Origin: a virus | Reading direction: 5' to 3' (one strand) | Virus record (IMG/VR): IMGVR_UViG_3300020193_000024 | Span: 1-57,504 of that record | DNA length: 57,504 nt | Shown here: positions 1 to 57,504 of the stretch, in pieces | Layout of the letters: each line of letters opens with the position of its first letter | Numbering within the stretch: the stretch's first letter is position 1 | Notes under the pieces: model-generated | What the model was told of the DNA's origin: nothing | What the model saw: the letters and a program-made list of their open reading frames with translations, nothing else | Databases searched by the model: none | Program-made: the position numbers and the translations under genes

Positions 1-3
1 GAG

Positions 4-444
4 ATGATTCTCGATGACCTACGGGGGTCACAAATCCGTCGAAAAGAACCAAATCAGTTGTTTAGCATGAAGACAGACGAATACGAAAAGGCTAGAAGAG
101 ACTTTAGTGATTCACAGGACCAGTTGGCTGCTGCGTTCTATACTCTGTCCGAAAACATTGTTCGTTATGCAAAGTTTCACCTTATTGACGAGCAGGACGC
201 CGTTCAAGAAGGTGTAATGATTTGCTTCGAGAAAATTGACCGTTTTGACCCCGTTAAGGGGAAGGCGTTCAACTATATGACTACCTGCATCCTTAACCAC
301 TACAGGCAGTTATATCGAACCGCACGTAACTATAACGAACTCAAGAAGAAGTATCATGACTTCCTATGGCAGCAAGTTGCTCAGGTACTAGCTAGACCAA
401 GAAATCAGCCATCTGCTAACAAAGACAAGTTTACTAGATGTTGA
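4..444 (+). CDS. 55: T4 gp55-like late sigma factor
   Basis: Probable late-transcription sigma factor that directs RNA polymerase to -10-only late promoters. The central part (about residues 60-120) has the sigma-70 region 2 pattern: a short acidic helix (DEQDAVQEGV), then FEKIDRFDP, then KAFNYMTTCILNHYRQLYR followed by a KKKYHDFL helix. T4 gp55 has the same order (an IADGIEASIKGLHNFD-type segment, then AYITQACFNAFVQRIKKE, then KKYSYF). At 146 aa it is shorter than T4 gp55 (185 aa). No region 4 is present, as expected for gp55. The start is uncertain: ATG at 4 lies at the window edge and ATG at 67 (MKTDEYEK) is also possible. The T4-like late boxes found in this window fit this assignment. 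Confidence 0.72.
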   Translation: MILDDLRGSQIRRKEPNQLFSMKTDEYEKARRDFSDSQDQLAAAFYTLSENIVRYAKFHLIDEQDAVQEGVMICFEKIDRFDPVKGKAFNYMTTCILNHYRQLYRTARNYNELKKKYHDFLWQQVAQVLARPRNQPSANKDKFTRC

Positions 445-452
445 TTAGTGGT

Positions 453-460
453 TATAATTA
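453..460 (+). promoter_or_regulatory. TATAATTA -10/late-type box
   Basis: TATAATTA lies 16 bases before the ATG at 477. The leader between them has no clear Shine-Dalgarno sequence. No good -35 is visible. Confidence 0.4.
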
Positions 461-476
461 GCGTAGGTTTATCAAT

Positions 477-713
477 ATGGCTAAAAGCTTGATAGAGATT
501 TTAGAACAGCAAGAGCTAATCCAGAAGCTTATCGACAAGGGGTACGGCGAGTTAGTTGATGCCCTCCTAATGAATGAGGGCAAGGTTTACACCAAGAAGG
601 GTCGTCTCAACAAGAGCGGGGCCTGTAGAGTGTTAGGGTGGAAGACCAAGCAACTAGAAGACGCACTATTAGCTTGTCGAGAGATGCTGGACGAAGAAGC
701 TCCCGAAGAATAG
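477..713 (+). CDS. small helical HTH-like protein
   Basis: A 78-residue protein, not recognised. It is almost entirely helical, with an N-terminal amphipathic segment (ILEQQELIQKLIDKGYGELVDALL) followed by a basic stretch and a possible helix-turn-helix (RLNKSGACRVLGWKTKQLED), then an acidic tail. It follows the gp55-like gene by 32 bases on the same strand and converges with the tail-tube paralogue, whose stop lies directly after its own. Position beside the late sigma gene makes a transcription co-factor an option, but I see no real similarity to T4 gp33. Confidence 0.6.
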   Translation: MAKSLIEILEQQELIQKLIDKGYGELVDALLMNEGKVYTKKGRLNKSGACRVLGWKTKQLEDALLACREMLDEEAPEE

Positions 714-1625
714 TCACTTTCTGACTAGAAACTTCCGTTTTGTAACGGGCTGAGGCAATGGTTCCTTATTAACAGGAGCCATTGCTTTTTTAGCCATTGC
801 TGCGGGACTTCTTACTATTACGTTGGGCTTCCATATCGGGTCATGGAACTCGATATCTGGCGGGCCAGCGTCTTCTTCGTTAGCCTCTGGGTCGAAGTCT
901 TCGAATTCCTCTTCTTCTAAGGTTTCTTGTGCATTGTCGCAATATAATGGTCCCGATGGAACCAAAACAGGGGCAGTTGCAACAATCGGGCAAAAGTCTG
1001 TTGTAAATGGCGGAAATGTTGGCACAAACGGAGTACACCACTGAGAAGGCAAGGCGCAGTCAATGAACGCCCTGTCGTATCGTAAAGTAAGGTCGCACAT
1101 TACAACATCACTTTCCGCATAGTTCAAATCACCCCAATCCACTGATTCTGGCCACACATGCTCAAAAACCCATCTTTCTTGTAATACACCGCAACCATCA
1201 TACAAGTGTAAAAAGGCATACGCCGCTTTGAAGCTGGGCATAGCCGCCTGGTTGAAAACATCACCCAATGAAGGGTTCCACTGACCACAAACGTCTGGGC
1301 CGGGGTCGTAGGCCCGCATAATCCATGAGAAAATAGGGTTAGACAGAGGATTGCCGCCTCCGTCGTACTTCAAAACGTCATACAACTGTAGTTGCAAAGG
1401 CTTCCATTCGGGTTTTGCAGGGTAGTAGACTGTTTCATTAAGGTGCTGAGCTTCCATCGTCTTGAATGTTAAATTCGGACGGGCCGCTTTGGATGGGGGC
1501 AGTGAGAAAACACCGTCTGCACAAATGGAAGGTATGATGAACTTCCATCGAAATTTTCTTTTGTAGCATCCTGACAACCATTCTGGTTGGTAGAAACCCA
1601 TCGGTATAGCGCCATTTGGATTCAT
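714..1625 (-). CDS. tail tube protein paralogue with C-terminal extension
   Basis: Residues 1-200 repeat the plan of the tail tube protein encoded just upstream (1720-2343): both begin with Y-K-R-K-F-R-W, both contain LHLYDGCG or LYLYDGCG, then a W-(V/L)-(F/L)-(E/N)-H-(V/M)-WP-(E/Q)-SV-(D/N)-(W/F)-G-(D/E)-L stretch and a final M-L-R-Y strand. The last 100 residues are extra: a Pro/Phe-rich link, an acidic block (LEEEEFEDFDPEANEEDAG) and a basic tail. It may be a second, decorated tube subunit or a tube-like baseplate/terminator protein. An AAGGG ribosome site lies upstream of the ATG. The gene follows the tube gene after a hairpin terminator, so its expression may be lower. Confidence 0.72.
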   Translation of the reverse strand: MNPNGAIPMGFYQPEWLSGCYKRKFRWKFIIPSICADGVFSLPPSKAARPNLTFKTMEAQHLNETVYYPAKPEWKPLQLQLYDVLKYDGGGNPLSNPIFSWIMRAYDPGPDVCGQWNPSLGDVFNQAAMPSFKAAYAFLHLYDGCGVLQERWVFEHVWPESVDWGDLNYAESDVVMCDLTLRYDRAFIDCALPSQWCTPFVPTFPPFTTDFCPIVATAPVLVPSGPLYCDNAQETLEEEEFEDFDPEANEEDAGPPDIEFHDPIWKPNVIVRSPAAMAKKAMAPVNKEPLPQPVTKRKFLVRK

Positions 1626-1646
1626 AATTTACCCTTAGATATGAAA

Positions 1647-1677
1647 AGAGCGAGCGATAAGAATTACCGCTCGCTCT
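1647..1677 (-). terminator. hairpin terminator after tail tube gene
   Basis: AGAGCGAGCG at 1647-1656 pairs perfectly with CGCTCGCTCT at 1668-1677, with an 11-base loop and T residues following on the minus strand. It lies between the two tube genes, so it could set their relative expression. Confidence 0.7.
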
Positions 1678-1719
1678 ATGTAGTTTTTTAACGGCACAGT
1701 AGCGTTATAGTCCAGGTCG

Positions 1720-2343
1720 TTACGAGCAAGGTACGCAAGGGCACTTCTCGACAGTACCAGTTGGGCAGTAGGTTACATACTGTACTTCGGAGTAACGCAT
1801 AGTCATTTCTACGGTTACTTCTTCCGAGCTAGACATGTCAAGCTCACCGAAGTTAACAGACTGTGGCCACATATGATTGAGCAACCAACCTTCGACAGCC
1901 TGACCGCAACCATCGTAGAGATACAACTGACCCTGACCTTCATAGTCCTGCAAGTGAGAACCCATGTAAAGGGAAACAGAGTTGGTAATATCGTAGATGG
2001 ACGCTAGCCAACCGAAGATGTTGTTAATCGTCGCACCACCTGCTAGCGGGCTGGCTGGAGTACCGGCCATATCGTAGTAGGTTAGCGCCATAGTCTGCCA
2101 AGCGGCCTTACCTGGAATCCAGGTCTTACCGTGCAGGTAGTTGATTTCCGTCTCTTCAATATCCAACTGAGGACGGGCACCTACCTTAACGAATTCCTGC
2201 GGTACAACTTTGGCACCGGCACAATAAGAGATACTCATTGTCCAACGGAATTTTCTTTTGTACACCAGAGAGCCACCACCCAAAGCCCCAAGGCCCATAT
2301 TGATGGTTGGTCCAGTTCCTGGTAGCGAACTTAAAGTTGGCAT
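1720..2343 (-). CDS. 19: tail tube protein (T4 gp19-like)
   Basis: Main candidate for the inner tube subunit of the contractile tail. At 207 aa it is close to gp19-family length (about 160-200). It has the family layout: N-terminal R-K-F-R-W strand, a YDMAGTP region, a Y-D-I-T loop, LYLYDGCGQAVEGWLLNHMWPQSVNFG and a closing TVEMTMRYSEVQY strand. It sits directly downstream of the sheath gene in the same direction, the usual T4-superfamily order. AAGGAG ribosome site. A consensus T4 late promoter TATAAATA lies 50 bases before the ATG, as expected for an abundant structural protein. Confidence 0.82.
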   Translation of the reverse strand: MPTLSSLPGTGPTINMGLGALGGGSLVYKRKFRWTMSISYCAGAKVVPQEFVKVGARPQLDIEETEINYLHGKTWIPGKAAWQTMALTYYDMAGTPASPLAGGATINNIFGWLASIYDITNSVSLYMGSHLQDYEGQGQLYLYDGCGQAVEGWLLNHMWPQSVNFGELDMSSSEEVTVEMTMRYSEVQYVTYCPTGTVEKCPCVPCS

Positions 2344-2392
2344 TTGTCTTCTCCTTTTTCAATTAAGAATGTATCAGCCTTCTCACTTTGTT

Positions 2393-2400
2393 TATTTATA
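2393..2400 (-). promoter_or_regulatory. T4-type late promoter TATAAATA
   Basis: Exact TATAAATA on the minus strand, 50 bases upstream of the tail tube ATG. This is the published consensus for T4 late promoters, read by gp55-type sigma without a -35 element. It fits the gp55-like gene at 4-444. Confidence 0.75.
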
Positions 2401-2406
2401 CACCAC

Positions 2407-3882
2407 TCAACGAAATAGGAACTCTATATAAACATTTTTATTGTCATTAGTTGGTTGCACACCAATCCTGGTCCTAAATTCGTTTCTTTCTGCTTGCTCT
2501 GGCGTGTCCAATTCGTTGGTTTGGATTATGTAGTCGTTAATCCCGCCGCCGTTTTTCACCTGTCCCATTACCCGTTCACAGATTTGGGCAAATTCCTCAC
2601 GGAATGATTCATTGCTCATATCTACGGTCGGAGTAAGTGTATCAGCAGCGTTACGAATACGCTTCTCAACGAAGAAAAGCATCCGTCGCACGTCGATACG
2701 TCCCCTCTGCAAGGTTTTCTGACTTGAAATCATGAAACCTTCTGCATTGGCGAACGGAACAATCGCATTCACTACATTTCGGTTGTCCTTAGTTAAGTTT
2801 TGTTCCTCGTATGTCAAACGACACGATACATCCAACACACCAGAAACAATACCCCTCGTCTCCCCGGTAGGAGAAAACCAGGGTGCGGATAACGTGTCCG
2901 ACCTAGCAATCGCTGCCATCACCGAACCAGATGGTGGCACCGTAACTTCTGTACGGTTATATTGGTCCCTGATTTGCAACCAGGGCCAGAACATAGCGGC
3001 AAAGTCAGACTTCCAATGAATGTCGTTTTCGTACTTACCCCTCTGCCACAAAGAGCTTTCAAGGTAAGATAATCCAACCGGAGAATCAATAATGGCTAAA
3101 CAGTCACGACGACTCTCACATACATCCAAAAGACTTGCTATTACCTGCGTCGAGGAGCAACCTGGAACAGCGATAAGGTCAATATCCACCTGCTCAGGTT
3201 CTGAAAAGGCATACACACCAGACAATTCTTCTTTACTACCAGCTAACAAAATATCACGCTCATCCGGGTCGGTCGGAATTCCGTCATTGCCCCCGTTTAG
3301 TGAATAAATGCCATTCTGCGGTAATTTAGAAGTAGCTGCACTGCTTACCCTAATCCAGTCAGATACCAGTTCGATGAAACTCTCAACGTAGTATTTGCTA
3401 TTTTGCTTTTTAGTAAGCTGACTCCATGACTCAACCTGCACGCCGTTGTGGAACACATTCAACGTGAAAGTTTCTGCCATCTCATCAGTCATTACAACAA
3501 CTCGGGTATCATTCCCTTCCACGCCAGGACTGTCTGCCTGAATTATTAAAGACACTTCGCCCGCTTCATCCAAAACTAGCACACTGGCCGTCTTGCTCAA
3601 ACTTGCGTCAGCGACTCTAACGATAAGGACTTCCGGTAATGTTAATAGGGCTTGCTCTGCACCATATATCAGATGAGATTCACCTGACTCTGGATGAGGG
3701 TATCCAAACGACGAATGCAATTCTTGCACTGTACGCACCGACGTTACGGCGTTAACAGCCCCCTTGCTGGCAAATCCAACCAAGGCTCCCTTGTGGCAGC
3801 TTGGACGAACCTCACCAGTGATTTCAACTGGCATGCCAGGGTCTAGTGCATTCGATGGCGGAAAACCTCTCAAAATTGCCAT
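2407..3882 (-). CDS. 18: contractile tail sheath protein (T4 gp18-like)
   Basis: Forms the contractile sheath around the tail tube. It is 491 aa, in the usual phage sheath range (T4 gp18 is 659). It shows the family signatures: an N-terminal G-F-A-S-K-G-A domain, FGYPHPESGESHLIYGAEQAL, LRGV/VRVADAS strands, DCLAIIDSPVGL, a long middle domain with FWPWLQIRDQYN, and the conserved C-terminal domain with LTYEEQN, NVVNAIVPFAN, RGRIDVRRMLFFVEKRIR and the final IGVQPTND..VYIEFLFR. It is followed by the tube gene and preceded by gp15. No strong ribosome site is visible; AAATATATG directly precedes the coding sequence. Confidence 0.9.
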   Translation of the reverse strand: MAILRGFPPSNALDPGMPVEITGEVRPSCHKGALVGFASKGAVNAVTSVRTVQELHSSFGYPHPESGESHLIYGAEQALLTLPEVLIVRVADASLSKTASVLVLDEAGEVSLIIQADSPGVEGNDTRVVVMTDEMAETFTLNVFHNGVQVESWSQLTKKQNSKYYVESFIELVSDWIRVSSAATSKLPQNGIYSLNGGNDGIPTDPDERDILLAGSKEELSGVYAFSEPEQVDIDLIAVPGCSSTQVIASLLDVCESRRDCLAIIDSPVGLSYLESSLWQRGKYENDIHWKSDFAAMFWPWLQIRDQYNRTEVTVPPSGSVMAAIARSDTLSAPWFSPTGETRGIVSGVLDVSCRLTYEEQNLTKDNRNVVNAIVPFANAEGFMISSQKTLQRGRIDVRRMLFFVEKRIRNAADTLTPTVDMSNESFREEFAQICERVMGQVKNGGGINDYIIQTNELDTPEQAERNEFRTRIGVQPTNDNKNVYIEFLFR

Positions 3883-3915
3883 ATATTTGCCCGATGCATT
3901 CCTGTGGTAAAGGTA

Positions 3916-4899
3916 CTAACTTTTTACAGCCTCTTCTAATTTGCCGATTACATCTTGTACGTCTGCTGCGAGTTGAGTTACCAGGTTTGACCCTTCAAAC
4001 TTATATCGGGTAATCGGCTGAGGGATATAAGTCTTGGCGGTCATTGTTAACTGGTATTTGAACACTCTCAACTTAATATCACCAGGCTCTGTGTCTAAGT
4101 TATTAGCTTGACCATCTAGCGTGACAATAATTTCCCAGTAGACGCCTCTGACCCTTATATAGGCAACAGGGGAGAATTTTAACCAGATTTGCTCCAGGAT
4201 TTGGTTCATGTCCTCCTGGTACAAAGTCCACAAATACAAGGTGTAAGATACATTCACAGGGATACCACGGGTTACGCCAAACACGGTGTCCTTCTCGAAC
4301 TTCTCTTGCTGCGTAAATCCGTAACCGAAAGCAGGGTTCAGCCAACTCAGATAGCTCTGCGCCTTCTGGTATGTGAAGCGGCTCAAGTCCATGTCAGCGC
4401 CCGAAGAGATAATTGACATCATCGGGAGCTTAATGCGGTCCACCACCAAACTGTTGTCCTTACGCACGTTGTCCTGTAACAACGCCGCTACTGCCTTCTC
4501 CTGTGTTCCCCAAATGATAGGAACGATGTGAGCCTTGCCGTCCTCATCTAAGACTACGACATTGCGGAACAAGTCCACCATAGCCTCATCACAACCCCTG
4601 AGCGCCTTTGAGTAACGATAGATGACCTCTCTGTTGGGGTTCTCTAAGCTGTCGATGATTTGGCCCGTCATTAGCGGGTCACAGTTGGCATGCTGACCGA
4701 TGCCTAGTTTCTTCTTCGTCGGCGGGATTCGCCATGCTTCGGGTGGGTTAGTGGCCACATGCTTCTGTGTGCCCATACCGCCATCGTTACCGCAGTATTG
4801 CTCTACTGGGTCAATGTTTTTGCTGTTTTCCAAGCCAGAAGGTTCTTGACACTGACTGCTCAGCGACGGCTCCTGGTTTAGGTCTTTCATGTTAGTCAT
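3916..4899 (-). CDS. 15: tail terminator/sheath stabiliser (T4 gp15-like)
   Basis: Hexameric protein that caps the tail and holds the sheath. The best match to T4 gp15 is about residues 215-260, NVSYTLYLWTLYQEDMNQIL then EQIWLKFSP (T4: IYELSIFTRYEDDMFQIVEQILPYFQP), followed by a W-E-I-I-V-T-L-D strand and a closing ITRYKF region. The preceding part has S-Y-L-S-W-L-N-P-A-F-G. I placed the start at ATG 4899 because AGGAGC lies before it and it overlaps the upstream HNH stop as ATGA, which implies translational coupling. An upstream in-frame start would run into the HNH gene. 327 aa against 272 in T4. Confidence 0.78.
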   Translation of the reverse strand: MTNMKDLNQEPSLSSQCQEPSGLENSKNIDPVEQYCGNDGGMGTQKHVATNPPEAWRIPPTKKKLGIGQHANCDPLMTGQIIDSLENPNREVIYRYSKALRGCDEAMVDLFRNVVVLDEDGKAHIVPIIWGTQEKAVAALLQDNVRKDNSLVVDRIKLPMMSIISSGADMDLSRFTYQKAQSYLSWLNPAFGYGFTQQEKFEKDTVFGVTRGIPVNVSYTLYLWTLYQEDMNQILEQIWLKFSPVAYIRVRGVYWEIIVTLDGQANNLDTEPGDIKLRVFKYQLTMTAKTYIPQPITRYKFEGSNLVTQLAADVQDVIGKLEEAVKS

Positions 4900-5561
4900 A
4901 TCTGCTCCTGACAAGGTGTGTGTATTTTTTGGACGTAAAAAAGAAATTGTTCTTCGGTTAAGTCCCACTTCATAGTGTTAATTGCCTTATGTACCCATTG
5001 CAAGTTGGACAATTCATTTGTGCCGCCTAGTTTCTTTGGAATCCTGTGGTCTAAAGAAGCGTTTAGTCCAATGGTAATAGGCTCTTTAAGATATGGGCAT
5101 TTGCCGTTTTGTTGGTCAAATAAATCGAGAAGTTCTTTCCATCGTTTTCTATCTTCCCAAACGTCATAAGCTAAACATTTTAGTGTGCAAACTAGGCAAT
5201 TTTTTAACAGATGTATTGACGGAGACTTGCCACATCTAACACAGACTTTGTTCTTAATCCTTTCTTTTCTTGCCCTACTTACTAACGACTTGTATGTCTC
5301 ATAACATTGCTCGCATAAACCGCCTTTGCCATTGGCCGGTTTTTGACATTCTGTGCATAATCCGGTTCGTCTTCTTAATTCACGTCTTTTCCTTCGTCTG
5401 TTATTAGACTTGTCGGTGCATTCCTGGCACCATGCTTTTCCGGGAATTGGCTTGTTTTTTCCACAGGGACATAAGCCATTTAACTTGTGTTTATCCCTCC
5501 ACTTTTTCTCCCTTGCTTTTTTCAATATTAGTGATTGTCCTTGATATTTGCGATTTCTCAT
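4896..5561 (-). CDS. HNH endonuclease with zinc ribbons
   Basis: Probable homing or selfish endonuclease inserted among tail genes. The C-terminal third has the HNH core: CPYLKEPITIG then LDHRIPKKLGGTNELSNLQW with a final VHKAINTMKWDLTEEQF helix. Before it come several Cys-pair ribbons (CPCG, CQEC, CTEC, CEQC, CVRC, CLVC) likely used for DNA contact. The same final helix pattern recurs in the HNH domain at 41150-42862, so the two are probably related. I chose ATG 5561 (MRNRKY): CTATATA lies 5 bases before it. The stop overlaps the gp15 start. Confidence 0.82.
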   Translation of the reverse strand: MRNRKYQGQSLILKKAREKKWRDKHKLNGLCPCGKNKPIPGKAWCQECTDKSNNRRRKRRELRRRTGLCTECQKPANGKGGLCEQCYETYKSLVSRARKERIKNKVCVRCGKSPSIHLLKNCLVCTLKCLAYDVWEDRKRWKELLDLFDQQNGKCPYLKEPITIGLNASLDHRIPKKLGGTNELSNLQWVHKAINTMKWDLTEEQFLFYVQKIHTPCQEQI

Positions 5562-5564
5562 ACT

Positions 5565-5574
5565 ACTATATAGT
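5565..5574. promoter_or_regulatory. palindromic TATA box between divergent genes
   Basis: ACTATATAGT is a perfect palindrome. On the minus strand it gives CTATATA, 5 bases before the HNH ATG at 5561. On the plus strand the same box lies 26 bases before ATG 5601, which has its own AAGG ribosome site. It could serve as a bidirectional late-type promoter. Confidence 0.45.
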
Positions 5575-5600
5575 GTAGACTGCATTTTTTAAGGTACACA

Positions 5601-6434
5601 ATGCCAGAAACACTAGAAGTTAAGTATCGTTGTTGGTATAAGGGTGTTCCTCCAAGGCCAACTAAATTGGTAATTCCAGGGTGGGCGGGCGATTCACATG
5701 GTCATTCAGATGGTGACAAACCTCAACCTTGGCATTGTGTCCCATTTATAGAAGGTGCTACTTATCCATTAGAATTGATTTATCCCTTCGACACCGAATG
5801 TGTCGTCAATAATGTCGATGGGAAACTTTCTTTCCAAGGAGATTTCGAGCCAGAACGACCCGCCGATGACCCTGACTGGCCTCCTTTCAAAGCATTCGCC
5901 CCAGGGCACTACGGCATGACCTCTTCACTAGACATCGAGCCGCCCGAAGGTTACGTCATCCGAACCGAATGCCATCCACGTTACTTTACCGATACCACCT
6001 ATAGCACCCCTTGTATGCTCCCTGGTCACATCCAAGGCGAATGGTGGCCCCGCATCTTCTTCGTCGTCTTCAAAGCTCCTCCTCCCGGACTACCCCATGT
6101 CTTTCGCAAAGGAGAACCCTATGGCCAGTTGCTCATTGTTCCCCGCAAAGTAACTTACGATGTGAAGGAGATGGAATACGAGGAAGCTAGGCTAAGGGCG
6201 AAGATGGATGGGGCGATTGGCAGTTGCCGGAACCAGATAGCCGAAAACATCTGGACAGACAACGAAGGCGGCGGTTTCGATGATAAGTACAAGTGCCTGG
6301 CAAGGGTTTTCCAGAAGGGCGGCTACCCTGCTGTCGAACAACACCTGAATAACGCCCGTCGTCAGCAGGCTGAGGAAATGAAAAAGAAGATGGAAGCCGT
6401 TAATCAGCACATGAAGCTGATAGATAAGGCATGA
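5601..6434 (+). CDS. DUF6065-like protein of unknown function
   Basis: 277 aa. A beta-rich middle part has the order G-Y-x-I-x-T-E-C-H-P-R-Y-F, TPCMLPGHIQGEWWP, FFVVFKAP and F-x-K-G-E-P-x-x-Q-L-L-I-V-P-R. This recalls the DUF6065 family (GY..., TP-G, W-P, GEP-x-P), which I associate with 2-oxoglutarate-dependent-oxygenase-like biosynthetic genes; that link is tentative. The C-terminus is helical (RRQQAEEMKKKMEAVNQHMKL). The next gene starts inside its stop (ATGA), so the two are probably coupled. Confidence 0.6.
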   Translation: MPETLEVKYRCWYKGVPPRPTKLVIPGWAGDSHGHSDGDKPQPWHCVPFIEGATYPLELIYPFDTECVVNNVDGKLSFQGDFEPERPADDPDWPPFKAFAPGHYGMTSSLDIEPPEGYVIRTECHPRYFTDTTYSTPCMLPGHIQGEWWPRIFFVVFKAPPPGLPHVFRKGEPYGQLLIVPRKVTYDVKEMEYEEARLRAKMDGAIGSCRNQIAENIWTDNEGGGFDDKYKCLARVFQKGGYPAVEQHLNNARRQQAEEMKKKMEAVNQHMKLIDKA

Positions 6435-7117
6435 ATTTCAAACTTTGGCTAGAGGCCGACGAAACACACCCGTTTGAGACATGGCACAAAGAGTACACAG
6501 ACTCAAGGGATGCCGAACGCAAGCGTAGAAGTGGCTTTGAGTATCGTCGCTACAGGAACCTCCCTCACCCGCCTGAGCCAGCAGTTAGCACTGAAACATT
6601 AAGGAAAGACCCAAGAGTGCAAAACCTAGAAGTGGTAGATGTACTAAGTCTTTACAATTTCAGTAGTGGTGCGCATAGTTGGGGCGACGAGCCAGATATT
6701 CCGGCAAGCGACCCTGCTCATGGGGCTGAGTGGGAAATCCTGATAGATGGTGCCACTGAGAAAAAACTAATAGGCAGACCAGCTTTTGTGGCAGACGATA
6801 GTGGTGGTTCTTTTCATGAACGATGGCTAAACATTAAAGTCTGTGTCATCGTTGATGAGTTGGCTGTTAACAATGAAATTGCTGATTACTACACCTATCC
6901 AAGCTACAAAGTTAACCACATCATAAAGACATTCAGGTTTGAATCGCTGGCCAAAACTGCTGAAATTGTTGAGGAGCTAGAGCCTAATCTGCCGCCCCCA
7001 AACAAAGAAGGAGAGTCCAGAGAAGACTACTGGAAGAGAATCATGGGCAGCGTGGACCAAACTCCCCCGCCTGACCCCACTGGTTATAACCCATCGGACG
7101 ATTACTACAAACGTTAA
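6431..7117 (+). CDS. putative head-packaged protein with N-terminal tag
   Basis: 228 aa, not recognised. It begins MNFKLWLEADE, matching the aromatic-x-x-aromatic-Leu-x-x-x-Glu tag seen at the start of about a dozen proteins in this window and resembling the T4 capsid-targeting sequence. The middle (ADDSGGSFHERWLNIKVCVI) looks like a folded alpha/beta domain. The C-terminus is Pro/Asp-rich (PPPDPTGYNPSDDYY). It overlaps the upstream gene by 4 bases (ATGA), and its last bases overlap the convergent gene at 7114. Confidence 0.65.
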   Translation: MNFKLWLEADETHPFETWHKEYTDSRDAERKRRSGFEYRRYRNLPHPPEPAVSTETLRKDPRVQNLEVVDVLSLYNFSSGAHSWGDEPDIPASDPAHGAEWEILIDGATEKKLIGRPAFVADDSGGSFHERWLNIKVCVIVDELAVNNEIADYYTYPSYKVNHIIKTFRFESLAKTAEIVEELEPNLPPPNKEGESREDYWKRIMGSVDQTPPPDPTGYNPSDDYYKR

Positions 7118-7305
7118 TTGAAGGTCTGAACAATTTTCTCATCTTTACTGTTCCATAAGTGTACTTGGTATAAGAATGGTTTGGTTCTAGGAAGCCACAC
7201 AACTATCATTTTGTCGAAAGAAACTGCGTCTGGAGGAGCGTCTTTCACTTCTCCAGTCATGCCAGCCCGTTTGATGTCTGACAGCATTTTCTCTAACTTG
7301 TTCAT
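7114..7305 (-). CDS. small protein downstream of gp14
   Basis: 63 aa, not recognised. An N-terminal helix (MNKLEKMLSDIKRAG) is followed by a beta-like part (FDKMIVVWLPRTKPFLYQVHLW). It starts 3 bases after the gp14-like stop, with AAGG upstream, so it is probably translated from the same mRNA. Confidence 0.55.
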   Translation of the reverse strand: MNKLEKMLSDIKRAGMTGEVKDAPPDAVSFDKMIVVWLPRTKPFLYQVHLWNSKDEKIVQTFN

Positions 7306-7308
7306 GCC

Positions 7309-7863
7309 TTAGTGTAGTAAGGCTCCTTCGTTCAATTTGAAGTCAGGCATCTTTTGTCGTATCTTACCCTCTCCAGTAACAATGCCTTCCTGGAATCGCT
7401 GGGCCATAATGATTACATGCAGTTCGCCCCACAGCTTAAACTGGTCTACATTACGCTGAACGATTACCCAATTTTCTCGTTTGTGTGGTGTGAATAGTCT
7501 TGCGCCAATCTTGGGTGGATGACCAATTGCTTTTAGAACAGCACGGTAATTGAACTCAAACTTCATTTCGTCTGGAGCGTCCAGGCCGAATGTGTTCATA
7601 TAGTTCTGTGCCGGAATTGGTTCGTACAATCCGTATAGCTGAACTTCACAAGTAGACCAGAGTTTACCTCTGTCCTCACGATAAAGCGGGTCAATGGTAT
7701 CCCTCTGCAAGAGAAGGTCATAGTAGAAAATAGGCGACCCGCCAAAAGTAATGAGTTCCTGGTCCCACTGGTTGAACAGGTCATGCTCTGGGTTATACGG
7801 GTCGAAAGTCTGCATGCTTCCGGCTGGTTGATACGGAGTTCCGTCACAATTCTTGATGGCCAT
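7309..7863 (-). CDS. 14: neck protein (T4 gp14-like)
   Basis: Probable neck/head-completion protein joining head and tail. The similarity to T4 gp14 is spread over the length: PIFYYDLLLQRDTIDPLYRED against ECYYVPREYVSPDLIFGED, then YMNTFGLDAPDEMKFEFNY against FFSNFGMQVQDEVTLSINP, then G-x-R-L-F-T-P and QFKLWGELHV. It is 184 aa against 256 in T4. I chose ATG 7863 (MAIKNCDG); longer upstream frames would run into the divergent gene. The N-terminus M-A-I-K-N-x-D-G echoes the divergent neighbour M-T-I-K-N-x-D-G, a curious match. Confidence 0.68.
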   Translation of the reverse strand: MAIKNCDGTPYQPAGSMQTFDPYNPEHDLFNQWDQELITFGGSPIFYYDLLLQRDTIDPLYREDRGKLWSTCEVQLYGLYEPIPAQNYMNTFGLDAPDEMKFEFNYRAVLKAIGHPPKIGARLFTPHKRENWVIVQRNVDQFKLWGELHVIIMAQRFQEGIVTGEGKIRQKMPDFKLNEGALLH

Positions 7864-7868
7864 ACTGT

Positions 7869-7878
7869 CTATATATAG
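7869..7878. promoter_or_regulatory. palindromic TATA box between divergent genes
   Basis: CTATATATAG, a perfect palindrome, fills most of the 16-base gap between the gp14-like gene (ATG 7863, minus) and the gene at 7880 (plus). On the plus strand CTATATA lies 4 bases before the ATG. Neither gene has a ribosome site, so leaderless transcripts in both directions are possible. Confidence 0.5.
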
Positions 7879-7879
7879 C

Positions 7880-8425
7880 ATGACGATTAAGAACAAAGAC
7901 GGTTCAAAGTTCACATTGAAGGCACCCAACCCCCTGATGAAAGATATGTCTCTCTGGAAACAGAAATATAAACTACACAACTGCGATTGGAAGCCGGTAA
8001 GTGTCGAAGACACACATGGCCCCACGTTGCTTCCTAGAAACGTAATTCCTGTCAAGGAAACCGTTTCGGCAACGGAAACACCCATTATTCCGGTGTTAGA
8101 AGAAGCTCCTGGTCCTCCTGACGATGGCCGAATTCAAGTTTGGTGCCTGCCCGCTCAGGTGAGTGAATTGGTCGATAAATTGTACGGACAGAAATTCCAA
8201 AGGATTAAGTACGGCAAAAAGTTCATGTTCGAGGCATTCGTTTTGGAAGAAGACGACCTCTATATGGTCCTATGGACCGATACAAGAGCCGTTACAGAGG
8301 GTTCGGTAGTGTTCCCCCGCAATCAAGACAAACGTTGGTGGCGAATCAATGAGATAGTAGACAGAGACGGCGGCTACGCACTAATGGCTGTCGCTTGCGA
8401 GTTTACTCCTGAGTTTTCCCAATAG
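7880..8425 (+). CDS. conserved-looking structural protein, unknown
   Basis: 181 aa. It begins MTIKNKDGSKFTLKAPNPLMKDMSLW, a start whose first eight residues resemble those of the divergent gp14-like protein. The second half is a compact beta-rich domain (RIQVWCLPAQVSELVDKLYG; RRWWRINEI). The placement among neck and tail genes suggests a virion or assembly role, but I do not recognise the family. The start codon follows CTATATATAGC directly, without a ribosome site. Its 3' end overlaps the convergent gene at 8403 by 23 bases. Confidence 0.6.
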   Translation: MTIKNKDGSKFTLKAPNPLMKDMSLWKQKYKLHNCDWKPVSVEDTHGPTLLPRNVIPVKETVSATETPIIPVLEEAPGPPDDGRIQVWCLPAQVSELVDKLYGQKFQRIKYGKKFMFEAFVLEEDDLYMVLWTDTRAVTEGSVVFPRNQDKRWWRINEIVDRDGGYALMAVACEFTPEFSQ

Positions 8426-8666
8426 TAACTCCAATACCCATTTCGGCTAATTGTTCTTTGTAGTCGGCTATTGCTTTGAGATAGCCGACTTCATGTATGT
8501 CGCTAACCATTTTGCTATACGCCAGCAAATCCTTCTCAGTAACCAAGTATGCAGCCATTCTCTCAATAAGGTCTTCATGCTGCCCATATTTCTCTTTAAG
8601 AAGGTCAAACATGAACTTCTTGAGAGCCATACCCCTGGGATTCTGTATAAGCTGTTCTAGTCTCAT
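8403..8666 (-). CDS. small helical protein, unknown
   Basis: 87 aa, not recognised. Highly helical and mixed in charge (MRLEQLIQNPRG; KKFMFDLLKEKYGQHEDLIERM; YKEQLAEMGIGV). It starts 8 bases after the stop of the 1,238-residue protein and is probably in its operon. Coding character looks good, so I keep it despite the 23-base convergent overlap with 7880-8425. Confidence 0.6.
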   Translation of the reverse strand: MRLEQLIQNPRGMALKKFMFDLLKEKYGQHEDLIERMAAYLVTEKDLLAYSKMVSDIHEVGYLKAIADYKEQLAEMGIGVTIGKTQE

Positions 8667-8674
8667 AGTTTAAC

Positions 8675-11600
8675 TTAGGAATTGACGAAATGATTCAGTC
8701 GTCCTATAGTGATAATTTCCTTCGGCGTTAGTCTAAACTTCTGGCCAGCCGCTTCCGCCGCAGCACGCTTATCAGCAAAATCTTTCAACATCACTGCTAG
8801 TCTAGCTTTAATATGTGGTTTGTATTTAACTGCCTCTGGATGGTTTAGAATATCGTCTAATTTTCCAGTAGGGTCGGCCAATAGTGCGGCTAAAGGATTA
8901 GCGGCCATCTTACCTGGCGCTGATGTTGGCTCTTGTGGCTTAGTGATGGCCGCAGGTAGTCCTGTTGTAGCTGGCTTTTCCTCTGCTGGAGGAGCGGCTG
9001 GCTTCTCCTTCGGCGCAGGTGCATCATACTTGCCCTGCAAAGGAGGATAGCCATTCTTGGTCATCCAACTAATGATTTCGTCCCTAGATTTTGGTACGTT
9101 GTTGTGTTGCAGAACCTGTCCGACAATATCAACACCATACTTCTGAACGATGTTTGCAGGCGTAAGCCATTCAAATTCATGTGGCTCACGTTTTTCGTCC
9201 TGGGCATTAGCTATTTCTTGCTTGTTAAGCTCTATCTTAGCCCTAACAGCCATCTGTGCAACAACCTTGACGACGCTTTCAATATCTGTCAAGGATGCAA
9301 GTTCTGGCATTCCGACTGATATTGGATGTTCTACGTTGTTTTCGTCAACCAAAACACCGTAACCGTCCTCGGCCAGACCTTGGAACAAGTCGCCAACCCA
9401 TTCGGCTGGTTCGTCAGGTGTGCCCTCCCATACGGTCGGGATAGATGTGAAGCCTTTCTTCCTCATGTCTGACATCATGGTTGCCCAATCTTCGTCTGAC
9501 ATCTTGCCGAATTGCGCCGGACGGTGCTTCATTAGCCAGTTCTTGAGTTTTTCGTCAACTGCTTTTTGTGCCAACGCCTCTTTTCGAGGGTCATCTGCCT
9601 TCATGCCCTGGTTGGTCAGGTCTTCCATCGCCTGGTTATAGATGGCATTAGCTACGTTGGTTGCGTTAAGTAAAGCAGTCTCCAGCTTGCGGCCAGGCTC
9701 AGCCATTGATGCGCCTAGCTTGGCAGCAATCTGTTGGTTGATGCCGTTAAAGAAGGCAGCAAGTGGGCCAACGCCTTTGATTAGCCATTGGGAACGAGCG
9801 ACTTCGGAATGCACTGTCTTATACCAGACACGCATGTTGTCGATGTGACCGCCGAATTCTGATAGTTGGGGTCCACTACTGCCCCCTCTGGCTTTGTCTT
9901 CCATTGCTGCACGACCAGCAACTTGACTACCGTATCGTTTGGCACGCTCTCTTTGACGACGAGAGCCAACTGTTTCATCCAAAGCTGCCTGACTAATGGC
10001 CCAAGCAAAGTCGTAAGCGTAGTTGATACGACGCATCTTGGTTTGTTTTGCAGCATCGGCCCCTGGTCTTGCCCTATTCAAACAAAGCTTCGGAGCAAAA
10101 ATGCCCATAAGTGGGTTGTTCAAGTTCAAGACTAACAATGCGGCACAACACGAAACCATGTCTGCTTTGTGCTTTTGCAACACGCTAAGAACTGTTTCTC
10201 GCTGTTCTGCCGTGAAGTCTTCTTGTGCATTCTCTTTTCTTTTACGTGCCCCTCTTGACTTGACCCTTTCTAGGTGTGGAGGAATGTCCTCGTCCTCGCC
10301 TTTTTTTTGCCAGCCGAGCATGTTGGTCATGTATCTCTCAATACCAGACTTGGCCTCGCCCATTAGACCACCATAGTCGTAAGCGCCTCTGGGTAGACCA
10401 GGGGCACCATAGGGCATATATTGTTCTATGATTTGCCTGATGACATCTGGATTTGTAGGGACGGCCTTTCCGGCCCGACGTTGCTGGTAGTTTGGCGAAA
10501 ATCCACCTAGAACGAAACGTCGGTTAACACCTCTAAATTTGTCGGCCCACTTGTGTTTGTATTCTGGGTCGTTAGCGGCAGCGGTTATGTGGTAAGCGTC
10601 TCTCTGGTTTTCTCGAAGATGCTTCCTCTGCGCAGGAGTCAAAAGGTCATAATGACGAAATAGGTTCTTAATCCTACCGATTGAACGCCAGTCCTTGTTG
10701 GGCTTTTCTGCATCTATTTCGTTTTTTGATACTTTCTTCTGTATTGCTAAAATTCTCTCTTTGTCTTTTTTGGTAAGCGGCTTGCGAGACAAAAACTGTG
10801 CGGCTTTCTGTTGTGCGTCATGCTTCTTCATGAAAAGTTCGCCTAGCTTGTTTTCAATCTCCTCACGCTTGTCTTCTAATTCAGGAGTATTTGCATCATA
10901 CATGCTGGGATGGCGACGAAGTTCGATAATTTCCTTGTCGATTTTCTTTAACTCAGCCTCGGCTTTTTTAAGTGTTTGTGCTTCTTCTTGACCAAGAGGA
11001 TGGCTCTGACTTCCGGCCTCTCTTTGTCGCAACATCTCCAACTCTTGCTTGAGGTTAATGTTGTTCTTGTAGTAGCCGCCTTGTATACGCTTTACCAACG
11101 CATCTCTCTGAGCGTCAGAAAGAGAAGCCTCGGGGGAGCCTTTTAGGTTAGGAAGGACACGGCCCGACCCCAGAACCGGCATAGGCAACACTTCGGTAAA
11201 ACTTTCTTCTGGTTCGTTCTTGGTCCTAATGCTGTAGTTGACTTTTTTGTAAATGACTGGAAGTTCTAGTCCATGCGGCTTGCCTGTAACGGACGGCGGT
11301 GCCGTGTCTTCGTCTCCGTCCTCACTGTCGTCATCATCATCGTCATCATCATCGTCATCATCTTCGTCTTTTACGTCTTCCTGACCCAACTCGTCAGCCC
11401 ATCGCAGGAAGGACTGAGAGGGCTTCTTTCGATGAGTTGGTACAAACTTTCCACGGTATGGGTCGAAGACTGCCTCAACGTCCCGACCAGTTTCAGGGTC
11501 TTTAGTTGTTTGGGTGGACACCCCTAGTAAAGGGGCTTCGACATTTTCGCCATTGTCAATGTACGCACTTCCTCTAATCCAGGCATTTAGAACGTCACTA

Positions 11601-12391
11601 GCTACCTGGTGCTTAATGACTGTCATTCCAGCCATGTGGTGCGGCGGTTGCTTCTTCTTCTTTTTGGCTTCTGCTTCACTGCTAGAAATCAAGTCAATCA
11701 TATCGTCGTCGATGCGATTGGGTTTAGTTAAGTCGAAGTCATAGAAGCCGCCCTTATATGTATCTCGGGGTTGTAATTGCATATCCCTGGTTGCATCAGT
11801 GTGGTTGGGGAACACCATAACCTGGTCAATGCCTGGACCTTCTATTTCCGGCGTTTGCTTTGCAGCCTTGACAGTTTTGTCTTCGTTGGGGTCGTTGCAG
11901 TAGTCGTAGTCTTGTTCTTCGTCGTCAGTATCGGGCTTAGGCTTGCTGACTTTGACAGGGGCCTCAAGTTTCTTAAACAGTTTTTGGAAACCAACGTAAA
12001 GCTGCTTCTGGTTTGGCAAGGGCTTAATGGTGATTGTAGTGCCATTGCGTACGTTGAATACAATGTTATCCACCCAGTCTGGAAGGTGGGCATCGTCCAG
12101 GTTGTTCTTCTCTCTGGCCTCGGAAGCCGCAAGCATACCCTCGTTGTAACGCCATTCTAGGGCCTTCTTCCAGAACTTAGGAGGGAACTGAATAAGGAAC
12201 TTCCAATCTTCATCGTCAAAGAGAATTGGTGGTTTCTCGATGTTGCCACCGAGTTTGGAAGCAAACGCACCTTCGTCGTCATCATCTTCGTCCCAATCAA
12301 AGGCTTCTTTGAAACTCTTTAGGGTATCTGTTCGAGCAAAGAAGTCGTTGAAGTCCAAAATTTGGTCTGCTACATTTATCTTTCCAATCAT
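8675..12391 (-). CDS. 1,238-residue acidic protein, unknown
   Basis: The largest gene in the window; not recognised. The N-terminus (MIGKINVADQILDFNDFFARTDTL) is followed by acidic blocks, including a run of about 11 Asp near residue 350. There is a middle coiled-coil region rich in Lys/Glu (about 460-600; QTLKKAEAELKKIDKEIIEL), a Gly/Arg/Tyr stretch (RAGKAVPTNPDVIRQIIEQY) and a C-terminal Pro/Ala/Lys linker (about 1130-1180) before a final helical domain. No signal peptide or enzyme motif is evident. The size and late-gene surroundings suggest an internal virion or very large structural protein. Its start is 21 bases from the divergent gp13-like gene, across a GTATATATC sequence. Confidence 0.75.
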   Translation of the reverse strand: MIGKINVADQILDFNDFFARTDTLKSFKEAFDWDEDDDDEGAFASKLGGNIEKPPILFDDEDWKFLIQFPPKFWKKALEWRYNEGMLAASEAREKNNLDDAHLPDWVDNIVFNVRNGTTITIKPLPNQKQLYVGFQKLFKKLEAPVKVSKPKPDTDDEEQDYDYCNDPNEDKTVKAAKQTPEIEGPGIDQVMVFPNHTDATRDMQLQPRDTYKGGFYDFDLTKPNRIDDDMIDLISSSEAEAKKKKKQPPHHMAGMTVIKHQVASDVLNAWIRGSAYIDNGENVEAPLLGVSTQTTKDPETGRDVEAVFDPYRGKFVPTHRKKPSQSFLRWADELGQEDVKDEDDDDDDDDDDDDSEDGDEDTAPPSVTGKPHGLELPVIYKKVNYSIRTKNEPEESFTEVLPMPVLGSGRVLPNLKGSPEASLSDAQRDALVKRIQGGYYKNNINLKQELEMLRQREAGSQSHPLGQEEAQTLKKAEAELKKIDKEIIELRRHPSMYDANTPELEDKREEIENKLGELFMKKHDAQQKAAQFLSRKPLTKKDKERILAIQKKVSKNEIDAEKPNKDWRSIGRIKNLFRHYDLLTPAQRKHLRENQRDAYHITAAANDPEYKHKWADKFRGVNRRFVLGGFSPNYQQRRAGKAVPTNPDVIRQIIEQYMPYGAPGLPRGAYDYGGLMGEAKSGIERYMTNMLGWQKKGEDEDIPPHLERVKSRGARKRKENAQEDFTAEQRETVLSVLQKHKADMVSCCAALLVLNLNNPLMGIFAPKLCLNRARPGADAAKQTKMRRINYAYDFAWAISQAALDETVGSRRQRERAKRYGSQVAGRAAMEDKARGGSSGPQLSEFGGHIDNMRVWYKTVHSEVARSQWLIKGVGPLAAFFNGINQQIAAKLGASMAEPGRKLETALLNATNVANAIYNQAMEDLTNQGMKADDPRKEALAQKAVDEKLKNWLMKHRPAQFGKMSDEDWATMMSDMRKKGFTSIPTVWEGTPDEPAEWVGDLFQGLAEDGYGVLVDENNVEHPISVGMPELASLTDIESVVKVVAQMAVRAKIELNKQEIANAQDEKREPHEFEWLTPANIVQKYGVDIVGQVLQHNNVPKSRDEIISWMTKNGYPPLQGKYDAPAPKEKPAAPPAEEKPATTGLPAAITKPQEPTSAPGKMAANPLAALLADPTGKLDDILNHPEAVKYKPHIKARLAVMLKDFADKRAAAEAAGQKFRLTPKEIITIGRLNHFVNS

Positions 12392-12412
12392 CGTAACGTA
12401 TATATCTCTGAA

Positions 12413-13318
12413 ATGAATAATTGCACACCATGTAAGAGCAATACGTTGTTTATAAATATGCCGACTAATAACGCCGTTGCCAACAAAAGCTGTACGGCGG
12501 TGTCAAACACTACTGAGGGTATTACTACTCAAGTAGACATTCCTATCCCAAGACGACCTAACCGTGAGTTGGTTAGAGAGCAAATCAAAGACTACGTTTT
12601 GCTCAATCTTGGGGCACCCGTCGTCAAGATAGAACTAGACCAACAAAACCTAGATGGGGCAGTTGACTTTGCTCTCCAGGTTTTTGAGGAATACTGTGGT
12701 CGAGAGTATTACACCTATTACACCTTCCTCACCGTGCCCGGCCAGTCGGTCTATAAAATGCCTGATGAAGTTGGCTTAATTCGCAACGTTTACTACAAGA
12801 AACAAGGAAACTTTGGTTTCCAAGGGTCTGACCTGGGTGGTGCGTTGCCTATCGAATACTTCTATCCGGGTGGCGCTTATGGCAGTACGCAGGGCGGTTT
12901 GATTGACCCTACACAGCCGATGTGGGGGAGAATGGGAGAGTGGGTACTATACAAGCAGTACGAGCAGATGTATACCCGTATTAGCAGCCAGATTGGTGGA
13001 TGGGAATGGGTTGGCGGACTTGGTAATATCAAGCTCTACCCCATTCCTTGTCGGTCGGTATGGGTTAGTGTTCAATACTTGCAGAAGCATGCCGACTTCA
13101 AACAGGTCACGCAAGCTATGCAAGAGGGAGCTTTGTGCTTCGCTAAGATAATGCTAGGCCGCATCAGAAGCAAGTATCAGCAGCTACCGGGACCGGGCCA
13201 GGGTATGCAGCTAGACGGTCAGGCTTTGTTGCAGGAAGGCCGTGAGGAGAAGAAGGAGTGGGAAGAAAGATTGATTTATAGGTTCGGCGAGCCGCAACAA
13301 CCAATCTTTATGGACTAA
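12413..13318 (+). CDS. 13: neck protein (T4 gp13-like)
   Basis: Head-completion/neck protein. Two segments match T4 gp13 well: KDYVLLNLGAPVVKIELDQQ followed by ALQVFEEY (T4: LKDVILRRLGAPIINVEL and ALELYGEY), and near the C-terminus LDGQALLQEGREEKKEWEER (T4: [20 protein letters not shown]). Length about 301 aa against 309 in T4. The start is uncertain: ATG 12413 follows GTATATATC with almost no leader, while ATG 12458 (MPTNNAV) lies inside a TATAAATATG. Both lack a ribosome site. The next gene begins 8 bases after the stop. Confidence 0.8.
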   Translation: MNNCTPCKSNTLFINMPTNNAVANKSCTAVSNTTEGITTQVDIPIPRRPNRELVREQIKDYVLLNLGAPVVKIELDQQNLDGAVDFALQVFEEYCGREYYTYYTFLTVPGQSVYKMPDEVGLIRNVYYKKQGNFGFQGSDLGGALPIEYFYPGGAYGSTQGGLIDPTQPMWGRMGEWVLYKQYEQMYTRISSQIGGWEWVGGLGNIKLYPIPCRSVWVSVQYLQKHADFKQVTQAMQEGALCFAKIMLGRIRSKYQQLPGPGQGMQLDGQALLQEGREEKKEWEERLIYRFGEPQQPIFMD

Positions 13319-13321
13319 ATA
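13315..13321 (+). promoter_or_regulatory. leaderless late-type box CTAAATA-N5-ATG
   Basis: CTAAATA overlaps the stop codon of the gp13-like gene and is followed by GGACT and the ATG at 13327. At T4 late promoters transcription starts about 5-6 bases after the box, which would place it at the start codon. Confidence 0.55.
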
Positions 13322-13326
13322 GGACT

Positions 13327-13836
13327 ATGAGACATTTTAGGGCTTACTTGAATGAACAAAGGATGGGCGAATGGGTCTGCATGGCCCGTCTGCCTATGCT
13401 TACCGAAGCCGCCGAGGGCACTCGCTATAGTGTGGAGGTCAACTTCCGCACTACGCCCGATGAGTCCTTGGAAGCTTTTGCTAAGATAGCTCTAGGCTAT
13501 GTTAGTGCCGGTCTAAAGCAGCATAATTTTCATGTCAAGCACGTTTACACCGAAAAACCAATTCGCATCTTAGTTTCCAGCCGCAACTGGGACGACGGGG
13601 AATGGGTAGTCTTAGTTTCTTGGAACCCTGAACATAAATGCTTTGTTTGTTCCAAAGGGTTTTACAACAAAGACAGGCGTACCGTATCCGTTCACTCCAG
13701 CGAGAAGTGTAATGCCGATAATGCGGCTGAAATAACCAAGCAAGTGTACAATTTAATGCATCACTTGAAAAGTCAGCCTGACCGCCACCAAGAGAAGCTA
13801 AAGCCTGTTCCTCTCAAGAGGGGGCCTAAGAGTTAA
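13327..13836 (+). CDS. putative head-packaged protein with N-terminal tag
   Basis: 169 aa, function unknown. It begins MRHFRAYLNEQ, one of the recurring capsid-targeting-like starts. The body is alpha/beta (YSVEVNFRTTPDESLEAFAK; IRILVSSRNWDDGEWVVLVSW; KCFVCSKGFYNKDRRTVSVHS) with a basic C-terminus (LKPVPLKRGPKS). The CTAAATA box 5 bases before the ATG marks it as late-expressed. Its 3' end overlaps the convergent gene at 13826 by 11 bases. Confidence 0.65.
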   Translation: MRHFRAYLNEQRMGEWVCMARLPMLTEAAEGTRYSVEVNFRTTPDESLEAFAKIALGYVSAGLKQHNFHVKHVYTEKPIRILVSSRNWDDGEWVVLVSWNPEHKCFVCSKGFYNKDRRTVSVHSSEKCNADNAAEITKQVYNLMHHLKSQPDRHQEKLKPVPLKRGPKS

Positions 13837-14701
13837 GTGGAGGCAAGCCTTCTTTGTTTGCCATTCTTCCTTCTTTATCACCGCCACAGCGCACGTAATG
13901 CTCAAATCCGCAAGTCACGGATTTGTTGTCAATCATCTTCTTAACATCAGGGTACTTGTTGACATAGAACTCCTCGTCAAAGCCTGGGTTAGAGAAATCA
14001 CAGATGTCCTCCAGCAAGTAGTTGACGTTATAGTCAGACCAGTCTTGCAGTTGTCTAGTGAAGTAGCATATTACCGAACGTTTGATTAACGGGAATCCTT
14101 TTTCAAGCAGGAAAGGCACACAGAAGTTTGGCAGGCTGTGGCCGGATGAGATAGTGACCGGATATTGTGCCCACATGCGTACTTTTTTCTTCCGCAGGCA
14201 GTCACTCAAGCCTACCTCATAAGTGTTAATGACATCCTGCTTGCCGGTCCTAATGATGCCATGAGCATTGAAGTATTCCCGGACCGAGCCAGTGATTTTC
14301 TGTCTCCAGCCGAAGAAGTAAGACTGGACATGGGTGGATATTTGGGAGTTAGCGGTCAGGCCATAGTAGTCGAAGTTGTTCTTATCCGTCCACTGGAAAA
14401 AACTGTTTAGTCTTTTCACTGGTATGCAGGAGTCGTTGACTAACAAGATGTCGTCGTAAATCTGAATTTTTTCCGACTCTTCGTTAAGGCCACGATACCA
14501 GGCCCCAAAGTCCCATCCTTCGTTTGGATAGATGTGGAAGTTTATTCTGCGGTTCGAGAGGTAGGCTTGTGACTCGCTATTCAGCCTTCCTACCGCTAGT
14601 ACGGTGACTTTAGCGTGGATGCTTAGTTCTTCGATGTAGACCTTGCGGAAGTTCTGCAATTCGCCGGTCGGCGAATACATGACAAAGAGACACAATTTCA
14701 T
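13826..14701 (-). CDS. RgpF-like rhamnan synthesis / glycosyltransferase protein
   Basis: 291 aa. It matches the rhamnan-synthesis F (RgpF) family: N-terminal F-V-M-Y-S-P-T-G, the hallmark NEGWDFGAWYRGL, DDILLVNDSCIPVKRL, DYYGLTANSQISTHVQSYFFG. The C-terminal 45 residues (GFDEEFYVNKYPDVKK, then a CGFEHYVRCGGDKEGRMA block) form a FDE-x-Y-x-x-x-YPDV repeat that is often added to bacterial glycosyltransferases. Likely cytoplasmic, modifying cell-surface or virion glycans. A GGAG ribosome site precedes the ATG. Three other glycosyltransferase-like genes lie at 51170, 55443 and 56492. Confidence 0.78.
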   Translation of the reverse strand: MKLCLFVMYSPTGELQNFRKVYIEELSIHAKVTVLAVGRLNSESQAYLSNRRINFHIYPNEGWDFGAWYRGLNEESEKIQIYDDILLVNDSCIPVKRLNSFFQWTDKNNFDYYGLTANSQISTHVQSYFFGWRQKITGSVREYFNAHGIIRTGKQDVINTYEVGLSDCLRKKKVRMWAQYPVTISSGHSLPNFCVPFLLEKGFPLIKRSVICYFTRQLQDWSDYNVNYLLEDICDFSNPGFDEEFYVNKYPDVKKMIDNKSVTCGFEHYVRCGGDKEGRMANKEGLPPLNS

Positions 14702-14782
14702 TTCGATGCTCCGTTTCTTTCTATTTCTATTCTACACTATTCGTGCTCACTAGTAGAGTTTTGTTTTATTTTTTTGCAATGC

Positions 14783-14789
14783 CTAAATA
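14783..14789 (+). promoter_or_regulatory. leaderless late-type box CTAAATA-N5-ATG
   Basis: CTAAATA followed by AAGAG and the ATG at 14795. The purine-rich spacer could also act as a weak ribosome site. Confidence 0.5.
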
Positions 14790-14794
14790 AAGAG

Positions 14795-15256
14795 ATGTAT
14801 TACCACATTGGACAAGGCGGTCGCCGCTATTGGGGGGACAAGGGTGCAGGCATCCTGTTCACAGACGGGGCGAGCATTCTGTTGCTCAAACGTGCGACAG
14901 AGGGCGCAGCCGCAGACCACGGGGAAACCTGGGGCATCCCTGGGGGGAAAGCTGAAAAAGGCGAAATGCCTATCGAAACAGCGGTTAGAGAGACAAAGGA
15001 GGAGGCGGGCAACGTCGAGGGCACAAGGTTTGCGCAGTTTGATGAGAGAGACGGACGCCATGTGTTTACTGTCTTTTTGTACAAGGTAAGAACCCCCTTC
15101 GAGGTCAAACTGAGCGATGAACACACAGACTCAAAATGGATTGCCCTGTCCGACCTCAAGAAGTTCCCCCTCCACCCCAAGTTTGAGGAGCATCTGCCCT
15201 ATTATTTGAAGGCTATACAGCGGAAATTTCACAAAACCACCACGGTTGACTCTTGA
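14795..15256 (+). CDS. Nudix hydrolase
   Basis: Nucleoside diphosphate-X hydrolase, 153 aa. The complete Nudix box is visible at about residues 48-70: G-G-K-A-E-K-G-E, then ETAVRETKEEAGNV, giving the G-x5-E-x7-REx-x-EE-x-G pattern. The rest of the fold is typical (GAGILFTDGASILLLKRA at the N-terminus, FTVFLYKV, DSKWIALSDLKKFPLHP). The substrate cannot be read; neighbouring NAMPT makes NAD or ADP-ribose metabolism plausible. I placed the start at ATG 14795 because MYYHIG starts the first strand and a CTAAATA box stands 5 bases before it. Confidence 0.88.
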   Translation: MYYHIGQGGRRYWGDKGAGILFTDGASILLLKRATEGAAADHGETWGIPGGKAEKGEMPIETAVRETKEEAGNVEGTRFAQFDERDGRHVFTVFLYKVRTPFEVKLSDEHTDSKWIALSDLKKFPLHPKFEEHLPYYLKAIQRKFHKTTTVDS

Positions 15257-15281
15257 AAATCAGGTTGTACAGTGCTAAACT
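15253..15281 (+). promoter_or_regulatory. sigma-70-type promoter
   Basis: TTGAAA (15253-15258), 17-base spacer, TAAACT (15276-15281). It is placed to drive the small zinc-protein gene at 15321. Confidence 0.45.
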
Positions 15282-15320
15282 ACTAGGGAATCGCCGCTCT
15301 AACAGAAAGGTTGGTGACTA

Positions 15321-15542
15321 ATGCTGTTGCACATTAGGCGAACGGGAAAAGTTGCCGTGGACGAAATGTGTGTGTGTGGCCACCCGAAATCCCTTCATGG
15401 GAGCCACACACACCACGGCGAGCGTCAGATGCTACGAGTTGCGGAATCTGGCAACTGTTGTGCGGGCGAATGCGCATGTGCCAGATTCCGTTGGGCAAGC
15501 TGGATTTACGATGAGACTAGGCAACAAAAGCACGCTCTCTAA
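15321..15542 (+). CDS. small Cys/His-rich zinc-binding protein
   Basis: 73 aa. The pattern CVCGHPKSLHGSHTHH ... CCAGECACARFRW fits a small zinc-binding module of a type common in phages and actinobacteria (C-x-C-G-H-P-K-S-x-H ... C-x-C-x-x-F). The function is unknown; protein or nucleic-acid binding is likely. Start ATG 15321 follows an AAAGGTTGG ribosome site; ATG 15366 (MCVCGHPK) is an alternative. Its 3' end overlaps the NAMPT gene, on the other strand, by 26 bases. Confidence 0.68.
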   Translation: MLLHIRRTGKVAVDEMCVCGHPKSLHGSHTHHGERQMLRVAESGNCCAGECACARFRWASWIYDETRQQKHAL

Positions 15543-16911
15543 TTTCATCCAGCGTCGTTGTGTACATGACTTTCCCGTTGAGGAAAACGTCCAGAAGATA
15601 GTCAGTTCTCGGGTCGCCCGGCCCGGCAGTCACAAGTTTTGGTTTTCCTCCAGCCACAGGACTTTCAGCCCCTAACACTAGCTTCATTCGGCCATGCTTA
15701 GAGTGCTTCCTTGGGTCTGTCGATGGCTGCTTGAACACCGCTTGTTCAACTCCGTTAATGATTGCACTGGAGCATTTGAAGGCAAATCTCTGTGTGTCTC
15801 TGTTGAGCTTTTGCAATAACCCCCCACCAGAACCGAATGCGATATTGTCTGTGGACCACCGTGCGCTTTTCAAGGCTTGCAAACAAGTCTTGAAAGTTGG
15901 GAAGTCAATGCCGTCGCCCTGGATAACCCTTACCTTGGGATGAAGCATCATGTATCCTTTGGCGTTTTTCTCTGTGCCGAACACCTGCCCTGTCCAGGCA
16001 ATGACTTGTAACAAGGTGTCGGGTAGCTTGCCAGAGTCGGGCCTAATGACTAGGATGCCGTCTCGGGCATACACTTGTTCTTTTAGTGTGTGCCAGGTTC
16101 CCATAATGGCTGAGTTGATGTCGTAGGAATCACTAACGACTGCCACCAAACCAGTTGGGTATTGTTCCAGCATGTTCCTGAACGCATCGTTTTGTCCCTT
16201 ACTGCCCCAGCATGTCATTGTGCTGTGTTCGGCAGCAGGGATTGAGTACCCGGCAACTGGACAAGAATAGTAGTCTCTGGCCACAACTAAAGCTTCCAGG
16301 GTGTCTGTGCCTTTGAAGTTGACCAGGTGGGCACAACCGCCCAACCCGGCAGATTCAACAGAACTCACACCCCGGAAGCCGAAGTCATGTAATTTGAAGT
16401 CTACTAGAAGTGGGTCGCCGGTATCTTCCAAGTAGTTCAGCAGCATGATTTTCATTTCTCGGGACTGAGTAGCGACCGTGCTACCGTACCACACCTGCAC
16501 TAGTAGTGTCTCAAGATAGCTAGTTAGCCAAGCACATGCCGGGTCTGTGTTCTCTACCGTCATCATGACGTTGTTAATGGGAACGCATGTTCCTTCCTGC
16601 ACCGCCTTGATGCGGATAGGCAGGTGCCCGTCGTGTTTCTCTAGGATGTATTCCCACCCTTTGCGGTTGAAAAGAGTCGGGTCATTGAAGTGCTGAGCAA
16701 ATAAGGCGGCAGCTTCTTCAATCTTTTCTTTAGTGACTACCTTGCCCTCAAGGTATTTCTTGAGGATGTATTGCAAGCTAAAGAAACAAGTTTCAGGGAA
16801 AACCGCACCATCCCTGCACTCCATGTAGGAGTACACATACTCTGTGCCAGGCGGGTACTGTCGCCAGTGGGTGACTTTGTAACTGTCAGTTAGCAGGAGC
16901 AGATTGTTCAT
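15517..16911 (-). CDS. nampt: nicotinamide phosphoribosyltransferase
   Basis: Makes NMN from nicotinamide and PRPP, the first step of NAD salvage. 464 aa, close to the 465-490 of the family. The similarity runs end to end: DSYKVTHWRQYPPGTEYVYSY, LHDFGFRGVSSVESAG and NFKGTDT, PAAEHSTMTCWG (active-site loop), VVSDSYDINSAI, RPDSGKLPDT, VIQGDGIDFPT, FGSGGGLLQKLNRDTQRFAF. It overlaps the upstream uracil-DNA glycosylase gene by 26 bases, so they are co-transcribed. In phage KVP40 the homologue is natV. A role in refilling host NAD pools, or in resisting NAD-depleting defence, is inference. Confidence 0.93.
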   Translation of the reverse strand: MNNLLLLTDSYKVTHWRQYPPGTEYVYSYMECRDGAVFPETCFFSLQYILKKYLEGKVVTKEKIEEAAALFAQHFNDPTLFNRKGWEYILEKHDGHLPIRIKAVQEGTCVPINNVMMTVENTDPACAWLTSYLETLLVQVWYGSTVATQSREMKIMLLNYLEDTGDPLLVDFKLHDFGFRGVSSVESAGLGGCAHLVNFKGTDTLEALVVARDYYSCPVAGYSIPAAEHSTMTCWGSKGQNDAFRNMLEQYPTGLVAVVSDSYDINSAIMGTWHTLKEQVYARDGILVIRPDSGKLPDTLLQVIAWTGQVFGTEKNAKGYMMLHPKVRVIQGDGIDFPTFKTCLQALKSARWSTDNIAFGSGGGLLQKLNRDTQRFAFKCSSAIINGVEQAVFKQPSTDPRKHSKHGRMKLVLGAESPVAGGKPKLVTAGPGDPRTDYLLDVFLNGKVMYTTTLDEIRERAFVA

Positions 16912-17470
16912 CTTCCACCATTGTTTTGATAAGGAATTGCATGTCTTCCCAAACGTCAGGTTTCCTGCCTGGGTTATGTAACAGGAAGCTGGGATGGAAA
17001 GTGCAAATCACTTTTCTGTTGTTGAGATTAAAAACCTGGCCTCTTAGCATACTAATGGGTGTTTTAACCCCTAAGAGGTTTTGTGCCGCACATCCCCCTA
17101 AGCATACTATGTACTTCGGGTTGACCACTTTGATTTGCAGGTCCAGGAAAGGACGGCAGTTAGTGGCTTCTTCTGTTATAGGAGTCCGATTCCCTGGAGG
17201 GCGACATTTACAGATGTTAGCGATGTAAACGTCTTCCCGCTTCCACCCACAGGCTGTAAGGATGTTCGTTAGTAGTTGACCAGCAGGCCCGACAAAGGGT
17301 TCACCTTTCTCGTCTTCTTTCTGACCTGGTGCTTCTCCTATGAACATCACTTTAGCGTCAGAATTGCCTGTCCCGAACACCGTTCGTGACCGATTGCTTA
17401 CTAAGTCTGAGCATTTAGTGCATTGCACAACCTGCTCATCCAGCATCGAAAGCATTTGCAGCTTATTCAT
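16886..17470 (-). CDS. uracil-DNA glycosylase, family 4 (Fe-S type)
   Basis: Removes uracil from DNA. 194 aa. It has the family-4 features: C17-x-x-C20 near the N-terminus plus two later cysteines (NICKCRPPGNR region) for a 4Fe-4S cluster, motif 1 GEAPGQKEDEKGEPFVGPAG, VYIANICKCRPPGNRTPITEE, and motif 2 HPSFLL. The start at 17470 (MNKLQMLSM) gives the usual family N-terminus. Why a phage carries it is open: a repair role, or use of a protected uracil-free genome. Its 3' end overlaps the NAMPT start. Confidence 0.92.
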   Translation of the reverse strand: MNKLQMLSMLDEQVVQCTKCSDLVSNRSRTVFGTGNSDAKVMFIGEAPGQKEDEKGEPFVGPAGQLLTNILTACGWKREDVYIANICKCRPPGNRTPITEEATNCRPFLDLQIKVVNPKYIVCLGGCAAQNLLGVKTPISMLRGQVFNLNNRKVICTFHPSFLLHNPGRKPDVWEDMQFLIKTMVEDEQSAPAN

Positions 17471-17561
17471 TGGTACTATGCAACCCTGGTCCTTTGGATG
17501 TTAATGTTCTGACTAGTGGCCTTGAGATACTGCGTGAATGTTTTTATGCAGTATTTAGGCA

Positions 17562-17972
17562 TCACTGCCATTTCTTATCATGCCACTCTTCCACCGCTTG
17601 TTCCCAATGCTCAAGGTGTTTCCCTTCCGGCTTTCCCTGCTCCAGCCAGATGTAGTACGCCCGCACCCTTGTCCGTTCTTTAAGTTCCTCCCAGGGTTTG
17701 TCCCAGACCAGGTAGAGTTGCTCATGGATGGAAACGCCATTATTCAGGAGGGTTCTAGCCTCCCGCAGTTGGGTGTGAAAGCATTGCAGTGGCGTGTTGC
17801 CGTCTTCGGGGATGTGCCAAAAGTGGGGGAAGCCCGTTAATCCCCAGATAATTTCTGAGAGTTGGTTCGGGGTGGCGTCGGGGAAGTATTCTTGGGCAAT
17901 CTCTTTGGGAGTACCGTCCCACGGCTCTGTGTTCTCAGGTGGGAGTTTCGGTAGACCTAGTGATTTTGTCAT
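17562..17972 (-). CDS. protein with C-terminal DUF2934-like motif
   Basis: 136 aa. The last third (RVRAYYIWLEQGKPEGKHLE then HWEQA) matches the short DUF2934 helix pattern (R-A-Y-x-x-W-E-x-x-G-x-P-E-G-x-x-x-x-H-W-x-x-A), which is frequent in planctomycetes and proteobacteria and has no known function. The front part is Pro-rich, then helical (EIAQEYFPDATPNQLSEIIW). It overlaps the upstream membrane-protein gene by 4 bases (ATGA), so they are coupled. Confidence 0.65.
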   Translation of the reverse strand: MTKSLGLPKLPPENTEPWDGTPKEIAQEYFPDATPNQLSEIIWGLTGFPHFWHIPEDGNTPLQCFHTQLREARTLLNNGVSIHEQLYLVWDKPWEELKERTRVRAYYIWLEQGKPEGKHLEHWEQAVEEWHDKKWQ

Positions 17973-18160
17973 TTGTCTTCTTCCTCGTCTTCATGGTAGG
18001 GGCGACGGCGGTATTTCCACCAGTTAGCGGGGTCGTCGTCCTTCTCGTCTTCTTGCTTCGCTTTCTTGCGCAAGTTTCCGATAGTCATTCGAGTGCTTAT
18101 TGTACTCAAAATGAACCCCAACACCATGCCAATAATTATGCCGACGAGAAAAACATCCAT
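17969..18160 (-). CDS. single-span membrane protein with acidic tail
   Basis: 63 aa. Residues 3-22 (VFLVGIIIGMVLGFILSTIS) form one hydrophobic segment. It is followed by a basic stretch (RKKAK) and a strongly acidic, disordered C-terminus (EDEKDDDPANWWKY..EDEEEDK), so an N-out/C-in or small anchor topology is likely. Function unknown. Coupled to the next gene by a 4-base overlap. Confidence 0.6.
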   Translation of the reverse strand: MDVFLVGIIIGMVLGFILSTISTRMTIGNLRKKAKQEDEKDDDPANWWKYRRRPYHEDEEEDK

Positions 18161-18189
18161 GCCTTTATGGTAGCTTGCCTGCCCTATTT

Positions 18190-18462
18190 TTATGCCCTTC
18201 GAGGGGGTACTAGGTCGAACAGCAATCTGTCAAATTGTTCCTTGTCGGCGTCGTCTGTGTAGCTTCTCAGCTTGAATAAGGTCTGACGGCAAACCTTGCG
18301 CACTTCCCATTCCAGCATATTTAACATCTGTGCAAGCTGCTGCGGCTTGATTGGGTCTTTTTCGTCCAGGCCGTAACGCCTGGCAAGGATGACGAATTCT
18401 TTGTCTTCGAGAGGCGCTTTTAGCAGCAAATCCATCAACAGTTTGCGGTCTTCGGTACGCAC
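18190..18462 (-). CDS. sigma-70 region 4-like mini-protein
   Basis: 90 aa. The core has the order of sigma region 4: APLEDKEFVILARRYGLDE (as in LPERE-x-x-V-L-x-x-R-Y-G-L), QQLAQMLNMLEWEVRKVCRQ (HTH) and TLFKLRSY (as in R-x-L-x-K-L-R). Nothing else of a sigma factor is present. It could work as a separate beta-flap-binding co-activator, like T4 gp33, which mimics region 4 and works with gp55; or as an anti-host factor. This is inference. It starts with GTG, chosen because AAGGAG lies 6 bases before it. Confidence 0.6.
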   Translation of the reverse strand: MRTEDRKLLMDLLLKAPLEDKEFVILARRYGLDEKDPIKPQQLAQMLNMLEWEVRKVCRQTLFKLRSYTDDADKEQFDRLLFDLVPPRRA

Positions 18463-18614
18463 GGTTGCTCCTTATTCAAGGGGTTCCCATTGATAGAATC
18501 CCACGCCCTCATTCTACCCCGAAAACCCAGGATGTAAAGCGGTTGGACGAGAATCTCTTATTAAATTTCAAAGCTAGACTACTATCTTACTCTATCACCA
18601 AATCAGGAGGACTC
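18463..18614 (+). promoter_or_regulatory. gap before secreted-protein cluster
   Basis: About 150 bases between divergent genes. It contains an AT-rich stretch with TACTATCTTACTCTATC and an AGGAGGAC ribosome site at its 3' end. No confident -35/-10 pair. Confidence 0.3.
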
Positions 18615-19352
18615 ATGTTGAGAAATATCTTTTTCACCTTGTTACTATTTGCATTAGCATTACCAAGTTACGCCCAAGAATCTAAAGAACCGAAAACAGT
18701 CAAAGAGTCGCCAAAAACAGTTGATGCTCCTGTACCACCAGCTTCTCCATCCAAGGTAGAAGGTCTTGAGCTACCTCCAGACATGAGTGTTGGCTTTGAT
18801 GAAGGATTCATTAGCCTGACCGCTAAGTGTAGCGGTCCTGTGAAGTGGCTGGTAGTTAGTGCTGTGAAAGTCAAGTATCAAACCATCCCGCAAAATAACT
18901 CAATCATTATTTCGGTGCCACCCGCAGGTGGTTTGGTTACTGTATTCGCTATTGGTGTGGTCGATGGGAAATTGACCGAATTTGCTCGTACCAACGTAAA
19001 CATTACAGCCCCACTAGCAACCGGACCAGAAGCAGGCCCTAAAGGGGTTGCTCCTGTGGTTGAGGGGCCATTGCATGTAACTTTCTTGATTGATATGGAC
19101 ACCGCAACTCCCACAATGGCTCAGTTGCTTAATTCTCCGACGCTGCGACAGGGTATTTCTGCGAAGGGGCACTTTAGGGTTTATGACATCAAGGACAAGA
19201 TTGTCGCCGGGAAGAAGCTAACTCCTTTCGTCACTAAGGTAGGCGGCTCGGCGGTCATGATTGTGCAGCGAAATGACGGTGTGGTTATTTCGGCAGTAGC
19301 CATACCTAACACCGAAGCTGATATTCTGGCCGTCGTTAACGGAACCAAGTAA
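18615..19352 (+). CDS. secreted protein, unknown
   Basis: 245 aa. Residues 1-21 (MLRNIFFTLLLFALALPSYA) form a clear signal peptide with a P-S-Y-A|Q-E cleavage site. Then comes a Lys/Pro/Ser linker and two beta-rich domains: ISLTAKCSGPVKWLVVS is Ig-like, and LHVTFLIDMDTATPTMAQLL is reminiscent of planctomycete secreted proteins. Start ATG 18615 follows AGGAGGAC. First of four signal-peptide genes in one direction. Confidence 0.75.
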   Translation: MLRNIFFTLLLFALALPSYAQESKEPKTVKESPKTVDAPVPPASPSKVEGLELPPDMSVGFDEGFISLTAKCSGPVKWLVVSAVKVKYQTIPQNNSIIISVPPAGGLVTVFAIGVVDGKLTEFARTNVNITAPLATGPEAGPKGVAPVVEGPLHVTFLIDMDTATPTMAQLLNSPTLRQGISAKGHFRVYDIKDKIVAGKKLTPFVTKVGGSAVMIVQRNDGVVISAVAIPNTEADILAVVNGTK

Positions 19353-19380
19353 TTACCAGGTAATTACCTAGAAATTAGTA

Positions 19381-19409
19381 TTGGATGGTACTAGTATTTT
19401 TGGGATAAT
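19381..19409 (+). promoter_or_regulatory. sigma-70-type promoter
   Basis: TTGGAT (19381-19386), 17-base spacer, GATAAT (19404-19409), 25 bases before the ATG at 19434. A host-polymerase promoter suggests early expression of the cytochrome genes. Confidence 0.5.
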
Positions 19410-19433
19410 GGGAGGCACTATAAGGATTATCTA

Positions 19434-21053
19434 ATGAAATATATCCTCTTTGTTCTTTTGTTTGTTTGCATCATAGCTCCTGCATTTATCCTGGCTCAGG
19501 ATAATCCGCCAAAACAAGCTCCGCTAGTTGCTGTAAAGTTGTATACGCCCGATAGTGCAGTCAAGTTTGCAGCGGCTGATATTGCTACTCTGCCGCCCGA
19601 AGAAGCAAAGTTTACTCGTTATCTGTCACTTTACAGCATCCCTCCAGAACGGAGAAGGGCGTATGGACAGACCCTATCGTTTGTTGTTAATTCACTGAGT
19701 CAACGTCGCCGAATTTACATTCCTGTTTTTGTTGGTGGAACGGATGAAACTCTCATTCGTATCAACATTGAGAACTACGATTGGGATGCTCAGTCGTGGG
19801 AGAATTTGGGCAAGAAGGGCAGTGGTGTCAAGCCTCAAGCCGAACCCTATTTTCATGCGCTGATAGAAAAAATTGACTCAACGACCAAGCTAGAACGCAA
19901 AACTATTACCAGAAAAAAGAAAGTTGAAACTGGTTATTATAACCAAGCGGGTCAGAAGCTATATAGAGAAGTCGAAGTAACGGAGGAGGTTGATGTAGAG
20001 GTCAAAGGCGACCCTGTGAAGAACAGGGTTTTAGCGGCGGCTCCTTGGGTAGACCCTGTGGCTATTGCAGCCCTTATCAAAGCAACTAATTCAGAGTTCC
20101 CTGTAATGAGGGCCGATTGGTTTATTATTAAGGCTACCCTGCCTCCTGCTTACTACGACTTCCTCAAGTTAGGGGATGACATCAAGGATTTTGAGCGTCT
20201 TATCTTTACTGACCAGAAATTAGCAGAGAAGGCACGTTCACAATTCAAGGGTGTTGTCGTAACCTCTATTGTTGCTCGCAACAACAGAACTTTGCTGCGA
20301 AGTCCGACGTTCACCAATGGCTACTATTGGCAGAGCCACGACTCCTTGAGCAGCGTTGATGACCGTCAGTATGTGCAGAATATATTGAATGAAAAGTTCG
20401 ATGCAACTGAGGATATTGGTACGTTGCCAAATGGCTTGCAAGCCTATTTCCTAACGGATGGCAAAGGAAAACGGTTAGACTTTGCCAACCCCGACGTTGC
20501 TATCGACAACACGGCAGTAGACCGTATTGTACGAACTGGTCGTAGTTGCATGATATGTCATAGTGAGGGAATTAAGCCTATAGATGACGAAATTCGAACT
20601 CTAACCAAGAAATTACAGAATAAAGAAGCCATCAAGCTCTTAATAGCTAACAAAGAAGATGCTTTCAAGATTGATGACCTGTTCGGCACAGACTTGGATA
20701 AGCAAATTATAAAAGACCAAAATATTTTTTCCGAGGCCGTGGCTGAAACTACAGGACTTCCGATGGATGTGAATGCAAAACAGTATGCCGCTATTTACGA
20801 TTGGTATGCTGAGCATCTACTTACAGTAGAGGACGTTGTGCGGGAGGTTGGTTTACCGCCCGACTTGTTAGAAAAGTACGTCCGGCTGAGTAATGACAAT
20901 GTGATATTGGGGCTGGTTAAACAGCCCATTCGACCCATTCGGCGTGACCAATGGGAACGGTCCTTCCAAGGCTTTATGATAATTGTCATTGCGGCACAGC
21001 AGGGTGCAGTGCCGATTCAGCCTCAACCGCCTTTTGTAAAACAAACCCAATAA
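19434..21053 (+). CDS. secreted heme-binding (c-type) protein
   Basis: 539 aa. The signal peptide is at residues 1-21 (MKYILFVLLFVCIIAPAFIL ending ILA|QD). A single CxxCH heme motif (SCMICHSEG) lies at about residue 365, preceded by the block GTLPNGLQAYFLTDGKGKRLDF and IVRTGR. This LPNGLQ...DG-x-G-x-R-L...SCM-x-CH order is one I know from secreted cytochrome-like proteins of planctomycetes and other predatory or surface-rich bacteria. It should sit outside the inner membrane, bind one heme covalently and need the host's cytochrome-c maturation. No electron partner other than the next gene is visible. Confidence 0.75.
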   Translation: MKYILFVLLFVCIIAPAFILAQDNPPKQAPLVAVKLYTPDSAVKFAAADIATLPPEEAKFTRYLSLYSIPPERRRAYGQTLSFVVNSLSQRRRIYIPVFVGGTDETLIRINIENYDWDAQSWENLGKKGSGVKPQAEPYFHALIEKIDSTTKLERKTITRKKKVETGYYNQAGQKLYREVEVTEEVDVEVKGDPVKNRVLAAAPWVDPVAIAALIKATNSEFPVMRADWFIIKATLPPAYYDFLKLGDDIKDFERLIFTDQKLAEKARSQFKGVVVTSIVARNNRTLLRSPTFTNGYYWQSHDSLSSVDDRQYVQNILNEKFDATEDIGTLPNGLQAYFLTDGKGKRLDFANPDVAIDNTAVDRIVRTGRSCMICHSEGIKPIDDEIRTLTKKLQNKEAIKLLIANKEDAFKIDDLFGTDLDKQIIKDQNIFSEAVAETTGLPMDVNAKQYAAIYDWYAEHLLTVEDVVREVGLPPDLLEKYVRLSNDNVILGLVKQPIRPIRRDQWERSFQGFMIIVIAAQQGAVPIQPQPPFVKQTQ

Positions 21054-21063
21054 AAAGGAAAAC

Positions 21064-21942
21064 ATGAATGATAAACTTTTCAAATTGATAGTGTACTTGG
21101 GGCTGATAGCCGTCGCTGTGGCCCCTTCAAATGTGTTTGCTCAGTCATGCGGCCCTAGAAGGGTTGTAGTGACAACACCGCATGTGGTTCATACCCCAGT
21201 AGTTACTCCCATAGTTAAAGAGGTAGTTACTCCGGTTGCAGTGCCAGTTCTCGTACCCGCCTTCCAGTTTCAATACTCCCCTCCCTGCGTAACTCCAGGG
21301 TATGCAGCCGCCCCAGCTTATGGCGTACCTCATGGTGCAGGTTATGCACAACCAGGATATTCCGCAGGTTATGGGGCGCAAGGCTATGCAGGAGCGCCAG
21401 GCTATGGCCAGGGTGTTCCTCCAATGGCACAGCCAGGGTATCAACAAGGTGCTGCCCCTCAGCCAGGACAGCCTGGAGAGAGTCAGCAAGACATGGTTCG
21501 AGCTTTGGCTAAGGCTCTGCTAGAGGAAATGAGCCGTCAGTCTCAGGCACAAGCACCTGCGGGTGGCCCGCCTGATGCTGGTCCACCTGCGGCACCCGCT
21601 CCAGTAGGTGGCCCAAATCCCGCTCCAGCTAATCCTAACCCATTCCCGACCGCACTCCCTAATCAGTTTCCCGCAGGACCAAACGGTCAGGCGTTGGCAA
21701 CCTTTGCATATAACGCAACGATTAAGAACTGTGCTGCCTGTCACACAGGCATCGGGTCTAAGGGCGACACCATCATCTTCTCACAGCCTGGAGTGCTAAA
21801 TCCAGCCGCTCCGTGGAAAACAATGGCTAAGGAAGTTCAGGAAGGTCGTATGCCCAGCCGTGATTCACAGTATAGACTTACGCCAGAAGAGGCTCAGGCC
21901 ATTTTGGCCTGGTATACAGAAATGGGCCGAGCAGGTCGTTAA
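21064..21942 (+). CDS. secreted mono-heme cytochrome c with low-complexity spacer
   Basis: 292 aa. Signal peptide MNDKLFKLIVYLGLIAVAVA...VFA|Q, then a Pro/Gly/Tyr/Ala/Gln-rich spacer of about 140 residues, then a C-terminal cytochrome c domain: CAACHTG (heme attachment) and, about 45 residues on, GRMPSRD with a Met that can be the axial ligand. The final EEAQAILAWYTEMGRAG is the usual closing helix. Starts 11 bases after the previous stop, with AAAAGGAAA upstream, so it is co-expressed with the first heme protein. Confidence 0.82.
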   Translation: MNDKLFKLIVYLGLIAVAVAPSNVFAQSCGPRRVVVTTPHVVHTPVVTPIVKEVVTPVAVPVLVPAFQFQYSPPCVTPGYAAAPAYGVPHGAGYAQPGYSAGYGAQGYAGAPGYGQGVPPMAQPGYQQGAAPQPGQPGESQQDMVRALAKALLEEMSRQSQAQAPAGGPPDAGPPAAPAPVGGPNPAPANPNPFPTALPNQFPAGPNGQALATFAYNATIKNCAACHTGIGSKGDTIIFSQPGVLNPAAPWKTMAKEVQEGRMPSRDSQYRLTPEEAQAILAWYTEMGRAGR

Positions 21943-22030
21943 AAAAAAGTGAGGAACGACACTATATTAGGTGTTCCAAAAATTCAAGTTCGAACACTAT
22001 CTATGGTGTCAGTTTCCTACAGGAGGTAAT

Positions 22031-22645
22031 ATGAAAATTTGGCTAACCAGTATGGTTTTGGCCGTTGCTGCTCTGTTTTATGCAGGCGCAAAGGCTGACG
22101 CTGCTGTCGTTGTCCGTGCGGGCAACGTAAGAGTTGTTACACCGGGCTTCAATCGGGTTGCATTTGTTGGTCACAACCACAATTTTGCATTCAACAACCG
22201 TTTTGCGGTCAACCGATTTGCTTTCAATCATGGTCATAACTTTGCTTTCAATCATGGTCATAACTTTGCTTTCAATCGTTTTGGCTTCGGTTACAACAAC
22301 TTCGGCTACAACAACTTCGCTTTCAGCTATCCAGTAGCCAGCTATGCTGCTACTTACGCCGCTCCTAGCTACGCTGTTGCTTGCCCAACTGTTGCAGCCC
22401 CAATTACTTACTCGGCACCTGTTTGTGCCCCGGCAGTATCTTATGCTGCTGCACCTGTCTGCGCTCCAGTAGCGTCATACGGTGTTGGTTATGGTGCTGG
22501 TTTTGCGGCCCCATACGGTGTTGGATTCGGAGGCTATGGTTTCGGCGCACATAACGTAGGTTATGGCGTTGGATTCAACCGCTTCTTCGGGTTTAACCAC
22601 TTCAACACCTTCGGTAACAGGTTTGCAGTTCGCACTCATCACTAA
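22031..22645 (+). CDS. secreted Asn/His/Phe/Tyr/Ala-rich repeat protein
   Basis: 204 aa. Signal peptide MKIWLTSMVLAVAALFYAGA...ADA|A. The mature part is low-complexity: N-H-N-F-A-F-N repeats, then APVCAPAVSYAAAP and GVGYGAGFAAPYGVG stretches. It looks like a surface or matrix polymer rather than an enzyme. It carries cysteines (VCAP, ACPT) that could cross-link. AGGAGGT before ATG 22031. Ends just before a strong terminator. Confidence 0.72.
   Translation: MKIWLTSMVLAVAALFYAGAKADAAVVVRAGNVRVVTPGFNRVAFVGHNHNFAFNNRFAVNRFAFNHGHNFAFNHGHNFAFNRFGFGYNNFGYNNFAFSYPVASYAATYAAPSYAVACPTVAAPITYSAPVCAPAVSYAAAPVCAPVASYGVGYGAGFAAPYGVGFGGYGFGAHNVGYGVGFNRFFGFNHFNTFGNRFAVRTHH
22217..22278 (+). repeat. 24-bp tandem repeat in coding sequence
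   Basis: TTTGCTTTCAATCATGGTCA.. is a 24-base unit, present twice exactly and then partly a third time (22217, 22241, 22265). It encodes the F-A-F-N-H-G-H-N repeat. Confidence 0.85.
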
Positions 22646-22670
22646 GACTGATGGGTAGTAAAACAAAAAA

Positions 22671-22694
22671 CCCCTGGAAGTTATCTTCCAGGGG
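22671..22694. terminator. bidirectional hairpin terminator
   Basis: CCCCTGGAAG (22671-22680) pairs with CTTCCAGGGG (22685-22694). A-rich before and T-rich after, so it works on both strands. It lies between two convergent genes. Confidence 0.85.
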
Positions 22695-22713
22695 TTTTTT
22701 ATTGCTTGTTTTT

Positions 22714-23178
22714 TTAGCCTAACAAGATTTCGACGCCACTCATTGGGTCTTCGTTAATCAGGACATCTTGCTGCTTGTGCGTTGGCTGACCTTCGTTGAG
22801 GGTCTGCTGCGGCTGCGGCGGAATTACCTGTTCTACGGTTCCTTTAGCGGTCACTCTGTCTGGTTGGTTAAGCAGTAGCTTTTGCTCTTGCATAGTGGTA
22901 CTCCTTTGCTCCTCTGGTGAAATAAGTGTTTCAATAAGCCTCAGTTCATTAGTCCGCAACATGGGCAAAAAGTAACTATCGCCCTGGAACTCGGCCCCAC
23001 GGGGGACAAGTATCATGTTGCCGACTCTCACGCCTCCCTTAATCGGCGGTTTGGCTAACTGTAAGTCACCTTTAGTGTTGTTCGCAAAAACGTACACCCC
23101 TTCGCCTTTAAGAGACTCAGCGATTTTAGCCTTGCGGTTCTCCGCACGCTCAAATCGGTTGAATTTATTGTATTTCAT
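22714..23178 (-). CDS. unknown protein with disordered C-terminus
   Basis: 154 aa, not recognised. The N-terminus is basic (MKYNKFNRFERAENRKAKIAE), the middle beta-like (GVYVFANNTKGDLQLAK; VGNMILVPRGAEFQGDSYFL), the C-terminus Gln/Pro-rich. AAAGG ribosome site. It shares a divergent AT-rich control region (TATTATATAG on this strand) with the next gene. Confidence 0.6.
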   Translation of the reverse strand: MKYNKFNRFERAENRKAKIAESLKGEGVYVFANNTKGDLQLAKPPIKGGVRVGNMILVPRGAEFQGDSYFLPMLRTNELRLIETLISPEEQRSTTMQEQKLLLNQPDRVTAKGTVEQVIPPQPQQTLNEGQPTHKQQDVLINEDPMSGVEILLG

Positions 23179-23249
23179 AGTTATAGCCTTTCATAAAACT
23201 AACTCTAACTATATAATAACGTTAGACGCTTTTTTCAAGGAGTAATTCA

Positions 23250-24137
23250 ATGAAACCGCCAAAATGGACCGATACTTACCCGCATGGTACTAAGCAGGGT
23301 GACGAAGAGGTCAAGTTCTTCATCTCACTAGCAAGAAACCCCAAGTTCCAGTGGCGTAGCACTTCCGCTATCGCTAAGGAATCTGGTTTGACCAAAGAAC
23401 GAGTCGAAGAAATCATTCAGAAGTACCACAGAAAAGGCATGATATTCCAGAATCCTAAGAATGATGAACAGTGGGGGTATTGGGAACGAGTGCCAGAAAT
23501 GCTACCTGACGCCAAGAAGTCTATTTCTGGCAAAGACCAGTGCGACCGGGTGAACAAGGCCGTCTCAAAGGATATGGTTTGCAATGATGACCCCTGCATT
23601 AGTGGCGATACCATGATGCAGTTCCAGACGCTCAAGACTAGCTATGGTGTCAATCTCCAGATGAAGGACGAATGGATTCCTATTGCCGATGTGAAACAAG
23701 AATGGCTAGTAACTAGTCCTCCAGTTGCTAGTGTTTACAACCCTGGTTTTGCCAATTTTGCTCCGACTCCTTGCGATGTGGTGCATGTGAACAAGGAAGG
23801 CGACCGCCGTATCTTCTATATCGACGTTGCCAACATGCCTACTGTAAAGGCAGAGAAGTTCATAGAAAACCTCAAGGCTGCGTTCAAAAAGAAAAAGGTC
23901 GAGAACGACCCGAAGATGGCTGAACATGTTTTGAAGATGGAAAAGCTGGAAGAACTCAAGCTAGAGGTTATGGCTAAGAACCCTTGTATTATGGGTGTGC
24001 CAGTTCCAGAACAAGAGTCGATTCCAGGAGCAGAGATGGGCGAAGCAGTACCGGACGACGTTGCGTATTTTCGCAGCAGGCTTTTTACACCACTGAACTT
24101 CCCCAAGGATGCCGGTAAGTCTGACTACAAGATATAA
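23250..24137 (+). CDS. winged-helix protein with portal-like motif
   Basis: 295 aa. Residues 20-85 form a winged helix-turn-helix (EEVKFFISLARNPKFQWRST, AIAKESGLTKERVEEIIQKY, GMIFQNPKNDEQWGYWERV). About residues 190-220 contain DRRIFYIDVANMPTVKAEKF, which closely resembles the F-Y-I-D-V-G-N-L-P-x-x-K-A motif of T4 gp20 portal proteins. The surrounding length and the absence of the rest of the portal argue against a full portal. The C-terminus is helical. Possibly a DNA-binding protein that took up a portal segment, or a diverged relative; function unknown. Ribosome site AAGGAG. Confidence 0.55.
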   Translation: MKPPKWTDTYPHGTKQGDEEVKFFISLARNPKFQWRSTSAIAKESGLTKERVEEIIQKYHRKGMIFQNPKNDEQWGYWERVPEMLPDAKKSISGKDQCDRVNKAVSKDMVCNDDPCISGDTMMQFQTLKTSYGVNLQMKDEWIPIADVKQEWLVTSPPVASVYNPGFANFAPTPCDVVHVNKEGDRRIFYIDVANMPTVKAEKFIENLKAAFKKKKVENDPKMAEHVLKMEKLEELKLEVMAKNPCIMGVPVPEQESIPGAEMGEAVPDDVAYFRSRLFTPLNFPKDAGKSDYKI

Positions 24138-24187
24138 ACTTCCAGATACTGTAGCGTCTGGACACGCTTTGCAACTCCTAACAAAAA

Positions 24188-24215
24188 CAAGGCGACCTTG
24201 CGCAGGGTCGCCTTG
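24188..24215. terminator. bidirectional hairpin terminator
   Basis: CAAGGCGACC (24188-24197) pairs with GGTCGCCTTG (24206-24215), flanked by A5 and T5. Lies between convergent genes. Confidence 0.8.
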
Positions 24216-24228
24216 TTTTTCTAGTGTG

Positions 24229-24441
24229 TCAGAAGTTACCAGGTGCTTTACGGCTTGGCTTGTGGCTACCCATCTTGAATTTAGCGTCTGCTGCTGTTGG
24301 CATGAAGTAGCCATCAGGGTACTGTGAACGCACATAGGCGTCCGGGTAGGCCCAATGAGCAATACCGCCTCGTTTGGTGTCTTCGCTAACGGCAGGAAGC
24401 TCAAGCTTTTCGCCTTCTGCCCACTGTAGAAATGTCTTCAT
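24229..24441 (-). CDS. small putative head-packaged protein
   Basis: 70 aa. It begins MKTFLQWAEGEKLE, matching the recurring capsid-targeting-like start and very near the T4 MKTYQEF form. The rest is Pro/Gly/Tyr-rich and basic at the end (MGSHKPSRKAPGNF). Function unknown; likely a small internal head protein. AGGGAG ribosome site and a CATAAATA late box upstream. Confidence 0.62.
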   Translation of the reverse strand: MKTFLQWAEGEKLELPAVSEDTKRGGIAHWAYPDAYVRSQYPDGYFMPTAADAKFKMGSHKPSRKAPGNF

Positions 24442-24478
24442 AAAAAATCTCCCTTGACAATAAGTTGCAACTTACCCT

Positions 24479-24486
24479 TATTTATG
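24479..24486 (-). promoter_or_regulatory. late-type box CATAAATA
   Basis: CATAAATA on the minus strand, about 38 bases before ATG 24441. It differs from the T4 late consensus at the first base only. Confidence 0.5.
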
Positions 24487-24523
24487 TTAGTAGTTACGAT
24501 TTTATGTTATAATTCGGTTTAGC

Positions 24524-25234
24524 ATGACACAACCTGCCGTTATTGTTAGCAAAGTCAAGTTGACTCCTCTGGCAACGCCTCCTTTTGGGGAGTTGTCGGA
24601 ACATATAGTGCGAACGTGTAACTTTTGTGCTAAAGAGGTTGCTGCCCCGGCCTATGTGGAGCGTATTAACCAAAGACTAGGCGGAAAGAGGGATTTTTAT
24701 TGCTCATTCTGTCTTCGCAATGACCTTCACACCCGTAATAGCCGACACATCCTAGTTATGAGTTTCCGTAGCATTGTTGGCTATTATTACTACGAGCATT
24801 ACATCGGTTCCCACACTCCTGCCAGTCGTCGTATGTGGCTAGCCGAAATTGACGATTACGTCCAGGCCCATGCAGAGGTTGGTTTGACCAACCCTGTGTT
24901 TAACTACGACCCAAACACCTTGTTATGGTTTGTTGATTTCTCTAAGGTTGGCACTTCAAAAAAGAAAATCAAAGTGGAAGAAATCTTGAAAACTGTGGTT
25001 AATGTGCTAGCAACTTTTAACTTACCGGAACAAATACCTGGCATTCAGTCCACCAGGTTCTATGAGAAGTACCGAGACGCAATCATGGAGTTCTATAACC
25101 AGCGGTATCGGCCCGAAGGTCGCAAGATGCTTATTCCAACCTTCGTCGGGTGTGTGGGCAATGGCGACAACCGCTTAAACAATGTTCTTGAGAAGACCAG
25201 AAATTTCACCATGAATGATATGGTCCCCAGGTAA
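24524..25234 (+). CDS. zinc-ribbon protein, unknown
   Basis: 236 aa. A C-x-x-C ... C-x-x-C zinc ribbon (CNFCAKE; YCSFCLRN) lies at residues 36-67. A long alpha/beta region follows with RHILVMSFRSIVGYYYYEHYI, FNYDPNTLLWFVDFSKVG and YNQRYRPEGRKMLIPTF. I believe similar proteins exist in other large phages but do not know the function. ATG 24524 follows TATAATTCGGTTTAGC with no ribosome site, giving a near-leaderless start. Confidence 0.65.
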   Translation: MTQPAVIVSKVKLTPLATPPFGELSEHIVRTCNFCAKEVAAPAYVERINQRLGGKRDFYCSFCLRNDLHTRNSRHILVMSFRSIVGYYYYEHYIGSHTPASRRMWLAEIDDYVQAHAEVGLTNPVFNYDPNTLLWFVDFSKVGTSKKKIKVEEILKTVVNVLATFNLPEQIPGIQSTRFYEKYRDAIMEFYNQRYRPEGRKMLIPTFVGCVGNGDNRLNNVLEKTRNFTMNDMVPR

Positions 25235-25239
25235 ATCTC

Positions 25240-25268
25240 TTGACGCCAGACTCTTTTTCAGATAGAAT
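25240..25268 (+). promoter_or_regulatory. sigma-70-type promoter
   Basis: TTGACG (25240-25245), 17-base spacer, TAGAAT (25263-25268). A strong host-type promoter just after the stop of the previous gene. Confidence 0.6.
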
Positions 25269-25317
25269 TACTAATTCGGTTATGTCAAAGACATTCACAG
25301 AAAGAAAGGACAGGACA

Positions 25318-25632
25318 ATGAGTGGTTCGTTAACGGTCAAGATTACTTCCCGCAAGTCCAAGACTGGACAAGAAGTGTGGGAAGGCACCGCAAATCTCAG
25401 CAGCAAACGGGTACGTCCAACCAAGCTGCAAAAGCAGGACGGTGCAACAGAGTACACCACCAGGTCGGCGGTCGCTCAGGCGGCTCAGAAGCTGGCTGAT
25501 GAGTTGAAGCTTACTCTGAAACTGGACGAGAAAACACCAGTCAAGAAGGCAGCAAAGAAGTCCACCAAGAAAAAGGCCAGCACTACCGCTGGTTGCAGTG
25601 GCACCCCCTGCACTCCTCCCTGGATGCAGTAA
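25318..25632 (+). CDS. small basic protein, Lys/Ala-rich tail
   Basis: 104 aa. The N-terminus (MSGSLTVKITSRKSKTGQEVWEG) looks folded. The middle is a helix (SAVAQAAQKLADELKLTLKL) and the C-terminal part is histone-like (KKAAKKSTKKKAS) before a Cys-containing end (GCSGTPCTPPW). DNA binding is possible. I chose ATG 25318 for its AAAGGACAGGACA ribosome site; ATG 25282 (MSKTFTERK) would be almost leaderless from the promoter at 25240. Early expression is likely. Confidence 0.6.
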   Translation: MSGSLTVKITSRKSKTGQEVWEGTANLSSKRVRPTKLQKQDGATEYTTRSAVAQAAQKLADELKLTLKLDEKTPVKKAAKKSTKKKASTTAGCSGTPCTPPWMQ

Positions 25633-25654
25633 TGGAAGCAAAAAACGCTTGTGA

Positions 25655-25684
25655 GAAACAACCTGGAATAATCCAGGTTGTTTC
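25655..25684 (+). terminator. hairpin terminator
   Basis: GAAACAACCTGGA (25655-25667) pairs perfectly with TCCAGGTTGTTTC (25672-25684), loop ATAA, followed by T5. Confidence 0.85.
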
Positions 25685-25730
25685 TTTTTATAGATGGTGG
25701 GTATCAGCTAACAAGAAATATGGCCAGGTG

Positions 25731-25738
25731 TGTAAATA
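25731..25738 (+). promoter_or_regulatory. late-type box TGTAAATA
   Basis: TGTAAATA, one base from the T4 late consensus, 18 bases before ATG 25757. Confidence 0.45.
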
Positions 25739-25756
25739 ACTAGTAAGGAGGACACT

Positions 25757-25966
25757 ATGGGTTGTGGTTGTGGGGGTGGAGGTCGTCGCAATGTTTTGCC
25801 GCCACCGACACCGAAAACTTCACCTGACAAGGTGCTGCCAATTTTAATGGGACCAGACGGTAAGCCTGTGGTAGCACAGCCTACGGTCATGGAACAGAAC
25901 CGACACATAGAAAGGCTCAGGAGAGATAAAATCCTGAAACATCTCGGGAAACCCCTGATGCTTTGA
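25757..25966 (+). CDS. small Cys/Gly N-terminal protein
   Basis: 69 aa, unknown. It starts MGCGCGGGGRRN, then a Pro/Thr linker and a conserved-looking PILMGPDGKPVV, and ends in a basic helix (HIERLRRDKILKHLGKP). The Gly/Cys start is seen in small phage proteins. AAGGAGG ribosome site. Confidence 0.6.
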   Translation: MGCGCGGGGRRNVLPPPTPKTSPDKVLPILMGPDGKPVVAQPTVMEQNRHIERLRRDKILKHLGKPLML

Positions 25967-25999
25967 TATATAGGTTATTCTAAAGGAGACAAAACCGCC

Positions 26000-27076
26000 A
26001 TGATGAGATACAAGCAATGGAAATTACTAAATGAGTCGTTGGGTGGCGCACCCCTGACACTCGGCCTGGGTCGCCCATCGACGCTGGGCATTAGCGGCAG
26101 TCGTTTTGCCGAAGCCAAGTCTAAGAAGATGCTTGGCGGTGCAGACTTGGGCGGCGGCGATATGCCAATGCCGATGCCAAAGAAGAAGAAGAAGCCACAT
26201 CCTGACGACGTTCCCGATGAGGAAGGCGATGAGGACTTGGACAGCCTTGGCGGTGATGAGGACGAAATTCCCGACGACGAGGGCGACGAAGATACGGACG
26301 ACCTTGGCGATGAAGGCGAAGACGACCTTGACGACGAGGGTGGCGACGACGACGTTCCTGACGACCTGGGCGATGACCTGGGCGATGACCTGGGCGATGA
26401 CCTGGGCGATGACCTGGGCGATGACTTGGGCGGTGACATGGGTGGCGACATGGGTGGCGACGAAGATATGCCTATGCCAGCACCTAAGAAGAAGCCCAAC
26501 ATTCTGGACAAGACCCACATGATTCATCATGGCGCAAAAATGATGAAGAGTGGTGCTAAGATGTTGCACAAGGGTATGAAGGAAGAGAAGGAAGATTGCG
26601 GCGACGACCATGACGATGAGGGCGATGAGGAAGAGGGTAAGGCAATCCTTGGCTCCCCAATGGGATTCTGCCACAAGTGCAGCAAGAAACAATCCAAGAA
26701 GCAGTCCAAGAAACAATCGAAGAAAATGACCAAAGAAGAGGTCGAGTTCTTTAAGAGCATTCAGAGTCAACTAGGCGGAACCCGTTTCAAACAAGAAAAT
26801 GGTGAGTTTGTCGTAGACGAAGATGCTGTACTTCCTCCTTCGGACCCAAATGCAAACCTGGTAGACGATAACCAGCCTTCTCCTGGCGATGTAGGGTTTG
26901 CTCCGCAACAGCGTGTAGGCACTATTGGTTCGTTTGCCGAATGGCGTGCCCGCCATACTGGCGAGGCCATCAATGAGTGTCGTGGCTGTGGCAAGGGTAG
27001 CGAGAAAAAGAAGAAGCCAGCCAAAACTAAGAGGACTACTAAGGCCAAGAAGCCTAATATGTCCTGGTTTGGCTAA
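26000..27076 (+). CDS. acidic repeat protein with N-terminal tag
   Basis: 358 aa. It begins MMRYKQWKLLNESLGG, fitting the capsid-targeting-like tag. A K-Q-W-K-L-L-N-E|S site is close to a T4 gp21-type cut (L-x-E). Residues 75-155 are very acidic, with an exact D-L-G-D repeat (8 units of 12 bases), then D-M-G-G. A Lys-rich S-K-K-Q repeat follows near residue 230 and a basic C-terminal tail with CRGCGKGS. A second tag-like segment (SFAEWRARHTGEAINE) lies near residue 315. It could be a head scaffold/core or internal DNA-balancing protein. AAAGGAGA before the ATG. Confidence 0.7.
   Translation: MMRYKQWKLLNESLGGAPLTLGLGRPSTLGISGSRFAEAKSKKMLGGADLGGGDMPMPMPKKKKKPHPDDVPDEEGDEDLDSLGGDEDEIPDDEGDEDTDDLGDEGEDDLDDEGGDDDVPDDLGDDLGDDLGDDLGDDLGDDLGGDMGGDMGGDEDMPMPAPKKKPNILDKTHMIHHGAKMMKSGAKMLHKGMKEEKEDCGDDHDDEGDEEEGKAILGSPMGFCHKCSKKQSKKQSKKQSKKMTKEEVEFFKSIQSQLGGTRFKQENGEFVVDEDAVLPPSDPNANLVDDNQPSPGDVGFAPQQRVGTIGSFAEWRARHTGEAINECRGCGKGSEKKKKPAKTKRTTKAKKPNMSWFG
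26363..26458 (+). repeat. 12-bp tandem repeat (DLGD)
   Basis: GACCTGGGCGAT repeated exactly five times, then three diverged units, 12-base period in frame. Likely to expand and contract by slippage. Confidence 0.9.
26681..26728 (+). repeat. 12-bp tandem repeat (SKKQ)
   Basis: Four 12-base units of the type TCCAAGAAACAA, encoding S-K-K-Q repeats. Confidence 0.8.
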
Positions 27077-27113
27077 CGATTCAGGAGAATGACAGATTTC
27101 AAACTCTGACATT

Positions 27114-27142
27114 AAGGCCGGTAACTTGTTGTTACCGGCCTT
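27114..27142 (+). terminator. hairpin terminator
   Basis: AAGGCCGGTAAC (27114-27125) pairs with GTTACCGGCCTT (27131-27142), loop TTGTT, followed by T residues. Confidence 0.85.
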
Positions 27143-27148
27143 TTTCTA

Positions 27149-27177
27149 TTGATGTTATGATGAAGGATAGCTATAAT
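27149..27177 (+). promoter_or_regulatory. sigma-70-type promoter giving leaderless start
   Basis: TTGATG (27149-27154), 17-base spacer, TATAAT (27172-27177). Six bases after the -10 comes the ATG of the 46-codon gene, so transcription should begin at the start codon itself. Confidence 0.6.
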
Positions 27178-27183
27178 CTCACC

Positions 27184-27324
27184 ATGAGATTAAGTAACTT
27201 TTGGCTCATTAAGGCTAGAGAGAAAACTTTGTTGAAAATCGTTGAGTGGGCGCAGAAGAATGGGAAGAGGGTACAAACCCTAACCCAGGAAGAAGTGCGA
27301 GAAGCCCTAAAGTCTCAGCGTTAA
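27184..27324 (+). CDS. 46-residue basic protein, leaderless
   Basis: A short gene directly after a strong promoter. It reads MRLSNFWLIKAREKTLLKIV and on through KNGKRVQTLTQEEVREALKSQ. It is amphipathic, basic and probably folded as two helices. No ribosome site; the A of ATG is the predicted +1. An early anti-host peptide would fit its size and promoter, but that is inference. Its stop overlaps the stop of the convergent membrane-protein gene. Confidence 0.5.
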   Translation: MRLSNFWLIKAREKTLLKIVEWAQKNGKRVQTLTQEEVREALKSQR

Positions 27325-27692
27325 GTTAACAAATACCAAGCTGACGTGAGTAAAGTGACGTTGTGTAGAAACTGGTCAAATCCTATGGACCACCAGAAGG
27401 GTGTTATTTTTTGATTCGTCCATAAGTAAGCATTTAACCGACTGGTGCAGTAGTCAATACACAGGTGTATCACAGCATTTATGATGATGAAATAGGCTAT
27501 CCCACTAGCTGGCAGATGGCCTAGATAGCCTTTGAACAAGCTCAGGCCCAGGAAAAGAACAGCAGTATAAATGCCGATGTGGATTAAGAGTGCCTTGTTG
27601 TCTTTGCTCTTGTTTTCTGCCATCCACCTGGACTGAGCAACAAAGTCTCCAACCCAATGTATGAACAAAACGGTTATCAAGATTATCAGCAT
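27321..27692 (-). CDS. DUF3307-like membrane protein
   Basis: 123 aa with four hydrophobic spans (MLIILITVLFIHWVGDFVAQ; IGIYTAVLFLGLSLF; GIAYFIIINAVIHLCIDY; DQFLHNVTLLTSAWYLL). The signatures H-W-x-G-D-F-x-x-Q at the first span and N-A-x-x-H-x-x-x-D-Y in the third are those of DUF3307, a family found in phages and bacteria with unknown function. The conserved His/Asp in the membrane suggest metal or proton handling. Overlaps the upstream reading frame by 7 bases. Confidence 0.8.
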   Translation of the reverse strand: MLIILITVLFIHWVGDFVAQSRWMAENKSKDNKALLIHIGIYTAVLFLGLSLFKGYLGHLPASGIAYFIIINAVIHLCIDYCTSRLNAYLWTNQKITPFWWSIGFDQFLHNVTLLTSAWYLLT

Positions 27693-28278
27693 GGTGGCAA
27701 TATCTCCGTTTGTTTCGCCGTAAAAAATAGTCTGTTCTCCTTGTCAATCCACATAGGATGACCCTCCATGCTGTCATACTCTAACTCAAAGTACGTTTCT
27801 AATTTAGGTCGTTGAAACTCTTCCCACATTTTGTATTTTACCCTACTTATAGGGCCTTGTTTGGAAAAGTATTTGTCCAACTCACTTTGTTCATGCTGCC
27901 AGCCGATTCGACGTTCCGAAGCTATGATGTCTTCTATGGTCCTCATCATGAATACTACGGTCATCGGCAGTAAATGGCAATAGGCAGACAACATCGGACC
28001 TTGCATCACAAACCTTGTTGCTTGGCGGCACTGCCACATTACATCTATCAGTCTGTTAGGGTCGCCTTCGTCAAAGAAGCGATACTTTAATTCCGAAGCC
28101 AATATCTTAACATTACATCTATCAGTCTGTTAGGGTCGCCTTCGTCAAAGAAGCGATACTTTAATTCCGAAGCCAATATCTTAGCTGCAATGGTCGTGCC
28201 CGACCTCTGTGGTCCAGTAACCAAAACTCTCTCATGGCCCCCACTCCTCAGTCCAACGATAACGTCTTTAAGAATCAT
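27686..28278 (-). pseudogene. P-loop sulfotransferase-like gene broken by a 74-bp tandem duplication
   Basis: The intact form would be about 170 aa. Part 1, from ATG 28278, reads MILKDVIVGLRSGGHERVLV then TGPQRSGTTIAAKILA; G-P-Q-R-S-G-T-T is the phosphate-binding loop typical of sulfotransferases and related P-loop proteins. It then reaches the duplicated segment and ends in a shifted frame. Part 2, the rest of the protein, stays open downstream in another frame (WQCRQATRFVMQGPMLSAYC, FQRPKLETYFELEYDSMEGH). Removing one 74-base copy restores a single frame. No other defect is visible, so it is either a very recent mutation, a phase-varying gene or an assembly artefact. Confidence 0.75.
28036..28183. 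repeat. perfect 74-bp tandem duplication
   Basis: Bases 28036-28109 and 28110-28183 are identical. 74 is not a multiple of three, so the duplication shifts the reading frame of the host gene. Confidence 0.97.
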
Positions 28279-28924
28279 ATGGTAACTGAGCGTCAGTTTC
28301 TATTTTTTTGTACCCGAACAAAGGCGACAAGAACATACCGGCTACAATCATATCGGCACGGTAAAGCCCATGATTACCTGTGTCTCTCTCCAAACACATG
28401 AAGTTGTAGCCTTTTGCTTTTAGAGCCGCCTTCATGGGGAGGTATCTTTCTTCCCAATAGAAACAAGTATCATCTCTGCTGTGGATGAGCAGTATTTTGG
28501 TACTAGGGTGTTTGCAAGGAGGTAGCTTATCAGGCTCCAGAATAGCTCCAGAATGGCACAGGACTGCCGCAAAAGGGTGTTCGCTACGAGCGGCCACCTG
28601 TAATGCCACAACTGCTCCTGCGCTAAATCCCGCCAAGGCTGTGTTGCGTGAGGTTATGCCAAAGTTACGCCTAATCCTACTTAGGGTCTTAAAGACGTTG
28701 ACTACAGCAGCATCTATCCCGCTCACAGCAGCTTTTTGGTCCCCTGCCCCGTTAGGAAGCGGATACCATTGCCGGTTGGGTGGGGTGACTCCGACAATAA
28801 GGCTTTTGGTTAGCCCTGATTGCTTGTAGAGTTCCACCATCTCCTTGCCCGTACCGTCTCTTCCTGGAAGAGTAACAACACATCCTAAAGGTTTCTTCCG
28901 GGACCGCAGAATTCTATCAATCAT
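28268..28924 (-). CDS. alpha/beta-hydrolase (phospholipase/carboxylesterase type)
   Basis: 218 aa. The serine nucleophile is in GFSAG (about residue 98), in the phospholipase/carboxylesterase order: LPGRDGTGKEM near the start, PNRQWYPLP, ALAGFSAGAVVALQVAARS, ILLIHSRDDTCFYW (acid) and ERDTGNHGLY (His). All triad elements are present. It may cut ester bonds on lipids, peptidoglycan decorations or phage modifications; substrate unknown. Its stop overlaps the start of the broken P-loop gene, so they are one transcription unit. Confidence 0.8.
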   Translation of the reverse strand: MIDRILRSRKKPLGCVVTLPGRDGTGKEMVELYKQSGLTKSLIVGVTPPNRQWYPLPNGAGDQKAAVSGIDAAVVNVFKTLSRIRRNFGITSRNTALAGFSAGAVVALQVAARSEHPFAAVLCHSGAILEPDKLPPCKHPSTKILLIHSRDDTCFYWEERYLPMKAALKAKGYNFMCLERDTGNHGLYRADMIVAGMFLSPLFGYKKIETDAQLPYDS

Positions 28925-28926
28925 AG

Positions 28927-29115
28927 TTAGTATGTTTTCCAGTAGTGGCGAACATCAGCGTTTTCGACGTAATAGCGGTGGCTTAGAACCCGAAGTTCTT
29001 CCTCCACGGCAATCTTTTGCCCCTCAGTAAGCTTAGCCCAATCTACAGTGGTTTGTAGGTATTGTATCCTTTTGAGCATTTTAGCGTCTTCTTCTAACCT
29101 CTCTTCGGTTATCAT
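28927..29115 (-). CDS. small helical protein, unknown
   Basis: 62 aa, helical and charged (MITEERLEEDAKMLKRIQYL; EGQKIAVEEELRVLSHRYYV). I chose ATG 29115 because it overlaps the amidoligase stop as ATGA and GGAGTGGAG precedes it. Probably coupled to that gene. Confidence 0.6.
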   Translation of the reverse strand: MITEERLEEDAKMLKRIQYLQTTVDWAKLTEGQKIAVEEELRVLSHRYYVENADVRHYWKTY

Positions 29116-30038
29116 AAACTCCACTCCTTGTAAAAGTCGTAACGCTTAATTTGCCGAACTTTTTGAAACTCTTCCATTAGCGGCGACGGCAAGTATTCCT
29201 CTATCAATCTCAGGAATTTTTCACCCTGCCGAAGATTTGTTCTGTCGATTGCCGAACGCAAAGTCCTTACGTTGTAGGCATTACAATGGTGAGCGTTGGC
29301 CCAATCCGGTCTTGTGGCCCAATCATCGTCTATGGACCAAAGCTCTAGGTGCTGTTTAGTGTGGACGAACTGTACCACAAATTCACAGATGTCGTATACT
29401 AACCCAACCAGTCTAGGGCTAGCAAGCCAGAAATTGCCAAGGGTACGGTATTCCAGGCCGTGTGCCGGTCGGCGGTGTCTTCCTGCCTTGCCGTATAGTT
29501 TCTTTCTAGCAGCAGAGGTTGGGTCATGGTCTAAAAAGATAGAAGGAAGACCCAAGAACAGGTCCAGCATTCTAACCGCAAAGACCTGGTTGCATTGGTC
29601 CTTGAGCATGGTGCAACCAAGATGGACATGCCCACCCGCCGAACGGGAATTGGTCTTCTTGATAGTCCTCTCAGTGTTTTCATCCTCAATGTCAGTCATG
29701 GCGTAAGCACACCACTCAATCTTACATCCGACATTGCGTGCGTCAGGGTGGTTCATCTGGTTAGCCGGATAAACCTGAGACGCTTGAGGGACTAGTTTGT
29801 AAGGAGCGACCATCTTTGCGTAGAGCTTGAAGCAGTCCCGGAAATTGCACAGGACTTCTTCTTTGGTGCGGCCTGGCGCAATGCCACACTCGGCTAACAC
29901 GTTGTCGTAGTAGAACTCATGTCCTCCACAACAAACACGACGGTCTTTAGTGCCTTCGACAATGCCGATAGCGCTGTAGTGCTGATTCCCCTTCATCAGC
30001 ATGAATTCCGGGTCTGCACCCATAGTCCACTTAGCCAT
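29112..30038 (-). CDS. amidoligase (phiEco32-type COOH-NH2 ligase)
   Basis: Likely forms an amide bond between a carboxylate and an amine, using ATP, in the glutamine-synthetase/GCS fold. 308 aa. Motifs expected of the phage phiEco32-like ligase family are present: GADPEFMLMKG at the N-terminus, GGHEFYYDNVLAECGI, SAGGHVHLGC (metal/nucleotide site), HRRPAHGLEYRTLGNFW, and SPRLVGLVYDICEFVVQF. Such enzymes in other phages modify cell wall, capsid or cell-surface peptides; the target here is unknown. No glutamine amidotransferase partner is adjacent. GTGGAG before the ATG. Confidence 0.8.
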   Translation of the reverse strand: MAKWTMGADPEFMLMKGNQHYSAIGIVEGTKDRRVCCGGHEFYYDNVLAECGIAPGRTKEEVLCNFRDCFKLYAKMVAPYKLVPQASQVYPANQMNHPDARNVGCKIEWCAYAMTDIEDENTERTIKKTNSRSAGGHVHLGCTMLKDQCNQVFAVRMLDLFLGLPSIFLDHDPTSAARKKLYGKAGRHRRPAHGLEYRTLGNFWLASPRLVGLVYDICEFVVQFVHTKQHLELWSIDDDWATRPDWANAHHCNAYNVRTLRSAIDRTNLRQGEKFLRLIEEYLPSPLMEEFQKVRQIKRYDFYKEWSL

Positions 30039-30804
30039 TTTTATTCTCCACTGCTTCCCTGTGCCAATAAGGGAACAAAGACTTCATTTCCTGTTGGGAG
30101 AACTTGACAATACCCAAGTGGTTGTGCATTACTCCCACGGAAACTTTGGCAGGATAGTTAGCCTTTATGTCTCTATGAAAAATCTTGCGGTCGCCGAACC
30201 TCAAGATTCGCCTAATTCCTGGTAATGCATCAATAAGTTGCTTGCGGTCCTTGTTCTGGTAAGGAGTCACTTTTTTGTTGATAACGTCCAAAATGGTGTC
30301 TTCATAGTGTCGGCCAACCGTGTGAATGAACCCTATCCGCAAGAAAAGGGCGTACATTGAAATCATGGGCGGCGAAATCATCCACCTGCGACTGCCCTCA
30401 AGCAGCCATATCCCGCTGAGGAGGTACTGAGTTGGGGGGTTGGCACATTCGGTAGCCACTGTGGTTTTTAGTTTTAGCTCACGCTCAATCTGGTTAATGA
30501 AATCAAGACAGTTAGCGATTTTATGACGGAAGCGGCTGTCTTTAGCACAAGTAACTAGTAATCTGGTTTGTTTGAGGCACAACGGATGGTGTTTCTCAGG
30601 GTCATAAGTGAACCCGAAGATTTTTCTCTTAATCTGATGCAAACAACCCTGAATGGCGTCCTGCAAGAAGTCTTTGCAATAAACGAATGGACACACCTGT
30701 TTGTTGTCTTGAGATGCAAAGGCGTACTCCAGGCCGCTGCGATATACCTGGTATAATGTGGTCTTAGTGGTGTACCACTCGATTTTCTTTTTTCGACGCA
30801 TCAT
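30031..30804 (-). CDS. unknown protein paired with amidoligase
   Basis: 257 aa. Basic, helical and with scattered Cys (KQVCPFVYCKDFLQDAIQGC; HHPLCLKQTRLLVTCAKD). Not recognised. It ends 8 bases inside the amidoligase start region, so the two are translated together and may act together. Start is MMRRKKK, at 30804 or 30801; ACTATATGATG precedes it without a ribosome site. Confidence 0.65.
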   Translation of the reverse strand: MMRRKKKIEWYTTKTTLYQVYRSGLEYAFASQDNKQVCPFVYCKDFLQDAIQGCLHQIKRKIFGFTYDPEKHHPLCLKQTRLLVTCAKDSRFRHKIANCLDFINQIERELKLKTTVATECANPPTQYLLSGIWLLEGSRRWMISPPMISMYALFLRIGFIHTVGRHYEDTILDVINKKVTPYQNKDRKQLIDALPGIRRILRFGDRKIFHRDIKANYPAKVSVGVMHNHLGIVKFSQQEMKSLFPYWHREAVENKNG

Positions 30805-30855
30805 ATAGTTAATGTAACAGCGTCTTAAAGTCTGGTCAATAGACTAAACAAAAAA

Positions 30856-30874
30856 CCCCGGCTAGTGACCGGGG
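30856..30874 (-). terminator. hairpin terminator
   Basis: CCCCGG (30856-30861) pairs with CCGGGG (30869-30874), flanked by A5 and T5. It ends the papain-like protease gene on the minus strand. Its stem and loop sequence is nearly the same as the terminator at 48098-48118. Confidence 0.8.
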
Positions 30875-30886
30875 TTTTTACTAGCC

Positions 30887-31660
30887 TTACTTAGGCCAGG
30901 TATCGAATGTCCTAATCGTCCAGAAGTCGTCTGCGAAGTCGTTCGACATGATGAAGTTATATGGCATCCAGAAGTGTCCCTTGAGGCCCCACCCTACACC
31001 CCAAGAATTGCGAATCTTGAATGCTTTTTTGGCGTTGTCATAACCAACCGCTAGTACAGCATGACCGCCTAGCATCTGCTCACCAGTTTTCGGCAATGGC
31101 ATCATACCACTTGTGAATGCCCAGTTGCCCTGTTCGAAGCTTTCGTAAACGGCGAAACCGAAACTGAACGGAAAACCTGATGCGATGCAAGTTTGCATGT
31201 CGTTTAGGCTAAAGTGGTTCACTGCCAAAGGTGTGCCAACCTTGTATTTGGCGGCATCTTTGACTATTGACTGATTTGGCTTAACGGCGAACTTGGCCGT
31301 GTTGTACCACCACATAGATTCGTGCGGTACGCCTGCGGTGTGACAAATTTTGATGGATGCTTGAATACTAGCACCAGTGTCCTGATTAACATTGGTTTCT
31401 ACAGCCCTGGTCCAGTAGTAAATAGCTAGACGAGACGGCATAAACCAATCATGACCTAGCTTCTTCATTAGAAAATGACACATAGCGCCATTAGCGTTAG
31501 CTGTACAACTTCCTAGATTCAACTGGTCGTATACCGGAGGGCATTGTGGTTCAAGGTCCACCATAGGCGGTAGCGCAAAACCATGTGGGGCCGTAAACTT
31601 ATGGAGTTTTGGGCTTGGTAGAGGCCGACGCCAACCGAGTTTTGATGCGATATTGCTCAT
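30887..31660 (-). CDS. papain-like (C1) cysteine protease
   Basis: 257 aa. The catalytic order is clear: QLNLGSCTANANGAMC (Gln oxyanion and active Cys), GGHAVLAVGYDN (His), KIRNSWGVGWG (Asn). The core domain is complete; there is no pro-domain or signal peptide, so it acts in the cytoplasm or inside the virion. Possible jobs are head-protein maturation, host-protein cleavage or lysis. AAGGAGGA before ATG 31660 (MSNIASKLGW). Two GTAAATA boxes stand upstream on this strand. Confidence 0.9.
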   Translation of the reverse strand: MSNIASKLGWRRPLPSPKLHKFTAPHGFALPPMVDLEPQCPPVYDQLNLGSCTANANGAMCHFLMKKLGHDWFMPSRLAIYYWTRAVETNVNQDTGASIQASIKICHTAGVPHESMWWYNTAKFAVKPNQSIVKDAAKYKVGTPLAVNHFSLNDMQTCIASGFPFSFGFAVYESFEQGNWAFTSGMMPLPKTGEQMLGGHAVLAVGYDNAKKAFKIRNSWGVGWGLKGHFWMPYNFIMSNDFADDFWTIRTFDTWPK

Positions 31661-31724
31661 GCGAGAATCCTCCTTGTAATGCAATGACAAAGTATCTATG
31701 CCCCTGAAAGCGTTTTTTTGAAAT

Positions 31725-31743
31725 TATTTACGAAGTTATTTAC
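31725..31743 (-). promoter_or_regulatory. tandem late-type boxes GTAAATA
   Basis: On the minus strand, GTAAATAACTTCGTAAATA: two boxes with a 12-base period (31725-31731 and 31737-31743), both upstream of the papain-like protease gene. A third related box, ATAGATA, lies nearer the ATG. Confidence 0.5.
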
Positions 31744-31751
31744 GAAAACGA

Positions 31752-31758
31752 TATAATA
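31752..31758 (+). promoter_or_regulatory. leaderless box TATAATA-N5-ATG
   Basis: TATAATA followed by TAGAC and the ATG at 31764. No ribosome site is present. Confidence 0.5.
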
Positions 31759-31763
31759 TAGAC

Positions 31764-32234
31764 ATGGAAGAAACACGTTATCAAAAACGGCGTCGGCTTG
31801 GTGTTTGTCTTAGTTGTGAGGCGAAGGTGGTAAATGATACCTGCTATTGTCTGTATCACTTAAAGAAACAACGACTTTACCAAAAGAATTATAGGAAAAA
31901 AAAGAGAGAGGCCGGTATTTGCATTTGGCCTGGCTGCAAAGTGCATACTGGCACTAAAGCCTACTGTCTGACTCACCTTAATGAAATAAAGAGGCTGCAA
32001 CCTGAAAATCATAGTCCACCTTTAACAGAGGACGAATATACCAAGTTACTTGATAAACAAAACAACGCTTGTGCTATTTGTAAGTGTTCTGGCAAGTTGA
32101 TAATAGACCACGACCATTCTACGCTTGCTGTAAGAGGGTTACTTTGTGGGTCATGCAATACCGGCCTTGGTTGCTTCAAAGACAATTCAAAATACCTTTT
32201 GGCTGCAATAGAATACCTGAGAAAGAACAACTAA
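31764..32234 (+). CDS. 49: recombination endonuclease VII-like nuclease
   Basis: Probable Holliday-junction/branched-DNA nuclease of the T4 gp49 type, or a homing relative. 156 aa. The C-terminal half has CAICKCSGKLIIDHDHSTLA then GLLCGSCNTGLGCFKDNSKY, the beta-beta-alpha-metal core with its CxxC zinc pairs and the H-D-H-x-T active site. The N-terminal half adds two zinc-ribbon-like segments (CLSCEAKV...CYCLYH; CIWPGCKVH...CLTHL). Leaderless start after TATAATA-N5. Confidence 0.82.
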   Translation: MEETRYQKRRRLGVCLSCEAKVVNDTCYCLYHLKKQRLYQKNYRKKKREAGICIWPGCKVHTGTKAYCLTHLNEIKRLQPENHSPPLTEDEYTKLLDKQNNACAICKCSGKLIIDHDHSTLAVRGLLCGSCNTGLGCFKDNSKYLLAAIEYLRKNN

Positions 32235-32237
32235 ATA
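32231..32237 (+). promoter_or_regulatory. leaderless late-type box CTAAATA-N4-ATG
   Basis: CTAAATA overlaps the stop codon of the endonuclease VII-like gene and is followed by AAGC and the ATG at 32242. Confidence 0.55.
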
Positions 32238-32241
32238 AAGC

Positions 32242-32556
32242 ATGGAAACGTTCCGGGAGTTCTTAGGGCAAGTTGAAAATGATTACTCCGACCACCAGGT
32301 TGTCAACCTTTATCTCAACGAACCAGGCCGAAAAATCAGCGAAATTGCTCAAGCAACCAACAAGTCGATTGGTGAAATTTACAGGATTTTGCACTCGTAT
32401 AATGTGCAGCCTAACCGTTTACGGACAAACCAACAAAATGTCATTGATTTCGCCACAGCAGGTATGGGAATATCTCAAATAGCCGAGTTGACTGGATATT
32501 CTTCGAGAAACGTTCGTTACATTCTTAACAAACTGAAATTGGAGAAAAATGCCTGA
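32242..32556 (+). CDS. double-HTH protein with N-terminal tag
   Basis: 104 aa. It begins METFREFLGQVE, the capsid-targeting-like start. Two helix-turn-helix units follow: ISEIAQATNKSIGEIYRILH and ISQIAELTGYSSRNVRYILN, both of the kind found in DNA-binding regulators. A tagged DNA-binding protein would be packed with the genome and injected, acting before any phage transcription. Late box CTAAATA four bases before the ATG. Overlaps the next gene by 8 bases. Confidence 0.7.
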   Translation: METFREFLGQVENDYSDHQVVNLYLNEPGRKISEIAQATNKSIGEIYRILHSYNVQPNRLRTNQQNVIDFATAGMGISQIAELTGYSSRNVRYILNKLKLEKNA

Positions 32557-33376
32557 TATAGTTAAGTTCTTTCTTTCAGGTGGAGCAAGTAACTCTAACC
32601 CAAATTTATCTTTGGGCGGCGTAATGTCGTCCGTAGAAATCGACTTCTCTGACCCACAAGACAACCTGTTTGATGACGTTCTTTCAGGCGATGCTTTGAA
32701 TGGGTATATCGACTACCGTTGTTTTTACATCATGAACGTGACCACCGGCCTTGACGCTGTGACTGTCCACAACTTGGAGGTACAGATAGATTCTGAGGTT
32801 TCGGGCGGCTCGGACATTGTTCTAGGGGATGATTTGTTGGATGATATGCAGTTGTTAATAATCAGTGGCACTCCTGACGTAAGTGCAAGTCCAAACGTGC
32901 TTTTCAACGTTCCAGGGTGGGGTGTATCCTTCCAAGCTTATTATGGCACAACGGGCATTCCTGCTGACGACATAGTTACTTTTGCCGAGAACATTCAAAC
33001 CGAGATGAATGCCCAGTCTGTTTTTACTGGCGTTACTGCTGTCGCTTTAGATGACATAACAATACTTGTCACTTTTGAGGGATTTCCGGCTAACCACCTG
33101 ATGCCACTTATTGATATAATAAGTGGAAACCTTGGTGGCGGTGCGACGTTAAGTGTGGCCAAACAGCAAGATGGCGGGCCTGTCCTTGTGACTGCCGAAA
33201 CCATACCTAATGAAAGGGTAACGCCATCCGTAACACTTGGTTTGACATCGCTGTCTATTGGCGAACTACAGGCGGGCGAGTATTTCCCTGTGTGGGTGAA
33301 ACGAGTGACCCCGCCTAACTCAGCCGCACTTCTGAACGATAACTTCGTTCTGAATGTGACTGGGGATTATCCATAA
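32549..33376 (+). CDS. probable virion protein, beta-rich
   Basis: 275 aa. Begins MPDIVKFFLSGGASNSNPNL with NLFDDVLSGDALNGYIDYRC, and ends in a strand-rich region (YFPVWVKRVTPP) typical of phage tail-fibre or adhesin modules. The start overlaps the previous gene, with a GGAGAAAA ribosome site. It is a good candidate for a structural or receptor-contact protein, though the family is not one I can name. Confidence 0.6.
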   Translation: MPDIVKFFLSGGASNSNPNLSLGGVMSSVEIDFSDPQDNLFDDVLSGDALNGYIDYRCFYIMNVTTGLDAVTVHNLEVQIDSEVSGGSDIVLGDDLLDDMQLLIISGTPDVSASPNVLFNVPGWGVSFQAYYGTTGIPADDIVTFAENIQTEMNAQSVFTGVTAVALDDITILVTFEGFPANHLMPLIDIISGNLGGGATLSVAKQQDGGPVLVTAETIPNERVTPSVTLGLTSLSIGELQAGEYFPVWVKRVTPPNSAALLNDNFVLNVTGDYP

Positions 33377-33394
33377 CCTTTACTCAGTTAAACC

Positions 33395-33946
33395 ATGAAG
33401 AAAATTCTTTCCATCGCTATTGTGTTACTGGCTGTGAGCCTTGTACACGGTCAGGTTGTAACTACCGAAAGAACTATAGGTGATTACAAGGAGGACTTAG
33501 AAAAAGTAACTAAGTATTCCAAGGAGGTTGGCAAACTAGCAACCTATAGGAGTGCTTCGTTTAAGAACAACAAAACAGGAGAGGTCAAGAAGTTTAACGA
33601 ATTGCCTGATTTTGAAAAGAACATTTTCTGTCTTTTCCAAAAGTTGAAATTTGAAGACAGCCTGAAAAAGCTGCAAGAGGATTGGGTTACTAACTTCAAG
33701 AAGCTCAACGCCGACGCCGACAAGGGGAAGGCCGACGACCCTGATACGGCAGTGGCCAAAGCCAGTCATGTGAGCAAGGCCCTAGATAGTCTGTTTGAGC
33801 TAAGGAAACAGGCCGCAGTGGATGCGGAAGCTACCTTAGAAAAGATTTTCAAGGACTTTCCCGACAAGTTTGATGAGAAGGAAAGGGAACTTACTCTCAA
33901 ACAGTTAAAAGAGATGCATGATAAAGAAAAGTTGATTAAGCGATAA
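33395..33946 (+). CDS. secreted helical protein, unknown
   Basis: 183 aa. Signal peptide MKKILSIAIVLLAVSLVHG|Q. The mature part is Lys/Glu-rich and almost all helix (TIGDYKEDLEKVTKYSKEVG; LKQLKEMHDKEKLIKR). It could be a periplasmic scaffold or host-envelope inhibitor. Starts 18 bases after the previous stop; its own stop overlaps the McsA-like start (TAATG). Confidence 0.62.
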   Translation: MKKILSIAIVLLAVSLVHGQVVTTERTIGDYKEDLEKVTKYSKEVGKLATYRSASFKNNKTGEVKKFNELPDFEKNIFCLFQKLKFEDSLKKLQEDWVTNFKKLNADADKGKADDPDTAVAKASHVSKALDSLFELRKQAAVDAEATLEKIFKDFPDKFDEKERELTLKQLKEMHDKEKLIKR

Positions 33947-34323
33947 TGGAAGAACATCCACCATTTAGTTCCCTTTACGAACTTCTGGATTATGTGATTA
34001 AACACACATCACCAGGCAGCAAGGTGTTTATGGGAACAACCCCAACCCCCATTAAACCATCTTGCCCTGCCTGTGGATGGACTCTTGCCGACATCGCTCA
34101 CCACGCACGCCTGGGTTGCGGTGAGTGTTACGAACACTACAAAGAAGAACTACTCCCCGTGATACTGCACGCTCAGAAAGCAGTTAGGCATGTCGGCAAG
34201 CATCCTAAGAACAAGCAGGAGTCACTAGAGGAATTGAGGGTACGACTAGCACACGCCGTCAAGGAAGAAAGATACGAAGATGCTAGTGAAATCAAAAAGC
34301 TCATCGAAAATTACAAAAACTAG
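33946..34323 (+). CDS. McsA-like zinc/UVR protein
   Basis: 125 aa. McsA is the partner that activates the protein-arginine kinase McsB, which marks proteins for ClpC/ClpP. The match is good: CPACGWTLADIAHHARLGCG then ECYEHYKEELLPVILHAQ gives the C-x-x-C ... R-L-G-C-x-x-C-Y pattern (Cys 40, 43, 58, 61), then G-K-H-P, then a UVR motif (EELRVRLAHAVKEERYEDAS). The kinase itself is absent from the window. By inference the phage protein would act on the host McsB/Clp system. The start overlaps the previous stop. Confidence 0.75.
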   Translation: MEEHPPFSSLYELLDYVIKHTSPGSKVFMGTTPTPIKPSCPACGWTLADIAHHARLGCGECYEHYKEELLPVILHAQKAVRHVGKHPKNKQESLEELRVRLAHAVKEERYEDASEIKKLIENYKN

Positions 34324-34883
34324 ATTTCTCGCCCGCTGATGAAGGCGAACAAGTCCTGAGCGGCAAAGGCGTTATTTGTAATCATTACACTAATGACAGT
34401 TTTCTCCGGGAAAGGAATCGCTTGCGGGAAAACGACATCTACAAATAATGAGGTCGCCGAATAGAAAGTCGTTACATGGGTTTTGTTAGCGGCTTGTAGC
34501 TGAACTTTACATGGGCCACCAGACGATGCGGCATAGAACCCCTTGAGAAAAAGGGTCTTGCTGTCTTTAACGGTGTAACTTATCGTTCCTACAGCCTGCG
34601 GCTTAATGTCTGGTGCGGTGCCGTAGTGATGGAGAACCCCGTCTTTCGTTTCTGCCGGTACAGCATCTACGGTTCCAGAAACAGGCTGAGTAACACCAGA
34701 ATTGTCAACTAGCAACCTTCCTTGGGAAGTAAGCTGCAAAGCTTCTTGTTGGCCGTCTGTGGGAGTAGGCAGCTTAGCGTTAAAGACGCCGCCGATAAGA
34801 GTGGACTTCTTTGCTGGAGCGCCAGGCAATACTGGTCCTTCTGTCATACCCTCAGTCAGTTGTGGAGTTTGGATGTCACCCAT
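34320..34883 (-). CDS. probable virion protein
   Basis: 187 aa. The N-terminus is Pro/Thr-rich, with LQLTSQGRLLVDNSG and QPVSG repeats. Then a beta-rich C-terminal domain (GTISYTVKDSKTLFLKGFYA; VMITNNAFAAQDLFAFISG). It resembles phage surface/decoration proteins. Last gene of a six-gene minus-strand row of small structural-looking proteins; overlaps the convergent McsA-like gene by 4 bases. Confidence 0.6.
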   Translation of the reverse strand: MGDIQTPQLTEGMTEGPVLPGAPAKKSTLIGGVFNAKLPTPTDGQQEALQLTSQGRLLVDNSGVTQPVSGTVDAVPAETKDGVLHHYGTAPDIKPQAVGTISYTVKDSKTLFLKGFYAASSGGPCKVQLQAANKTHVTTFYSATSLFVDVVFPQAIPFPEKTVISVMITNNAFAAQDLFAFISGREI

Positions 34884-34884
34884 A

Positions 34885-35202
34885 TTATGCTATACTAGTA
34901 CGAACTGTTTGCTTAATGTTTGCAGAACTTAACCCTCTACCCTTTTCGGGGGTCATGAGCTTCTCAATAACCAGGCCGAGAAGTTGTTTTTTTCTAGGGA
35001 TGCTGATATTCTTGAACTTAGCAAAGACCCTTTGTAGGAGGGATGCTAGTTGGGCATTGTGTAGTATTTCTTCGATTTCAGGCTGGGCTGCTTGGACTTC
35101 TGCTTCTTCTTGAGGATTGGTGCCAGTTACTGGGGCCTCTGGAGCGCTAACCCCTGCCTGGGGGAAACCTTCTTTGATTCGCCATTCTCTCAAGCTTAAC
35201 AT
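34885..35202 (-). CDS. small protein with tag-like start
   Basis: 105 aa. Begins MLSLREWRIKEGF, a variant of the capsid-targeting-like tag. A Pro/Glu linker and helical C-terminus follow (EIEEILHNAQLASLLQRVFA; IPRKKQLLGLVIEKL). Its start overlaps the previous stop (TAATG), with GGGAGG upstream. Confidence 0.55.
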   Translation of the reverse strand: MLSLREWRIKEGFPQAGVSAPEAPVTGTNPQEEAEVQAAQPEIEEILHNAQLASLLQRVFAKFKNISIPRKKQLLGLVIEKLMTPEKGRGLSSANIKQTVRTSIA

Positions 35203-35531
35203 TATTTTCCTCCCATGCTAATCCCGCCAAAAGTTGGTAGTTCGCCTGTATCAAGAAGCTTGGTTTTAGGCTTTTCTTCGCCCTCGCCATTGTCGTCTGC
35301 GGTCTTGACCTTCTCTAGTGCTTCTTGAACTCGACCGCCCCAACTACGCACTTGGTCTTCTCTTACACCAAGCAGTTCGGCCAGGGCATCAGCGTTGTTA
35401 GTGACACTAATGAAGTTATCCCAAAAGTCGTCACTAATGTTCATGCCGGTGCGTATCGCCATCATTGCTTTGGTGTCGGCGTGCTCCCGCTGTTGCGACA
35501 TATTCTCCCAAAGCTGTAGAAACGATACCAT
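35202..35531 (-). CDS. small helical protein with tag-like start
   Basis: 109 aa. Begins MVSFLQLWENMSQ. The body has helices (AMMAIRTGMNISDDFWDNFI; ADALAELLGVREDQVRSWGG) and a Lys/Glu C-terminus. The LGVREDQVRSWGGRVQEAL stretch is HTH-like. Chosen start ATG 35531, with AAGGGCGGG upstream. Confidence 0.55.
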   Translation of the reverse strand: MVSFLQLWENMSQQREHADTKAMMAIRTGMNISDDFWDNFISVTNNADALAELLGVREDQVRSWGGRVQEALEKVKTADDNGEGEEKPKTKLLDTGELPTFGGISMGGK

Positions 35532-35552
35532 CACACCCGCCCTTCATGTTTG

Positions 35553-35879
35553 TTATGACAAGAAAATCAGCACGTCATTCAATGGGTCAGGTGGGTTTGA
35601 GCAATAAGTTTTCTTTAGGTAAACTGCCTTCAACCCCGACGCAGTAATGATAGCACCGTTTTGGGCACTAACGTTAAGTCCACCTGGAATTAGCTGGGCG
35701 ATATTCTCAACGCCTGGAATTAGTCCGGGTAGCCACGTAGTACGAGTGTTCGGTAAATTACTAGCCTCTGTAACGGTTTCATTACCTTCCAGCGATGTAC
35801 GACTCGGTTGTGACCAATCAACTGCCCCCACGGTGGGCAAGTTAACCTGGAATGTATAAGTTGGCCATAATGTTGCCAT
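35553..35879 (-). CDS. probable small virion protein
   Basis: 108 aa, unknown; beta-rich, Pro/Thr-rich (MATLWPTYTFQVNLPTVG; LIPGVENIAQLIPGGL). AGGAGGA ribosome site and a CATAAATA late box point to strong late expression, as for a capsid decoration or tail protein. Confidence 0.58.
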   Translation of the reverse strand: MATLWPTYTFQVNLPTVGAVDWSQPSRTSLEGNETVTEASNLPNTRTTWLPGLIPGVENIAQLIPGGLNVSAQNGAIITASGLKAVYLKKTYCSNPPDPLNDVLIFLS

Positions 35880-35895
35880 AGAATCCTCCTAGCGA

Positions 35896-35903
35896 TATTT
35901 ATG
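35896..35903 (-). promoter_or_regulatory. late-type box CATAAATA
   Basis: CATAAATA on the minus strand, about 16 bases before ATG 35879, with an AGGAGGA ribosome site in between. Confidence 0.55.
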
Positions 35904-35904
35904 C

Positions 35905-36210
35905 TTACTTGTTCATTTTCTTCTTCATGAACTTCTTCTTCTGGTCTAGCGCTCCAAGCCTCAGCATCTCGTCATGGTTCCTGCCGTCCTTGTCCTTGTG
36001 TCTAAAGCCGAATATCTCCTCCGGGGCACCCATATTCTGGCCAATTTCCTTGTCTTCTGGCTCCTCATCGTCCTTCTGCTGCCATTTGCTGCGTATGCCC
36101 TTCATGCCGTTGTTGCCGTCCTTGTAGTCGCCAACAGGCCCCTGGTCGAAAGTGTTCCCTACGTTCAGTTGATTATGCTCCAGGTTGTTCAGCCATTGAC
36201 GAAATTTCAT
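35905..36210 (-). CDS. small head-packaged candidate with N-terminal tag
   Basis: 101 aa. Begins MKFRQWLNNLEHN, a strong match to the tag. The remainder is charged and disordered (RSKWQQKDDEEPEDKEIGQN) with a Lys-rich C-terminus (DQKKKFMKKKMNK), as in T4 internal proteins that bind DNA. CTAAATA five bases before the ATG; no ribosome site. Confidence 0.62.
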   Translation of the reverse strand: MKFRQWLNNLEHNQLNVGNTFDQGPVGDYKDGNNGMKGIRSKWQQKDDEEPEDKEIGQNMGAPEEIFGFRHKDKDGRNHDEMLRLGALDQKKKFMKKKMNK

Positions 36211-36215
36211 AGGTG

Positions 36216-36222
36216 TATTTAG
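36216..36222 (-). promoter_or_regulatory. leaderless late-type box CTAAATA-N5-ATG
   Basis: On the minus strand CTAAATA-CACCT-ATG (ATG 36210). Confidence 0.55.
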
Positions 36223-36236
36223 TTCACAAAAGATAA

Positions 36237-36629
36237 TTACTCGGAGGGGTTATCGCCCTTTGTGCGTGATAGTTTAGGCAGGACCGGCCCCTCCATACCA
36301 AATGTCTTGTCGGGGTCATGTTTCTTTTTCTTTTTGTCGCAAAACGGCACGCCAGTTCCCATTGGCCCGCCCGGTCCTTGCCCAAATCCGGGGTCGGCAC
36401 CGGCCTGTCCACCACCAGCAAAAACACTACCTACGCCTTCTTTTTGCATCTTCTTCTGCATCTTTTTACCAGGGACAGCGCCCGCACTTCCGCCCGCATA
36501 CAAGTGGAGATTCAGGTCGTTTTTGGCAAGCGCACCAGGGGCGTCGGTGTGGGGGTCGTGCTTCGGTTTTGGTCCCTTCCCTTTCGAGTAGAACATCTCA
36601 GTTAGTTGCAAAAACTCACGGAACGTCAT
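36237..36629 (-). CDS. Gly/Lys-rich head-packaged candidate with N-terminal tag
   Basis: 130 aa. Begins MTFREFLQLTE followed by M, close to a T4 gp21-type cleavage context (L-T-E|). The rest is a low-complexity Gly/Pro/Lys sequence (KGKGPKPKHDP; AGGGQAGADPGFGQGPGGPM; DKKKKKHDPDK) with a basic character suited to DNA binding. Leaderless start after GTAGATA-N4. Confidence 0.6.
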   Translation of the reverse strand: MTFREFLQLTEMFYSKGKGPKPKHDPHTDAPGALAKNDLNLHLYAGGSAGAVPGKKMQKKMQKEGVGSVFAGGGQAGADPGFGQGPGGPMGTGVPFCDKKKKKHDPDKTFGMEGPVLPKLSRTKGDNPSE

Positions 36630-36633
36630 ATCC

Positions 36634-36640
36634 TATCTAC
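36634..36640 (-). promoter_or_regulatory. leaderless late-type box GTAGATA-N4-ATG
   Basis: On the minus strand GTAGATA-GGAT-ATG (ATG 36629). Confidence 0.45.
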
Positions 36641-36705
36641 CTGCCTTGGCCTGAAAGTTTGTAAGAAACCGGGTGTTGTAAAGTTATCTTTTTTAGAAAG
36701 CGAGC

Positions 36706-36733
36706 TTGACATCTGAAAGTTTCGTTCAATAAT
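36706..36733 (+). promoter_or_regulatory. sigma-70-type promoter
   Basis: TTGACA (36706-36711), 16-base spacer, AATAAT (36728-36733). An excellent host-type promoter ahead of the GC-rich regulator gene. Confidence 0.6.
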
Positions 36734-36750
36734 GATGTTGTACAGCCTGA

Positions 36751-36767
36751 TTTGCCACGTCGGCAAA
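36751..36767 (+). promoter_or_regulatory. operator-like inverted repeat
   Basis: TTTGCC-ACGTC-GGCAAA, a perfect 6-base inverted repeat just downstream of the promoter. Its position suits a repressor site; the DNA-binding protein it precedes could regulate itself. Confidence 0.45.
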
Positions 36768-36801
36768 TAGGCAAAACAAGTTAGCCGAAAGAGGTTCTAT
36801 C

Positions 36802-37368
36802 ATGGACTCCAATGGAACGCACGAATTGCCCCACGCTGCCCCTGTCGCCACGCCGGTTGCTGATGCCCCTGCTGTTGCTGAAAACCTTCCTGAAAACTCC
36901 GTTGCCAAGCGGCTTTTCCTGGCTGTACAGGAAGTTGAAGGCGAAATCACGAAGATTGACCAGAGCATCGAACGGGTGACTGCTGAGAAGGACCAGGAAG
37001 TCGCCAAGCTCCAGTCTCAGAAGGAAGAACTTTTCCAGTTGCTTCGTCAGTACGGTGGCACCACCAACGGCCATCATGCCCCGGCTTCCAAGAAGGCCAG
37101 CCCAAAGCCCTCTACTGCGCCGTCCGGCAAGAAGCGGAAGGGACCGGCACCCGGTTCGCCCTCCCGCAAGGCCCCTCCTGGCGAGAAGACCATCCCGGAA
37201 CTCATCATGGAGTACATGGAGAACAACCGGAAGGCCACGACCTCCGAGATTCGGCAATATCTGGACGACCTGGGCCGCAGTACGAACCCCGGCGTCGAAC
37301 TTGGCCGCTTGGTCAAGAAGAACAAAATCAAGCTGGTCGAGCGGGGCAATTATCAGCTTGCCAAGTGA
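36802..37368 (+). CDS. GC-rich coiled-coil/winged-helix protein
   Basis: 188 aa. N-terminal Pro/Ala stretch, then a coiled coil (about 35-85; VEGEITKIDQSIERVTAEKD), a basic Pro/Ser/Lys linker (PSGKKRKGPAPGSPSRKAPP), and a C-terminal winged helix (TIPELIMEYMENNRKATTSE then IRQYLDDLGRS). Likely a DNA-binding, histone-like or regulatory protein. Codons favour G/C at third positions far more than the neighbouring genes, suggesting recent gain from a GC-rich host. Ribosome site AGAGG is weak. Confidence 0.72.
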   Translation: MDSNGTHELPHAAPVATPVADAPAVAENLPENSVAKRLFLAVQEVEGEITKIDQSIERVTAEKDQEVAKLQSQKEELFQLLRQYGGTTNGHHAPASKKASPKPSTAPSGKKRKGPAPGSPSRKAPPGEKTIPELIMEYMENNRKATTSEIRQYLDDLGRSTNPGVELGRLVKKNKIKLVERGNYQLAK

Positions 37369-37379
37369 TGTTTTTGCAA

Positions 37380-37427
37380 AAACAGGAATAGCCTAGTGTT
37401 TATTTGACCACTAGGCTATTCCTGTTT
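37380..37427 (+). terminator. long hairpin terminator
   Basis: AAACAGGAATAGCCTAGTG (37380-37398) pairs perfectly over 19 bases with 37409-37427. A T-rich tail follows. Confidence 0.8.
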
Positions 37428-37446
37428 ATTTTGTAACTTTCTATGA

Positions 37447-37453
37447 TATATTA
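37447..37453 (+). promoter_or_regulatory. leaderless box TATATTA-N5-ATG
   Basis: TATATTA-CCTGT-ATG (ATG 37459). No ribosome site. Confidence 0.4.
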
Positions 37454-37458
37454 CCTGT

Positions 37459-37806
37459 ATGAAGCAGGTAATCAAGGGCATAGACATAAGGAAGTTAAAG
37501 CCCGGCACTAAACTTGAGATTTACACTAGACATAGCACTTACTACTTAGAATTTTTGGACTATGGCGGTAAATGTATAGTGTCCGGTGGTGTGCATGTGC
37601 CAGAACCCCTCACGGCTCAATATGTAGGTGCAGCTTACCGCAGAGGCGGTCCTATCAGGCCAGGTTGGATTAGTCCTTTCGTAGGCATGGAATTCGCCCT
37701 GAGTCAAAAAAGAATCCTCAACACTAGCTCCGTCATCAAGGCAAAAATCATAGGCGATGGATGGGACTATGTTATGGATTGGGAAGAAGAAGCTTGTGAT
37801 GCATAA
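37459..37806 (+). CDS. unknown beta-rich protein
   Basis: 115 aa. Begins MKQVIKGIDIRKLKPGTKLE. Small beta-barrel-like strands follow (IYTRHSTYYLEFLDYGGKCI). Unknown. Its 3' end overlaps the convergent LAGLIDADG gene by 35 bases. Confidence 0.58.
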   Translation: MKQVIKGIDIRKLKPGTKLEIYTRHSTYYLEFLDYGGKCIVSGGVHVPEPLTAQYVGAAYRRGGPIRPGWISPFVGMEFALSQKRILNTSSVIKAKIIGDGWDYVMDWEEEACDA

Positions 37807-38353
37807 ATGGCGGCAAACGATGTGCTATAGTCTTGAGGAACCTTATAGACCCCTCTGGCGTTAGTCTGACTCGGTACTTCCCTTTCTGAATCCACACTTC
37901 TGATTCAATGCCGCATGTCCGCAAGTAACTCACAACCACTTCACTACTCTTCTTGCCGAAATTGTGAGTGTTTAGAATCACCCTGTCCTTATCTAGCCTC
38001 CCGTTGTCCCCGTACCATATAGCTAGTCCTATGTCTCTGAGAGGCTCTAGTGAGGAGGCGGTGATAATTTTGTTGCCGTCCTTGTAAAACATTTTCCTGT
38101 AGCAGTTAAACATCGGCCAGCAGCTAGAATGCCAACGGCTGGTGTTAGTCTCCTTTGTGAAAGGACTTTGCGAAGCGAAGTCTTTCAACTCTTTCGCTTT
38201 GTAAGCTAACCATGTCTTATTGCAAGACCGCATAAACAGATAACAGTTCTTGCCTTTGGGCGGCATCACTATAGACGACCCGCCCAGGATGGTCCCCATG
38301 ATTATCTGTATCTGCCAAGGCGAAGGCGTCTTGGGGTTTGTGTGATACGTCAT
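37772..38353 (-). CDS. LAGLIDADG homing endonuclease
   Basis: 193 aa. Two LAGLIDADG-type helices are visible: IQIIMGTILGGSSIV near residue 15 and IGLAIWYGDNGRLDKDR at about 108, with the usual beta strands between (NCYLFMRSCNKTWLAYKAKE; GIESEVWIQKGKYRVRL) and the C-terminal SIRFLKTIAHRLPPFM. The second motif has its acid (Y-G-D-N-G). The first reads L-G-G-S-S in place of the usual L-G-D-G-S, so its catalytic acid seems lost and the enzyme may nick or be inactive. Free-standing; leaderless start after CTAGATA-N4. Confidence 0.78.
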   Translation of the reverse strand: MTYHTNPKTPSPWQIQIIMGTILGGSSIVMPPKGKNCYLFMRSCNKTWLAYKAKELKDFASQSPFTKETNTSRWHSSCWPMFNCYRKMFYKDGNKIITASSLEPLRDIGLAIWYGDNGRLDKDRVILNTHNFGKKSSEVVVSYLRTCGIESEVWIQKGKYRVRLTPEGSIRFLKTIAHRLPPFMHHKLLLPNP

Positions 38354-38357
38354 GTCC

Positions 38358-38364
38358 TATCTAG
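38358..38364 (-). promoter_or_regulatory. leaderless late-type box CTAGATA-N4-ATG
   Basis: On the minus strand CTAGATA-GGAC-ATG (ATG 38353). Confidence 0.45.
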
Positions 38365-38452
38365 TGAGTTGGTGAAATTTTTACCAATAATTTGCTAAAA
38401 ATAGATTGGCAAGAATATGTAAGTGTAGCATCACCTTATAGGAGGTACAATT

Positions 38453-38779
38453 ATGGGAGCTACTAGCGTTACCGGCGTATCCGGTCATGGCAGTGTTGAC
38501 GGAATCCAGAAGGGTTCGGAACACATGAGTCTTGGCGTCGAGAAACTTATCGGCCCAAGAGTTGTTGCGGCTGGCTCTGCCACCATCGGCGGCGGCGGCA
38601 CCGTAACTGTTAATTTTCCAACGTTAGGCGGCGTTGCTTCGGACTACATTGCTATCGCTAACGATACCAATAGCACCGTTGCCGCAGTTAACGTAACAGC
38701 TTTGACCACATCATCCCTCGCCCTCAAGGGCACTGCGGCTCACGTCGTAAACTGGATGATTATTAAAGCTGGTTTCTAA
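38453..38779 (+). CDS. small Gly/Thr/Val-rich protein, likely structural
   Basis: 108 aa. Begins MGATSVTGVSGHGSVDGIQK, then a beta-rich, uncharged body (SATIGGGGTVTVNFPTLGGV; NVTALTTSSLALKGTA). An exact AGGAGGTACAATT ribosome site and a terminator directly after the gene imply high expression, as for a capsid decoration protein. Family unknown. Confidence 0.65.
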   Translation: MGATSVTGVSGHGSVDGIQKGSEHMSLGVEKLIGPRVVAAGSATIGGGGTVTVNFPTLGGVASDYIAIANDTNSTVAAVNVTALTTSSLALKGTAAHVVNWMIIKAGF

Positions 38780-38833
38780 GTGATATTTGATTTCGCAAGG
38801 GGTCAAAGACTCTGTTTTATAGCCTTTCTAATT

Positions 38834-38876
38834 AACGGAAAAAGCTGTAGCCTCGTTGGTTACAGCTTTTTCCGTT
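38834..38876 (+). terminator. hairpin terminator
   Basis: AACGGAAAAAGCTGTA (38834-38849) pairs with TACAGCTTTTTCCGTT (38861-38876), 11-base loop, then T5. Confidence 0.8.
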
Positions 38877-38889
38877 TTTCCGTTTTTAC

Positions 38890-39009
38890 TTATCTGTCCA
38901 AAGCCACCAATCGCTCATACTCTTCTTCGGTCATGTCACGGTTAAGTCTGTAGAGGTTATCGACGGCGTTCTCTGGTAAAGTTTCACCATTGCCATGACG
39001 CTGGAATGA
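38890..39009 (-). pseudogene. start-less coding remnant after HNH gene
   Basis: Directly past the HNH stop an open frame of 39 codons, bounded upstream by TAG, reads SFQRHGNGETLPENAVDNLY and then RLNRDMTEEEYERLVAL. It has clear protein character (acidic helix, no stops) but no usable start codon. It may be the 3' part of a gene cut off by insertion of the HNH gene, or a frame-shifted remnant. Confidence 0.4.
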
Positions 39010-39013
39010 CTAA

Positions 39014-39475
39014 TTAGCCAATAATCAATGATGTGCCTGAGATTGTTACTTTGCAAAGTGATTGTTCTGACAAAGCAAAATGTTTTTCGTGAAACCTTCG
39101 GTGGCATACCGCACATAGGACAACACACTTGTTAATTTCTGAGCAAAGGTTCTTCATACTTAGTGTAGTCATTTTAGACACAGAATTGTTTTTCTCAGAA
39201 GAGTCTAAGTGATGGAGGTCCAAGTCGCATCCTACAAAGTCACCCTCCCAGCAACAGTTAGGACTACAGCACCCATAAGCAAGCTTTACCTTTCTGATTT
39301 CTTCAAGGTTTCTTTTACGCTTGCGTTCCAGTGCTGCGGCGTGCTTGGCGTAATTTTCTCTGACGCTCAAGTAGCATTGCTGCTTCTTTCGTAAGCGTTC
39401 TTTGTTTTTTTGATAGTAAGCTTTACTATAAGCTCTTGATTTACTTAATCTTTCGTCTTTATCTTTGTATGGCAT
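39014..39475 (-). CDS. HNH endonuclease
   Basis: 153 aa. A basic, helical N-terminus (RAYSKAYYQKNKERLRKKQQ) precedes a zinc-HNH core: GCCSPNCCWEG then CDLDLHHLDSSEKNNSVSKM then MKNLCSEINKCVVLCAVCHR with RFHE. Both the D-x-H-H-x-D and the C-x-x-C-H-R-x-x-H parts are present. A homing-type nuclease, starting at the stop codon of the upstream gene. Confidence 0.85.
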   Translation of the reverse strand: MPYKDKDERLSKSRAYSKAYYQKNKERLRKKQQCYLSVRENYAKHAAALERKRKRNLEEIRKVKLAYGCCSPNCCWEGDFVGCDLDLHHLDSSEKNNSVSKMTTLSMKNLCSEINKCVVLCAVCHRRFHEKHFALSEQSLCKVTISGTSLIIG

Positions 39476-40845
39476 TATTCTATAGCATCTGCATCACGCA
39501 AGGCTGTTATCAGTTTCATCAGGTGTTTGCACATACCCTCCATTTCTAGTGGATTTGCAGGAGGCCCAATCCCGAGGGAGTTGTATTTGGCTGGTTTACG
39601 CCCATGAAGGCTGTGGTCTAGGTGATTGTAGTATGCAAACCTCCATCTAAAATCAGGGCACGAACATCTTACCAACACATCGTTTTCAACCACACTAGGT
39701 TTTTTGTACTCATACATTAGTCCATCACTAGCGATGATTCTTGTGTCGGCGTTAGTGTTATATAGTATGTTCTTGAATAAAATTTGTGGATTATATTCTT
39801 TTCCCGAGATGGAATTTTGTGCTAGTCCCTTAATGAATAAAGTCTTGACGCCTACAAAAGGTGTCCATTCCATTTGTACTATTTTGATTGGGTCAATCGA
39901 GTGCTGCCTTTTGGTAGTGCGGGGGAAGGCATCGACGGCACTTTGATGGAGGTCGTAGAGGGTGGATTCTTGTTGCTTTTGTTGCGTTTGCGGTTCGGCA
40001 GGATTCTGATTGGGTTCTGGCGGTGGCTTCATACCAAAGAATTTGCGGAATCTTGGCGATGCTTTTACATCGTCTATCTTGCCATGCGATGGGTCTATTA
40101 GTGCTAGCACAAATCCGATAATCCATCGCAATAGCTTATTCTTGGCGTTGCCATGTGCAATAGCCAAGAAAATAACCAAACCCCAGGCAATATAAGCACC
40201 CAACAAGAGTTCGCCACCAAGTACCCATTGATGCATAAGGGCTGCAATTTTAGCTAGAATACCACTGAGGAAAGCAGATGTAGCTAAGAAGTGCAGAAAA
40301 GCCAGTAATGCACCTACCAATGCTATGATGGCTTCTGCTTTAGCCCATATTGAGGCCGCTGATTTGATTTCCTTGAACTTCTCCCAAATGGTGGCAAAAT
40401 AAGTTGGTAATGCTCGAATGATTTTGCCGATATGAATGGCCTCGCCAAAATGGACAATGAGTTCGACCGCCAATGGCAGAGAACTCCTCTGCCAGACAGC
40501 GATGGCCTCTCCTGCATCTTTGTTACTCAAGACTACTTTGCCTTCGGCTTCTAGTTTCTTGGGGTCTATCGCTGCTAGTTTCCTCATGAGGTCCATAACA
40601 CTAGCTTTATTTTGCATAACCTCTAACAGTTCAGGGTGGTCATTTATTTCCCTGTGAGCAGTGACGACTTCTCTGCCTATTTCTGGAACACTAGCAGCTA
40701 TTTGATTGATTTTGTCGGCAACTGCGTCCAAGGCACCAATGCCAGCCCATACGCCTCGCCCAACAGCACTGCCCCCAGACCTCATCCAGTCGGTGAAGCC
40801 CTCGTCCATTTCAAGCCACTCAGCAAATTCTAGTGTTTCTGCCAT
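39475..40845 (-). CDS. tagged membrane protein with SWIM-like zinc finger
   Basis: 456 aa. N-terminus MAETLEFAEWLEMDEGFTDW has the capsid-targeting-like tag (F-A-E-W-L-E-M-D-E|G). Residues 170-245 contain two or three hydrophobic spans (AIIALVGALLAFLHFLATSA; LLLGAYIAWGLVIFLAIAHG; LLRWIIGFVLALI). After a Pro/Gln linker the C-terminus has CSCPDFRWRFAYYNHLDH and GMCKHLMKLI, a SWIM-like C-x-C-x(n)-C-x-H zinc finger. A packed protein with membrane spans could form a channel for DNA entry. Upstream ATACATA-N5-ATG, no ribosome site. Confidence 0.72.
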   Translation of the reverse strand: MAETLEFAEWLEMDEGFTDWMRSGGSAVGRGVWAGIGALDAVADKINQIAASVPEIGREVVTAHREINDHPELLEVMQNKASVMDLMRKLAAIDPKKLEAEGKVVLSNKDAGEAIAVWQRSSLPLAVELIVHFGEAIHIGKIIRALPTYFATIWEKFKEIKSAASIWAKAEAIIALVGALLAFLHFLATSAFLSGILAKIAALMHQWVLGGELLLGAYIAWGLVIFLAIAHGNAKNKLLRWIIGFVLALIDPSHGKIDDVKASPRFRKFFGMKPPPEPNQNPAEPQTQQKQQESTLYDLHQSAVDAFPRTTKRQHSIDPIKIVQMEWTPFVGVKTLFIKGLAQNSISGKEYNPQILFKNILYNTNADTRIIASDGLMYEYKKPSVVENDVLVRCSCPDFRWRFAYYNHLDHSLHGRKPAKYNSLGIGPPANPLEMEGMCKHLMKLITALRDADAIE

Positions 40846-40849
40846 TAAA

Positions 40850-40871
40850 ATATGTATGCGAAACTATCATA
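40850..40871. promoter_or_regulatory. two leaderless boxes for divergent genes
   Basis: On the minus strand ATACATA-N5-ATG for the gene at 40845. On the plus strand TATCATA (40865-40871) followed by AAGC and the ATG at 40876. The gap is 30 bases and neither gene has a ribosome site. Confidence 0.4.
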
Positions 40872-40875
40872 AAGC

Positions 40876-41148
40876 ATGAAAGAACAGCAACCCAAAAAAA
40901 AATTTGAAGTTAAGTTCCGTATCTTGCCTGATGGAACTATGGAAAAAGACGTTTTCATAGACGGAGAACGTCTTGACTATTCCATTAGTATCAACGATTA
41001 TTTGGAGGCATCCAAAATGGGGCCTCAGTTCAAACACGCAGTCCAAGACGATATTGTGAAGCATTTTACTAACTCTGTGTCGGAATTTCTAGGACGGCAC
41101 GTTACTATAGAAGAGATTCAAGAAGCTATCAAAACCGGCTGGATTTAA
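40876..41148 (+). CDS. small conserved-looking protein, unknown
   Basis: 90 aa. Begins MKEQQPKKKFEVKFRILPDG; body alpha/beta (DYSISINDYLEASKMGPQFK; FLGRHVTIEEIQEAIKTGWI). Not recognised. The next gene begins 1 base after the stop. Confidence 0.6.
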   Translation: MKEQQPKKKFEVKFRILPDGTMEKDVFIDGERLDYSISINDYLEASKMGPQFKHAVQDDIVKHFTNSVSEFLGRHVTIEEIQEAIKTGWI

Positions 41149-41149
41149 C

Positions 41150-42862
41150 ATGGCACGACCTAGAACACATAATCTTGAAAATCGAGAGTTCGGCAACTGG
41201 ACAGTGATTCGCTTAGACGACAGTAGGGCCGACAGGTGGATTTGTCGCTGCAATTGTGGGGTTACTAAGTCTATAAATACTGCAAAGTTGCTAAATAGGT
41301 CAACTCTTAGTTGTGCTGAATGTTACAAAAAAAGACGACACAAGTCTGGTAACATTCCGAGCAAGTTATGGCATGCTATTGTTTATGGTGCAAAATCAAG
41401 AAATTTAGACCTAACCGTTAGCCCTGATTATATATGGGGTTTATTCCTGTCCCAGCAAAGCAGGTGCGCTATTTCTGGTCAGAAGCTAGCAATGGGGGAC
41501 ACTGCATCTTTAGACAGAATTGATTCCGCCCGAGGATACGCTCCAGGAAATGTACAATGGGTACACAAGTCCATCAATATGTCAAAAAGAAACTTGGCCG
41601 ATGAATCTTTTATCGACTTGTGTCATGTTGTTTCTGGTCATTGTCGTCAAGAATTAGAAAAAACTAACAGTGTTATCCCTTCGCTTGAGAAGTTTATTTT
41701 AGTGGATGGCTTTCGCATTGTTCCAGACCTGAGAAAGAGCTACAGTTCTTGGATAGTAGATAAACAAAACGGCAAAAAATACCTGGACTGTTTTGGTAAT
41801 TTTGGCAGCCAAGCACTTGGCTGGAATTATCCTTCCTTAGTTGCACGCAATGATGAATTAGCATCGGTTATAACTACAAAAATAGCTCATAGTGACATTT
41901 ACACTGAGTATTACGACAAGTTCGTGAGAATTTTTGCTAGCACCATGCCACAGTTTGAAAAGTTCTTCTTTATAGCTGGAGGAGCTTTGGCTGTGGAAAA
42001 TAGCCTTAAAGCAGCGTTTGACTGGAAGGTTCAGAAGTTAGGCATTCAAAATAACGAAGAAAGAATCAATAAGCTTGACGTTATCCACTTTGAAAATGCT
42101 TTTCACGGAAGAAGCGGATATACTCTTTCTCTAACCAATAGTTCTCCCGTTAAGACAAAATGGTATCCAAAATTTCCCTGGACAAGAGTGCCAATAAGTG
42201 ATTTAGGGCTAGAACAGGTTGAAAAGGCACTAAAAGAGAACAATGCCGCAGCAGTTATCATCGAACCTATTTTGGGCGAAGGGGGTGATATACACAATAC
42301 CAAAGAGTTCCTTGAAACTCTGCGGCGTTTAACTTTAGAATATGAATGCCTGCTTATTTTCGACGAAGTGCAAACATGTTTTTCTACAGGGAAAGCTTGG
42401 TGTTATCAACACCATTCATGCGTTCCTGATTTGATTTCTTTTGCCAAGAAAGTTCAAGTTGGTGGATTTGCCGCAACGGACAGAGTTAATTTGGAAAGTA
42501 ACGTCCTTAACACTCCAGGCCGAATCAACTCGACTTTTGGTGCTGACATTGTGGACTTGGTAAGGGCAACCATTATATTGGAAGTCATTGCTAAAGAAAA
42601 GTTACTCGATAATGCAGCCAAAGTTGGTGAGTATTTTGTCGAAAAACTTAAAGAGTTGGGCTTACTTAATGCTAGAGGTAAAGGCTCGATGATTGCGTTT
42701 GACCTTTCTACTACAGAAGAAAGGGACCACATGCATAACAAGCTGTGTGAAAAGATGCTGTGTCTAAAGTGTGGGGCGAAATCTATTCGATTCCGCCCAC
42801 ACCTGTCATTCTCGGAGGAGGATGCCGATTCTGCTATTGAGATTCTTAAAGCTTGCGCTTAG
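41150..42862 (+). CDS. HNH endonuclease fused to L-lysine 6-aminotransferase
   Basis: 570 aa in one open frame. Residues 1-165 are an HNH nuclease: zinc ribbon FGNWTVIRLDDSRADRWICR...CNCG...CAEC, then CAISGQKLAMGDTASLDRID and NVQWVHKSINMSKRNLADES. Residues from about 173 to the end are a class III PLP aminotransferase closest to lysine-epsilon-aminotransferase: LEKFILVDGFRIVPDL, YLDCFGNFGSQALGWN, AGGALAVENSLKAAFDWK, FENAFHGRSGYTLSLTN, LLIFDEVQTCFSTG (Asp for PLP), DLISFAKKVQVGGFA (Schiff-base Lys at 433/434), PGRINSTFGADIVDLVR and SIRFRPHLSFS. Almost the whole enzyme is present; only its first ~15-20 residues are missing. No internal ATG at the junction. Confidence 0.85.
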   Translation: MARPRTHNLENREFGNWTVIRLDDSRADRWICRCNCGVTKSINTAKLLNRSTLSCAECYKKRRHKSGNIPSKLWHAIVYGAKSRNLDLTVSPDYIWGLFLSQQSRCAISGQKLAMGDTASLDRIDSARGYAPGNVQWVHKSINMSKRNLADESFIDLCHVVSGHCRQELEKTNSVIPSLEKFILVDGFRIVPDLRKSYSSWIVDKQNGKKYLDCFGNFGSQALGWNYPSLVARNDELASVITTKIAHSDIYTEYYDKFVRIFASTMPQFEKFFFIAGGALAVENSLKAAFDWKVQKLGIQNNEERINKLDVIHFENAFHGRSGYTLSLTNSSPVKTKWYPKFPWTRVPISDLGLEQVEKALKENNAAAVIIEPILGEGGDIHNTKEFLETLRRLTLEYECLLIFDEVQTCFSTGKAWCYQHHSCVPDLISFAKKVQVGGFAATDRVNLESNVLNTPGRINSTFGADIVDLVRATIILEVIAKEKLLDNAAKVGEYFVEKLKELGLLNARGKGSMIAFDLSTTEERDHMHNKLCEKMLCLKCGAKSIRFRPHLSFSEEDADSAIEILKACA

Positions 42863-43557
42863 GGTGCTATTCTGTATGGCTTACTTTTGTCCGCATCGTC
42901 GGCTGCATTCTGCTTAGCATGTTGTTGTGCGAAGTGGTCGCTTACTTTCTTCCAAATAGCCGGGAAGTCCTTGTTGCCTTTTAGGTACGGATAGTTCTTG
43001 AAGATGTCCGCCAGTGGTGGCATCTGCATAGGATTCTGTGGGGCTGCTGGCTTAGCTGGTGCTGGAGTGGCAGTTGCTAATGGGTCTGTGCTAGCTGCTT
43101 GAGTGCCTGGCTGCGTTCCAGGGGCTATTCTAGGCTTCTGAGCATTGTCGGGTGGTGGAGTTAGGTTAACGCCGCCACCGTCTTGTTGTACGGTTGGCAC
43201 TGCTGCGCCAGCGTTGGCAAACTTGTCGGCGTACTGAGAGCCTGCCCATTTGTTTTTCAGCTTTTCAGCTTTTGCTGCATCTTGGGTCGAACTTCCATCG
43301 TTCCAGCCAGACCAGTCGCCTGCGGTCTTGAATGCATTCTTTATGCCGCCCCAAGCATTACCTACAGCACCTTTTGCTTTATTCCAAACGCCGCCTAAAC
43401 CGCCAGTTAGTCCTTCGTTAATCTGCCGGTCGGTGGAACAAATAATCCACTCCTCGAATTCGGCTACGTCGATGTTATTCTTGACGACGAATTCGGCCAA
43501 TTTTTGAATGTTCTTGTCACGAACCTGATTAACTAGGAAACTTTCAAAACTCTTCAT
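42859..43557 (-). CDS. tagged Gly/Pro-rich protein, head-packaged candidate
   Basis: 232 aa. Begins MKSFESFLVNQVRDKN (tag-like), followed by a helical part ending INEGLTGGLGGVWNKAKGAV. I-N-E|G is a T4 gp21-type cleavage consensus, so the first 52 residues may be a propeptide. Then come a Gly/Ala/Lys helix that could touch membranes and a Pro/Gln/Thr linker. The short C-terminal domain (DIFKNYPYLKGNKDFPAIWK) is helical. AGGAGGA before the ATG, and a CTAAATA box 21 bases upstream inside the previous stop. Confidence 0.68.
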   Translation of the reverse strand: MKSFESFLVNQVRDKNIQKLAEFVVKNNIDVAEFEEWIICSTDRQINEGLTGGLGGVWNKAKGAVGNAWGGIKNAFKTAGDWSGWNDGSSTQDAAKAEKLKNKWAGSQYADKFANAGAAVPTVQQDGGGVNLTPPPDNAQKPRIAPGTQPGTQAASTDPLATATPAPAKPAAPQNPMQMPPLADIFKNYPYLKGNKDFPAIWKKVSDHFAQQHAKQNAADDADKSKPYRIAP

Positions 43558-43578
43558 CTATCCTCCTGGTTTGTTATA

Positions 43579-43585
43579 TATTTAG
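43579..43585 (-). promoter_or_regulatory. late-type box CTAAATA
   Basis: CTAAATA on the minus strand, overlapping the stop codon of the protease gene, 21 bases before ATG 43557; an AGGAGGA ribosome site lies between. Confidence 0.5.
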
Positions 43586-44379
43586 TCATCGTCGATTATT
43601 TCAATATCTCTCATATACTTGATTTGATAAATTGGCAGTCTAGGAATCTCGTCGTTATTCCAAGCGAAAGAAAGAGCATTATTATTTTGGGTGTTCCAAG
43701 TAGCCAGCCTGTGCATGGGAACGGCGTAGGACATGAGGGGTATTAACTGCTTAGTACCTCCAGGCCCCTCTCTGGCACGAATCATAATCATGATGCCCAC
43801 CACCTTGTAATTGTTGAACAAGGCAGAACCAGAGTCGCCTGGAAGCGTATGAATGGTTGTACGAATCAATTCGGAATGACGACCCAACCTGGTCTTTACA
43901 GAACTCACTTTACCTACATCCAGACGAGGTTCGTCCCCGAGGCCGCATCCTATGCGTAGCACATCATTACCAATGTAAAGTTTTGAATCGAAATCAATTT
44001 CTGCTGTTGGCATTTTCTTGGAACTAACGAATACTCCTACCGCTAGGTCTTGTTCCAGATTGACGTCGTAGAAAGAACAAGGCAGAATCAAGTGGCCTCT
44101 TATGGTAGAATCATTGTATTCGTAAACATGAACGTTAAAATCGCCAGGATGGTTTGCAACATGACCAGCAGTAATAAAAACGTTCTGCCATTCAGAACCA
44201 ACCTTCGTGCTGCGAACGATTACGCCCGTGCCTCCAGTTTCCCTTCCCTCAAGCGCAACCATTACGGTTGGATACAAACACTTATTGTGCAGTTTCAAAT
44301 CAGGGGTGTCGGCAAAACAACGGGTGGGAACAGTTAATAACAAAAGAAAGAGAAGGATAGTGTGTTTACAGATGCTCAT
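43582..44379 (-). CDS. secreted trypsin-like serine protease
   Basis: 265 aa. Signal peptide MSICKHTILLFLLLLTVPTR...CFA|D. Catalytic triad in order: ITAGHV (His), NLEQDLAVGVF (Asp), LPGDSGSALFN (Ser). Chymotrypsin-fold strands are evident (MVALEGRETGGTGVIV; YKVVGIMIMIR). Cysteines (LPCSF, IGCGL) could form a disulfide outside the cytoplasm. The target could be host surface proteins. Leaderless CTAAATA-N5-ATG box. Confidence 0.82.
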   Translation of the reverse strand: MSICKHTILLFLLLLTVPTRCFADTPDLKLHNKCLYPTVMVALEGRETGGTGVIVRSTKVGSEWQNVFITAGHVANHPGDFNVHVYEYNDSTIRGHLILPCSFYDVNLEQDLAVGVFVSSKKMPTAEIDFDSKLYIGNDVLRIGCGLGDEPRLDVGKVSSVKTRLGRHSELIRTTIHTLPGDSGSALFNNYKVVGIMIMIRAREGPGGTKQLIPLMSYAVPMHRLATWNTQNNNALSFAWNNDEIPRLPIYQIKYMRDIEIIDDD

Positions 44380-44384
44380 GTTAT

Positions 44385-44391
44385 TATTTAG
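44385..44391 (-). promoter_or_regulatory. leaderless late-type box CTAAATA-N5-ATG
   Basis: On the minus strand CTAAATA-ATAAC-ATG (ATG 44379). Confidence 0.55.
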
Positions 44392-44458
44392 AAACTGTGA
44401 AGACTATTTGTACCTCTTTCCCTAAGAATTACTCTTTCAATAGCTGAGGATACTATCT

Positions 44459-45727
44459 ATGTCAATGCTAGAAGACGCCAAAAAGCAGTTAGAAGCTGCG
44501 TACAAATTTGCAGAAATCGACCCGGAAAGCTGGGAGCGTCTGCAATATCCCCAACGTACTCTTCAATGTGCAATTCCTATGCGCCACGATGATGGCACTC
44601 TCAAGATATACAAGGCGTTCAGGTGTCAGTATGATACCACACTTGGCCCTGGAAAAGGAGGCATCCGGTTTCATCCCGCTGTGGACCGTGACCATGTGGA
44701 GGCTTTGGCCTTCTGGATGACTTTTAAGTGTGCCGTCGTCAAAATCCCCTTCGGCGGCGCAAAGGGTGGAATATCAGTTGACGCCAAATCTTTATCCCAC
44801 CGGGAGTTAGAAAGATTAAGCAAGGCATACATAGCTGCCTACGCCGACTTCATTGGTCCCGACGTAGACATCCCTGCGCCCGATATGTACACCGACGAGC
44901 GGGTCATGGGGTGGATGTATAGCGAATACCGCAAGATTAAGGGTGGACACCCCAAGAACATTGTTACAGGGCTTCCTGTGGCTCTAGGGGGCATCGAAGG
45001 CCGCAACTCGGCGACTGGTTACGGCGGTTACTATGTTCTGGAGAACGTTCTGACCCATAAAGACTTCCCTTTGAAGTTCGACAAACCAATTAGCATAGCC
45101 CTACAAGGTTTTGGCAAGGTGGGTTACTGGTTCGCAGAGAAGTGCATGGGGGCCAAACTGCCTATCAACATTGTGGCTATTTCTAATGAGTATGGCGGCA
45201 CTTATTGCCATGCCGGGCTAACTCCGGTACAATGTCGGCAGTCGTTAGATACAACGGCTGAGAAGGCATGGGGTCAAGGGACTCCAATCAGCAATGACGA
45301 ACTCCTGGGGCTAGATGTCGATGTACTGGTTCCAGCCGCCATTGAGAACGTAATCACGGCAAAAAATGTGGACGCTATCAAGGCTAAGGCGATTCTGGAA
45401 CTGGCAAACGGCCCAATTACAGCCGAAGCTGACTCTATTCTATATGACCGTGGGACTGTAGTGGTGCCGGATATTCTGGCGAATGCAGGTGGTGTAGTTG
45501 TATCCTACTTCGAGTGGGTGCAAAACCGAAATGGTCAAGAAAAGACCATTGAAGAAGTAGATGCCGGGCTTAGAAAGATAATGGGGTACGCAACAGAGCG
45601 AACCCTGTCCAGGTACTTCAAGCATAAGATTAGCATGAGAACTGCTGCTTATGCTCTGGCTTTAAGGAGAATTGCCGCAGCTAACGAATGCCTTGGCAAT
45701 AGGTCTTACTTTCATCAAGGAGTGTAA
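44459..45727 (+). CDS. gdhA: glutamate (Glu/Leu/Phe/Val-type) dehydrogenase
   Basis: Interconverts glutamate and 2-oxoglutarate plus ammonia with NAD(P). 422 aa, full family length. All key parts are there: GPGKGGIRFHP, FKCAVVKIPFGGAKGG (catalytic Lys 102), PDVDIPAPDMYTDERVMGWM (catalytic Asp 142), GLPVALGGIEGRNSATGYGG and the Rossmann ALQGFGKVGYW (about 215-224). It is a complete metabolic enzyme 1.6 kb from a lysine aminotransferase, whose co-substrates are the same 2-oxoglutarate and glutamate. TGAGGA is a distant ribosome site. Its stop overlaps the next ATG. Confidence 0.93.
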   Translation: MSMLEDAKKQLEAAYKFAEIDPESWERLQYPQRTLQCAIPMRHDDGTLKIYKAFRCQYDTTLGPGKGGIRFHPAVDRDHVEALAFWMTFKCAVVKIPFGGAKGGISVDAKSLSHRELERLSKAYIAAYADFIGPDVDIPAPDMYTDERVMGWMYSEYRKIKGGHPKNIVTGLPVALGGIEGRNSATGYGGYYVLENVLTHKDFPLKFDKPISIALQGFGKVGYWFAEKCMGAKLPINIVAISNEYGGTYCHAGLTPVQCRQSLDTTAEKAWGQGTPISNDELLGLDVDVLVPAAIENVITAKNVDAIKAKAILELANGPITAEADSILYDRGTVVVPDILANAGGVVVSYFEWVQNRNGQEKTIEEVDAGLRKIMGYATERTLSRYFKHKISMRTAAYALALRRIAAANECLGNRSYFHQGV

Positions 45728-45936
45728 TGAGTGAAGATAGCTACATCTACGTTGAAGATAACAAAACCGTCCGTGTACAATGCGTCGAGTGTCATGAGAA
45801 GAACAATCTTGGCGAACTTTGGAGTGCAAGCAATGGGTATGGACCGTGGGACTTTATTTGCAAGTGCGGTAAGGTCATCCATCGTCATAAAGGGAAAGAT
45901 GAAAATACGACCAGCGTTCAAGATACACGGGGGTAA
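45727..45936 (+). CDS. small zinc-ribbon protein
   Basis: 69 aa with CVECHEKN and ICKCGKVIHRH, two Cys pairs of a zinc ribbon, and GELWSASNGYGPWDF between. The ATG overlaps the dehydrogenase stop (TAATG), and the 3' end overlaps the methylase gene, so it belongs to the same operon. Confidence 0.65.
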   Translation: MSEDSYIYVEDNKTVRVQCVECHEKNNLGELWSASNGYGPWDFICKCGKVIHRHKGKDENTTSVQDTRG

Positions 45937-46693
45937 GTATTACTTGTGCCAATGGGTTCTGGACAATTTCCCTGTTGGCTACGAGAACCTTACCTACGTC
46001 GAGCCTTTCTCTGGTGCCGCTAGTGTTATGATGAACAAGCATCCCTCTCAGGAGGAATGCCTTAATGACCTAGACAGCGGTATCGTAGCGATACTGCGTG
46101 TAGTGCGTGACCAGTGTGATGAGTTTGTCGCTCGCCTCAAGAAGACCAAGTATACCAAGGAGAACTTTGAACTAGCCCTCACCAGGAAGGAGTTCGCTAG
46201 TGATTTGGACCATGCCGTTAATGAGTTTGTGTTGCGAAGAATGAGTAGAGGCGGATTGAAAACTGCCTTCGCCTGGTCTGAACGGAAGAGGGGTGGTCGG
46301 CCTGGAGATGAGAATGCATGGAACACCATGCACAAGGTTCTGCCTATTATTTCCGAACGCCTACAGTCGGTTTACATCTTGAACCGCCCCGCAGCCGAAG
46401 TCATTAAAGCATTCAATCTCCCAAACACGTTACTCTACATTGACCCACCTTATCTTCCTGATACCCGCTTGAGCAAAAACGCCTACCAGTTTGAAATGGA
46501 CACTGATGACCATATTGCCTTAGCCGACCAGTTGAAGGCTTTCCGTGGTAAGGTCTTGGTAAGCGGCTACCCCTCCACCCTATACACCCGTTTGTATAAG
46601 GGCTGGCGGTGTGAAAAGAAGAAGATAGTCAATCACGCTTCGCAGCAGAAGCAAAAACCAGTTAAGCTTGAAGTGCTTTGGATGAACTACTAG
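45899..46693 (+). CDS. dam: DNA adenine methyltransferase (D12 class)
   Basis: 264 aa. Methylates adenine N6 in DNA. AdoMet site YVEPFSGAASVMMNK, catalytic motif LLYIDPPYLPDT (DPPY). HGGKYYLCQWVLDNFP at the N-terminus and KVLVSGYPSTLYT before the end are usual for the class. I chose ATG 45899 (MKIRPAFKIHGGKY) because AGGGAAAG precedes it; the longer frame is the overlapping gene. Likely to protect phage DNA from host restriction. No cognate endonuclease is recognised. Confidence 0.85.
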   Translation: MKIRPAFKIHGGKYYLCQWVLDNFPVGYENLTYVEPFSGAASVMMNKHPSQEECLNDLDSGIVAILRVVRDQCDEFVARLKKTKYTKENFELALTRKEFASDLDHAVNEFVLRRMSRGGLKTAFAWSERKRGGRPGDENAWNTMHKVLPIISERLQSVYILNRPAAEVIKAFNLPNTLLYIDPPYLPDTRLSKNAYQFEMDTDDHIALADQLKAFRGKVLVSGYPSTLYTRLYKGWRCEKKKIVNHASQQKQKPVKLEVLWMNY

Positions 46694-46762
46694 TTTTGCT
46701 CTTGTTTTTTTTGTTTATTTCTAGGACACTACAGAAAGTAACTTCAAATACAGGAGAAACTG

Positions 46763-48088
46763 ATGGAAATTCTAGGAACAAACCCAATTTGGCTTGGCGA
46801 AATTGTAGAGAGAGTTGATGTTAGGAAAAGCTTGTTCATTCCTGGGCACCAAAAGCTCAGATGGGATGCTTGGCTTGAACGTCAAAAGTGGGATTGGTAT
46901 TATAATACCATTCTACCTGCTTTCAAAAAGGGCAGAGATACAGGTCGCACCCCTATTGTTTCAGGGTTTGTTATTACTTACGAATTAGCTGGCGACAAAC
47001 TGAGAATAAAGTATCTCAACGATGGCGCAAATCGCACTTATCATTCCATTCGATTTTTGCGAGCGCAATTCAAAGCACTCGCAACAACAGATAAAGGCAA
47101 GAGCGATTTGGCTCTTTTCGAGCAGGTTATTCATGAATGCCAGATTTATGAGCAGTCCAAACTTTTCGATGGAGAGCCAGAGGCGGTCAATGACTACATC
47201 AACGCCAACAGTAAAGGGACGGTTGCAACACCTTATGAACTTCTAGGTGCAGAATTTGTTGCCAAGCTTCCCGATTATGAAACTGTTTGGACTCCGATTT
47301 TTGAAAAGATTCAGGTAGCGGTAAATAAGAACTTGTCGTTTTTAGGGTTCGACCCAGACAAGCTCAAACGGGAAACCTTACACAAGTTCAAGAGAGATAA
47401 TCTCGCCCATTTTGTTCGTTTCCTTGGTGCCTACACAAACAAATGGAAGCCATGTGTCACCAATAAAGTGATTGACTGGAATAATCCAAGACACAGGGAG
47501 GTAGAAAGGAATTGCTTGCAACTATTTTTGAGTACGTCCGTAGAAGAAATAAAGGAAAAGCTAGAGGAGTTTGCTTTGTTTGTGGAAGACAAGGTAGCTC
47601 TCTATCGACAAATCCGTGCCGAAAAAGGCATACAGTTTCTTTCACAAACATCAACAAGCATGAGATGGTGGATTACTTTTGCCATCTGGCATCATAACAA
47701 TGGGTTCAAAGATAGCACTCTGCGGAAATTTACAGAAAAGTACCTGGATTGCAACGGCGGTGGTACAACGCTTTTGTACAAAAAAGCAAGCCAACCAGGG
47801 TTTTCTAATACTAACACCAAACTTCAAGACTTGTGTAACTTGACGGGTATGTACAAAGCATTTGGGCTTAAACCCACAGAGGTTGAAATCATAGATGGCA
47901 AACGCAAAAAGCCCAAGCCTTGTGTGCCTGGCTTTGTTCAAAGTCACTTTAAGTCATTTGCTGCCAACGGTGATGGAGAAACTCTTCCAGAGAACAGACG
48001 AGAGAACGCAAAGCGGTCAGCAAGGGACGCAGAACCAGCGGAAGTGAAGAGAATCCGTAAGGCTAATGCAAAAACGCCAAAAGCTTGA
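46763..48088 (+). CDS. DUF262/ParB-like protein
   Basis: 441 aa. The N-terminal 100 residues read SLFIPGHQKLRWDAWLERQK ... PIVSGFVITYE ... IKYLNDGANRTYHSI, which recalls the DUF262 plan (F-x-I-P-x-Y-Q-R-x-Y-x-W, then a D-G-Q-Q-R-x-T motif). Here the Q-Q-R is replaced by A-N-R, so the nucleotide site may differ. A helical middle and a charged C-terminus follow. DUF262 proteins occur in restriction of modified DNA (GmrSD) and in ParB-like nucleases. It lies 70 bases after the adenine methylase. AGGAG before the ATG. Confidence 0.5.
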   Translation: MEILGTNPIWLGEIVERVDVRKSLFIPGHQKLRWDAWLERQKWDWYYNTILPAFKKGRDTGRTPIVSGFVITYELAGDKLRIKYLNDGANRTYHSIRFLRAQFKALATTDKGKSDLALFEQVIHECQIYEQSKLFDGEPEAVNDYINANSKGTVATPYELLGAEFVAKLPDYETVWTPIFEKIQVAVNKNLSFLGFDPDKLKRETLHKFKRDNLAHFVRFLGAYTNKWKPCVTNKVIDWNNPRHREVERNCLQLFLSTSVEEIKEKLEEFALFVEDKVALYRQIRAEKGIQFLSQTSTSMRWWITFAIWHHNNGFKDSTLRKFTEKYLDCNGGGTTLLYKKASQPGFSNTNTKLQDLCNLTGMYKAFGLKPTEVEIIDGKRKKPKPCVPGFVQSHFKSFAANGDGETLPENRRENAKRSARDAEPAEVKRIRKANAKTPKA

Positions 48089-48097
48089 AACAAAAAA

Positions 48098-48118
48098 CCC
48101 CGGTCACTAGGACCGGGG
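48098..48118. terminator. bidirectional hairpin terminator
   Basis: CCCCGGTC (48098-48105) pairs with GACCGGGG (48111-48118), loop ACTAG, between A6 and T6. Same core as the terminator at 30856-30874. Confidence 0.88.
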
Positions 48119-48136
48119 TTTTTTGTTGCTGGAAGC

Positions 48137-48997
48137 TTAGACCTTCCAGGTAGCCACTGGCGTTCTGTTGCCGAAAACGTTAGTCTTTGGTAATGCGGCG
48201 TATGCCTGTGCTGCCGCCTGGTCAGCCGTGTTCAGAACGCCTGCCGGGGCAGCATTTGCTAGTCCTGCTGTCCCGACCAACATATCCGCCACGCCGCCAA
48301 CCGGAGCGGAGAAGTCGCCTACTTCATCGCTGTAGTCGGCACATACCGCTGCATCGTCAGACTGGAGACATTCCATTTTAACGACGCCTCTGGCCCTAGC
48401 TTTGTAGAGCCTATCAGTACGCTTGTTGCTGTTCTGCCAGCCACCCGCTGCCGCTGCTGGCGTTGCGTTGGACCATGCCGCCATGTTGGAGATTGGCGTT
48501 CCGGTTGCCTCAGCGATTTCCTTGAGATACTTGGGACTACACCCCAAGTAGGAAATTGTGAAGTTAGGACGCTTCTCCACCGACTGCACTAGCTCCCGCA
48601 AGCCACCGACGCTGTAGTGCTTGGACTGGTTTTCCTCACCGTCCGACACAATGTAGACGAAGTACGCTACATTGGGGTCTTCGGGGTTGGTGGTGTCCAG
48701 CAACTTCTGGAGGGTGTAGCCAACAGCATCACGCATGGCTGTTGAGCCGCTCGGTTGGTAATCTTCATCACTGGCTTCCTGTAGTTCTTCCACAGGAACG
48801 AGCCACTGATGCTCGAAGACTTCGCCGTTGAAAGTTACCACACAGGCTTTGTAGTCGCCAAGGTCTTTCTGCTCCTTGGCGTTCAGCTTGGCCTGCTGGA
48901 CTTGCTCGTTGAAGCCCATCACGGTTTGTCGTTTGGTAGGTGCCATCGAACCGGAACTATCCAGCACAATGGCAACATAGGTTGTCATTCTACTCAT
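48137..48997 (-). CDS. von Willebrand factor A domain protein
   Basis: 286 aa. MIDAS metal site: AIVLDSSGSM (D-x-S-x-S) at residue 8, a Thr in PSGSTAMRDAVG and an Asp in FVYIVSDGEENQ, so the metal site is complete. The rest follows a vWA fold (CVVTFNGEVFEHQW; NFTISYLGCSPKYLKE), then a Pro/Ala-rich tail that may be disordered. vWA proteins usually assemble complexes. Partner: the gene at 49021, on the same mRNA. GC-rich codons. AAAGGAAAG before ATG 48997. Confidence 0.85.
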   Translation of the reverse strand: MSRMTTYVAIVLDSSGSMAPTKRQTVMGFNEQVQQAKLNAKEQKDLGDYKACVVTFNGEVFEHQWLVPVEELQEASDEDYQPSGSTAMRDAVGYTLQKLLDTTNPEDPNVAYFVYIVSDGEENQSKHYSVGGLRELVQSVEKRPNFTISYLGCSPKYLKEIAEATGTPISNMAAWSNATPAAAAGGWQNSNKRTDRLYKARARGVVKMECLQSDDAAVCADYSDEVGDFSAPVGGVADMLVGTAGLANAAPAGVLNTADQAAAQAYAALPKTNVFGNRTPVATWKV

Positions 48998-49020
48998 GGT
49001 CTTTCCTTTCTTGTTTTTCA

Positions 49021-49992
49021 TTAGTGACTCCACTTCTTGTCGGCGGCGTTGAAACGGTAGCCTGGACTTTGTGCCCACACTACTTGCTTCCCTTTAGCAA
49101 AAGGGCGGCGGGCCTCGCCAGCCTCCTTCGCCAAAGAGATTGTCAGCTTCGGCAGGTTTCCGACCCGCTTTAGCTCGTCGAACTTTACCGAGGCATCCCG
49201 GTAACGCTTCCTCAGCTTGGCCATTGGCTCAGACCCAACAACCATGTCAAGGATGTTATGGGCTGTCTCGATTGTAACATCAAGTTCGCCCGTTTGCATC
49301 GCCACTCTGACAAGCTGGCGTAGTTCAGTAGGAACACCTTCCCACGAACGACCCGTCTGGTCGCAAGTGCCGTCAGGACGCAGAGGACGACCTGGGTATA
49401 GCGGGTTCTCGTCCGCATAGGCGTCAATCTTATCACCTACCCGGTAGACCGGCTTGATGGTGCCGCCTACCTCAATGTCCTTGCGACCTTCGTAGCCACC
49501 CTTAACTTCCATAAGAAGCTTAAAGGTGTTGTCTACGTCTACGGTGTTGTTGTTATCTGCGAACACGACGAACGGTTCGCCACGGGAAATGTCCTTGAGA
49601 CGCTTGCCCACAGGGTTGTCGGGTTCGTCGGGGTCATAAGCCTCAACGAGTTCCCGAGGCGTCATCTTTTCGGCCTTCTTGCTACCGACAGGACGCTTTT
49701 CTGCACTATCCGGTGGGTTCTTTTCGTCTCGACCACGGAAAATGCCAGCGATTGCTTTGGCAACCAGAACTGGCTGAACGGCGAACTTGCCGACTTCCGT
49801 GCGGGGCAGGAAGCTAAGGATGTCTTCGTGAGACATCGCTTTCAGTCGGTCTTCCGTAGTTCCGCCGCTGGCCTTGACACATGAGATGAACTGCTCTGGG
49901 TCGATGTAACCCGGTTTGTCTGCACCACCAACGGTGGTGTTGTGTTCGTTGATGACTGCGAGCGCAGCATCAAACTTGTCTTGAATAGACAT
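49021..49992 (-). CDS. unknown partner of vWA protein
   Basis: 323 aa, not recognised. The N-terminus is helical (MSIQDKFDAALAVINEHNTT). It has a Lys/Pro-rich linker, then a beta-rich domain (GEPFVVFADNNNTVDVDNTF; GGTIKPVYRVGDKIDAYADE) and a basic C-terminus. Directly upstream of the vWA gene, with 23 bases between them and a shared leader, suggesting they form one complex. AAGGAGAG before ATG 49992. GC-rich codons compared with neighbours. Confidence 0.7.
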   Translation of the reverse strand: MSIQDKFDAALAVINEHNTTVGGADKPGYIDPEQFISCVKASGGTTEDRLKAMSHEDILSFLPRTEVGKFAVQPVLVAKAIAGIFRGRDEKNPPDSAEKRPVGSKKAEKMTPRELVEAYDPDEPDNPVGKRLKDISRGEPFVVFADNNNTVDVDNTFKLLMEVKGGYEGRKDIEVGGTIKPVYRVGDKIDAYADENPLYPGRPLRPDGTCDQTGRSWEGVPTELRQLVRVAMQTGELDVTIETAHNILDMVVGSEPMAKLRKRYRDASVKFDELKRVGNLPKLTISLAKEAGEARRPFAKGKQVVWAQSPGYRFNAADKKWSH

Positions 49993-50005
49993 GCTTCTCT
50001 CCTTC

Positions 50006-50048
50006 GGTGCCGATTGCACCAACTCTAACTTACGCAGCCGATTGCTGC
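50006..50048 (-). promoter_or_regulatory. twin hairpins with identical loops in 5' leader
   Basis: On the minus strand the leader reads GCAGC-AATCG-GCTGC, then a 13-base spacer, then GGTGC-AATCG-GCACC, which ends 6 bases before AAGGAG. Two stems of different sequence carry the same AAUCG loop. Different stems with a kept loop suggest a site recognised by a protein or RNA. Confidence 0.5.
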
Positions 50049-50158
50049 AACTTCGTGGACTTTTCGCACAAGCGAGTCGCTCCACAAACGACTACAGTAT
50101 CATAGCACGGCTGGCCCAAAAAACAAGTGGAATTTGAAAAAATTTTCTCTTATAAAAC

Positions 50159-50779
50159 ATGTCAAGAAAATTTCGTTGGTCATTTGAGGCTGATTTCCCA
50201 GAATGTAAAATCAAACCCGAGTTTGTTCGATTAGCTGTCAGACCAGTTGTAAATGAAGATTTTAAGTTTCCACTAGAAGATTGCAATAAAGGTATTCCTG
50301 TTGTTATTGATAAGTCTGGTGAGATTGTCACTACTTATTTTGATACAACGGATGACCAGTTTAAGACATTTGCATCTCTAAAATCTCTTGGAACTGGGAA
50401 ATTAGTTTTGTTGATTCCTGGTCCTGACAAGTGTTGGTGTTGTGGTTTGCCAAAATTATTCTCCATTAGTGGTCCACTAGAGTCGCTAGAAGAATGGACA
50501 CTAGAAGGGTTAAGTCTTGAAAAGTTTAATCGTGGTGAATTAAATTATACTGGTGAGGATATTATTACAATTGAAGCAACCTGGAAATATGAGAGATTCA
50601 TTTATCGTTATTGCAAGCCGCTTCTGGAGGCTGTCGCCAAATCTCAGGGTCCACCCGCCGAGCCACCCGCAAAGCCACCAACTGTTGGCAACGGTGGATT
50701 GAGTCTCGGAACTCTTGGATGTCATTGTCGGTGTGGTTGCCCAAAGCCAGAAACAGATTCCAAGCCGCCACAAGGTTAG
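50159..50779 (+). CDS. third tail tube-like protein
   Basis: 206 aa. Begins MSRKFRWSFEADFPECKIKP, like the R-K-F-R-W start of the tube proteins at 714 and 1720. The same order recurs: GPLESLEEWTLEGLSLEKFN then RGELNYTGEDIITIEATWKYE, as the tube's W-x-L ... F-G-E-L ... V-T-x-x-x-R-Y. The C-terminus is extra (PPAEPPAKPPTVGNGG and CHCRCGCPKP). It is 46 kb away from the tube locus and may be a tail-tip or baseplate-hub protein. Low-GC codons compared with flanking vWA genes. CTTATAAAACATG precedes it. Confidence 0.65.
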   Translation: MSRKFRWSFEADFPECKIKPEFVRLAVRPVVNEDFKFPLEDCNKGIPVVIDKSGEIVTTYFDTTDDQFKTFASLKSLGTGKLVLLIPGPDKCWCCGLPKLFSISGPLESLEEWTLEGLSLEKFNRGELNYTGEDIITIEATWKYERFIYRYCKPLLEAVAKSQGPPAEPPAKPPTVGNGGLSLGTLGCHCRCGCPKPETDSKPPQG

Positions 50780-50951
50780 AAAGAACCGCTTGTTCGTCTA
50801 GCGTTAGCCCTTTATGGTCTACTGGTGGGGCAAACGGGTGTCCCGTAGGCCAATGTGCCATTGGTGGTTGCTCCCATTCAAATTTGATGTCCGGGTTAAA
50901 CTTCCAGCCGGGATTCATGAGGCACTGACAAGTGGGTTGTGAAGTAGTCAT
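50598..50951 (-). CDS. conserved-looking small phage protein
   Basis: 117 aa. It overlaps the 3' end of the tube-like gene by 182 bases on the opposite strand, but its protein looks real: N-terminal CQCLMNPGWKFNPD, then WPTGHPFAPP and a helical domain LTLDEQAVLSNLVAAWNLFL..DIQEFRDSIHRCQQLVALRVAR of a kind I have seen in many tailed phages (A-W-N-x-F-x-x-L ... E-F-R-x-x-I-H-x-x-Q). Function unknown. Confidence 0.6.
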   Translation of the reverse strand: MTTSQPTCQCLMNPGWKFNPDIKFEWEQPPMAHWPTGHPFAPPVDHKGLTLDEQAVLSNLVAAWNLFLALGNHTDNDIQEFRDSIHRCQQLVALRVARRVDPEIWRQPPEAACNNDK

Positions 50952-50956
50952 GTTTT

Positions 50957-50963
50957 TATCATA
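50957..50963 (+). promoter_or_regulatory. leaderless box TATCATA-N3-ATG
   Basis: TATCATA-GCG-ATG (ATG 50967). Same core as at 40865-40871. Confidence 0.35.
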
Positions 50964-50966
50964 GCG

Positions 50967-51161
50967 ATGCGGGATACATACTGTGTTATGAAGAACAATT
51001 TTTGGCTGCTGTACCGGCTTCGCAGAAGGCTAGTAGAGCGACTCAACACACTGCTCAAAAAGGGAGCAGACCAATCATCTATCAATGAAACAAAGCAAGA
51101 CATCACTAAAGTTGCCAAAGAACTTGGCAAGTGGCTCCACGGACATAACACTAGTCCATAG
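50967..51161 (+). CDS. small basic helical protein
   Basis: 64 aa, unknown. YRLRRRLVERLNTLLKKGAD gives a strongly basic amphipathic helix, then SSINETKQDITKVAKELGKW. ATG 50967 or 50988 (MKNNFW) could be the start; neither has a ribosome site. The stop overlaps the next gene's ATAGATA box. Confidence 0.5.
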   Translation: MRDTYCVMKNNFWLLYRLRRRLVERLNTLLKKGADQSSINETKQDITKVAKELGKWLHGHNTSP

Positions 51162-51164
51162 ATA
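51158..51164 (+). promoter_or_regulatory. leaderless box ATAGATA-N5-ATG
   Basis: ATAGATA-CACTG-ATG (ATG 51170), overlapping the previous stop codon. Confidence 0.4.
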
Positions 51165-51169
51165 CACTG

Positions 51170-51982
51170 ATGTCTGATTTTTGCTTTATTCTAGCTTGTC
51201 ACGATAAAGTTGAAGAGTTATTGTGCCATCTTGAGATACTGACTTTTTACCCAGACCCTTACGATGTAATCATCGTACACTCTGGACCCGACCCTTTGCC
51301 GTCTGTTGACATCCTAAGAGGCGTAACGGTCGTAAAGTCTGAAAACACAGGTGCCAATCCTCCTTTGGGGGCTGCACTAGCACTTCTCAACGGTATTATA
51401 GCCGCTCGACGACCTCCCCTTCCTTACGTTCAACATACGTTCAAGTATATGTGTTATCGCAACTGTGACGACTGGCTCTTTAATCATAAGCACACCCTTG
51501 AAACCTTAGAAAAAATGAAAACTCAGGGCAAGAAGATGGCTGGTTACAATTGGTTTGACGAAGGTGTTTATACCAACCTGACTTTGAATGAGTTGTTTGC
51601 CGACATGGCTATTTTCGAAGGTTTAGACCTGGAGGAATGGCGACGGTTCTTCAAAGAGAAAATCATTAAGAAGTGTGAGTTCTTTGTTGCCGACAAACTA
51701 TTTCCTCTTCTCAAAAGAGGCGAGTTTCTTAGGTTTATTGAAAGAGAGCATGGGACAGGCGTAGGAGTTTATGAGAGGTATCAGCACAACAGTCGATTTT
51801 GGAATGAGAAATGGGTAATGATAGGCCATCACAACCAAGACGAAAAAAGGCACGTCTACCACAATGTGCGGCATTTGATACCTTATGCAGATGAGCTAGA
51901 GAAGAAAGAAAACTTCGCTTTATGGCTTAGGAAGACCCTACCCGTTGTTTCTGAGCCGCCGCTAGAGCCTTCTTCCAGTTAG
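51170..51982 (+). CDS. putative glycosyltransferase
   Basis: 270 aa. It has a GT-A-like start (FCFILACHDKVEELLCHLEI; YDVIIVHSGPDPLP; VTVVKSENTGANPPLGAALA) and a possible D-D metal site in MCYRNCDDWLFNHKHTL. The rest is a helical acceptor region (EEWRRFFKEKIIKKCEFFVA). Sugar and acceptor unknown. Overlaps the convergent gene at 51927 by 56 bases. Confidence 0.6.
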   Translation: MSDFCFILACHDKVEELLCHLEILTFYPDPYDVIIVHSGPDPLPSVDILRGVTVVKSENTGANPPLGAALALLNGIIAARRPPLPYVQHTFKYMCYRNCDDWLFNHKHTLETLEKMKTQGKKMAGYNWFDEGVYTNLTLNELFADMAIFEGLDLEEWRRFFKEKIIKKCEFFVADKLFPLLKRGEFLRFIEREHGTGVGVYERYQHNSRFWNEKWVMIGHHNQDEKRHVYHNVRHLIPYADELEKKENFALWLRKTLPVVSEPPLEPSSS

Positions 51983-52397
51983 GGTTGTCGTTGGGGTCGA
52001 ATGGGTTCCAGCCGACGCCTTGGGTGGGTTCTGCACCGAAACTTACTGATGTCGGCATTGGCTGGTTATTCTTCCAGTCTTTGGCTTGTTTTCTTTGTGC
52101 TTCTCCTTCGTCGCTAAGGCCGAGGTCTGTCTGAATTTCGTCCTCATGCCCCATGCCACTAACCCTACCTGCCCTTCTCTTTGCCAAGGTTCCTGGCTCT
52201 AACCCTAGCATGAGTTCATGTTCTGCGTCTGTGTTGTTGGTGGCGTCTTTTTTTCTCTTGGCAGTTGTGCCTCGCACGTAACCCAGGTGGTCATCTTCTT
52301 CCTCTTCGGGAGTTAAAGGTGCCTGCGGGTCTTTCTTCTTAAACCAGTCTAGCCAACCTTCGTTCTGAATTAGCCATTCTCTGAACCCAATATCCAT
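51927..52397 (-). CDS. tagged protein, head-packaged candidate
   Basis: 156 aa. Begins MDIGFREWLIQNEGWLDWFK, a strong tag with a Q-N-E|G site at residues 11-14. The remainder is charged and disordered-looking (KKDPQAPLTPEEEEDDHLGY; RGTTAKRKKDATNNTDAEHE). A GTAAATA box lies 4 bases before the ATG and no ribosome site is present. Confidence 0.6.
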   Translation of the reverse strand: MDIGFREWLIQNEGWLDWFKKKDPQAPLTPEEEEDDHLGYVRGTTAKRKKDATNNTDAEHELMLGLEPGTLAKRRAGRVSGMGHEDEIQTDLGLSDEGEAQRKQAKDWKNNQPMPTSVSFGAEPTQGVGWNPFDPNDNPNWKKALAAAQKQRVGSS

Positions 52398-52401
52398 GCA
52401 G

Positions 52402-52408
52402 TATTTAC
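52402..52408 (-). promoter_or_regulatory. leaderless late-type box GTAAATA-N4-ATG
   Basis: On the minus strand GTAAATA-CTGC-ATG (ATG 52397). Confidence 0.5.
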
Positions 52409-52424
52409 GTTAGCAAACAAAAAA

Positions 52425-52456
52425 GGCCAGGAGGAAAAAAATAAAACCTCCTGGCC
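52425..52456 (-). terminator. hairpin terminator
   Basis: GGCCAGGAGG (52425-52434) pairs with CCTCCTGGCC (52447-52456), followed on the minus strand by TTTTTTGTTT. It ends the HNH/WYL_2 gene. Confidence 0.75.
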
Positions 52457-52520
52457 AACAACGGAACATCCGTTGCTTGCGTGGGTAGCCCAGACAAGCA
52501 TACCGAATGTTCTTCAACTG

Positions 52521-53057
52521 TCAAGATTTGACGGTGTACTTTACACCGTCCACGACCAACCAGTTGATTGTTCTGTGGTCAACCTGACGCAGACGATTCT
52601 TTTTGTCGTCACTGTCCAGGTCTTCGACCATGCTTCGGCCAAGCAAAGGTTCTGGCTTTACCAACTTGCCACGCATAGTTCTCTCAGTACCGTCCTGCTT
52701 CTGGAAGGAAACGGAAAGAGGCGTATTGGGCGAACCGATGAGAAGTTCAGCAGCCTGTGTTTTAGTGACTTTCTTTTCTTCTTGGAACTGGTCTGCCGAG
52801 AGGCAGGTTTCAATGTAGTGAATCTTAAAGAGTGTGGCCCCTGTAGAATGATACTTTCCAAGAATCTTAATCTTGCCAGTATGCACCTTTCGATGGCATT
52901 TTACACAAGTTGTTAGCATATTCCACCAGTGATAAGTGCCTCCATCCTTGCCTTCAATAATACGGTGAGCATCTAGGAGGTCGTAGTCGTTTTCACCGCA
53001 GAAGAAACACTCCTTGTCGAACAATTTCTTAACTTGTTTCTTAGTGTACTTTTTCAT
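52521..53057 (-). CDS. HNH endonuclease fused to WYL_2-like domain
   Basis: 178 aa. Residues 10-75 are a compact HNH with zinc pairs: ECFFCGENDYDLLDAHRII then MLTTCVKCHRKVHTG, then KILGKYHSTGATLFKIHYIE. The C-terminal part (PLSVSFQKQDGTERTMRGKL...INWLVVDGVKYTVKS) matches the small beta-barrel phage domain sometimes called WYL_2 (V-x-F-x-K-x-D-G-T-x-R-x-M). The second domain may help DNA or nucleotide binding. Start ATG 53057 follows TATAATTACAAGT with no ribosome site. Confidence 0.72.
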   Translation of the reverse strand: MKKYTKKQVKKLFDKECFFCGENDYDLLDAHRIIEGKDGGTYHWWNMLTTCVKCHRKVHTGKIKILGKYHSTGATLFKIHYIETCLSADQFQEEKKVTKTQAAELLIGSPNTPLSVSFQKQDGTERTMRGKLVKPEPLLGRSMVEDLDSDDKKNRLRQVDHRTINWLVVDGVKYTVKS

Positions 53058-53134
53058 ACTTGTAATTATAACAGCCGCTATGTATCCCTGCCAGATTTTT
53101 TTACCAATAATACTTTGGCGTGCGTCTATACTGT

Positions 53135-53545
53135 ATGGCTAATTTACCAGAGAACGTCATTCCTGAGTCGGCTACTAGGGACGACTCAGGCAGACGAGTT
53201 ATTGTCAATTCGGTAGGCGGTCCATCCTGGCCTGATAACAGGACTGGCAAGAAGGTAATTGAGAACTGGAACGGCGATACCATTGGGCAGTACGCCAAAA
53301 CTGACAAAAAGAAGCGGGCGTTAGAGAATGTTCAAGGAACCGTCGTATGGGGGCCTTACAAGCTCTACTACATGGCCCACTGCAAAGCAACAGACAAGAA
53401 TGGCAATTACATCAAAAAGGGCGGCAAATACGTCCTTACCAGGAACAAACAGAAGTTCATCACAGAACCTTATTGGAACGTCCTGCTCGACGGTTACAAC
53501 CGTGAAGTCCTATTCTGTGAGAAAGAATTGACATTTGTAGATTGA
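53135..53545 (+). CDS. unknown beta-rich protein
   Basis: 136 aa. Begins MANLPENVIPESATRDDSGR, then strands (VVWGPYKLYYMAHCKATDKN; GKYVLTRNKQKFITEPYW). Small, compact, unknown. CTATACTGT lies directly before the ATG; a GTG at 53120 is an alternative start. Confidence 0.55.
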   Translation: MANLPENVIPESATRDDSGRRVIVNSVGGPSWPDNRTGKKVIENWNGDTIGQYAKTDKKKRALENVQGTVVWGPYKLYYMAHCKATDKNGNYIKKGGKYVLTRNKQKFITEPYWNVLLDGYNREVLFCEKELTFVD

Positions 53546-53584
53546 AAGAATTTGTAACTTTCTGTCCAAAACTTGTAAATTTTT

Positions 53585-53617
53585 ATAACTTCCACACTAC
53601 ATAAGTGTGGAGGTTAT
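53585..53617 (+). promoter_or_regulatory. 14-bp hairpin over the ribosome site
   Basis: ATAACTTCCACACT (53585-53598) pairs with AGTGTGGAGGTTAT (53604-53617), loop ACATA, with one G-U pair. The GGAGG at 53609-53613 is the only ribosome site of the gene at 53622 and lies wholly inside the stem. The left arm contains TATAAC, a possible -10. Transcripts starting there would lose the left arm and free the ribosome site. Confidence 0.65.
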
Positions 53618-53621
53618 TTTT

Positions 53622-54371
53622 ATGGGTCACGTTTACTTTGTTCAGGAAGTCGAAAGTGGAGCTATTAAGATTGGCTGGTCTAGCAATCTCCGCAAAAGAG
53701 TGCTGGCGTTACAGGCATACAGTCCCAATAAGCTTAAATTATTAGCGGCTTTTGAAGGAACTTTAGATACAGAAAAGAAAGTGCATGAGTCCTTCAAAGA
53801 ATACAGAATAAGAGGGGAATGGTTTCGTCCAGAAAAAGAACTGCTGGACCTTATCGAGAAAAATAAGCTGCAAGAAGTGCCTTTGAATTTGGAAAAGGCT
53901 GTGCAGCAATATAATGGTCAGCCATCAAGCGAAGAGGGCAAAGAATGTCGTAAATGGCTAGAACTTGCCGAATATCATATCGAAGATACAGTGCCAGAAC
54001 CAGAGTCAGAAGATATGCTCTCAGTGGAGGAGGCGGCTTCTGCTCTTGGTATTTCGTCTCAAACCCTGAGAAATTGGGAAAAAAAAGGCATCTTTGTTCC
54101 AACCAGAAGTGCTGGTGGTCATCGCAGATACAAAAGAGCAGACGTTTTGGCTTTACGCAAACAACAAATGACGGGATTTGAATTTGTTCTCCCGTGCATA
54201 ACAGTCAATGACTTGTGGGAGAGTGTTCGTAACTTACTCGCCCCTTTTGACCCTATGGAAAAAATCAACGTTAGTATCCGACAAGATTCTGTGTTGAATA
54301 AGGTTCAAATCATTGTAGATTCAGAAGATGGACTAATCACCATCAACAAAAACTTTACTATCAAGGATTAA
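53622..54371 (+). CDS. GIY-YIG (T5orf172-type) nuclease fused to MerR HTH
   Basis: 249 aa. Residues 1-85 are a T5orf172/GIY-YIG-like domain: MGHVYFVQEVESGAIKIGWS, NLRKRVLALQAYSPNKLKLL and EKKVHESFKEYRIRGEWFRP. Residues 131-185 are a MerR-type HTH: LSVEEAASALGISSQTLRNW then IFVPTRSAGGHRRYKRADVL. The C-terminal 60 residues are unassigned. It could be a homing nuclease using a MerR module for site recognition or self-regulation. Start ATG 53622 follows GGAGG inside a hairpin. Next gene begins 1 base after its stop. Confidence 0.78.
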   Translation: MGHVYFVQEVESGAIKIGWSSNLRKRVLALQAYSPNKLKLLAAFEGTLDTEKKVHESFKEYRIRGEWFRPEKELLDLIEKNKLQEVPLNLEKAVQQYNGQPSSEEGKECRKWLELAEYHIEDTVPEPESEDMLSVEEAASALGISSQTLRNWEKKGIFVPTRSAGGHRRYKRADVLALRKQQMTGFEFVLPCITVNDLWESVRNLLAPFDPMEKINVSIRQDSVLNKVQIIVDSEDGLITINKNFTIKD

Positions 54372-54372
54372 C

Positions 54373-54807
54373 ATGAAGAATTTTTGGTTGGACCGCAAGG
54401 GTCCAAAAAAGACACGAATCAATATCTGGCTTTCTGCCAGTATTGCGAATGACGCATTTGAGATGGAGGACAGGACCACCGAGAAGCTCGTAGATTTCTG
54501 CGACATCGAAACCGCCCAACTCCAATCATCTGCCGTCACTAACAAGTTCACCCCCGAAGGGACCAATGAAATGTTGAGTCTCCTACGTGTGGGTAAGGCT
54601 GTTGGCCCAAAAGGTCTAGGTGCCGATTTCAGCCAGCACCTAGACGCATACCACCGCACTTCAACTCAGTGGTACAAGAAAGCCGACTGGCCACAATCGT
54701 TGGATAAAGCAATCGCACAATCCAACAAAGAGATTGGTGAAGCTGAGGCCGCAAAAGTCAAAGAATCGGCTTTTGTGGAACCAGCTACCAAGCCTGTGAA
54801 GATTTAG
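54373..54807 (+). CDS. unknown protein
   Basis: 144 aa. Begins MKNFWLDRKGPKKTRINIWL. Body helical and charged (MEDRTTEKLVDFCDIETAQL; DYHRTSTQ-like DAYHRTSTQWYKKADWPQSL; AIAQSNKEIGEAEAAKVKES). Not recognised. AAGGA before the ATG; probably co-expressed with the GIY-YIG gene. Terminator follows. Confidence 0.55.
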   Translation: MKNFWLDRKGPKKTRINIWLSASIANDAFEMEDRTTEKLVDFCDIETAQLQSSAVTNKFTPEGTNEMLSLLRVGKAVGPKGLGADFSQHLDAYHRTSTQWYKKADWPQSLDKAIAQSNKEIGEAEAAKVKESAFVEPATKPVKI

Positions 54808-54814
54808 TGAAAAA

Positions 54815-54842
54815 AGGCCCGCTTGAACTAACAAGCGGGCCT
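54815..54842. terminator. bidirectional hairpin terminator
   Basis: AGGCCCGCTTG (54815-54825) pairs with CAAGCGGGCCT (54832-54842), A6 before and T6 after. Lies between convergent genes. Confidence 0.88.
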
Positions 54843-54849
54843 TTTTTCT

Positions 54850-55368
54850 TTATGGCTGTGCTGGTGGCATCGGGCCTGCCGGGAGCGGCGGCGGCGGCAC
54901 TGGTAGCGTTGCGGGTGGTGTTGGATTAGCCACATACGGGAACGAATAGGTGCCTAGTGGCACATAAGTAACTGGGTAGAATGCGAAGTGTGGGGCACAC
55001 CAGTAGTACCATGACAAAGCAAATGGGTCATAGTAAAGGTAGGTGCCGTAACGACGGTCCCAATAGTATCGTGACCAGTGATTGTGGTTGAAACCCCTGT
55101 AGAAATAGCCGTAACGGAAATGATGTCCGTGACGATGATGGTAGTTGTGTACGTGCCACCTGTGGGTATGCACTGGCGCAACCGGATGTACATTATGTGG
55201 TCGATGATGCACTGTTACTTTCACATTGGCGGCAGGTGGTGGTGCATGCCGGTGATGATGTGAAGGTTGTGAAGGTTGTGAAGGCGGTTGCTTTGATGAT
55301 GGCTGCTGTGCTAAAACTGGAGCGACTGCTAGAAGAATTACTGATAGTGCGGCAAACAATATTTTCAT
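54850..55368 (-). CDS. secreted His/Tyr/Pro-rich protein
   Basis: 172 aa. Signal peptide MKILFAALSVILLAVAPVLA|Q. The mature part is Ser/Pro/His-rich (HHHRHAPPPA, VHHRPHNVHPVAPVHTHRWH) and then Tyr/Trp/Phe-rich (YYDPFALSWYYWCAPHFAFY). It ends in a Pro-rich tail. The YYDP...YYWCAP...YPVTY pattern is one I know from planctomycete secreted proteins; histidine clusters could bind metal. AAAGGAGAAAG before ATG 55368. Confidence 0.7.
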   Translation of the reverse strand: MKILFAALSVILLAVAPVLAQQPSSKQPPSQPSQPSHHHRHAPPPAANVKVTVHHRPHNVHPVAPVHTHRWHVHNYHHRHGHHFRYGYFYRGFNHNHWSRYYWDRRYGTYLYYDPFALSWYYWCAPHFAFYPVTYVPLGTYSFPYVANPTPPATLPVPPPPLPAGPMPPAQP

Positions 55369-55442
55369 TTCTTTCTCCTTTAATAATACCACTTAACTTA
55401 TTATAGGATAGTGACCCCAATGAAATAAGAGGTTAATAGAAA

Positions 55443-56495
55443 ATGCCTGTACACGAAAAAGAAAGAACGTATGTGAGGACGGCGTTCCCTACGTTTCATA
55501 CAACACCAGAAAGTCCCTTCATTTGGGAGCCGAGCAAACTCCATGTAGTAGCTCCAATCGTTAACGCATGTAGGTTCACTAGCAGATACCATCTGTTTGA
55601 ACGGTTTGAGAAAATGGTGTTAGATGCGGGTGCGAGGCTGTGGGTAGTGGAAGCAGCTTTCGGTAATCGCCCGCACGTTGTTACTACTCCTGATAATCCT
55701 CAACACATTCAGTTGAGAACTTGGTCTGAATTGTGGCACAAAGAAAACCTTATCAACATCGGTATCTCCCGTCTTCCCTCTGATTGGGAATATGTGGCCT
55801 GGATTGACCCCGATGTAGACTTCGCACGGCCTGATTGGGTCAATGAAACTCTAAACCAGTTACAACACTTCCACGTTGTTCAGATGTTTACCAACACCCA
55901 CGACCTGGGGCCTGACTTCAACATCATCAATACCCACATGGGCTTCATCCACCGCTACAAAATTGGCGGTATACCAGCAGCCCCTAAAAACAAGGTGCAA
56001 CTAACAGGTTACTACGGTGGCCTAGCAAGGGGTAAGAAACCACCAAGCCATTACGCACACCCAGGTTATGCCTGGGCTGCTCGGCGTAAGGCGATTGACG
56101 ACCTTGGGGGGCTAATCGACTACGCCATCATTGGCTCTGCTGACTGGCACATGGCCTATGCACTTATCGGCCAAATGGAAACGACCCTGAACCAAAAATG
56201 GTCAAAGTCGTTGGTGGACCTGATGCTTGAATGGCAGGCCAGGGCGGAAACTTACATCCGTCGTAACGTCGGCTGCGTCCCAGGAAGTATCTTGCATCAC
56301 TGGCACGGCAAGAAGAAAGACAGGAGATACACTTCCCGTGCGGGCTTCTTGATTGATAACAAGTACGACCCACTTCTTGACCTCAAGCGAGACGCCCAAG
56401 GTCTGTGGCAATTAACCGATAGGTCGTTCAAGTTGCGGGACGAACTGAGGAACTATTTCAGGACACGCAACGAAGACTCAGTAGACGTAGAATGA
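55443..56495 (+). CDS. glycosyltransferase
   Basis: 350 aa. A GT-A core has the metal-binding motif AWIDPDVDFARPDWV (D-P-D-V-D), the upstream RLWVVEAAFGNRPHVV, and the acceptor part YAHPGYAWAARRKAIDDLGG and HHWHGKKKDRRYTSR. Likely adds sugars to DNA, capsid or host glycans. Its stop overlaps the next glycosyltransferase start (ATGA), so they act in order on one target. AAGAGG before the ATG; TATTATAGGATAG upstream could be its -10. Confidence 0.78.
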   Translation: MPVHEKERTYVRTAFPTFHTTPESPFIWEPSKLHVVAPIVNACRFTSRYHLFERFEKMVLDAGARLWVVEAAFGNRPHVVTTPDNPQHIQLRTWSELWHKENLINIGISRLPSDWEYVAWIDPDVDFARPDWVNETLNQLQHFHVVQMFTNTHDLGPDFNIINTHMGFIHRYKIGGIPAAPKNKVQLTGYYGGLARGKKPPSHYAHPGYAWAARRKAIDDLGGLIDYAIIGSADWHMAYALIGQMETTLNQKWSKSLVDLMLEWQARAETYIRRNVGCVPGSILHHWHGKKKDRRYTSRAGFLIDNKYDPLLDLKRDAQGLWQLTDRSFKLRDELRNYFRTRNEDSVDVE

Positions 56496-57184
56496 AATAC
56501 CCAACGATAACAGCACTGATGGTAACAATGGGCCGACTCCCGTTGGTCCGTGAGAGCTACAAGTTCTTTACAAAGCAAACCTACCCTGAGAAGAGGTTGC
56601 TTATTGTCACCGACTGTGCCCAAAAAGAACATGAAGCACTTAAAAAGCTAGCCCATGAAGACAAGCGGGTTCTCATAGCGCATGTTGAAGGACGGCTATC
56701 GCTCGGCGAACTTCGCAATATCTCTCTTGAATACTCCACATCTGACCTGACCATTCAGTGGGACGACGATGACTGGTATGGACCAACCCGCATTATGGAA
56801 CAATGGAACGGCTTGAAGAGTTCCAAGGCTGTTATGCTTCAACAGCAACTGCACTACTTTAGGGACTCAAGTAAAGTTGCTTTAACTTGCGACCCGACCG
56901 GCATTGAAGGTACTTTGCTAATGGACAGGCGATGCGGCTTAACTTATCCTTCTCAGAAGAAAGGTGAAGACACTGTTCTCAAGAAGGAATTGAAGGAAAG
57001 AAACTGGCTGAACCTGGTTACTGGCGGCGTTTGTTACTGCCGCACTTATCATGGCAGCAACACATGGGACAAGGGCCATCACCTTGAGCGTGTGAAGAAT
57101 TTCAAGAAACCCATCACTAAAAAGGAACTCAAAGATGCGGAAAGAATATATGCAAAGCATATGGTCGAGATGTCCTCTGTGTGA
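56492..57184 (+). CDS. family 2 glycosyltransferase
   Basis: 230 aa. TITALMVTMGRLPLVRESYK and RLLIVTDCAQKEHEALKKLA start the GT2 fold; SLGELRNISLEYSTSDLTIQ leads to WDDDDWYGPTRI, the D-x-D metal site. Predicted cytoplasmic. Overlaps both its neighbours, so it belongs to a three-gene unit. Confidence 0.85.
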   Translation: MKYPTITALMVTMGRLPLVRESYKFFTKQTYPEKRLLIVTDCAQKEHEALKKLAHEDKRVLIAHVEGRLSLGELRNISLEYSTSDLTIQWDDDDWYGPTRIMEQWNGLKSSKAVMLQQQLHYFRDSSKVALTCDPTGIEGTLLMDRRCGLTYPSQKKGEDTVLKKELKERNWLNLVTGGVCYCRTYHGSNTWDKGHHLERVKNFKKPITKKELKDAERIYAKHMVEMSSV

Positions 57185-57386
57185 CAGATTCTTAGAGGGC
57201 GGCTTGCATAGCTCACACTGTCCAGAGGGACATTATGAGTGGAACTCCAGGGGTTCCTACGCTGCCGACACAAGAATCATACAGGACGGCGCAACAGAAC
57301 ACTTCGATTTGGATGATATGTCTAGTGATTGGGAGAAGTTTGAAGCAAGGGTAGACGAACTTAGGCAAAAAAAATCATCGGTGTAA
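57150..57386 (+). CDS. small zinc-binding protein
   Basis: 78 aa. RCPLCDRFLEGGLHSSHCPE with GHYEW gives a C-x-x-C ... C-x-x-x-H zinc site. The C-terminus is acidic and helical (DDMSSDWEKFEARVDELRQK). ATG 57150 has GGAAAG upstream and overlaps the glycosyltransferase 3' end by 35 bases. Confidence 0.62.
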   Translation: MQSIWSRCPLCDRFLEGGLHSSHCPEGHYEWNSRGSYAADTRIIQDGATEHFDLDDMSSDWEKFEARVDELRQKKSSV

Positions 57387-57420
57387 TACTCTTGTAACTT
57401 ACACCTTTTTAGGAGACACA

Positions 57421-57504
57421 ATGACGCTTCCAACCGTAACACTACAAAGCGGCCAGCAGGTAAAATTAGGCCGTATCCGCCCGGTAACAAGACCGCAATG
57501 TCTT
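57421..57504 (+). CDS. partial gene at window end
   Basis: 28 codons are visible, MTLPTVTLQSGQQVKLGRIR and onward, open to the window end. A strong TTTTAGGAGACACA ribosome site precedes the ATG. Unknown. Confidence 0.55.
   Translation, partial: MTLPTVTLQSGQQVKLGRIRPVTRPQCL

Follow-up and report, generated by a model that had tools for sequence, protein, structure and literature searches.

McsA is the bacterial switch of the protein-arginine kinase McsB. Phosphorylation of arginine serves in bacteria as a degradation tag, and proteins that have been tagged by McsB are degraded by ClpCP. The tagged proteins are read by the N-terminal domain of ClpC (PMC12583610). In McsA of S. aureus, the zinc finger formed by Cys87/90/105/108 contacts the McsB loop Y147–Y153 and orients the catalytic Cys157, as attributed to Lu et al. 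in the review PMC12467219. Components of Clp proteolysis also occur in viruses, wherein jumbo phages encode ClpS and ClpP (PMC7824862). A search of the open-access literature, which covered titles and abstract openings, gave no paper on a phage McsA among the matches listed.

The locus described here lies in a stretch of 57,504 bases (the window), which is a complete IMG/VR record. An McsA-like gene occupies positions 33946 to 34323 of the forward strand, with its ATG at 33946 and its stop at 34323, and encodes a product of 125 amino acids (P0001) that is recognized by profile, PDB-chain, and structure matches. The reverse strand opposite this gene is interrupted by stops.

Homology to the C-terminal half of McsA

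Sequence and structure together firmly establish that P0001 is a homologue of McsA, corresponding to the C-terminal half of that protein. The protein matches the NCBIfam McsA model (NF053706; E 6.3e-13, 48.9 bits) at profile positions 74 to 169 of 182, and it matches two PDB chains: 8gqd_E, a 59-residue McsA chain in complex with McsB (E 1.1e-9), and 8wtb_B, a 187-residue McsA (E 2.5e-7). The latter, from a chymotrypsin-trimmed McsA/McsB crystal, pairs with P0001 along McsA residues 78 to 173. A profile made from four distinct phage proteins aligns with 8wtb_B from near the N terminus through the UVR region (E 1e-21), and it matches a 14-sequence bacterial McsA profile with 99.9% probability (E 8e-35). 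Matches of this strength are not expected by chance. The McsA-type order of cysteine pairs and UVR-like region that was proposed in the initial annotation is borne out. Identity between P0001 and the bacterial McsA rows is about 24 to 39%, and its score misses the NF053706 equivalog cut-off of 210 bits. The copy from phage record LR756511 (P0002, 77.7 bits) and two bacterial McsAs encoded beside mcsB (L010, 176 bits; L017, 138 bits) likewise fall below this cut-off.

Taken alone, the structural evidence is moderate. An AlphaFold2 model of P0001 has a mean pLDDT of 74.4 and a pTM of 0.38. Its top three Foldseek matches are all to McsA taken from structures of the McsA/McsB complex. They have a probability of 1.00, E values of 5e-3 to 2e-2, and low TM-scores of 0.32 to 0.40 for the whole model. 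Alignment with McsA by VIA-align gives a Z of 6.1 across 83 residues, where the first unrelated chain reaches 3.4. Assignment to another zinc or UVR family, which the initial annotation had named as the outcome that would count against it, is not favored. UvrB matches are confined to the hairpin and are weaker than those to McsA (E 0.03–0.04 with the phage profile), and the ribosomal S27a/eS31 zinc ribbon is a weak alternative (NCBIfam E 0.0026, PDB E about 0.5, Pfam 0.11). Searches of PHROGs with P0001 and of BFVD with its model returned no match below E 0.065 and E 1, respectively.

The second zinc-finger domain of McsA corresponds to residues 39 to 87 of P0001 (positions 34060 to 34206, forward strand), which are covered by the 8gqd_E match. 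The only cysteines of P0001, at residues 40, 43, 58, and 61, form the pattern C-x2-C-x14-C-x2-C, and these four cysteines and their spacing are identical to those of the S. aureus finger. They are followed by an H-x-G-K stretch (HVGK, residues 82–85) and then by a UVR-like helical hairpin (residues 92–125; 34219 to 34320, forward strand). This hairpin is degenerate, in that a near-invariant R-D pair is replaced by K-K, and the Pfam UVR model scores it at 15.7 bits (E 0.013), under the cut-off of 21.5; two helices are predicted in the model. A bacterial McsA, L028, also scores below this cut-off (18.6 bits), and P0002 and L010 score above it. Among 14 bacterial McsAs, a subset of 31 loci, 31 positions are conserved in at least 90% of the sequences. 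P0001 keeps 13 of 16 such positions in the finger domain and 5 of 8 in the UVR region, and none of the 7 in the first zinc module. Each of the four distinct phage copies misses 2 to 4 of the 16 finger positions, and all four cysteines are kept throughout.

The N-terminal zinc module of McsA (C-x2-C ... C-x2-C) is absent from P0001, which begins past that region. The copies P0002, L038, and L039 carry an N-terminal module of the form C-x6-C...VTEV...C-x2-C, whose counterpart in the alignment is the first of the two zinc modules of bacterial McsA. Because these sister phages retain a modified first module, the single zinc site noted in the initial annotation is correct for the window copy and peculiar to it. 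In bacteria, the short form has a precedent in L028 (3986–4333, forward strand), a natural minimal McsA of 115 amino acids that lacks the first zinc module, whose gene sits between a ctsR-like frame, recognized by eye, and mcsB. The term “McsA-like adaptor” used in the initial annotation is fair as a statement of homology, upheld by profile, tree, and structure search, and is to be amended in that the protein is a truncated McsA.

Phage lineage and the search for McsB

Phage genes of the window include those for a tail sheath (2407 to 3882, reverse strand), tail tube, sheath stabilizer, head-tail adaptor, and a portal-like protein, which place the locus in a contractile-tailed phage; a scan of the window gave no tRNA and no Rfam match. 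The window is syntenic with LR756511, an uncultured phage record of 595,163 bases, and this synteny and the tail genes support the claim that the McsA homologue is phage-encoded. LR756511 probably belongs to the huge phages described by Al-Shayeb et al. (PMC7162821); the accession LR756511 does not occur in the passages of that paper that were consulted.

Upstream of the McsA-like gene, all on the forward strand, are genes for a 104-residue helix-turn-helix protein (32242 to 32556), a conserved 275-residue protein of the syntenic block with no assigned function (32549 to 33376), and a 183-residue protein with a signal peptide, as judged by eye (33395 to 33946). In the window, the last of these genes and the McsA-like gene share one base, at the stop of the former and the start of the latter. 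When the helix-turn-helix protein was used as an anchor in IMG/VR, five more loci were found: L038 (G004, 187 kb), L039 (G005, 58.5 kb), L040 (G006, 341 kb), L041 (G007, 99 kb), and L009 (G001, 48 kb). The McsA-like gene is present in five of the seven lineage records (window, LR756511, G004, G005, and G006). G005 and G006 encode one and the same protein sequence, which leaves four distinct copies, and P0001 is only 35 to 41% identical to the others. In all four (window, LR756511, L038, L039) the gene lies directly behind the signal-peptide gene, with an overlap or a two-base gap, and the surrounding gene order is common to the window, LR756511, L038, L039, and L040, within a phage gene block. 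The McsA-like gene is absent from L041 and L009, where the helix-turn-helix anchor has diverged further (46% and 43%).

Retrieval of L038 to L040 succeeded only with an alignment of the helix-turn-helix anchor (A3), and a scan with the single anchor protein gave L009 only. Pattern scans of IMG/VR for McsA itself recovered L002 and L003 with P0001, each through the UVR part only, and nothing with A1, A2, or P0002. A corresponding scan for McsB yielded no relative. Since such scans missed known McsA copies, the failure to find further McsA or McsB genes of phages in IMG/VR carries little weight.

The Pfam model PF00217 was empty in two records and in 0 of 14 control genomes found its target, and it was replaced by tblastn with bacterial McsB. 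McsB of a Pedosphaera genome had no match in the window (G000), G001, or LR756511, and McsB of an Omnitrophota genome had none in all seven lineage records; both control genomes were matched in each case. The initial annotation had seen no McsB in the window, and this holds both there and in the six further records of the lineage. Outside the lineage, an McsB-family reading frame adjoins mcsA in 28 of 31 loci (24 of 27 in bacterial genomes and all 4 phage-filed fragments). At the other three (L012, L013, and L036) the contig ends within 170 bases past mcsA. One of these McsB-family neighbors was named protein arginine kinase by the scan, and the others were linked to it by BLAST. Among 50,697 phage records, McsA-like matches occur in nine and McsB matches in nine, with both in eight, and LR756511 is the only McsA-bearing record without McsB. 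The INPHARED records OR844998, OR850055, OR847648, OR849235, OR849498, MT836804, MT835711, and MT835788, which carry mcsA and mcsB, resemble fragments of bacterial chromosomes.

Other Clp-related genes occur in the lineage. LR756511 encodes a free-standing 208-residue protein with two Clp_N repeats (140396–141022; L037:4397–5023, reverse strand) that is 43 to 44% identical to the N terminus of an Omnitrophota ClpC, and both of its GTEH glutamates align with their bacterial ClpC counterparts. These glutamates probably correspond to E32 and E106 of the phosphoarginine site, in the numbering of B. subtilis ClpC. None of the six remaining lineage records gave a match to this protein; Clp_N-like stretches also exist in two phages of Mycobacterium, Myrna (gp251) and Phabba. 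A ClpP-family protein of about 202 residues, whose Ser and His motifs resemble catalytic ones on visual inspection, is encoded by LR756511 (L052:2580–3188, forward strand) and G006 (L053, about 3091–3609, forward strand), and was not found in the window, G004, G007, or G001.

Additional cargo was observed. LR756511 encodes a signal-peptide protein with a stretch that by eye resembles a caspase-type fold motif (IDAHG ... DTCHSG; L052:197–889, reverse strand). The window includes frames for a nicotinamide phosphoribosyltransferase (15517–16911, reverse strand; Pfam) and a glutamate-dehydrogenase-like protein (44459–45727, forward strand; by eye), both metabolic genes. It also holds a block of apparently exported proteins that is unusual for a phage (18465–22645), one of which has a c-type cytochrome domain. 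A 539-residue CxxCH protein in this block is 54 to 56% identical in LR756511, L038, and L040.

Origin and possible role

In a maximum-likelihood tree of 35 rows, the four distinct phage proteins group together with full support (100/100), and the branch leading to them has a length of 3.75 changes per column. The deeper branching order is not resolved, and long branches occur in several rows, that of the window included, so the tree names no donor phylum. The single phage clade suggests that an McsA homologue probably entered the ancestry of this huge-phage lineage from a bacterium in one old event, and the sequence comparison indicates that the window copy lost its first zinc module thereafter. 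In a search for the host, the 539-residue secreted protein (19434 to 21053) was not found among 145 Omnitrophota and 145 Verrucomicrobiota genomes, in a search run with no positive control; among phages it matches LR756511 only, and one distant match lies on a Neorhizobium plasmid. The tail sheath shows 24 to 28% identity among the 15 of 2390 matches listed. The host may be one without McsB.

With McsB not found in any of the seven lineage records, the phage protein probably acts on a host kinase. Retention of the McsB-contacting finger favors binding and activation. We tentatively prefer, with slightly less than even confidence, a reading of these sequences wherein the phage McsA homologue, kept without a partner kinase, binds and most likely activates host McsB. 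The protein would be made during infection alongside the upstream exported protein, would remain in the cytoplasm, and would dock on host McsB through its C40/C43/C58/C61 finger. McsB would then be switched on, and arginine-phosphorylated proteins would pass to host ClpC/ClpP at a time set by the phage. The window copy, with its first zinc module gone and its UVR region weakened, would be left with mainly the kinase-facing finger. Points that weigh against this reading are the low identities and long stem of the phage copies, the score under the equivalog cut-off, the low pTM and whole-model TM-scores, and the lack of the gene in the more distant records L009 and L041.

A dominant-negative fragment might show the same losses. 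Such a decoy or brake would occupy McsB without activating it, or keep it off ClpC, CtsR, or host McsA, so that phage proteins are spared arginine tagging and ClpCP. Phage interference of a related kind is described in PMC6873191, where SPO1 Gp53 competes with MecA for ClpC. However, the three sister copies keep both modules, indicating that truncation is not a lineage-wide design; the short McsA of L028 is paired with mcsB; and the finger that the phages retain is the activating element according to PMC12467219. A decoy seems unlikely. Low sequence identity and the long stem also fit an altered function, and the zinc/UVR scaffold could have been repurposed for a partner other than McsB, such as a Clp ATPase, the Clp_N protein of LR756511, or a virion component. 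The change of the first zinc module to C-x6-C in the sister phages, the tight coupling to the exported-protein gene, and the presumed status of host McsB point the same way. The conserved finger positions, including the four cysteines, are nonetheless kept in every distinct phage copy apart from the few noted above, and we regard repurposing as doubtful. Finally, a chromosomal mcsA might have been assembled into a viral contig, given that several records filed as phage with McsA (MT835711, MT835788, MT836804, OR844998, OR850055, and others) also hold McsB. The window has no mcsB, and its gene order is that of LR756511, L038, L039, and L040 inside a phage block, which makes contamination or a chimeric record exceedingly improbable.

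If activation of host McsB is indeed the role, or even binding alone, phages would possess a means of influencing protein-arginine phosphorylation, and no report of such a link was found in the open-access literature. The window protein, a natural minimal McsA that is mostly finger, would then reveal how much of McsA is sufficient to drive the kinase. It is also conceivable that the Clp_N and ClpP proteins belong to a phosphoarginine-Clp toolkit. A huge-phage set of this kind would have no writer of its own, and would combine an McsA-type activator with the Clp_N protein of LR756511 and the ClpP of LR756511 and G006, borrowing host McsB and reading or diverting its tags. We consider this quite improbable; if true, it would constitute phage control of protein-arginine phosphorylation, which is absent from the papers searched.

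Comparison with known systems

The phage protein most closely resembles McsA (NF053706; PDB 8gqd, 8wtb, and 8wtc), with which it shares the cysteine spacing of the second finger, the HxGK stretch, a UVR-like hairpin, and a linker helix before the finger. It differs in being carried by a phage, in that mcsB is missing both from its neighborhood and from the rest of the searched records, in the loss of the first zinc module and of the UVR R-D pair, and in a score far below the family cut-off. The UvrB and UvrC proteins resemble it in the UVR hairpin, to which the weak UvrB matches are limited, and have no such finger. By role, it may be likened to SPO1 Gp53, another small phage-encoded protein that probably directs a host Clp protease. 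The target of Gp53, however, is ClpC itself, and Gp53 was a poor competitor of McsA/McsB (PMC6873191). The ClpS of jumbo phages offers a further parallel as a Clp-protease adaptor carried by large phages without the entire machine, as presented in PMC7824862, although ClpS works on ClpAP, whereas McsA works via a kinase.

What the first reader, a model, noticed from the sequence alone, without database searches (positions are those of the whole stretch)
41150..42862. HNH homing nuclease fused in frame to a lysine 6-aminotransferase
One open frame carries a complete zinc-ribbon HNH nuclease (1-165) and then an almost complete class III aminotransferase closest to L-lysine 6-aminotransferase, without an internal start codon at the join. 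The HNH part resembles the HNH at 4896-5561. A selfish nuclease seems to have landed at the 5' end of a metabolic gene and kept it in frame. The PLP lysine, PLP aspartate and substrate regions look intact.
Basis: partly seen in the sequence, partly recalled or inferred. Interest (0 to 1): 0.84.

Follow-up and report, generated by a model that had tools for sequence, protein, structure and literature searches.

The report
Nuclease fused onto phage lysine aminotransferase
In a huge-phage genome fragment, a DNA-cutting HNH nuclease gene sits exactly at the start codon of a lysine-aminotransferase-like metabolic gene and is read through into it as one protein; a second, distant phage carries the same fusion and about 30 others carry the enzyme without it, so this is a real and lasting gene fusion that shows how a selfish nuclease can tie itself to a useful enzyme.

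Summary
One frame (41150-42862, 570 aa) encodes a complete zinc-ribbon HNH nuclease (about 1-173) followed by a class III aminotransferase nearest L-lysine 6-transaminase (LAT). It is not an artefact. A second phage contig (L005, 85 kb) has the same fusion: HNH 42% and LAT 63% identical to the window, with no ATG/GTG/TTG near its join. About 30 phage LATs lack the HNH. In two of them LAT starts one base after the stop of the same upstream gene, exactly where the HNH starts here. Fused LATs form one clade (100/100) inside a phage-LAT clade. Both HNH domains keep 34 of 35 conserved positions. Both LATs keep all eight catalytic or substrate residues checked, yet share substitutions at positions invariant elsewhere, which suggests a changed enzyme rather than a dying one.

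The architecture recurs. The same HNH family is fused flush to the start codon of a nucleotidyltransferase in four contigs and absent in three. There, flanking genes and the enzyme give conflicting trees, as expected if nuclease and enzyme moved together. Closest published cases are HNH-Rnl2 fusions in jumbo phages and the ShiLan element (HNH in another frame). I rate it a new variant of a known kind. Homing activity is inferred, not shown.

The parts
41150..41668 (+). Zinc-ribbon HNH nuclease domain (residues 1-173): zinc ribbon C34/C36/C55/C58, HNH core about 81-158 (SLDRIDS...GY..GNVQWVHK..N)
   Evidence: phrog_3322/1035/374; 34 of 35 family-conserved columns kept; AF2 pLDDT 91.6; nearest solved fold PacI HNH 3ldy and Gme HNH nickase 4h9d, weak
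41642..41683 (+). Junction (residues 165-178): end of the HNH C-terminal helix running into the former LAT N-terminus; aligned with unfused L089 (MNKVISVLDKHIL / TNSVIPSLEKFIL) the LAT start codon corresponds to ACT (Thr)
   Evidence: no in-frame ATG/GTG/TTG 41621-41701; alignments; helix 151-173 in the model
41675..42862 (+). Class III aminotransferase domain, L-lysine 6-transaminase family (residues 176-570 plus stop); PLP Lys K433, D405, Q408, E377, R321, N460, T462, R547
   Evidence: tree
40876..41148 (+). Small conserved gene (90 aa, ends TGWI*) directly upstream; its stop lies one base before the HNH ATG here and one base before the LAT ATG in L003 and L004
39475..40845 (-). Upstream syntenic gene (SWIM-like C-terminus), conserved beside the locus in HNH-free relatives
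42859..44379 (-). Two downstream genes on the other strand (unknown 232 aa; trypsin-like protease 43582-44379), conserved in syntenic phages
44459..45727 (+). Glutamate dehydrogenase; present in 6 of 25 LAT-carrying phage records, beside LAT in those inspected; plausible partner that regenerates 2-oxoglutarate
4896..5585 (-). Second HNH gene, free-standing, whose TGA stop overlaps (ATGA) the ATG of the gp15-like tail gene; unfused comparator; absent at this place in the relative G001
3916..4899 (-). gp15-like tail sheath stabiliser gene whose true ATG lies flush with the HNH stop

Best explanation
A mobile zinc-ribbon HNH endonuclease gene came to lie exactly at the start codon of a LAT-type aminotransferase gene in an ancestor of this huge-phage lineage, taking over the enzyme's translation start one base behind the upstream stop codon. 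The HNH stop and the LAT start were lost, so ribosomes now make one polypeptide: N-terminal HNH nuclease, a helical linker, C-terminal PLP aminotransferase. Shown from sequence: the fusion, the HNH-free sites, a single fusion origin on the LAT tree, no conserved internal start, and conservation of both active sites. Inferred: both activities are present. The HNH cuts or nicks DNA and promotes its own inheritance (homing or exclusion of co-infecting phages). Being fused makes the nuclease hard to delete without losing the enzyme, and lets the enzyme travel with it. The aminotransferase probably works with a changed substrate, possibly coupled to the neighbouring glutamate dehydrogenase through 2-oxoglutarate.
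For: Same fusion in L005. HNH-free LAT at the same syntenic place in L003 and L004 with stop-N-ATG spacing, conserved block without HNH in L092, L117, L089. Fused LATs one clade 100/100 within the phage-LAT clade. HNH of the two fusions as one clade not rejected, p-AU 0.93, likelihood 66 better than the free search. HNH 34/35 conserved columns kept in each fusion. All eight LAT catalytic/substrate residues checked kept in both. No start codon near the join in L005. Second case: HNH fused flush at the start codon of a nucleotidyltransferase in four contigs, absent in three; its HNH under purifying selection, dN/dS about 0.09-0.20; flank and enzyme trees conflict as expected for joint movement. 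Unfused intermediate state in the same window at gp15.
Against: No activity data for either domain. Only two HNH-LAT fusions found. In the LAT case three neighbouring genes also pair window with G001, so vertical inheritance explains it; movement is seen only in the nucleotidyltransferase case. The HNH tree is poorly resolved. dS between the two LAT fusions is saturated, so selection cannot be measured there. A GTG at 41702 could in principle start a separate LAT in the window phage.
Confidence: 0.7

Rival explanations
1. Domesticated module: the HNH was kept not as a selfish homing nuclease but as a working part of the enzyme, for example placing the aminotransferase on DNA, or using the obligate dimer of the aminotransferase to pair two HNH nickases into a double-strand cutter used against competing phages.
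For: Long retention of both domains in two diverged phages with shared LAT substitutions at otherwise invariant positions; continuous helix between domains; published suggestion that HNH-Rnl2 fusions in jumbo phages attack competitors (PMC7824862).
Against: No structural or biochemical sign of coupling; the HNH keeps exactly the conservation of free-standing mobile relatives; the parallel nucleotidyltransferase fusions behave as mobile; AF2 gives low confidence for the HNH in the full-length model.
Confidence: 0.25
2. Two proteins from one frame: the nuclease and the aminotransferase are made separately, LAT from an internal start (GTG 41702) or by cleavage.
For: GTG at 41702 with a weak purine stretch upstream; in the nucleotidyltransferase fusions the enzyme's own ATG is kept at the join.
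Against: The GTG lies inside the conserved ILVDGF motif and is GTT in L005, which has no ATG/GTG/TTG from codon 148 to at least 211. Selection has kept the frame open across the join in both phages.
Confidence: 0.12
3. Assembly or sequencing artefact that joins two neighbouring genes.
For: Single metagenome contig; no reads available.
Against: Independent contig L005 with the same join at 57% overall identity; no relative has separate adjacent HNH and LAT genes.
Confidence: 0.02
4. Intron or intein: the HNH region is removed from RNA or protein before the enzyme forms.
For: HNH nucleases are common in phage group I introns; reading through an element in frame recalls the ShiLan element (PMC11855218).
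Against: No Rfam match anywhere in the window at gathering threshold and no group I/II intron at relaxed threshold around the gene; no upstream exon, since the element sits at the very 5' end of the gene; the HNH uses the gene's own frame and start position.
Confidence: 0.03

Closest known systems
HNH-Rnl2 RNA ligase fusions of jumbo phages (Iyer et al. 2021, PMC7824862)
   Same: N-terminal HNH endonuclease domain fused in frame to an enzyme in jumbo phages
   Different: The partner is an RNA ligase, not a metabolic PLP enzyme; the passages read give no HNH-free sites, start-codon position or mobility evidence
ShiLan element in phage DNA methylase (Arsenault et al. 2025, PMC11855218)
   Same: Insertion with a zinc-finger HNH of PacI-like fold that leaves the host gene frame open; patchy distribution, thought to home
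   Different: There the HNH is read in a different frame from the host gene and lies inside it; here it is in the same frame and at the very start codon, giving one polypeptide
Free-standing mob/HNH homing genes of T4-like phages (Edgell et al. 2010, PMC2988022)
   Same: HNH nucleases inserted between or into phage genes, patchy among relatives; inheritance by co-conversion
   Different: They are separate genes; when inside genes they split them (mobE in nrdA, mobA in gene 60) rather than fuse in frame to the 5' end
L-lysine 6-transaminase (LAT, TIGR03251; M. tuberculosis 2cin)
   Same: Fold, PLP lysine and all eight catalytic/substrate residues checked
   Different: 399 bits against cut-off 520.8; substitutions at Q241, G278, G333, N334 (M. 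tuberculosis numbering) and a one-residue deletion shared by both fused proteins; N-terminal HNH

Membership tests
HNH nuclease (phage zinc-ribbon type, phrog_3322-like) | Zinc ribbon cysteines and HNH core motif conserved | tested here: met
   34 of 35 columns conserved in at least 85% of 70 relatives are kept; only M145 to S differs
HNH nuclease (phage zinc-ribbon type, phrog_3322-like) | DNA cleavage activity | not testable with these tools
   needs purified protein
Homing endonuclease | Patchy presence with intact empty sites in relatives | tested here: met
   L003, L004, L092, L117, L089 lack it at the same place; same for the nucleotidyltransferase case
Homing endonuclease | Movement between genomes independent of flanks | tested here: inconclusive
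   Shown by conflicting trees for the nucleotidyltransferase fusions; for HNH-LAT three neighbours share the same sister pair
Homing endonuclease | Cleaves the HNH-free allele near the insertion site | not testable with these tools
   needs a cleavage assay
L-lysine 6-transaminase (TIGR03251) | Curated score cut-off 520.8 bits | tested here: not met
   399 bits; unfused phage relatives 511-516, also just below
L-lysine 6-transaminase (TIGR03251) | PLP lysine and substrate residues (K300, D271, Q274, E243, R170, N328, T330, R422) | tested here: met
   all present in window and L005 (LAT residue numbers printed there are one too low)
Class III aminotransferase (PF00202) | Whole-domain profile match above gathering score | tested here: met
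   242.7 bits against 30.5, profile 14-402 of 403
Group I intron or intein | Intron core RNA, or intein splicing domains with flanking exteins | tested here: not met
   no Rfam intron match; the element is at the 5' end with no upstream extein, and no Pfam splicing domain

The most novel reading that the evidence does not exclude
Start-codon-flush, in-frame HNH fusions are a distinct mobile lifestyle: the nuclease inserts at the exact start codon of tightly packed phage genes, takes over their translation start, fuses to a metabolic enzyme, and then homes with the enzyme as cargo, so that phage metabolic genes are spread and protected from loss by a nuclease they physically carry.
Probability: 0.3. 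Interest if true: 0.75.

Novelty: new variant of a known kind. Interest (0 to 1): 0.58.

Why it matters
Phage homing nucleases are usually seen as separate genes or as splicing elements that avoid harming the host gene. Here one has become part of a metabolic enzyme, with HNH-free sites, an independent conserved copy and a second enzyme family showing the same architecture. If the nuclease is active, this is a simple way for a selfish gene to make itself indispensable and for auxiliary metabolic genes to be spread between phages by DNA cleavage. The empty and occupied alleles are defined to the base, so the idea can be tested directly.

Tried and rejected
Assembly artefact: rejected by L005. 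Intron or RNA element: Rfam at gathering and relaxed thresholds gave only chance snoRNA matches. Decay of the LAT half: rejected, since all catalytic residues checked are kept while a truly decayed unfused copy (L233) has lost the PLP lysine. Horizontal movement of the HNH-LAT unit between window and G001: neighbour genes are mosaic (SWIM-like gene and methyltransferase closest to other phages; trypsin, 108-aa gene and LAGLIDADG gene closest to G001), so not claimed. HNH tree: quick trees did not pair the two fused HNHs, but the constrained tree was better and not rejected. dN/dS for window against L005 failed because dS is saturated. A combined HNH plus LAT alignment for folding was dropped because HNH rows were misaligned onto the LAT part. 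Plasmid and isolate-phage collections gave no further fusion.

Full report
What is there. The frame 41150-42862 on the + strand opens with ATG one base after the stop of a 90-aa gene (40876-41148) and encodes 570 residues without a stop. Residues 1-173 match phage HNH endonuclease families (phrog_3322 to residue 173; phrog_1035; phrog_374). Residues 176-570 match class III aminotransferases (PF00202), best the L-lysine 6-transaminase model TIGR03251 (E 1.7e-119) though below its cut-off (399 against 520.8 bits), and M. tuberculosis LAT.

HNH-free sites. L003 (IMG/VR 3300037264_003213) and L004 (LR756511.1, a 595-kb phage) carry the same upstream small gene ending in TGWI-stop, then one base, then the ATG of a complete LAT gene of 417 and 420 aa. 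In the window the same TGWI-stop and one base are followed by the ATG of the HNH. L092 (532-kb phage), L117 and L089 keep larger parts of the same gene block (LAGLIDADG gene, SWIM-like gene, small gene, LAT, and in L092 and L117 also trypsin and glutamate dehydrogenase), without the HNH. About 30 distinct phage LATs were recovered, none fused, and no HNH of this family lies within 5 kb of them. In several relatives other small genes sit between the small gene and LAT with their own starts and stops (L089, L093, L095, L096, L115), so this junction accepts insertions. L129 has the small gene but no LAT there at all.

A second HNH-LAT fusion. L005 (IMG/VR 3300020200_000014, 85 kb) encodes a 581-aa protein with the same architecture: 57% identical to the window protein overall, 42% in the HNH and 63% in LAT. 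It lies next to homologues of the same neighbours (SWIM-like gene, trypsin), on the other strand relative to them, and its record lacks the small gene. Its join contains no ATG, GTG or TTG from codon 148 to at least 211; the only candidate in the window, GTG 41702, is GTT there. A true translational fusion is therefore conserved in two diverged phages, which also excludes an assembly artefact. The L005 frame is open further upstream and reads a second zinc ribbon, though without a usual start codon.

History. On a tree of 58 LATs the two fused enzymes form one clade (100/100) inside a phage clade (100/100) apart from cellular LATs, on a long stem of 0.55. The two fused HNHs were not paired in quick trees, but a tree that holds them together is better by 66 log units and is not rejected (p-AU 0.93). 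One fusion event is the simplest reading. Aligned with the unfused L089 protein (MNKVISVLDKHIL), the window reads TNSVIPSLEKFIL: the old start codon corresponds to ACT, so the join is at the start codon.

State of the two halves. Of 35 HNH columns conserved in at least 85% of 70 relatives, the window keeps 34 and L005 34. The HNH alone folds with confidence (mean pLDDT 91.6); its nearest solved structures are the PacI HNH enzyme 3ldy and the Gme HNH nickase 4h9d, both weak by E-value. In LAT, K300, D271, Q274, E243, R170, N328, T330 and R422 (M. tuberculosis numbering) are all kept in both fusions. Of 87 near-invariant LAT columns the window keeps 76 and L005 73; eight of the losses are at the same positions in both (among them Q241, G278, G333 and N334, with a one-residue deletion at 279). 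Unfused phage LATs keep nearly all (84 or more in each but one). The exception, L233, has lost the PLP lysine and is a decayed copy. LAT residue numbers printed are one too low; K433 and D405 follow. I read this as functional change of the fused enzyme, not decay.

The same architecture elsewhere. Among HNH relatives fetched, a second enzyme is fused behind the same HNH family: a nucleotidyltransferase (PF01467) in contigs L245 (same as L046), L246, L247 (same as L052) and L251, while L248, L249 and L250 have the enzyme alone. In L249 the upstream gene ends AATTAAT-ATG-GAAAATTGG with the enzyme's ATG; in L246 the sequence is TATTAAT-ATG followed by the HNH, and the enzyme's ATG is kept at the join. 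The HNH again starts exactly where the enzyme started. Three upstream genes place unfused L249 beside fused L251 (96/95), but the enzyme places L251 with fused L246 and L247 (98/96; 91% and 87% identity against 70% to L249). L251 holds only the first 56 aligned residues of the enzyme, so this rests on a short stretch. It is the pattern expected if nuclease and enzyme were copied together into a new phage. The HNH in these fusions is under purifying selection (NG86 dN/dS 0.09-0.20). Inside the window the HNH at 4896-5585 shows the unfused counterpart: its TGA stop overlaps the ATG of the gp15-like gene, and G001 has no HNH there.

How it most likely works. Shown: fusion, HNH-free alleles, single origin on the LAT tree, intact active-site residues, no conserved internal start. 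Inferred: the HNH cuts or nicks DNA and favours its own inheritance; the fusion gives it the enzyme's translation start and makes deletion costly; the aminotransferase is active, perhaps on a changed substrate. Glutamate dehydrogenase is found in six of 25 LAT phage records, and next to LAT in the ones inspected, as in the window; this fits recycling of 2-oxoglutarate but was not tested.

Compared with what is known. Published N-terminal HNH fusions in jumbo phages involve Rnl2 RNA ligases (PMC7824862). The ShiLan element leaves a methylase frame open, but its PacI-like HNH is read in another frame (PMC11855218). T4-type mob genes stay separate or split their host gene (PMC2988022). No paper in the held library joined homing nucleases with lysine aminotransferase. 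I therefore rate it a new variant of a known kind. Limits: pattern-based scans give lower bounds, only two HNH-LAT fusions are known, subscription literature is not covered, and no activity has been measured.

Noticed in passing
L245, L246, L247, L251 (fused); L248, L249, L250 (unfused): Same HNH family fused flush at the start codon of a CTP_transf_like nucleotidyltransferase; flanking-gene and enzyme trees conflict, suggesting joint movement.
   Followed up: yes
window 4896-5585 (-) and 3916-4899 (-): Free-standing HNH whose TGA stop overlaps the ATG (ATGA) of the gp15-like tail gene; absent at that place in G001. The mechanical GTG start of the gp15-like ORF at 4968 is too far upstream.
   Followed up: yes
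window 44459-45727 (+): Glutamate dehydrogenase, 65-70% identical to homologues found in 6 of 25 LAT-carrying phage records.
   Followed up: partly
window 37772-38353 (-): LAGLIDADG_2 endonuclease (PF03161, E 8e-24) conserved in the syntenic phages, apparently a long-term resident.
   Followed up: no
window 23250-24137 (+): T4-like portal match covers only part of the portal profile; gene may be split or interrupted.
   Followed up: no
window 15517-16911 (-): Nicotinamide/nicotinate phosphoribosyltransferase (PF18127/PF04095), a likely NAD-related phage gene.
   Followed up: no
L233: Unfused phage LAT that has lost the PLP lysine (K300 to D) and a stretch near the active site: probably a decayed or repurposed copy.
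   Followed up: partly
L005 2791-2988: The fusion frame is open upstream and reads a second zinc ribbon, but has no ATG/GTG/TTG; a rare ATT start after AAGGTG is possible.
   Followed up: partly
L240 4822-5994 (-): G001 carries a single open frame with two HNH core domains in tandem.
   Followed up: no
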